Positions 1-26,296 of a stretch of DNA of 26,296 nucleotides are shown here, piece by piece (position 1 is the stretch's first letter; the number at the start of each line of letters is the position of its first letter). Below the pieces are notes generated by a model that was not told the origin of the DNA, made no database searches, and saw only the letters and a program-made list of their open reading frames with translations. The DNA comes from a virus. Where the stretch lies: positions 1 to 26,296 of the IMG/VR virus record IMGVR_UViG_3300032223_001093. One strand, given 5' to 3'. The position numbers and the translations under genes are program-made.

Positions 1-3000
1 CCATACATTGCTTTGGCTTAATATATTACCGGCGGTAATTGTTACGTGCCCAGTGTTATCAACTTCTCCCAATATGCCTGCGGTAATTAGATATACACCA
101 GAATCTGCCCCATTTACGTGTAATGTTCCCACGCTATTATCAAATCCGTCGCCGAGACCTGTATAAGTTATGCTTAAATTGTAAGGCGGAATACCTACGT
201 TACCGTCCATGATTGGAGAAACGTTGCTAATAATATTAGCAAAATATGCACCATATACGTTACCAGTTACAATGTAACTATTTCCAGCATAGTACGTGTA
301 TGTTCCTTTGGCAAGGGTTGTATTTGGTGTCCATACTGTTACGTTACCAACTTTGCCAAATGAGTACTCTGGGTCCGAGCTACCAAAGTCATAACTACCA
401 GACTCGCCCATAATTCTTCCCGAATCGTACTGAATTGGTTGGCTACGTATAGTTCCATCAAGTAATAGTACAGGAACAAACGATTGATCTCCGCGTACTG
501 TTTGTAACAATTTCATAACCGAAATATTATTAGTGTTTCCAGTAAATGCAAATGTAAGATTTCCAGATATACTTGCAAAAGTTGTGCCGTATACATTACC
601 GGTAACTGTATAGCTATTGCCGCTATAGTAAACTAATGTATTTTGAGCATAATTGATATTAGCTTTCCAACTGTCAACTGTTTGTTGCTGAGTTAAAATA
701 TCGCCAATGTTTGCTGTAAGATTTCCTGTTAAAGTAATTCCCCTGGTCACATCATCTGTAGTTTTATACACAGTAGTTGATGTAATTCTAACATTACTAT
801 TTGCAGATCCAGGTATTAACTGTTGCTGACTAGTATCTCTGACTCGACTTCCTGCCGGATGTACTAAAGATGGGCTAGAACCATCTGCGGCTCTGCGTAT
901 TTGTGAAAGTGTATTAACACTTACTTGCTCAATGTTGGCAGTAATGTTGGCAAAATATATACCAAATACGTTACCTGTTGTTAGGTAAGTATTTCCATTT
1001 TTAGTAATTAATGTATTTGTAGCAATGATGGTGTTGGCCGCCCATGCTGTCTTATTTTCAAGTGCATAGTTTCTCCAATACACAATCTTTTCGCCATTAA
1101 TAATTAAAGCACCTGGAATATTCAGTGCAGGATTAGGCAATGGTAACTTAGTAGCATCGGCAACAAAAATAGAAGTGTCTGATAAACTTAAAGATGAAGT
1201 CAGCGTTGTTGAGTTTGCCGCAGCAATTCTGTAATAGTTATAGTCTTGATTTATTCCTTGTAATACTCTATAGCCAAGGAAGTCTGTATCAATAACCGAT
1301 AAGTTTAGATTATCGTACATACGACCGGGTACCATTTCTTCTGGTGCGTAGCTTGAGAAAATATCTACATATTTGCCGCCATCAACAAGAATATCGCCTG
1401 GGTTAACACCAAGATTACTTGTGTAACGACTTGAAATACTTGTATCGTAAATGTTTCCTGTAAATGTATTACCATCTACTGTTACGCCAGGATACTCTAA
1501 CCCTTTTTGTGTAAGAGTTAGATCAACATTTCCGGTATACGCAATAATACGATCATTGGCATTATTAAATTCTGATGTAATTTGAACTACATTAGCAACA
1601 GGGAATGTTACTCCAGAATCAATGGTATAAGCGTTGGCTAGTTGATAAAAATTATCATTTAATACTAAAATAGTATCTGTAGGTATTGTTTGGCCAACGT
1701 TGGCGGTAGTAATACTGTCCCAGAATACAAATGTATTTGGATTAGTGTAATTAATTCTATCAAACTTAATTGTAGTATTAATACTTCTAACAACATTATG
1801 CCCGGTATTATTGCTATCGTAAACATTTCGTAAGATAGGATATGCTCTGGCGCCGGTGCCGGTGCCATTGATAATAATCTGTGGGTTGGCTGTATATCCT
1901 TTACCTGGATTAGTAATAATAATTTCAGCAACTCCGCCTTTGGCGTTAATGGTTGCATAACCTTCTGCGCCTTGACCTCCATCTCCGATGATAACAACCT
2001 GCGGAGGAATTAAATATCCTGTTCCAGGATTTTCAATCATAGCATCAACTACTTGATACTTATAATTTTCTGACCACTGACTATATATACCGGTAGTTAA
2101 TTTAGTAGTATCACCTAGCTGTTCGCCACTTGGACTACGGTATACATTCACATTGGCGTCCCAATACGGAGGTAAGTCAAAGTCTGTAATATCTCCGGCA
2201 AATTTATCTTTGCCTTGATAATCAACAACGAATTCGCGCACCGTTGTTCTATATGGCTTAACTTCGTTGACATAATCTAAATAGTAACTTTGGTTATCGG
2301 CAATGTAACTCGGTGATTGGCCAAGTTCACGAATATATTGAGTAGCACTTAAGAAACTTGTCTTGAATACCCATTCAATATTTTTTTGCTCAGACAATGC
2401 ATACTTGACCATAGTGAAGAACAATTGATTGTAATCTAATAATAGATCGTCAATGAATAATTCTGTTTGTATAGCTGTGGCAATTTTACGCATTTCCAGC
2501 GGGGGAATTGTTCCGGTGGAAAATTGAATTGTACCATTTTGTAAGCCAACTAGGTTTTGAGCTAATGTACTGTCAATATAGTATACTTCAAACTGGTTAT
2601 TGCCATTGTTTAATACTTTAACGTAGGTATTAGCTTTAAGAGTTAATTTGCCAAAGTCAATGCGAGTACTAACAGTAACATCTGGTGCTACAGTATAATC
2701 ATATCCCGATTGATACCAATCAACTGTGGACCAGTACAAATTAGTTTTATAGTTTTGTACTCGAGAAAGAGTCCACTCTGTTCCATTCCATGTGTAAATG
2801 GCCCATTTACCTGAATTTGTAGCGTCATTGATAACCAGATAGTTGTAATCTGTTGGTAAGGCATCTGTGTCTACATAGTTTAATTCTACTCGAGTTGAAA
2901 CAGATTTAGACCAGGTGCCAGTATCAATACTTGGAATAGCCTCTTCACTATTAAGTGTAGTCATTAGTTTACGAGCAATTACAGGATACGTTAATATTTT

Positions 3001-6000
3001 ATTATTAACCATTGTTATATAATTGCTCAATGCCATTTCGCGATCAATGAACAAACTCTGGCGCGGTCGTATACTTACGCCATATGCTTGTGCTGGAGTT
3101 AGCGCAGGATCTGGTACTAAATTACCATCTTTATCTTGCCCTGCCAAGCTATCAATTAATTTGTTTTCAATAAATTGAGGAATTTGACTGTGCGGATTAC
3201 CTTCTTGAACTAGTGCATACTCGCTATGTATTAATCCAGCCGAGCGACTACGACTACCAAGATGTATAACACTATTCTTTCCAGTTAGCGCAGAATTAAT
3301 GTTGTACAGAGCCACAGTATCGTTGCGTAAAATCATTGCATAAGGTGTTCCTTGTGCTTTTGGATTTTTTATTGAGCTAGCAATACTATATACGCTATTT
3401 CTCTTTCCAGCTTTATCGTTAATTGTAGTTTTGTTTTTTACCCAGAAATAGTAAGTAGTGTTTACTAGTCCAGTTGGACCAACGCTAGCAAATGTACTAT
3501 AAGCACTATCATCTGGATGTAACGGCGTACCCGTGTAACCATATGCTGCATAAGCTGTATATTGACTAGGTGGTACTAAACTTTCAACCCATTCGTAAAC
3601 ATTAATTTGACTACCCGGGAACATCTGCCCCCAATTAGTTAAGCGATAGATTAATTCATCTTGTTCATAGTTAATATAACGTACAGCATCAACGTCCCAC
3701 CAAATTTTTCCAACTTGTTTTGGGCCCCAATGGTAATCTGAACGAATATTTAAATTAGGAATTAAAGTAATATCGCCGTTGTTGTATAATGCAGGATCGT
3801 TAGTTAACTGATAATCAATATCCGAACCTACTGTGCTTAATACTTTACCTTTGGCAGGATCAATAAAATCTAATGCAGATAAAATAAGATTATTAGATTT
3901 ATTATAAATGAATGTACGATTAATACTGGTTATATCAACGCTAGGACTTTGTTGTCTTGTACGTGTCCATGTAGATCCATTGTATGTATATACTGCCCAA
4001 CCAGTTGCGCCAGATTGTGTATCTGCATTTACCCACACACGGTCGTTAGCAATCCAGCCGCTAGCTGGTGCAACAGAACTAATTTGGCTATAGGAATTAA
4101 TAACCATTGATGTAAGTTTATATATAGTACCAATGCCAACTAATTTTCCGCCTGCGGCTGTAATAGTTGATGTATTGGCAACACTTATAGTAACACTCGT
4201 TGAGTCAGGTACAGCAACAACTTGATACATACCATCGTATCTAGTATTAAATCCTTGTAGTACAAAATAATTACCTACGCTAAAATTGTGTGCGCCAGAG
4301 AATACCAATTGAGCATAGTTATCAAGTTCATAATTTAATGTTGTGGCTGTTACACTTACATTAGCAACTCTATAAACATTCCACCCCGGTGTAAAGTCTT
4401 TTGCTACCCAGATTTTTTTGCCCGCTGTTAACGAAGGTACTACAGTAATAGCATTAATATCAAAAATTTGATAATCAACATCGGCAAGATTTACATATCC
4501 GCACCCAGGTAAATCATGTGAGTATAAATCTGTGGTTCTATTACTGTAGAGTGCAGTGCCGGTACTAGCAATATTGCTACCGTTGTAGACATTTGATGTA
4601 ATAGAATTGCCAGTAACAGCTAAGTTAACAATAATATTACCGGCACTATATGTAGCGTTTACATTAGCATTAGCTGTAAATGCAACTGGGTTAGTTGTAA
4701 ATACACTTTGGTCAAGTACAAACTCTGTGTATAAGTTATTATTAATGTCACCATAACGACCAACTTGGAAAGCCCATTCTTCGTATATACCAACGTTGCC
4801 GCCAACTGTATCAAAGGTGGCTGTAGTTAACGATGTAATTGCATTGGTTGTACCTTTTTGGTGTATGTATCCTTGATAAAACTTAGTTTGTGTGGGAATA
4901 CTAATTCCTAAATTACTCAAGAATGGACGTTCACGGAATCCAATTAAACCGGCACTGAATATTTGATAGTTTTCATCTTGTGGCGGACGATCAATATCAT
5001 AGATATTTGAAAATACCTGTGCGTTGTGACCAAAGCTAGGCAATAGACCTGTTTGTAAATCACGTAATGAAATTAATTTCCAAGCAATTGGATTAAAAGT
5101 TTGACTAGCTACAATATTGTTTGGTGCTGTATAGTATGAATTATTAAATGTAATAATATCGCCTTGTTTATAGTCTGTACCGGGTTGCCAAGATGTAATT
5201 GTTGGGTCACTGTAAATGTAGCCAGCCGCACTTAATGCGCCATCCCATAAACCAGTTTTTGCTCCGGTTAGTTTTAAACGATACTGGCGTGTTCCTTGTT
5301 CAGGAATATAAAGAATATCACCAAAGGTATCTACGTTATCAAATATTAATGCGCTTTCGTACTGTATTAAGTTTAATTCAGCCAAGGCAATGGTACTGAA
5401 TCCATCAACCGTAACTACTTGGAATTGATTTCCTGTAGGATAGTCGACACGCAATACATCAAAATTATTGCTCTTAATTGTATTAAAGTTTGTATCTAAT
5501 AAACGACTACCGTTTGGTGTATTTGTAATAGCATCGATTACAGTACCATTGGTTTGTACGTCAAGCGTATCTTTAACTGGGTTTAATACAATCAATGTGC
5601 CTGGACCAAATCCTTGTTGTGTCCAAAATAGAAATTCATTAACACTTAGTAACCAATCTCGAGTTTGTTCTAAGTCTGTATCAAATTGTTTGAATACAAA
5701 ACCTTGTTCATTTAAATATCTCTGATAACTTATTAAGAAATCTGCTACTTGTTGAGCACTAGTAAATGTAGTTCCATAAGGTATCACTACAGGTTGCTGT
5801 GTACTATTTTTATATAATTTTACAGTAATGTCGTTTACAGTTAACGATTGAGAATTACCATATGTTACACTTGGTATAATAGTAAAGAAAGGATTAGTAG
5901 TATTATATCCAGCAACAGTATAGCCAGATTCTACTTTAGTGACAATAACAGCACTATAGGTAATATTTTTTGTAGGCACCGATTTATTCAAATACACAGA

Positions 6001-9000
6001 ATAGTTGCCGTCGGGAATAATAACCGACGCATTAGTACTTCCCGGACTTGTTTGCTCGGCAGTAACTTTAATTAAATTCTGATCAGTAAATCCAGCAATA
6101 CGATAAGCAAGTTGTACGTTGAAATTTTTAAAATAATTTTCAAGTTTTGCAACAGGATCAATTCCAAGATTTTTAATATAATCTGCAATCCAATTTAAAT
6201 AACCGCTTGTTCTTTGCACTGAACCTTTAACAGTAACAGTATCTCCGTTAACTGTTAAAAGTGTCGGAGTAATTGCTTGGTTTAATGTATTACTAAAATG
6301 CCCGGTTACTGGATTTTTATAAAAACGACTTAAATCAATTTGCGAACTAAAATATTGTGCTGGACGAGTTAACGCTAATGCTTGTTGTATAGCATATGGA
6401 TAATCGCTGCTGTTGCGCCAGGCGTACTCTACTGGGCCAATCTGTCCTACCTGGAAGCTATCGCCTGCTGTGCGTAAGTCACGTTGACGTACAATACCTG
6501 CTTGTGCAGGATCTAACAAGTTACCAGCAGAGTCTACTGGGATAAAATTAACTAGACCAGGACGAGCAAACCGTGCATCTGTATATGCTGTGGAATTGCT
6601 ACCGTTCCAGACATAACCTCTTTCAAGATCTTCCCACAATGTTGTATTACCATTGGTATAAGGCGCCGGACCATAGCGTGTTTCCCACCAACTTGGTTTT
6701 TCTGCTATACCTAACATTTGCCATGGACTACGATGTGGTTCAACTGTATCAAACCAGTAATTATAAATGGCACGCCAAGACCCTTGTAAAGTACTGCCAT
6801 CTACAGTATCTGTAAATTGGCTGTAATTCCAAGTCCACGGATTATTGGCATCAAACCATTTATTAGTGGTATAGTCAATGTTGTTATTTCCTACCCACCG
6901 TAAAAAGTTTGTTGTTAATACTTGTGTCCACTCTAAGTGAGTGTAGTCTGTTGTTCTGAAGCGTCCAGGTTGTGTATTATATGGATCCATTACCCCGCGC
7001 TTGTGTACTGACTTAGTATTATTATAAATTCGTTTTTCTAATTCTAATAGGTAGTCATCTCGGAAGTCGCCAAACGCTGGAGTTAAGCTACCGTCGTGTC
7101 CACGAATAACTCTAGTAGGTGTTAAGTATGAGGAATCTACAAAAATTTCTGGAGCAGAGTTTTGCGTTAATCCAAGTTTGCTTGGTGTTTCTGGAATATA
7201 GTTACCGTCGGTATTATCATATTCACGTATAGTAATACTGTCACCCACAGTCAATGCAATATTAATTAAAATTTCAGGACTGATTCGACTAAAAGAAAAA
7301 TCAATTCCGTTTCCAATTAACTGAACACCGTTGTGGTACACTAATACAGCACGATTACTTAATTCTGTAGGATTAAAAATGCTGTTAATTTCATAGGTCT
7401 TTTGACGAGCATTTAATACAGTATACTTAATTTCATTAAAGTTGCTGCCCTGTGGTATCATATCACTGTAGTACCACGGGAATGAACTGTTTTTAACTGA
7501 GTTAATTGTTTGTAAAATAGTATCAACGCCAGTTACCGGATTTGCGTAATCTAAAGTTGTTATCTTTTCACATAAACTTAAAAATTTATTTTTAAATCGA
7601 GTATATTCATTTCGAGCTAATGCAATACTGTCAATAAAATTAACTGTAGGGTCAGATAAGAAAGTCATTGCATATACAACTGGACTACTTTGTTGTAGTA
7701 GTGTTCCGCCTTGAGCTTTTAAATATCTATCTTGTGCAGGGATAGCCTTTGTTGGGCTAATGGTTGTGTTTTCAAGTAACTTATTATAATGAGTACGTAG
7801 TTGACCAAGAGTAACTGTTGAAAAGTTTTTATTTAAAGGATTGTAGTCAAGATTATTTGGGACTTCATAAAAACCCAAAGTACTAATACTGTCGCTTAGT
7901 ACCAATACGTCAATTTTATCTTTTAATGCTACACTAACATTTAATGTAACAACGTAATAAATGCCATATGGTACCAATTGATAATCAGTATTGGGGCTTA
8001 GTATTTTATTGTTTAAGTAAACTTTAAGATGTGGTTTAGTAGCTTCGGCCTTGGGCAATACATCAATTTGAACAAACGGATAGTTAACACCATCAACGGC
8101 TATTTGGTATCCTTCGTGAAACTTGGTAATAATCTGATACTGTTCACTTGGCTCTACTCCTAGTATCCAATTGTTTAGTTTAGTGGGATTGTTTAGGCCA
8201 GACTGTTTAACAATATATCCACTACTACAATTAACTGTGGCTGTTGCGCCGGTGTTGGTATCTGTGATGTAAGTAAACGTGTCAGTATCGTAATAATTAG
8301 CAAATACAATGTCGCCAATGTTATTAAAGTTTTGATACTTTAATGGAAATCCTAGTATAGGATCGTTTGTGCCGGCAACCACAGGATAACCAAAGAATTT
8401 AGTTCCAGCAAATGTTGTACCAGGATATACAGTGGTATCGGTAAAACTATAACCGTCGGCATCAACTAAATCAAATAGCGGAGCTTGTTGTACAGAAGTT
8501 TTTACTTGACTAGTATGCCAGTTTGTGCCATCAAACCAAAAAGTTTTTCCAGAATTTGCTACACCCTGGGTGACAGTTATGCATTCGCCGGCATTAATAG
8601 GATCGTCGGGGGTTGCCAACAGTCTAACAAAGTTTTGACCATTGATTCGTTCAATGTCTATTTGCCATACTTCATTTTTACTTAACTGATCGTAGTCGTT
8701 GGCAAACACCACACGCATACCTTGTATTAAGGTTACTCCGTCTACAGATTTTGGCGGTGTTGTTTGCGGTCCTTCAATATCAACAAAGGCGTCAGTTGAT
8801 TCAAATGTAATTACATCTACGGAATTTTTAGCCTGTGTTCCGTAATTAAATAATTGTAAGCGTGATTCAAATTCAATAATTGCACGACGACCATAAATGT
8901 TATCACCGTAGTCAACACTAGTTTGATTGTACATAGCTGTTGCTTCTAGTACATCTCTGTGGAACCAACGATTACTACGCGACCATGCATTTAAATCTTG

Positions 9001-10539
9001 GCTAGCACGATTAATTGTAATATAGTCTGGGGAAGTTGCAAGTGTCTGACCAAATGCTTCAGGTACAACTAATTGTTCTATTGGTACTAGTGCAATACCG
9101 GTGCCAACGCCTTCTACATAAAATTGTTTATTAGCGTAGGTAGTAGGATTCACTAAACTATCAAATTCAATTTTTAATCCATTGGTGAACGAAATGCCAT
9201 TTGGACTAGTGTATGCGGACTTACCAACAATGTCTGTGTCTACGTTAATTGGTGTACTGTTGTTGTCAACTAATTTAATTACGCCAAGGAATTCAGGATT
9301 ACTACTATCTTGATAGTATAGGTAATCAGCAATAGCTGTTATTGGTGGAACTTCGGCATATTGATAGTTTGCATTTAACCAGAACTGTTTTGATGCATAA
9401 GTTTTACCCGACTTAATAAAAACTTTTTGATTTGGTTTAACTTCTGTGACTGGAACAATTTGAATAATTGAATCGCCATCCGGACCGGGTGCTAAATTAA
9501 TTTGCCAAACACTTGGGCGTATAGTCCCTGGTACAATACCCGGATAAAAACTATTTGAGTCAAATCCTTCGGCTATATTATCAAATGGAAAAAAATCCAT
9601 TAATCCGTTGGATTCCCACTTAAAGTTATCTGTTACATTATTAATGAATACAATAGTTTTTCCTTGAAGTTGATTAGTAACTCCATCGATCCCTTCAGGA
9701 AAATTTCTTAAGAACTCGCTCAGTGAGGTATTTTGTATGTCATTATAATTAAATGTTACTGCTGCTGTTACGTTTTTATTAGCAGTTTCTAGATTGATAT
9801 AAAAATCTTGTGCATTAAATAACGGAACATTAAATTGCACAATACCAGAATCTGTGCCATTGTTTTTAACGCCAAATACTTCACGAGTACTTAATGTAGG
9901 AATGTGAGGATCTACACCATTAACACCGGGCTGACTTTGAATCCAGAATTTACTTCCTGGCTGGTTGACTTTAAAAGTGTATGTTCCTCCACGTGCTAGA
10001 GTAATTTGCTGGTCTGGGTGACTGCTTAAGCCGCTAAATGTGTAACCACCAACGGCTGTATTTCTTGTTACAGTATAGTCAGCTTGCATTGGCGTCAACC
10101 CACTGGTAATTAATACACTAGCAGGACCGTTGGGTAACCAATAATAGTTGTGATAGTTTACAAATTTGTCGTAATCAAAGTGACCGTCGTAGTTATAAGT
10201 GTCGGACCCAAATAAACGCTGATGGTTATTATTAAAGCTACGATGATTTCCAATACTTTGTAATAGGTCGATATACTCACTATTAAAAACTACATCGCCT
10301 GCATCATTTTTAACAACAACACTAGGCTCAAGTTGATAATTTGTTCTATTTACAGTTGACTCTGGTACGTAGTTATCGCCTAATTTATAAGTTGGTGCAA
10401 AGGTGCGACCAATGTATCCATTGATTGGTACGTTAGCAGCATCTGTTGCCAATTGATCCATTGTTGCGCCAAGGAATCGTTGGTTGGTAGTTGATCTAAA
10501 TGCGTCAGGTAAAAATTTAAGAGTGTTAATTAAAGCCAT
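1..10539 (-). CDS. Giant baseplate/tail structural protein (3' end outside window)
   Basis: I read this frame codon by codon from the ATG at 10539 to base 1 and found no stop, so the protein has at least 3513 residues and continues beyond the window. Its ATG shares one base with the TAA of gp6 (TAATG), and an AGG lies about 12 bases upstream. The N-terminus (MALINTLKFLPDAF, then a YNYDGHFDYDKFVNYHNYYW-type stretch near residue 120) resembles large virion proteins that follow gp6 in marine T4-like phages; this is recalled family knowledge, not a search. The position after gp6 is where T4 has wedge protein gp7 (about 1030 residues), so a role in the outer baseplate or as a tail-associated adhesin is inferred. 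The first two thirds are mixed beta-type sequence rich in Tyr, Asn and Thr. The last third carries repeated modules: W...YNG..W units, an NPGxGY pair, and three 34-residue repeats at residues 3166, 3291 and 3403. No enzyme motif was recognised. Confidence 0.85.
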   Translation of the reverse strand, partial: MALINTLKFLPDAFRSTTNQRFLGATMDQLATDAANVPINGYIGRTFAPTYKLGDNYVPESTVNRTNYQLEPSVVVKNDAGDVVFNSEYIDLLQSIGNHRSFNNNHQRLFGSDTYNYDGHFDYDKFVNYHNYYWLPNGPASVLITSGLTPMQADYTVTRNTAVGGYTFSGLSSHPDQQITLARGGTYTFKVNQPGSKFWIQSQPGVNGVDPHIPTLSTREVFGVKNNGTDSGIVQFNVPLFNAQDFYINLETANKNVTAAVTFNYNDIQNTSLSEFLRNFPEGIDGVTNQLQGKTIVFINNVTDNFKWESNGLMDFFPFDNIAEGFDSNSFYPGIVPGTIRPSVWQINLAPGPDGDSIIQIVPVTEVKPNQKVFIKSGKTYASKQFWLNANYQYAEVPPITAIADYLYYQDSSNPEFLGVIKLVDNNSTPINVDTDIVGKSAYTSPNGISFTNGLKIEFDSLVNPTTYANKQFYVEGVGTGIALVPIEQLVVPEAFGQTLATSPDYITINRASQDLNAWSRSNRWFHRDVLEATAMYNQTSVDYGDNIYGRRAIIEFESRLQLFNYGTQAKNSVDVITFESTDAFVDIEGPQTTPPKSVDGVTLIQGMRVVFANDYDQLSKNEVWQIDIERINGQNFVRLLATPDDPINAGECITVTQGVANSGKTFWFDGTNWHTSQVKTSVQQAPLFDLVDADGYSFTDTTVYPGTTFAGTKFFGYPVVAGTNDPILGFPLKYQNFNNIGDIVFANYYDTDTFTYITDTNTGATATVNCSSGYIVKQSGLNNPTKLNNWILGVEPSEQYQIITKFHEGYQIAVDGVNYPFVQIDVLPKAEATKPHLKVYLNNKILSPNTDYQLVPYGIYYVVTLNVSVALKDKIDVLVLSDSISTLGFYEVPNNLDYNPLNKNFSTVTLGQLRTHYNKLLENTTISPTKAIPAQDRYLKAQGGTLLQQSSPVVYAMTFLSDPTVNFIDSIALARNEYTRFKNKFLSLCEKITTLDYANPVTGVDTILQTINSVKNSSFPWYYSDMIPQGSNFNEIKYTVLNARQKTYEINSIFNPTELSNRAVLVYHNGVQLIGNGIDFSFSRISPEILINIALTVGDSITIREYDNTDGNYIPETPSKLGLTQNSAPEIFVDSSYLTPTRVIRGHDGSLTPAFGDFRDDYLLELEKRIYNNTKSVHKRGVMDPYNTQPGRFRTTDYTHLEWTQVLTTNFLRWVGNNNIDYTTNKWFDANNPWTWNYSQFTDTVDGSTLQGSWRAIYNYWFDTVEPHRSPWQMLGIAEKPSWWETRYGPAPYTNGNTTLWEDLERGYVWNGSNSTAYTDARFARPGLVNFIPVDSAGNLLDPAQAGIVRQRDLRTAGDSFQVGQIGPVEYAWRNSSDYPYAIQQALALTRPAQYFSSQIDLSRFYKNPVTGHFSNTLNQAITPTLLTVNGDTVTVKGSVQRTSGYLNWIADYIKNLGIDPVAKLENYFKNFNVQLAYRIAGFTDQNLIKVTAEQTSPGSTNASVIIPDGNYSVYLNKSVPTKNITYSAVIVTKVESGYTVAGYNTTNPFFTIIPSVTYGNSQSLTVNDITVKLYKNSTQQPVVIPYGTTFTSAQQVADFLISYQRYLNEQGFVFKQFDTDLEQTRDWLLSVNEFLFWTQQGFGPGTLIVLNPVKDTLDVQTNGTVIDAITNTPNGSRLLDTNFNTIKSNNFDVLRVDYPTGNQFQVVTVDGFSTIALAELNLIQYESALIFDNVDTFGDILYIPEQGTRQYRLKLTGAKTGLWDGALSAAGYIYSDPTITSWQPGTDYKQGDIITFNNSYYTAPNNIVASQTFNPIAWKLISLRDLQTGLLPSFGHNAQVFSNIYDIDRPPQDENYQIFSAGLIGFRERPFLSNLGISIPTQTKFYQGYIHQKGTTNAITSLTTATFDTVGGNVGIYEEWAFQVGRYGDINNNLYTEFVLDQSVFTTNPVAFTANANVNATYSAGNIIVNLAVTGNSITSNVYNGSNIASTGTALYSNRTTDLYSHDLPGCGYVNLADVDYQIFDINAITVVPSLTAGKKIWVAKDFTPGWNVYRVANVSVTATTLNYELDNYAQLVFSGAHNFSVGNYFVLQGFNTRYDGMYQVVAVPDSTSVTISVANTSTITAAGGKLVGIGTIYKLTSMVINSYSQISSVAPASGWIANDRVWVNADTQSGATGWAVYTYNGSTWTRTRQQSPSVDITSINRTFIYNKSNNLILSALDFIDPAKGKVLSTVGSDIDYQLTNDPALYNNGDITLIPNLNIRSDYHWGPKQVGKIWWDVDAVRYINYEQDELIYRLTNWGQMFPGSQINVYEWVESLVPPSQYTAYAAYGYTGTPLHPDDSAYSTFASVGPTGLVNTTYYFWVKNKTTINDKAGKRNSVYSIASSIKNPKAQGTPYAMILRNDTVALYNINSALTGKNSVIHLGSRSRSAGLIHSEYALVQEGNPHSQIPQFIENKLIDSLAGQDKDGNLVPDPALTPAQAYGVSIRPRQSLFIDREMALSNYITMVNNKILTYPVIARKLMTTLNSEEAIPSIDTGTWSKSVSTRVELNYVDTDALPTDYNYLVINDATNSGKWAIYTWNGTEWTLSRVQNYKTNLYWSTVDWYQSGYDYTVAPDVTVSTRIDFGKLTLKANTYVKVLNNGNNQFEVYYIDSTLAQNLVGLQNGTIQFSTGTIPPLEMRKIATAIQTELFIDDLLLDYNQLFFTMVKYALSEQKNIEWVFKTSFLSATQYIRELGQSPSYIADNQSYYLDYVNEVKPYRTTVREFVVDYQGKDKFAGDITDFDLPPYWDANVNVYRSPSGEQLGDTTKLTTGIYSQWSENYKYQVVDAMIENPGTGYLIPPQVVIIGDGGQGAEGYATINAKGGVAEIIITNPGKGYTANPQIIINGTGTGARAYPILRNVYDSNNTGHNVVRSINTTIKFDRINYTNPNTFVFWDSITTANVGQTIPTDTILVLNDNFYQLANAYTIDSGVTFPVANVVQITSEFNNANDRIIAYTGNVDLTLTQKGLEYPGVTVDGNTFTGNIYDTSISSRYTSNLGVNPGDILVDGGKYVDIFSSYAPEEMVPGRMYDNLNLSVIDTDFLGYRVLQGINQDYNYYRIAAANSTTLTSSLSLSDTSIFVADATKLPLPNPALNIPGALIINGEKIVYWRNYALENKTAWAANTIIATNTLITKNGNTYLTTGNVFGIYFANITANIEQVSVNTLSQIRRAADGSSPSLVHPAGSRVRDTSQQQLIPGSANSNVRITSTTVYKTTDDVTRGITLTGNLTANIGDILTQQQTVDSWKANINYAQNTLVYYSGNSYTVTGNVYGTTFASISGNLTFAFTGNTNNISVMKLLQTVRGDQSFVPVLLLDGTIRSQPIQYDSGRIMGESGSYDFGSSDPEYSFGKVGNVTVWTPNTTLAKGTYTYYAGNSYIVTGNVYGAYFANIISNVSPIMDGNVGIPPYNLSITYTGLGDGFDNSVGTLHVNGADSGVYLITAGILGEVDNTGHVTITAGNILSQSNVW
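232..1044 (-). repeat. Three 34-residue protein repeats near the C-terminal end of the giant protein
   Basis: Units lie at 943-1044, 568-669 and 232-333, each exactly 102 bases (34 codons). Each begins with Trp and ends with a FANI or FASI-like tetrapeptide. The shared core is GN(S/T)Y.(V/T)TGNV(Y/F)G followed by (Y/T)FA(N/S)I. Unit starts are 125 and 112 residues apart, so each is probably the conserved heart of a larger domain of about 115-125 residues. The pattern of an initial Trp, a Gly/Asn-Thr turn, Tyr pairs and a GN-Tyr turn recalls small carbohydrate-binding folds of the CBM5/12 type; that likeness is only suggestive. Confidence 0.85.
1831..2037 (-). repeat. Tandem NPGxGY repeat pair in the giant protein
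   Basis: Two adjacent units in the giant reading frame start with NPGTGY (N codon 2029-2031) and NPGKGY (N codon 1909-1911), exactly 40 residues apart. Both continue with xxxPQ, a run of Val/Ile, a Gly-rich turn, then GA and Tyr. This Asn-Pro-Gly-x-Gly-Tyr beta repeat is common in phage fibre and other surface structural proteins. Only two copies are visible here. Confidence 0.75.
2755..2805 (-). repeat. W-YNG-W motif, second copy (giant protein)
   Basis: The 17 residues WAIYTWNGTEWTLSRVQ match WAVYTYNGSTWTRTRQQ encoded at 3949-3999, 398 residues earlier in the same protein. A looser relative (WFDGTNWHTSQ) lies at about 8510-8545. These Trp-rich turns probably belong to a recurring surface module. 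Confidence 0.7.
3949..3999 (-). repeat. W-YNG-W motif, first copy (giant protein)
   Basis: Encodes WAVYTYNGSTWTRTRQQ, the partner of the copy at 2755-2805. The three Trp/Tyr positions and the Asn-Gly turn are kept, while surrounding residues differ, so this is an old protein-level duplication and not a recent DNA repeat. Confidence 0.7.
5080..5190 (-). other. CBM5/12-like Trp/Tyr module inside the giant protein
   Basis: The reading frame gives WQPGTDYKQGDIITFNNSYY starting at residue 1784 and closes with NPIAW near residue 1820. The order Trp, Tyr, Gly-Asp, hydrophobic strand, Asn-Asn/Ser-Tyr-Tyr, closing Trp is the arrangement of the short carbohydrate-binding fold found in chitinases and many phage tail proteins. 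Similarity is by eye only; sugar binding is an inference. Confidence 0.45.
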
Positions 10540-13500
10540 TAGTATGTACCTACTAGGTTATTTCCAAGATTAAGTTGAGCGGCTGTTACTGCACTAATAA
10601 TATCTACGTTGTCTACTGTTGCACAACTGGTAATAATTTCCCATGGTTCTGCATTGATTTGGAAGTGATTACCAAACACCAATGTGTCGTCAACTGGAAC
10701 AATTAGAACGCTGGCAATGTTTGGAACTAATGTTGTATGCAAATATGCTGCTAATTCACTGAAGTAAAACGAATCGCCAAAATCCCAATGAGACAAATCA
10801 AAGTAAGCATTGATAGCATTAATTACCTGTGTCTTTGCTTCGTTTGGCGTTATACTAACCGCAGGGTTAATAACAACTTGGAAACGAGCTTGTAAACTAG
10901 GATCTGCTTTAGCACCAAATAATGGCTTAAACTTGGCAGAGTTATAAATGATACTATCACTGACAGTCTTATAACTGTCTAATTTACTATAGGCAATTTC
11001 TAAACTGCTTGTAGTTGGCGCCATTGGTTCGTCTAGTACACCCGTGGTGTCGCGTAGCCAATTGATATATCCTGTAGCATACTCGGCTGTTAGAATATAT
11101 AGGTCAACAATGTTAACTGGAGTAGGATCAATACGGCTACGACTTGGGCTATTGTGTTTATATTGGAAGTACAAATCAGATCTTGATGTAGCAACATTGG
11201 CCACAGTTTTATATAAGTCTGGATTATCAGGGACTCCAGCTAATTGCATGTCTGGAGCTTTTACTAATACTGTTGTACCATCAACATATCCGTCCGGGGA
11301 AGTAATCACATTGTAAATATCCCACATTACGTCGGAAGTTAATGCTACAGTATCATTGGGTTTAGTATTAATTTTTAAAATTTTAACAATATCGCTAATT
11401 GTGGTTCCGAGTGCAGAGTCGTATACTTTTACACTAGTATCAAAATAAAATTTAGTTTCGCCGGCGCTGGCAAATGTATATGTTAATTTTTTATATTGTA
11501 CATTATATAAACCTGCATTATAGGTAAATTTTAATAGCCAACCCGAGCTTGGTGTAGTACCAATATTTGCCGGAGGAATATTCACCCATACTTGATTTAC
11601 TTGGTCGTATGTTAGACCAAAACTAACTTTGGCTGCAATTTGTGTAGCAATAGTACTAATCAATGCCGTACTAAAATCATTTTTAAATGACGGAATAATT
11701 GTTTTTACAATTGATCCTGTAGGAACAACCATGCCAAAATAAGTTTCTGTGTTGCTGACAATATTGGTAACAGAAGAATAGAAAGACGTAGCGTTAGCAT
11801 TAGCATTAGTTAAGAACTGCACACTAGCACCGGCATTTACATATTTTAAATTACCCGAGGCAATGTTGCCTACGTGTATGACATTACCATTATAAGTTAA
11901 ATTGCCATAGCTACTTGCGGTTGTGCTACTTGTTTGAACAAACTTAATATTACTATTTGTCGGTGTATAACGTGGATAGTTAGCATAATAATAGTTAATC
12001 ATTTCTGTTGAACTAACCACAGGAAGAATATCATTATAAATTGCTGAATAAATGTCGTTGGTAGTTAAGAAACTAAAAGTAGACGATCCGCCGGTTGCGT
12101 CAGCGGCAATGTTACCATCACTACAGAAAATATTGGTACTAGAAAAACTACCAGTTGGATCTAAACTATCCAGATAAGGACTTACACCAGAACTACTACG
12201 GTTAACAGCTTTGACCTTTTGAATACTTGTAAATGTTGTTAGTGGGAAGATGTTATAGTCTTCGCCGGTGATCATACGATTCTGTGTATAGTATTGTTGT
12301 GGAGCATAAGTCTTAATACTTTGTAGACTTTGTGTTGCTGTAGCGTTAGTAACTGTATACTTTAAACTTGCTGTAACAGTTAATGTTTCAATACTTCCGC
12401 TAGCACTGATGTATTGGAAAAGAATTGTTACACCAGAAATATCATCGGGCGTGATACTATAAGATAAACCGTTGCCGGTACGATAGTAGTAACGGAATCC
12501 GCCTTGTGGAATAGTAGAGAACGAACCATCGCCAAATACTAAACTAACTTGATCGCCGTTACGTGTGCTAACTTGGTATAAGTTTTTATTAGATTGCTGA
12601 TTGTAAATTACGTTAAGGCCGGACAATGTGGGAACGGCGTCCCAAATTGTTTGAATACCACCGGCTACGTTTAATCCATATAGCCAACCATCAGAGTTAT
12701 TAATATTGTTTGTATTGATAGGAACAATATTATTTGGAATAGCGTTTTGAATTGTAAAGTTAGTTGCTTGTAAACTTCCTTGTTTAAAATAAACAAAGAA
12801 ACCTGTGTTGTTACTAGCATTACCATTGTTATCGTTACGATATAGAATGTTAAACTTATTAACAGCAACAGGAGTGTTTTCGTAAATGTAACTTTGTCCA
12901 ACACTAGTTGCACTCACAGCTTCAAATGCTGTGGTAGCTGAATTAATAGGTACCTTGAATGCCGCAACAGGTAAACTATTTGAATCTAAGCTGATACTGT
13001 ATTCATCTGTTTGAATACCGTTGATCATTTGGCTATTGCCTGGCTTGCCAATTGCTTGTCCTACATTTAATGTTGCATTTAAAATTGTAGTAAATTGTTC
13101 TAACCAATTGGTATTAGTTAAGTCGTTCCAGGTAATATTAGTATTAGCTAGGTTAATACCATTGCTATCTATCACACTTTCTGTGGTTGCAACGCTTTCA
13201 ATTTTTAATAGGCCGCTTGCACTCTGTGTACGAGTAGGATTGTAACTTAACATACGTGCCAGTTTTAAAATACTATCACGACGTTGTGCTGTATCTAGGA
13301 AATTTTCACGTGCATTTAAATCGGTACGGAAACTTAAACTTTGTCCCAGGAAAGCAACCATATCTATTAATGCTAGATATTCTGAGCTTTCTAGAAAATC
13401 GTTAAACGATTCTGGATAATACGTTTTTAAGTAGTTGATCATTGAGTTACGAAGTGTTTCAAAATCGTAACTGGTGAAGTCTGCATTAGTAAAACTCTGA

Positions 13501-13559
13501 TAGACTTTAGTCCAATCCTGGTTTACTAGTAGATTTGTTTGACGTGTAGTTTGTGCCAT
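10539..13559 (-). CDS. 6: Baseplate wedge protein, gp6-like
   Basis: A 1006-residue protein of the T4 gp6 type, the wedge component that in T4 forms the inner ring joining the baseplate arms. Family signs are the N-terminal helical part with ALIDMVAFLGQSLSFRTD at residues 63-80, then LNARENFLDTAQRRDSI at 81-97 and ARMLSYNP at 101-108. The C-terminal domain contains the QVINAINAYF-type helix followed by FYFSELAAYLHT, as in gp6/gpJ-like wedge proteins. T4 gp6 is about 660 residues; the extra length lies in a Thr/Ser/Asn-rich middle of beta character. It starts with ATG, preceded by AGGG at a distance of about 11 bases. A late-promoter-like octamer is just upstream, gp25 lies 52 bases before it, and the giant gene overlaps its stop by one base. 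Confidence 0.92.
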   Translation of the reverse strand: MAQTTRQTNLLVNQDWTKVYQSFTNADFTSYDFETLRNSMINYLKTYYPESFNDFLESSEYLALIDMVAFLGQSLSFRTDLNARENFLDTAQRRDSILKLARMLSYNPTRTQSASGLLKIESVATTESVIDSNGINLANTNITWNDLTNTNWLEQFTTILNATLNVGQAIGKPGNSQMINGIQTDEYSISLDSNSLPVAAFKVPINSATTAFEAVSATSVGQSYIYENTPVAVNKFNILYRNDNNGNASNNTGFFVYFKQGSLQATNFTIQNAIPNNIVPINTNNINNSDGWLYGLNVAGGIQTIWDAVPTLSGLNVIYNQQSNKNLYQVSTRNGDQVSLVFGDGSFSTIPQGGFRYYYRTGNGLSYSITPDDISGVTILFQYISASGSIETLTVTASLKYTVTNATATQSLQSIKTYAPQQYYTQNRMITGEDYNIFPLTTFTSIQKVKAVNRSSSGVSPYLDSLDPTGSFSSTNIFCSDGNIAADATGGSSTFSFLTTNDIYSAIYNDILPVVSSTEMINYYYANYPRYTPTNSNIKFVQTSSTTASSYGNLTYNGNVIHVGNIASGNLKYVNAGASVQFLTNANANATSFYSSVTNIVSNTETYFGMVVPTGSIVKTIIPSFKNDFSTALISTIATQIAAKVSFGLTYDQVNQVWVNIPPANIGTTPSSGWLLKFTYNAGLYNVQYKKLTYTFASAGETKFYFDTSVKVYDSALGTTISDIVKILKINTKPNDTVALTSDVMWDIYNVITSPDGYVDGTTVLVKAPDMQLAGVPDNPDLYKTVANVATSRSDLYFQYKHNSPSRSRIDPTPVNIVDLYILTAEYATGYINWLRDTTGVLDEPMAPTTSSLEIAYSKLDSYKTVSDSIIYNSAKFKPLFGAKADPSLQARFQVVINPAVSITPNEAKTQVINAINAYFDLSHWDFGDSFYFSELAAYLHTTLVPNIASVLIVPVDDTLVFGNHFQINAEPWEIITSCATVDNVDIISAVTAAQLNLGNNLVGTY

Positions 13560-13583
13560 ATTATATTATTACCCTGTATTCAA

Positions 13584-13591
13584 TATTTATC
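13584..13591 (-). promoter_or_regulatory. Late-promoter-like octamer before gp6
   Basis: On the minus strand the sequence is GATAAATA, seven of eight matches to the T4 late promoter TATAAATA. It sits in the 52-base gap between gp25 and gp6 and would give a leader of roughly 19 bases containing the AGGG ribosome site. The gp55-like sigma factor encoded at 19984 is the expected reader. Confidence 0.6.
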
Positions 13592-13611
13592 AGGTATAAT
13601 AATATGGTCAG

Positions 13612-13986
13612 TTAATTAGTGGTTAACGTGCTAGAGGCTTTGTTAAAGTTTAAACTCATTGTTTCGGTTTGATCGCTGGGTATGTAAGTTAAGTTTAACT
13701 GTATTTGAATGCCGTGTAGCTGTTCTGTTACAGTTACATTGTTTACTTTTAAACGTGGATCATATCCAACAATACGCTTAATATCATTGGTAATAAGCTC
13801 GCGTGTAGTATCGTTTAATTGCTCAAACATTTGGTCCCAAATAATGGTACCAAAAGTGGGTTGCATTAGTTTTTCACCTTTACGAATATGGAAATAATTT
13901 ATTAGATCTTGCTTAGCCAAAGTATAGTCAGTGATACTATATCTTTTTTTACTAAGTAAGGTGCTAAATCCGCGATATGTTGTCAT
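13612..13986 (-). CDS. 25: Baseplate wedge protein, gp25-like
   Basis: A 124-residue protein of the GPW/gp25 family, the small conserved wedge subunit that links the inner baseplate to the sheath. The hallmark is RKGEKLMQPTFGT at residues 35-47, followed by an acidic amphipathic helix, then YDPRLKV at 75-81 and a closing beta region, the usual gp25 layout and close to its usual length. The start is the ATG at 13986. No purine-rich ribosome site precedes it; the bases just before are AATAAATAATATACT, so initiation may be leaderless or depend on the gene ending 10 bases upstream. gp6 follows after 52 bases, as in other T4-like wedge clusters. Confidence 0.92.
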   Translation of the reverse strand: MTTYRGFSTLLSKKRYSITDYTLAKQDLINYFHIRKGEKLMQPTFGTIIWDQMFEQLNDTTRELITNDIKRIVGYDPRLKVNNVTVTEQLHGIQIQLNLTYIPSDQTETMSLNFNKASSTLTTN

Positions 13987-13993
13987 AGTATAT

Positions 13994-14001
13994 TATTTAT
14001 T
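13994..14001 (-). promoter_or_regulatory. Possible late-promoter octamer before gp25
   Basis: The minus strand reads AATAAATA, seven of eight matches to TATAAATA, overlapping the stop codon of the lysozyme-like gene. Only seven bases separate it from the gp25 ATG, so a transcript from it would have almost no leader. In AT-rich DNA such an octamer can arise by chance; its position before a gene lacking a ribosome site is the main support. Confidence 0.35.
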
Positions 14002-14662
14002 TGCTTAAAACTTTGATAGCGTAACGTCCGCTATTGTAACTGTTTGCACCTGCACCAATATTATTATATCGCCACGCCCAGGCGCCGGTGCCATTGCTGT
14101 TACTTGCTGTTGCGGCTGCCCCCGGACCCAATGTCCATGCTACATAAATTAGGCCTGCAACTACATCCAATGGATCTGTATCAAGAATTACACCATTTGC
14201 TGTACAATCTGTGTAAAGATCAACAAAATACTGATAAGCTAAATGCTCTTGTGCGACAGATAATGCTAAAAATTCGCTACGACTTTTAACATTATAAAAA
14301 TAATTTTCATAATTGTTTATGCCGGTGTCAACTACTGTGGGTTTCCAACAATGTTTATAGTTTATACAATCTGTTCCGTAATTGATATTAGACTTTGCGG
14401 CTAGTAAGCCGTAGTCTTCTAATTGTTGTGTGGTGAATTGATATTTGCCTAGCTCGTTGTGTGTGCCAATTTTATTATAATTCCATTGGCTTACATCGTA
14501 ACCAATTTGAGCTAATAGATTACTAATTTGTACAATGGTAAACACACCAACTTTTGCCCAGGCTGGGGGATTAGGCGGGGCATCAATTCTACCTAGCCAG
14601 CTAACTGGTAGCGGATTAGGAATAGGTGTGCCAGCTGCAGCTTGTTGTCCCGGATATAGCAT
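13997..14662 (-). CDS. Putative tail-tip peptidoglycan hydrolase (lysozyme-like)
   Basis: A 221-residue protein. I chose the ATG at 14662, which forms TAATG with the stop of the gp5-like gene and has GGAAA about seven bases upstream; a TTG at 14701 would lengthen it by 13 residues with a 40-base overlap and looks worse. After a Pro-rich N-terminus (1-35), the core carries NYNKIGTHNELGKYQF at residues 61-76. A Glu (E70) beside a G-x-Tyr-Gln-Phe motif recalls the Glu...G-x-x-Q arrangement of transglycosylase/lysozyme folds. The C-terminal part has a hydrophobic helix (DVVAGLIYVAWTLGPG, 166-181) and a Gly/Asn/Trp-rich end. No signal peptide or membrane anchor is seen. Its coupling to a spike gene that lacks a lysozyme domain supports a role in local wall digestion at the tail tip. 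Function is inferred; it could be another hub accessory. Confidence 0.55.
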   Translation of the reverse strand: MLYPGQQAAAGTPIPNPLPVSWLGRIDAPPNPPAWAKVGVFTIVQISNLLAQIGYDVSQWNYNKIGTHNELGKYQFTTQQLEDYGLLAAKSNINYGTDCINYKHCWKPTVVDTGINNYENYFYNVKSRSEFLALSVAQEHLAYQYFVDLYTDCTANGVILDTDPLDVVAGLIYVAWTLGPGAAATASNSNGTGAWAWRYNNIGAGANSYNSGRYAIKVLSK

Positions 14663-16011
14663 TATCGTTTCCAGGGCTCGTGTGCCGGCGCTGTTGTACA
14701 AACTGTATCAATTTGTCCTGCTTGTTCTTCCCAAACGGTACCATTGTTAATAACATCGGGCAAACTATTAGTGTCAATTGTTTGAGGTGCTACTTCAGGT
14801 GCACTTCCACCGTTAAGATTTACTTTTGTACCATCGATATCCACTTCACCGCCCGATGATCCAATTTTCATTACACCCGCTGAACCTATAGTTGATGTGC
14901 CGCCTGCGCCAATTGATAATGTACCGTCTGTGTTTATAGAAATAGCCTGACTTGCTACAGCACTTAATGATTTTTGTGTGGTAATGCTTATACCAGCATC
15001 TGCGTTTAACTTTAATTTGCCATTGGTACTAATGTTTACTCCAGCATCACCGTGTAAATTTAACTGTCCTACTGTGCGAAGATTAAATCCGCCTAATGAG
15101 TACATATTAATAGCACCGTTTTTGCTAAACTCTAACCATTGTAGCCCCGACTTACTAGCAATATATACAATATTTTCAGTGTCATTCATTAACACTTGAT
15201 GTCCGCCGGCTGTGCGTAACCTGATTAAGTTGTCTTTGCCATCTTTATCGCCGTCGTCCATAACAAACTGATGACCACCATAACGTGCTACAGTTGCTTG
15301 AGTTTTTTTATCTGTATCTACTGCACGACCCGGTGTGCTAATACCAAATACATTACTAGGCGCTTCACGCAAACTACTTGAACTAATTGCGCCGCGAACA
15401 GGATCTCTATCAAGTCCTTGTAAAATTAAATTGTTAGTCTGAAACTCGTGTGCATAGCGTGGAAGTTTATCTATGTCAATTTTAGATTTAGAAGCAAAGT
15501 TACCCGAGTATGCTTCTACAGTCGGTCTATAGCTTTTGTCAGATACCGACGGTTTTGTATCGCTTTCGCCGCCCACGTTACGTCCCAATCCGGGTACCAT
15601 ATGGTGACTAGGTGTATCATATATACAAGCAAACCAATAGCCGCGTCCTTTATCGCCTGCAGCAAATGTTACTAACACTTTATTACCAATATCAGGTGGC
15701 ACCATCCACATACCATAACTCATACCCGATGTCCATTGTGGACTTTGTGTGTCGTTACCCGACGTCTGCGAATCTGTTCCATATGTAGTGCCAAAGAAAG
15801 GACTAGCATAACTAACTAGAATATGATCTTCAGTGTTTTGCCTTGTGCCACCAAAGTCGGCAATGTAGACTAGTACCTGCCCGGAGCGGGTACCTTCTAC
15901 GTGTTTCATTATAACCGCTTCGTAGGGACCAGGATCGACGGTGACACCAGATTTGCCATCAGCTTTAGCTGCTGGATCTGCGCCCGTTTTACGTATTTGA
16001 TTTGTTGCCAT
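14662..16011 (-). CDS. 5: Baseplate central spike/hub protein, gp5/VgrG-like, without lysozyme domain
   Basis: A 449-residue protein. Residues about 25-135 look like the OB-fold of gp5/VgrG spikes (GPYEAVIMKHVEG, then MWMVPPDIGNKVLVTF and RGYWFACIYD). Residues 240-290 hold two GHQ(F/V)(V/L)M units, and residues 295-400 are a run of short Gly/Asn/Ser-rich strands typical of the triple-stranded beta-helix that forms the membrane-piercing needle. The end is APAHEPWKR, a tail I associate with gp5-like proteins of marine phages. In T4 gp5 a lysozyme domain sits between OB-fold and beta-helix; here the region at 136-240 has no such domain, and a lysozyme-like protein is encoded next. It starts with ATG, with AGGA about eight bases upstream. 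Confidence 0.85.
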   Translation of the reverse strand: MATNQIRKTGADPAAKADGKSGVTVDPGPYEAVIMKHVEGTRSGQVLVYIADFGGTRQNTEDHILVSYASPFFGTTYGTDSQTSGNDTQSPQWTSGMSYGMWMVPPDIGNKVLVTFAAGDKGRGYWFACIYDTPSHHMVPGLGRNVGGESDTKPSVSDKSYRPTVEAYSGNFASKSKIDIDKLPRYAHEFQTNNLILQGLDRDPVRGAISSSSLREAPSNVFGISTPGRAVDTDKKTQATVARYGGHQFVMDDGDKDGKDNLIRLRTAGGHQVLMNDTENIVYIASKSGLQWLEFSKNGAINMYSLGGFNLRTVGQLNLHGDAGVNISTNGKLKLNADAGISITTQKSLSAVASQAISINTDGTLSIGAGGTSTIGSAGVMKIGSSGGEVDIDGTKVNLNGGSAPEVAPQTIDTNSLPDVINNGTVWEEQAGQIDTVCTTAPAHEPWKR

Positions 16012-16036
16012 TGATTTATCCTAGTTAATTATGTAA

Positions 16037-18556
16037 TTAGCCTTCGCCCGATCGAGACGCATCGTACTCTGAATTAACCGCACCTGCCGAATCAAATGTT
16101 GCTTGGGTATGTCCGCCGTTGCCATCGGCATTTTGTTGTGCTTCGTTTTGATACCCCGAAGAATCGCTTGCTGGCGTTGCTTCGCTGCCCATTGCTGATT
16201 TTGCTAGGCCCAGTAAACTTTGTGCGCCTTTATCGATTGCTCCGCTTATTGCACCACTAATAGAACTATTTAGAGAGTTTAATCCTAACTGTATAGAATC
16301 GGTTAGTCCTCTAGCACCAGAGTTTGCCCCAACGCCCGATCTTAGAATATCACTATTAGATTGACGAACTAATCCTAATTGCTGTGTAAACTTACCGCCA
16401 GTAAAAGTATTTTTAATAGTAATTACTCTATATGTTCCACTAAACATACTTGGAGTTGTTCCAATTTCAGGATACATCAATCCTTTATTTGTCCATTCGG
16501 TGTCGATATCAACTGGCGTGTTAATTGTTAACCCAACAATTAATTCTCCATCGTCCATTTTTATATGTCCGTGTTTTTGTGCCTGATCAAATTTACTTAA
16601 TAATTCTCCAAATAATCCACCACCGCCACTGGCTGATGGGTCAGGATTATATAACCAATCATCTTGCTTAAGGAACGTAGGATCGCCGACAATGTTTAAA
16701 TCCACCGAAATCATTTCTTGTTTCTGATTTGTATACAATGAATTTTGTACACTTGCACCTACTTGTGCAGCTGGATTGTTAATAGTGTTTAATCCTGTAG
16801 TTTGACGTTGGTCATTAACAATATTTTTATATCTATTAGGAGTTAAATTAGCTACGCCATTAATCCCAGGTAAAACACCCAATGATCCTAATAATTGAGG
16901 ACTTATCAATAATCCAGCACCAATAGATAATAAATTGTCTAATGCTGTGCTAGGCGTTACGTTAGTAGCGGCTTTAGAGGTAGTGTATGCATTAACCGCT
17001 GTATAAAATGTAGTATCAAAATTTATTTTTAAATCTAGTACATCAATATTTTGTCCAGTGTAGATATAGCTGTATTCTTTAACTGTATACGGTCTAGGAT
17101 CAGACATCTTAGGTGCCGCTGGGTGTTTTGCATCATATACATGATATTGTGATATATTGTATGTAAATTCTTTTGGGTAAGTGTTTCTGATATTATCAAA
17201 AGCGCCCTGAGCTTTGGCGCCAGCTCCGCTAGTTCCAGCAAAGCCTACGTTTACTGTTGTTTTAAAAGAATTAAGAATTTGAGACTCTGATTGTTTTACA
17301 TTGCTAGGATCATCATTTTGTTTATCCAATCCTAGTTGTCCTGTCATAAAGTCTGATTGTTGTACTACCCGATTAATTACTTCTGTTATTTGTGTTCCGG
17401 CAGAAATAGCAAAGTTGCCTTTAGATAAATCAATTGGAGCTTTGCCTGCGCCATCGGGCTTGGCATTTGGGTTTGCCTGAGTAATACTTTGTTGCTTAGG
17501 ATAAACAATAGCGCATTTGGCTATAGCAGGATCAATTTTAAATTTAATCGAATCTCCGTATTCTGACTTTTTACTTAAGGCTTCTAGTTTCCAGAAGGCG
17601 TTTAATGCATTTTCAAATGCTGTAAAAAATCCACCCACTGTATCAGCATTAACTGTTAGGTCTTTAGGAACCGTTGCGTGTTCTGGAGAATGTGCTATGT
17701 GTCCCATTGGAACATATTCAAGTTTATACTCTGAACCCTTACCAGTAACTTCGATGGTCATTCCAATAATATGTATAGGAAAACGTTTTCTATAAATGTC
17801 TGTTTCACTAGATGGCAAAGGATTACCAGCATCGTCATAACCAGTAAAATCTATTTGCAACATGTAAGGTTGGCTAGTATAATTTCTATAAGTTCCTCCC
17901 ATCCCCGATGCTTTAACTAAGCTATCAAGAAACGTAACCCCGTACGGTTCTACGATAGTCATACTACCAGTGGTCATGTTACTACTTTTACTTTTTGAGT
18001 TAAGTCCAACTACTGTTTCAAAGTTAACATCTTGTATGTTATAGTTCAAGCCCAATTGTGTGGGTAATCGGCGATCGGGGTATAGTCCACTGTCTTCTGC
18101 AATAACATAACTCATTGGCCCAATTCCATAGCTTAACGCCGAAACAGCGTCACCGGAAGTCATGCGGGTGTAGTCGTCTATATCTAACCACCATAAACTT
18201 AACGCATAGCTCCAGCTAGCATAACTATGCATTGGGTTTGGTATAATGCCCGTTGGCATTGGTTTTTTAAGTGAGGATGCTAGTAGTCCGCTTAGTGCCC
18301 CGCTTAGGCCTTTAATTGCGCCGCCCACTAACCCGTTAAGTGCGTTAGATACTGCGCCAGACACGGCGCCACCAATTGCATCACTGGCGCCACTTAATAA
18401 GGAACTTCCGCCGCCGGCAGCACTAGATGCTTCGTCAGGAGAGGGTGTTGAACTTACTGCACCTTCAGAGTCAGTGACTAAAGTTGAGCCATCGTCAAAC
18501 GTTTGTATAGATGAGCCATCGTCAAATCGTTGAACGGGTTCAATATAATCTGGCAT
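16037..18556 (-). CDS. Large baseplate hub-like structural protein (gp27 position)
   Basis: An 839-residue protein between gp53 and the gp5-like spike, where a hub partner such as T4 gp27 is expected. The N-terminus has a small duplication (FDDGSSIQT then FDDGSTLVT, residues 11-28), then a Gly/Ala/Ser-rich hydrophobic stretch at about 52-97 resembling a glycine zipper. The middle is globular beta-rich sequence, with YMLQIDFTGYD at 231-241 and IYRKRFPIHIIGMTIEV at 254-270 that look like hub/tube-type strands. A second Gly/Ala-rich amphipathic stretch precedes a polar, Gly/Asn-rich C-terminal tail. T4 gp27 is about 390 residues, so this is more than twice as long. ATG start, one base after the gp53 stop, with AGG upstream. 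Hub identity rests mainly on position and general character. Confidence 0.6.
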   Translation of the reverse strand: MPDYIEPVQRFDDGSSIQTFDDGSTLVTDSEGAVSSTPSPDEASSAAGGGSSLLSGASDAIGGAVSGAVSNALNGLVGGAIKGLSGALSGLLASSLKKPMPTGIIPNPMHSYASWSYALSLWWLDIDDYTRMTSGDAVSALSYGIGPMSYVIAEDSGLYPDRRLPTQLGLNYNIQDVNFETVVGLNSKSKSSNMTTGSMTIVEPYGVTFLDSLVKASGMGGTYRNYTSQPYMLQIDFTGYDDAGNPLPSSETDIYRKRFPIHIIGMTIEVTGKGSEYKLEYVPMGHIAHSPEHATVPKDLTVNADTVGGFFTAFENALNAFWKLEALSKKSEYGDSIKFKIDPAIAKCAIVYPKQQSITQANPNAKPDGAGKAPIDLSKGNFAISAGTQITEVINRVVQQSDFMTGQLGLDKQNDDPSNVKQSESQILNSFKTTVNVGFAGTSGAGAKAQGAFDNIRNTYPKEFTYNISQYHVYDAKHPAAPKMSDPRPYTVKEYSYIYTGQNIDVLDLKINFDTTFYTAVNAYTTSKAATNVTPSTALDNLLSIGAGLLISPQLLGSLGVLPGINGVANLTPNRYKNIVNDQRQTTGLNTINNPAAQVGASVQNSLYTNQKQEMISVDLNIVGDPTFLKQDDWLYNPDPSASGGGGLFGELLSKFDQAQKHGHIKMDDGELIVGLTINTPVDIDTEWTNKGLMYPEIGTTPSMFSGTYRVITIKNTFTGGKFTQQLGLVRQSNSDILRSGVGANSGARGLTDSIQLGLNSLNSSISGAISGAIDKGAQSLLGLAKSAMGSEATPASDSSGYQNEAQQNADGNGGHTQATFDSAGAVNSEYDASRSGEG
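18487..18527 (-). repeat. Short direct repeat encoding FDDGS twice
   Basis: The 14-base sequence GAGCCATCGTCAAA occurs at 18487-18500 and 18514-18527, 27 bases (nine codons) apart and in frame in the hub-like gene. It encodes the doubled FDDGS(S/T) at residues 11-25. Near identity at DNA level suggests a fairly recent duplication or constraint on both codons and residues. Confidence 0.8.
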
Positions 18557-18557
18557 T

Positions 18558-18860
18558 TTAGAAACCTACAGCTTTTTTAACCACAGCAAGAGTTGGGACT
18601 TTAATAATAGTAGGTGCAATAAAGCTAAAAACAGGATCTATTAGAATATCAGGATTACGAACAGAAAATACCCACCATAGATTAGTATCGCCGTACATAT
18701 CATATGCTAATAAATCAGGGCGTAAATTATAAGGCGGATCAATTTGATAACGAGCATCGCTTGGATCTGCAGGTATTGTTATACCTTTCCATGTGTCAAG
18801 AAATTGACCCCACATAGGAGTATTAAAATAAGGACTTGTGCGTTTATAACTAGCCAACAT
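18558..18860 (-). CDS. 53: Baseplate wedge protein, gp53-like
   Basis: A 100-residue protein of the T4 gp53 type, a small wedge subunit that helps wedges close around the hub. The family pattern is clear: Y-x-R-TSPYFNT at residues 5-14, LDTW at 21-24, Y-x-LRPDLLAYDMYGD at 44-58, LWWVFSVRNPDILIDPVFSF at 61-80 and a final hydrophobic helix. T4 gp53 is about twice as long; short versions like this are what I recall from marine T4-like phages. The ATG shares one base with the upstream stop (TAATG), and GGGAGGA about nine bases before it is the best ribosome site in the left block. Confidence 0.85.
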   Translation of the reverse strand: MLASYKRTSPYFNTPMWGQFLDTWKGITIPADPSDARYQIDPPYNLRPDLLAYDMYGDTNLWWVFSVRNPDILIDPVFSFIAPTIIKVPTLAVVKKAVGF

Positions 18861-19852
18861 TATAGGAATCCTCCCTTACCTGCAGTGCCACCATTGAGTC
18901 CCGGATTAGTTGCGCCAAATGATGTTGCAGCTCCGCCAGATCCTGGTGCATTAATTAATGCGCCACGAGCAAAGTCGTTAAGATTAAACTTCTGACTTTG
19001 TGCCATTCGACTGTAAACAGGTTGTAGATTTAATGTAAGTGTACTAGTAGTAGGCAAGCGTGTGCTGTTTAGTACAGGGTTTGTAAAATTAGGATTATAA
19101 GTCATTCCAGGTTCAGGAACATCCATATAGTCGCACTCTGCCGGCATAGTATGACTAAAGTTTGTGACTACACAAGGCACGTTAGGCAAGTAATATTGAC
19201 CATATCCGTTTAAGAAAACAATCGGCGGAGGATTGCCTGCCATTGGATCATTGCCAAAGAACATCTTTGTAATTGATCTAAAGAAGTATAAACTTGCTAG
19301 TAGATATTGTCCTTCGTTTACGTTTTGTACTGTAAATTCCCCAGACAAACTAATAGCCTGAACTTCGCTATTTTCATAAAAATAGTTAGTATAGTTATTG
19401 TGTGTTAGTTTTTGTGCTGAATAGTTAGCGGCATGCGTAACTTGTACAGTTGGTGTATATGGGAATACAACACCGACACGAGTTTGTCCATTTGGGCCAA
19501 ACAATGAATTAATCGATTGCACTACAGCACTAGTTACGTTGTTACCAACTTCTGATACCAGTGGACTCAATAATCGATTACTTGGGTCGTTATAAAAATA
19601 GTTACTATTTGGTGCTAGACTAACACGCACACGCCAATCGTAGCTGGCTTGTGGATAATTAACAATTAAATCCGGGCCCGTTGTACGTGATCCGTATGCA
19701 TACATACTAGCCACGTTTTGACGGCTCATCGATGGATTTAAGCCAACAGAGCCTTGTAGTCCGTTAACTACACTTTGGCCGATTTGGGCACCAAAACTAC
19801 TGTTCTGGTTAACGGCCGTTGTTTGTAAAGGTTGATTAGGTAGTACTGGCAT
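18860..19852 (-). CDS. Tail-tube/baseplate junction protein (gp48/gp54-like, tentative)
   Basis: A 330-residue protein, first gene of the leftward structural block. The N-terminal 60 residues are low-complexity Gln/Asn/Ser. A beta-rich core follows, with VFPYTPTVQVTH at 129-140, YTNYFYENSEVQAISLSGEF at 154-173, a helix YFFRSITKMFFG at 189-200 and PPPIVFLNGYGQYYL at 208-222, and then a Gly/Asn-rich tail. I associate the PYTPTVQVTH / FFRSITKMFFG / GYG pattern with baseplate tube-cap proteins (T4 gp48 or gp54) that nucleate the tail tube. T4 gp48 and gp54 are of similar length (about 320-365). The ATG at 19852 has GGAA about eight bases upstream and a late-promoter-like octamer 20 bases upstream. 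The choice between gp48 and gp54 is open. Confidence 0.55.
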   Translation of the reverse strand: MPVLPNQPLQTTAVNQNSSFGAQIGQSVVNGLQGSVGLNPSMSRQNVASMYAYGSRTTGPDLIVNYPQASYDWRVRVSLAPNSNYFYNDPSNRLLSPLVSEVGNNVTSAVVQSINSLFGPNGQTRVGVVFPYTPTVQVTHAANYSAQKLTHNNYTNYFYENSEVQAISLSGEFTVQNVNEGQYLLASLYFFRSITKMFFGNDPMAGNPPPIVFLNGYGQYYLPNVPCVVTNFSHTMPAECDYMDVPEPGMTYNPNFTNPVLNSTRLPTTSTLTLNLQPVYSRMAQSQKFNLNDFARGALINAPGSGGAATSFGATNPGLNGGTAGKGGFL

Positions 19853-19872
19853 TATAGTTCCAAGTTATACAG

Positions 19873-19880
19873 TATTTATT
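19873..19880 (-). promoter_or_regulatory. Late-promoter-like octamer of the structural block
   Basis: The minus strand reads AATAAATA, seven of eight matches to T4 TATAAATA, 20 bases before the ATG of the first structural gene. The predicted leader of about 15 bases would include the GGAA ribosome site. A gp55-type sigma factor is encoded just across the same intergenic region. Confidence 0.6.
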
Positions 19881-19928
19881 AGTTTAATAAACGGCTATTA
19901 TAATGTTTGGGTTAATTTTACAAAAAGG

Positions 19929-19958
19929 TTGACCACTGTGGTTTAAATATGTTAGTAT
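19929..19958 (+). promoter_or_regulatory. Sigma70-like promoter for the gp55 operon
   Basis: TTGACC (19929-19934), an 18-base spacer and TAGTAT (19953-19958), with TG one base before the -10 (extended -10 pattern TGTTAGTAT). The -35 matches five of six consensus bases and the -10 four of six. The leader of about 19 bases contains AAAGGA ahead of the gp55 ATG, so this would be normal Shine-Dalgarno initiation. Confidence 0.6.
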
Positions 19959-19983
19959 GTACTTACTTTAAAGGAATCAAAGG

Positions 19984-20880
19984 ATGGCACGCCACAACTA
20001 TTTAAATAATAAAGATATTTTAAAAGAAATCCACAAAAGCAAGAATACATATTGCTACTACACAAGTCCCGAAGTTGCGGACTACGACATGATTTTACCT
20101 AGTGTTGCTAAAATCAATAAAAAGAACATCATGCAAGCACGTAAAGATCGTGCTACTCGACTAGCTAAACTAGCCTACGATGCACACCACGCACAAGAAG
20201 GTGCAGTTAAACGTAAAATGGACGAGTTTGAAATCAAGCTCAAAGACATTGCTGATACAGATGTAGTATTCCGTGTAATGACCTGGGATCATATTCCGGT
20301 TGACGATGCTAAGTCGCGTAAAGCTGCTATCAAAGCTCTAGAAGAAGATGATGGTCCGGTACGTTCAGAGTACGACGACGAAGAATTAGACTTAGCCGGT
20401 AATACAAAATATGTTAAAGTAAACTTTCCACCGTTTGAACACTTTAAAGTCGACGAAGAAGGCAATCCAGTACTAGTAGGTCGTAGTCATTGGAAAGGCG
20501 ACTTTGCTAAAGGATCATTTAATCGCGATCATGGTAAGATGACTCCTAAGCTGGCTCATATGTTTATTAAGCTCTGTGAACGTTATGCTACACGAAGCAA
20601 CTGGCGCGGGTATACTTATAACGACGAAATGCGCAGCCAAGCATTACTACAGTTAAGTCAAATTGGCCTACAGTTTGATGAATTCAAATCACAAAATCCT
20701 TTCGCTTATTATACAGCGGCAATTACAAACTCATTTACTCGTGTTCTAAATATTGAAAAGCGTAATCAAAACTTACGTGATGATATTTTAGAAATGAATA
20801 ACCTAACTCCATCCTACACACGCCAGGGTATGAAAATATCTACTAGCACCGGTGGAAGCGACGGCGGTTACGACGATTAA
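19984..20880 (+). CDS. 55: RNA polymerase sigma factor for late transcription, gp55-like
   Basis: A 298-residue protein. The N-terminus (HNYLNNKDILKEI, residues 4-16) and the segment at about 187-262 match T4 gp55. The latter includes YATRSNWRGYTYNDEMRSQA, then FDEFKSQNPFAYYTAAITNS and FTRVLNIEKR, a sigma region 2-like core that binds RNA polymerase and melts the -10. T4 gp55 is about 185 residues. Most of the extra length is a charged insert at about 20-185, containing an Arg/Lys-rich helix (AKLAYDAHHAQEGAVKRKMD, 61-80) and an acidic stretch (118-136). T4 gp55 ends in a hydrophobic clamp-binding motif; here the last 15 residues are Ser/Gly/Asp-rich without one. The ATG at 19984 has AAAGGA upstream. 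Its stop overlaps the next ATG (TAATG). Confidence 0.9.
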   Translation: MARHNYLNNKDILKEIHKSKNTYCYYTSPEVADYDMILPSVAKINKKNIMQARKDRATRLAKLAYDAHHAQEGAVKRKMDEFEIKLKDIADTDVVFRVMTWDHIPVDDAKSRKAAIKALEEDDGPVRSEYDDEELDLAGNTKYVKVNFPPFEHFKVDEEGNPVLVGRSHWKGDFAKGSFNRDHGKMTPKLAHMFIKLCERYATRSNWRGYTYNDEMRSQALLQLSQIGLQFDEFKSQNPFAYYTAAITNSFTRVLNIEKRNQNLRDDILEMNNLTPSYTRQGMKISTSTGGSDGGYDD

Positions 20881-22070
20881 TGGATTTACCACAAAATTTT
20901 TGTGTAGCTCCATTTATACAACATACTACACACCCCTCGGGGTCGTGTAGCCCATGCCCTTACCTTGGGGGTACTACTTGGCCCGGGGATTCATCAAATA
21001 TATTACAGCAATGGACTAGTACAAAGCTAGAACAGTTGCGTTCTGATTTTTTAAATAATCAACAACCTGCTATGTGTCAACGCTGCTGGCACGAAGAAGC
21101 AAACAATAAAAGAAGTTTACGTTTACGTTTGTTTGACCCTGTAAACAAAACCAGCGACTATCAATTTGCCACCCCAGAATTAATTAATCAACGTATCAGT
21201 GATCAAGCATACATGTCTGGACCAGTGGTATTAACAATAAAGAACGGCAATATATGTAATGCTAAGTGCCGTGTATGTCACCCAAATGATAGTAGTCGTT
21301 GGGTAGCTGATGCTGATAAACTATTTGAAATAACTAAAAAACGTTATTACAACCTAGGGCAAGAAGAAACTAACTGGACTGACAGTCAACTTGATGAAAT
21401 TGTAGAACTATCCCGTAATTTAGTTAGACTAGAGTTGTTTGGCGGCGAACCCACTTATAATAAACAAGTAGCTGTGTTGCTAAACAGATTGGTTGATGAG
21501 GGTTTATCAAAAAATATTACTTTGTATATCAATACCAATGGTAGTGTTAACATTCCTAAACGCTTGCCAATGGTTGCAGGATTTAAAGACGTTGAGTTAG
21601 GGGTGTCGCTCGATGGTGTGGGCAGCCACTTCAATTATATTAGGCACGGGGCAGATTGGGACGAAGTCGTTTCCAATATCCGTCAAGCTCAATACTTCTT
21701 TACCAAACACAAAATCAAATACTGGATTGATTCTATTAGTACCGTTAGTATATTAAATGTTTACTACTTGCCAGAACTTAAACAGGCTGTACAAGAAATA
21801 CTACCACTGGCACCATACTGGAACTTATTAATTAATCCCGAGCATTTGTTTATTAAGAATATGCCAGATCATGTTAAACAGGCTGTAATTGAAAAATTGG
21901 GCGATGCCGAAGACTTTCAAGAACTTGTCTCGGTTATGAAACAACCTGCAGACTTAGCCCAATGGGATAACTTTTTAGAAGTTACTGCAGGTCTGGATCA
22001 AATAAGAAAAGAAAACTTTGACGCTACTTTTCCAGAGTTTGCCGAATTAATTCGAACAAATACCAATTGA
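20880..22070 (+). CDS. Radical SAM protein with N-terminal twitch-like cysteine cluster
   Basis: A 396-residue protein. The radical SAM site C126-x3-C130-x2-C133 (NICNAKCRVCH) binds the 4Fe-4S cluster that cleaves S-adenosylmethionine. FGGEP at 187-191, TNG at 219-221 and SLDG at 243-246 are the expected SAM-binding and barrel-strand motifs. Ahead of the core, C8, C23, C26, C66 and C69 form a twitch-like set that may hold an auxiliary cluster; in SPASM/twitch enzymes such as PqqE this domain usually follows the core. The linker after it (RCWHEEANNKRSLRLRL) fits the C-x-x-C...E...S-R pattern of twitch radical SAM proteins reported from marine phages. The substrate is unknown; peptide or protein modification is the commonest role of the family. 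It is joined to gp55 by TAATG, has no promoter seen, and is probably translated by coupling. Confidence 0.82.
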   Translation: MDLPQNFCVAPFIQHTTHPSGSCSPCPYLGGTTWPGDSSNILQQWTSTKLEQLRSDFLNNQQPAMCQRCWHEEANNKRSLRLRLFDPVNKTSDYQFATPELINQRISDQAYMSGPVVLTIKNGNICNAKCRVCHPNDSSRWVADADKLFEITKKRYYNLGQEETNWTDSQLDEIVELSRNLVRLELFGGEPTYNKQVAVLLNRLVDEGLSKNITLYINTNGSVNIPKRLPMVAGFKDVELGVSLDGVGSHFNYIRHGADWDEVVSNIRQAQYFFTKHKIKYWIDSISTVSILNVYYLPELKQAVQEILPLAPYWNLLINPEHLFIKNMPDHVKQAVIEKLGDAEDFQELVSVMKQPADLAQWDNFLEVTAGLDQIRKENFDATFPEFAELIRTNTN

Positions 22071-22095
22071 TCTATTACACTTAATCGTGTATAGT
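22067..22095 (+). promoter_or_regulatory. Sigma70-like promoter for gp47, nearly leaderless
   Basis: TTGATC (22067-22072), overlapping the stop codon of the radical SAM gene, then a 17-base spacer and TATAGT (22090-22095). The -10 matches five of six bases and the spacing is ideal. Transcription would start about seven bases downstream, at or next to the A of the gp47 ATG (22103). No Shine-Dalgarno sequence is present. Confidence 0.65.
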
Positions 22096-22104
22096 TGCAA
22101 CTAT
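22091..22104. repeat. Perfect 14-bp palindrome across the gp47 -10 and start codon
   Basis: ATAGTTGCAACTAT is its own reverse complement. It begins inside the -10 hexamer and ends on the first two bases of the gp47 ATG. It could be the operator of a dimeric repressor or could affect initiation on the near-leaderless mRNA. The related string ATAGTTCCAA lies at 19854-19863, also beside a start codon, but is not palindromic. Confidence 0.7.
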
Positions 22105-23119
22105 GACTAATCTATTCAAAAAAGCCGCTGTCTTTACAGACATTCACTTTGGGTTAAAATCAAACAGTACTTTGCATAATGAAGACTGTTTGTCTTTTGT
22201 TAAATGGGCTACTGCCAAAGCTAAAGAAGAAGGATGCGACACAGCATTATTTCTCGGCGACTGGCACAACAATCGTGCTAGTATTAATATCCTAACACTA
22301 CAATACAGTCTACAAGCACTAGAGCACTTAAATGCGAATTTCGACAATACTTACTTTATTCCTGGAAATCACGATTTGTATTATCGCGACAAACGTGATG
22401 TACAATCTGTGGAGTGGGCCAAGCACCTTAGTAACATCCATATTTGCAACGATTGGATTAATTACGGCGACGTCACTATCGCTCCGTGGCTTGTCGGTGA
22501 TGACTTCAAGAAACTCAAAAAGCTAAAAGGCAAGTATATGTTTGGGCATTTTGAATTGCCCGGTTATTTAATGAATGCTATGGTAGCTATGCCGGACCAT
22601 GGAGAAATGTCAGCTACAGACTTAAATGGCTTTGAGCATGTATTCTCGGGGCACTTCCACAAACGACAAACTAAAGGCAATGTTACTTACATTGGCAACT
22701 GCTTTCCACACAACTATGCCGATGCCGGTGACGACGATCGCGGTATGATGATTTTAGAATGGGACAAAGAGCCTGTATATCACGCTTGGCCCAATCAGCC
22801 TTTATATCGTGTGTTTAGCTTAAAGGACGTGCTTAATCACACAGAGGTAATGCTTCGACCAAATATGCACGTCCGTGTAAACTTAGACGTAGACATTAGT
22901 TATGAAGAAGCTACGTTTATCAAAGAAACATTTATCGACACTTATAAGTTGCGTGAGATTACACTTATCCCAGCTAAAGTAACCGACTTAACCGACTACG
23001 AAATACAAGGCAATATTGAATTTGAATCGGTGGATCAAATTGTATTTGGTCAATTAAACTCAATTGAAAGCACACAGTTTAACAAAAATCTATTGTTAGA
23101 CATTTACAGGAATTTATAA
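22103..23119 (+). CDS. 47: Recombination endonuclease subunit, gp47-like (Mre11/SbcD type)
   Basis: A 338-residue metallophosphoesterase, the nuclease half of the gp46/gp47 complex, which in T4 resects DNA ends for recombination-dependent replication and host DNA breakdown. All metal-site motifs are present: FTDIHFG (D13, H15), LGDWHNNR (D53), GNHD at 88-91, GHFE at 148-151 and SGHFHKRQ at 182-189. The length equals T4 gp47 (about 339). The C-terminal third is the less conserved partner-binding region. The ATG at 22103 has no ribosome site; it lies about eight bases after a -10 element and inside a palindrome, so leaderless initiation is likely. Its stop overlaps the ANL gene by one base, which separates it from its usual neighbour gp46. 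Confidence 0.93.
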   Translation: MTNLFKKAAVFTDIHFGLKSNSTLHNEDCLSFVKWATAKAKEEGCDTALFLGDWHNNRASINILTLQYSLQALEHLNANFDNTYFIPGNHDLYYRDKRDVQSVEWAKHLSNIHICNDWINYGDVTIAPWLVGDDFKKLKKLKGKYMFGHFELPGYLMNAMVAMPDHGEMSATDLNGFEHVFSGHFHKRQTKGNVTYIGNCFPHNYADAGDDDRGMMILEWDKEPVYHAWPNQPLYRVFSLKDVLNHTEVMLRPNMHVRVNLDVDISYEEATFIKETFIDTYKLREITLIPAKVTDLTDYEIQGNIEFESVDQIVFGQLNSIESTQFNKNLLLDIYRNL

Positions 23120-24570
23120 TGGAAGTTATTAGCAGGCACTACGTCACACCTAATTTATTGTATAATGGACCAACTGGTTTTCAAAAGTTTAATTACAATG
23201 ATTTAGTTGATAGTATTAACTTTTGGAAAATTATATTGTACGAAGGTTACAATATGCGCCCGGGCATGAGTATTGCATTAGTTGATCAAACCGTTAAATT
23301 CTCTTATTGTAGTTTATTCTTTGCAGCCGCCGAATTGGGTTTGAAGATTTTAATTTTCCCCGAGAAGTCTAATCTTAACGACGGATATAGTCCTAAGATG
23401 GAAAGCATTACAAAAAAATGGGGATTAGTAGATTTAATTTATCACGACCAACTTGTTATCAAAACACCAGCATTGTTAGCTATGTGCAATCGTTACGGAA
23501 AACAAACAATAAACGAAAATGTATTTTATAGTTATTCTATAAAAGACCACGATCTATTTGAAGAAATTAAAGAAAAAATATTCCCAGAGCCTAGTGATGT
23601 TTTAGTGTGGACCGCTACTAGCGGTACTACTGCTGAACCTAAATTACTTGAATACACGCACGAACAATTATATAGAATTGGCACACGGAATGCCCAGGTA
23701 CTTGATTTGCCTGGGCAAAGTATTGCACACTTACGCAATATGCATCATGCTAGTGTGTTGATGTCTAACTTTTTACCAGCATTTGGATTTGTAGACTCTC
23801 ATCACGAATTTGTCATTGATTTGTCTACCGATGTAACTAACGGGCAACTTATTAATTTTATTAATAAAAATAAAATTTCTCGATTGGTAATCCCGTGGAA
23901 AACTATGCTTGATAGTTTACTCAGTTACATGATTAAAAATAATATAAAGTTTGAACACGAACTTCATGTTATTGTTGGCGGATTTTATGTAACAGTTGAC
24001 TACATTAAAACTATGCAGGCTACCAATATTACAAAAATTGTTAGTATGTATGGCAGCAATGAAACATTTGGACCAATTTTATTACGTACCGTTGACCAAC
24101 ATGCGTCTACGGACAACTATGTAGATGGCTATTTAGGTACTCCACCCGACGACTTTTATCAAATTGACTTAGTCGGTGATCGACTTCAAGTTACGTGTCC
24201 TGCTATATTTGCGGGCACAAAAACATTAGAAGATATCTTTACTGGCAACAACGAGATTGGGTATACTCATAGTGGGCGAAGTAATTTTTACAGAATTAAT
24301 GAAGTGGATTTTTTACCACAAGATATTAATCGAGTTATTAGGTCAGCAACAGATAATACAGAAGTTGACGTAGTTGTTGATTTACCTCGCCAAAAATTGT
24401 ATGCAGCAATATGGTCTGGTGCGTTTAACCTAACCATTGCTAATCGTTACTTAGCTATCGAATATCCCGGTCTAACTATCGCTGATTCAGATTTACTAGA
24501 TAAACGAAAATTTGAAGATTTTAAATTAAATCAAGATGCATTACGAATGCATTTTAGAAGCCGACAGTAA
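23119..24570 (+). CDS. ANL-superfamily adenylating enzyme (acyl-CoA synthetase/AMP-ligase-like)
   Basis: A 483-residue AMP-forming enzyme that should activate a carboxylate with ATP as an acyl-adenylate; substrate and acceptor are unknown. The phosphate-binding loop is TSGTTAEPK at 167-175 (family TSGTTGxPK). The A5 motif is MYGSNE at 310-315 (YGxTE). The hinge region reads SGR at 385-387 followed by LPQDINRVI at 399-407. FKLNQDALR at 468-476 aligns with the family GKIDRKALR, so K469 is the likely catalytic lysine. The ribose-binding TGD appears as TGN (375-377), an Asp to Asn change, with a shortened loop after it. It is a little shorter than typical members (500-600). AGGA lies about eight bases before the ATG, which forms TAATG with gp47. 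No carrier-protein or thioesterase gene is nearby. Confidence 0.85.
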   Translation: MEVISRHYVTPNLLYNGPTGFQKFNYNDLVDSINFWKIILYEGYNMRPGMSIALVDQTVKFSYCSLFFAAAELGLKILIFPEKSNLNDGYSPKMESITKKWGLVDLIYHDQLVIKTPALLAMCNRYGKQTINENVFYSYSIKDHDLFEEIKEKIFPEPSDVLVWTATSGTTAEPKLLEYTHEQLYRIGTRNAQVLDLPGQSIAHLRNMHHASVLMSNFLPAFGFVDSHHEFVIDLSTDVTNGQLINFINKNKISRLVIPWKTMLDSLLSYMIKNNIKFEHELHVIVGGFYVTVDYIKTMQATNITKIVSMYGSNETFGPILLRTVDQHASTDNYVDGYLGTPPDDFYQIDLVGDRLQVTCPAIFAGTKTLEDIFTGNNEIGYTHSGRSNFYRINEVDFLPQDINRVIRSATDNTEVDVVVDLPRQKLYAAIWSGAFNLTIANRYLAIEYPGLTIADSDLLDKRKFEDFKLNQDALRMHFRSRQ

Positions 24571-24599
24571 TTGACTATACCCATAATTTTATCTATACT
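24571..24599 (+). promoter_or_regulatory. Sigma70-like promoter for gp46, very short leader
   Basis: TTGACT (24571-24576) begins on the first base after the ANL stop codon; a 17-base spacer and TATACT (24594-24599) follow. Both hexamers match five of six consensus bases, making this the best promoter in the window. The predicted start near 24606 leaves about four bases before the gp46 ATG, too short for a ribosome site, and none is present. Confidence 0.7.
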
Positions 24600-24609
24600 A
24601 GTAAACTAA

Positions 24610-26296
24610 ATGTTTAAAATAAAAACTCTAACCGTTAAAAACTTTATGAGCGTGGGTAACACTACCCAGGCGGTTAACTTTGACCGCAGTGATTTGACCT
24701 TGGTATTGGGTGAAAACTTAGACTTGGGCGGAGACGACTCCGGTGCTCGCAACGGTACAGGTAAAACTACAATTATTAATGCTTTGAGCTATGCCTTGTA
24801 CGGTAACGCACTTACTAACATTAAGAAAGACAACTTAATCAATAAGACTAACCAAAAGAACATGGTGGTTACTATTGATTTTGAAAAGGACGGAGTAAGT
24901 TACAGAATTGAACGAGGACGTAAGCCAACAGGCATGCGCTTCTGGGTAGGCGACACAGAAAAAGAAGTAACTGATGATGCACAAGGTGATAGCCGCGAAA
25001 CACAACAAGAAATAGAACGTATGCTAGGTATGAGTCACGATATGTTTAAGCATATTGTAGCACTTAACACTTATACTGAGCCATTCCTAGCACTTAAGGC
25101 AAACGATCAGCGAACCATTATTGAACAATTATTAGGTATTACGCTATTAAGTGAAAAGGCTGATAAGTTAAAAGAATCTAATAAAGTAACTAAAGATGCT
25201 ATTACACAAGAAGAGTTTCGTATTAAAGCTGTAGGCGATGCTAACAAGCGCATCGAAGAACAAATTGAAAGCCTAAAGCGTAGACAAACTCTATGGAATA
25301 ACAAACACGATGAAGAGATTAATAAGATTCAAGCGGCAATTGAAGAATTACAGAAGATCGACATCCAGGCCGAGATTCAGGCACACTCGGCGTTTAAAAC
25401 TTGGGATCAGAAACGAAAGGATCTCAATGAACTATCGTCGGCGATTAGTCGGGCAAAGTTGGACCTTTCCCGGGAAGAAAAAACGATTAGCAAGATATCT
25501 GCAGAGATCGTTTCATTGGAGAATCATACGTGTCATACCTGTGGACAGGATTTCCATGACGAAAAGCACCAACAAGTATTGGGACTCAAGCAGGGAGATC
25601 TATCTAGAGCAACTGAGGCTAAGGAAGAACATGCTACCCTCCTGGCTGAACTACAATCAGCTCACGATGGGTTGGGCAAATTAGAACCACGTCCAGAAAC
25701 GTTTTATGATAAAGAGTCAGATGCTATCCATCATCAAGCATCCGTTGATAATTTAATTAAACAATTAACAGCCAAGGCTGCAGAGTCCGATCCTTATGTA
25801 GAACAAATTGCAGAAATGCAAACACAGGGCTTAGAAGAAATTAGTTATGATGTTATGAACGAATTAACTAACATTCGTGAGCACCAAGAGTTCTTGCTTA
25901 AACTATTAACAAACAAAGATTCATTTATTCGTAAACGTATTATTGATCAAAATTTAAGTTATTTAAATGCCCGCTTGGGACAATACCTGGATCGTATTGG
26001 ATTACCACACACAGTTAAGTTTAACAACGACTTATCTGTATCCATTACTGAGCTAGGTAGAGATTTAGACTTTGACAACTTGTCACGTGGTGAACGCAAC
26101 AGACTTATTTTAAGTTTGTCGTGGGCGTTCCGTGATGTTTGGGAAAGTTTATATCAACCCATTAACTTGTTGTTCATTGACGAGTTAGTCGACAGCGGTA
26201 TGGATAGCTCGGGTGTAGAAAACAGTCTTGCTATCCTTAAAAAGATGAGTAGAGAAAGCAACAAATCAATTTGGTTAGTGTCACACAAAGATGAAC
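24610..26296 (+). CDS. 46: Recombination endonuclease subunit, gp46-like (Rad50/SbcC type), C-terminus cut by window
   Basis: 562 codons are open from the ATG at 24610 to the window edge. T4 gp46 is 560 residues, so only a short tail should be missing. It is the SMC-like ATPase partner of gp47. The N-terminal ATPase half has Walker A RNGTGKTT at 47-54, preceded by an acidic GENLDLGGDDSG loop. Charged heptad-rich coiled coils follow, with a zinc-hook C308-H-T-C311 between them. The second ATPase half has the ABC signature LSRGERN at 491-497, Walker B LLFIDE ending at D524-E525, a D-loop DSGMD, and a switch histidine in SHKDE at the edge. The coiled coils are short, as in phage members. It has its own promoter and no ribosome site, and lies downstream of the ANL gene. 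Confidence 0.95.
   Translation, partial: MFKIKTLTVKNFMSVGNTTQAVNFDRSDLTLVLGENLDLGGDDSGARNGTGKTTIINALSYALYGNALTNIKKDNLINKTNQKNMVVTIDFEKDGVSYRIERGRKPTGMRFWVGDTEKEVTDDAQGDSRETQQEIERMLGMSHDMFKHIVALNTYTEPFLALKANDQRTIIEQLLGITLLSEKADKLKESNKVTKDAITQEEFRIKAVGDANKRIEEQIESLKRRQTLWNNKHDEEINKIQAAIEELQKIDIQAEIQAHSAFKTWDQKRKDLNELSSAISRAKLDLSREEKTISKISAEIVSLENHTCHTCGQDFHDEKHQQVLGLKQGDLSRATEAKEEHATLLAELQSAHDGLGKLEPRPETFYDKESDAIHHQASVDNLIKQLTAKAAESDPYVEQIAEMQTQGLEEISYDVMNELTNIREHQEFLLKLLTNKDSFIRKRIIDQNLSYLNARLGQYLDRIGLPHTVKFNNDLSVSITELGRDLDFDNLSRGERNRLILSLSWAFRDVWESLYQPINLLFIDELVDSGMDSSGVENSLAILKKMSRESNKSIWLVSHKDE

Follow-up and report, generated by a model that had tools for sequence, protein, structure and literature searches.

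An adenylate-forming enzyme of the ANL superfamily is encoded between gp47 and gp46 in the phage DNA analyzed here (the window, 26,296 nucleotides), at a junction which in relatives is empty or differently filled. The ANL gene is under purifying selection and its catalytic residues are kept. We consider it fairly probable that it is exchangeable cargo of a hypervariable gp47/gp46 slot, a probably active carboxylate-activating enzyme which serves small-molecule or surface-glycan chemistry and not DNA processing. The question thereby shifts from DNA processing to metabolic gene trade among jumbo phages.

Among annotated phages, the gp47-like proteins nearest to that of the window come from jumbo phages of 280–490 kb (PA5oct, the PBECO4/121Q group, Phosso and Atu_ph07), and the related contigs in IMG/VR are up to 354 kb long. 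The window thus represents part of a jumbo T4-like phage genome. The sequence-only reading had placed a full-length ANL gene between gp47 and gp46, overlapping gp47 by one base and directly followed by a new promoter for gp46. This layout was confirmed (Table 1): the ORF is real, its flanking genes match PHROG families, the overlap takes the form TAATG, and the promoter-like site recurs in a relative (L160). No tRNA genes were found within the window. Positions 1–10539 of the minus strand hold a very long ORF for a virion structural protein (at least 3513 aa, PHROG 10938), which extends beyond the window.

Table 1. Features of the gp55-gp47-gp46 region and of the ANL protein (window positions)
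Feature	Position	Strand	Evidence or remark
gp55-like late sigma factor; left edge of gp55/gp47 (first) cargo slot	19984..20880	+	PHROG 12791, 9e-79
Twitch-domain radical SAM protein (N_Twi_rSAM); gp55/gp47 slot cargo	20880..22070	+	NF033640, 289 bits
gp47 (SbcD-like); left edge of gp47/gp46 slot	22103..23119	+	PHROG 100, 1.7e-62
TAATG junction, gp47 stop/ANL start, 1-nt overlap	23117..23121	+	
ANL adenylate-forming enzyme, 483 aa; gp47/gp46 slot cargo	23119..24570	+	PF00501, 36 bits; AF2; Foldseek
A3 P-loop TSGTTAEPK, aa 167-175	23617..23643	+	S168, G169, T171 invariant in family alignment
H209-H210, motif A4	23743..23748	+	Alignment: H210 on MenE His of IYHISGL
A5 YGSNE, aa 311-315	24049..24063	+	
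D372, motif-A7 Asp, ribose-binding position	24232..24234	+	hhalign and MAFFT against canonical phage ANL
T375-G376-N377 (TGN), strand end and hairpin tip, not motif A7	24241..24249	+	DSSP on model, strands 367-377 and 381-387
R387, motif A8 Arg	24277..24279	+	At least 90% conserved
K469, motif A10 Lys	24523..24525	+	Invariant across 10 family members
Promoter-like site TTGACT-17-TATACT upstream of gp46	24571..24599	+	10/12 matches
gp46 (SbcC-like); right edge of slot, extends beyond window	24610..26295	+	PHROG 77, 8.9e-100

A variable slot between gp47 and gp46

Searches with gp47, gp46 and ANL yielded 119 distinct loci in which gp47 and gp46 were complete enough to judge. The junction was empty (60 nt or less between the two genes) in 47 of these and occupied in 72, and all 122 cargo ORFs of at least 100 aa were co-oriented. 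Twitch radical SAM proteins occurred as cargo in 21 loci, SGNH-like proteins (named by eye) in 20, sulfotransferase-like proteins in 16 (Pfam match below cut-off) and ANL in 9. Further cargo included other radical SAM proteins, an amidinotransferase-like protein (by eye), Trp halogenase, epimerase, UDP-sugar dehydrogenase and methyltransferase. A second slot was detected at the gp55/gp47 junction; the radical SAM gene that fills it in the window is absent at the same place in a close relative, L003. In the isolates PA5oct, PBECO4 and Vibrio phage 2.275.O, gp55, gp47 and gp46 follow one another without cargo in either slot, and in Phosso a glycosyltransferase gene precedes gp47, with two small ORFs in the gp47/gp46 gap. 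Most cassettes, all ANL cassettes included, had no homing endonuclease gene, and nuclease-like ORFs were seen by eye in a few non-ANL slot loci.

Where the slot is empty, in relatives as in PA5oct, the start codon of gp46 shares one nucleotide with the gp47 stop codon (TAATG), and ANL uses this same junction in the window. ANL therefore took over the start position of gp46. A promoter-like site before gp46 (at least 10/12 matches) was present in 22% of occupied slots, as compared with 8% of empty ones and 2% of shuffled sequences.

Across the 119 loci, variable non-core genes are located between the same conserved core genes, as in a hyperplastic region. T4-like phages are known to carry hyperplastic regions with metabolic cargo (PMC2984593, PMC3037559), among them a hot spot near gp46-gp25 (PMC3037559). 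In both cases, host-derived or metabolic genes are found among conserved core genes, with halogenase and carbamoyltransferase as shared cargo; however, the variation described here is that of jumbo phages and concerns one junction, gp47/gp46 (together with gp55/gp47). We found no report of the gp47/gp46 slot in the literature searched. T4-like hyperplastic regions, and a phage ANL in UniProt, are already known; as far as our searches reach, the jumbo-phage slot, an ANL family bound to it, the exchange of ANL alleles and the association with TctC receptors are new. The slot also offers an easy route to collecting the passenger genes of these phages.

Active site and predicted substrate of the ANL protein

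The Pfam AMP-binding model (PF00501) matched the window ANL above the cut-off (36 bits) and covered residues 150-342 only, and the model of the C-terminal domain (AMP-binding_C) did not match it. The P-loop, YGxNE motif and K469 pointed out in the sequence-only reading are all present, and the protein has the ANL superfamily motifs A3, A5, A7 Asp, A8 Arg and A10 Lys together with the two-domain fold. An AlphaFold model (pLDDT 87, pTM 0.80) gave 623 matches in the PDB at E ≤ 0.001 with Foldseek, those listed being ANL enzymes (best E 4e-24; highest TM among the matches listed, 0.74). PF00501, the motifs and the fold of the model thus support a full-length adenylate-forming enzyme. The window ANL shares the fold, the P-loop, A5 Glu, A7 Asp, A8 Arg and A10 Lys with solved ANL structures such as MenE (5bus), McyG (4r0m) and feruloyl-CoA synthetase (8wev). 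However, it is only 12–18% identical to them, its A7-A8 hairpin is short, no carrier protein is found near the phage ANL (12 records) and no cellular relative was found by the patterns used. A single-sequence search of the PDB gave no match. The best viral structural match was A0A6J5L571 of UniProt ('AMP-dependent synthetase/ligase' of an uncultured Caudovirales phage, in BFVD; E 1.6e-36, 27% identity).

The sequence-only reading had also reported TGN in place of the TGD motif, which turned out to be a misreading. As a reference for motif A7 we used the canonical ANL of a sister phage (L190:7761-9248; PF00501 200 bits, AMP-binding_C present). In the hhalign alignment with this protein, D372 of KTLED pairs with the Asp of CRTGD; in a MAFFT alignment of 13 proteins, all 13 have Asp in, or adjoining, the D372 column. 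In the AlphaFold model D372 is in the middle of a strand (367-377), and N377 forms the tip of the hairpin. The A7 place is held by the Asp of LED, and the three analyses rule out a loss of the active site through a TGD to TGN change.

Another explanation is that the ANL fold is used for nucleotide or ligand binding, in regulation or in interference with immunity, with no adenylation taking place. The partial Pfam match and the unrecognized C-terminal domain are consistent with such a pseudo-enzyme, as are two family members with damaged motifs (L107, which has lost the P-loop Lys, and the second copy L208b, in which both the P-loop and the A10 Lys are gone). However, the P-loop, E315, D372, R387 and K469 are all retained in the window, L003, L163, L164 and L166, and the dN/dS of ANL is about 0.12 (L017/L107), indicating that the protein is under purifying selection. 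We regard the pseudo-enzyme as improbable; judging from their residues, the window ANL and its close relatives are probably active adenylating enzymes.

Alpha-amino-acid adenylation domains have Asp at the place aligned with H210. The window ANL has His at this position (D235 of PheA, used as the test for alpha-amino-acid adenylation in NRPS), and this residue aligns with the MenE His, which makes an acyl or aryl acid a likelier predicted substrate than an alpha-amino acid. No PP-binding carrier protein was detected in 12 related phage records, the window itself being a fragment. The activated acid may be passed to CoA, a small molecule or a glycan, and not to a phage carrier protein.

Exchange of ANL alleles and restriction to the slot

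In the pair L017/L107, gp47 and gp46 are 61% and 63% identical and ANL is 92% identical; identity is 57% before the gp47/ANL junction and 91% after it, and drops past ANL. The opposite was observed in L163/L164/L166, with gp47 97–99%, gp46 95–99% and ANL 52–70% identical. For L164/L166, dS was 1.56 in ANL versus 0.43 in gp47; thus, alleles were replaced and did not merely evolve fast. The same pair is mosaic within the gene: a block of aa 310-447 has 87% nucleotide identity and the rest of the gene 66% (z 8.2 versus a permuted maximum of 4.8). For L164/L163, an intragenic mosaic was not significant. Recombination inside adenylation domains is known from NRPS (A-core, PMC8097286), and both cases involve recombination in an adenylation enzyme by which part of the N-terminal core is swapped. 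The phage enzyme differs in being free-standing, and its shared block begins with A5 and reaches into the C-terminal domain. Between the window and L003, dS was similar and saturated in gp47 and ANL (2.1 and 2.2), which is compatible with vertical descent and faster protein change in this pair. The argument for replacement rests on L163/L164/L166 and L017/L107 and not on window/L003.

ANL moves as a single-gene cassette whose ends are the gp47 stop and a point just before gp46. One core junction acts as a docking site at which strongly diverged ANL alleles are swapped beside almost identical neighbors, a pattern that selection for diverse chemistry would be expected to leave. In the mechanism we propose, the conserved gp47 and gp46 would provide homology arms for recombination between co-infecting phages, and different ANL alleles would activate different acids.

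With ANL queries we obtained 20 loci (several from the same or near-identical phages), 19 in the gp47/gp46 slot and one in the gp55/gp47 slot. A scan of 20 long contigs with the family profile found no slot-type ANL outside the slot, where canonical ANL gave weak matches at the P-loop, and no copy of the same ANL that could stand in for empty slots. Neither tblastn against 50,697 phage records nor a single-sequence pattern scan of viral contigs yielded a direct relative of ANL; relatives were found instead through flank-based searches and alignments. For ANL and TctC alike, no cellular relative was detected in genome contigs, a weak absence since the pattern method reaches close relatives only. 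The ANL family is so far a phage family found only at the gp55-gp47-gp46 region. A restriction this close to exclusive goes beyond what entirely free cargo would predict, and a positional function is conceivable; recombination between slots explains the restriction as well.

These data bear on the earlier proposal that the ANL chemistry is tied to the gp46/gp47 complex. A search for the same insertion in phage genomes had been suggested, and a random scatter of it named as evidence against the link. ANL does recur in the gp47/gp46 slot, but most other occupied junctions carry unrelated cargo; its distribution is patchy and shaped by horizontal exchange, but always returns to the gp55-gp47-gp46 region. 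That ANL might act with the gp46/gp47 nuclease, or modify phage DNA or protein, is suggested by this restriction and by the 1-nt overlap, which could mean co-translation with gp47. However, the overlap is the ancestral gp47/gp46 junction, the ANL history is discordant with those of gp46 and gp47, and the junction is empty or holds unrelated metabolic genes in close relatives. Since its passengers are swapped in this way, a direct role in DNA processing is argued against, and we consider this explanation very improbable. The slot census and the discordant divergence ruled out ANL as a functional part of a gp46/47 operon.

Receptors, neighboring genes and possible function

In five phages (L163, L164/L165, L075, L208 and L218) ANL adjoins a gene for a TctC-family periplasmic receptor, assigned in L208 and L218 by resemblance only. 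All TctC genes found in the slot adjoin an ANL (Fisher p 1e-4 for the 72 occupied loci, a small sample in which the cases are L163, L164, L075 and L208); when only gp47/gp46-first loci were counted, the association was 2/2 versus 5 ANL among 68 (p about 0.004). Since either gene may come first and the receptors of two lineages share only 36% identity, the pairing does not go back to one recent event. TctC receptors are common in Burkholderiales, which provides a host lead.

It is possible, if unlikely, that the phage TctC collects a carboxylate together with TctA/TctB of the host or phage, and that the adjacent ANL activates it, as acyl-adenylate or as CoA thioester, for use in nutrition or biosynthesis. 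The recurrent pairing in the slot is consistent with this, as are the presence of TctA in G017 and the repeated occurrence of non-slot TctC genes next to SGGxDS PP-loop enzymes. However, there are only five slot cases, the slots of the window, L003, L166, L107 and L017 are without TctC, and TctC is also found in genomes without slot-type ANL and adjoining other genes. Such capture and activation overlaps with the best explanation, to which it adds a specific physiological purpose. We hold equally tentatively, as an unlikely but possible case, that the ANLs are phage-only, slot-bound enzymes whose specificity is shuffled by gp47/gp46 recombination and which are paired with phage periplasmic receptors for environmental carboxylates. 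Bacterial TctC-type receptors bind carboxylates such as terephthalate (PMC8556258) and quinolinate (PMC11452294). The recurrent link to carboxylate receptors leads to a short, testable list of substrates.

The PP-loop enzymes next to TctC-like receptors, which are another AMP-forming type, were found at L180:209-2418, L183:1225-3467, L196:4562-6812 and L209:356-3584, with TctA located between the two genes in L209. L196:6833-7774 resembles a TRAP-type receptor. The slot of L208 (5013-8797) contains a TctC-like receptor and two tandem ANLs, of which the second is the damaged copy mentioned above.

Under the preferred explanation, cargo of a variable slot, ANL would be used like other cargo of these genomes, in small-molecule or surface-glycan decoration during infection. 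Such a role is likely and was read from the ANL neighbors and the cargo company only. Non-slot ANLs of these phages cluster with genes for radical SAM proteins, Trp halogenase, carbamoyltransferase, DegT aminotransferase or SGNH-like proteins.

A natural-product-like cluster of this kind is present in a 345-kb phage (G001, L190:635-16542), with three twitch radical SAM proteins, a carbamoyltransferase, the canonical ANL, a Trp halogenase, an amidinotransferase-like protein and a DegT aminotransferase. In G006, the contig of L003, a short ANL (363 aa) with intact TGD and NGK motifs is clustered with glycosyltransferase-like, SGNH-like and several radical SAM genes (L195:3065-13029). An unusual expansion of N_Twi_rSAM was also observed in G001, G002, G007, G008, G017 and others, which have 12–21 matches per genome of ~340 kb, mostly above the curated cut-off.
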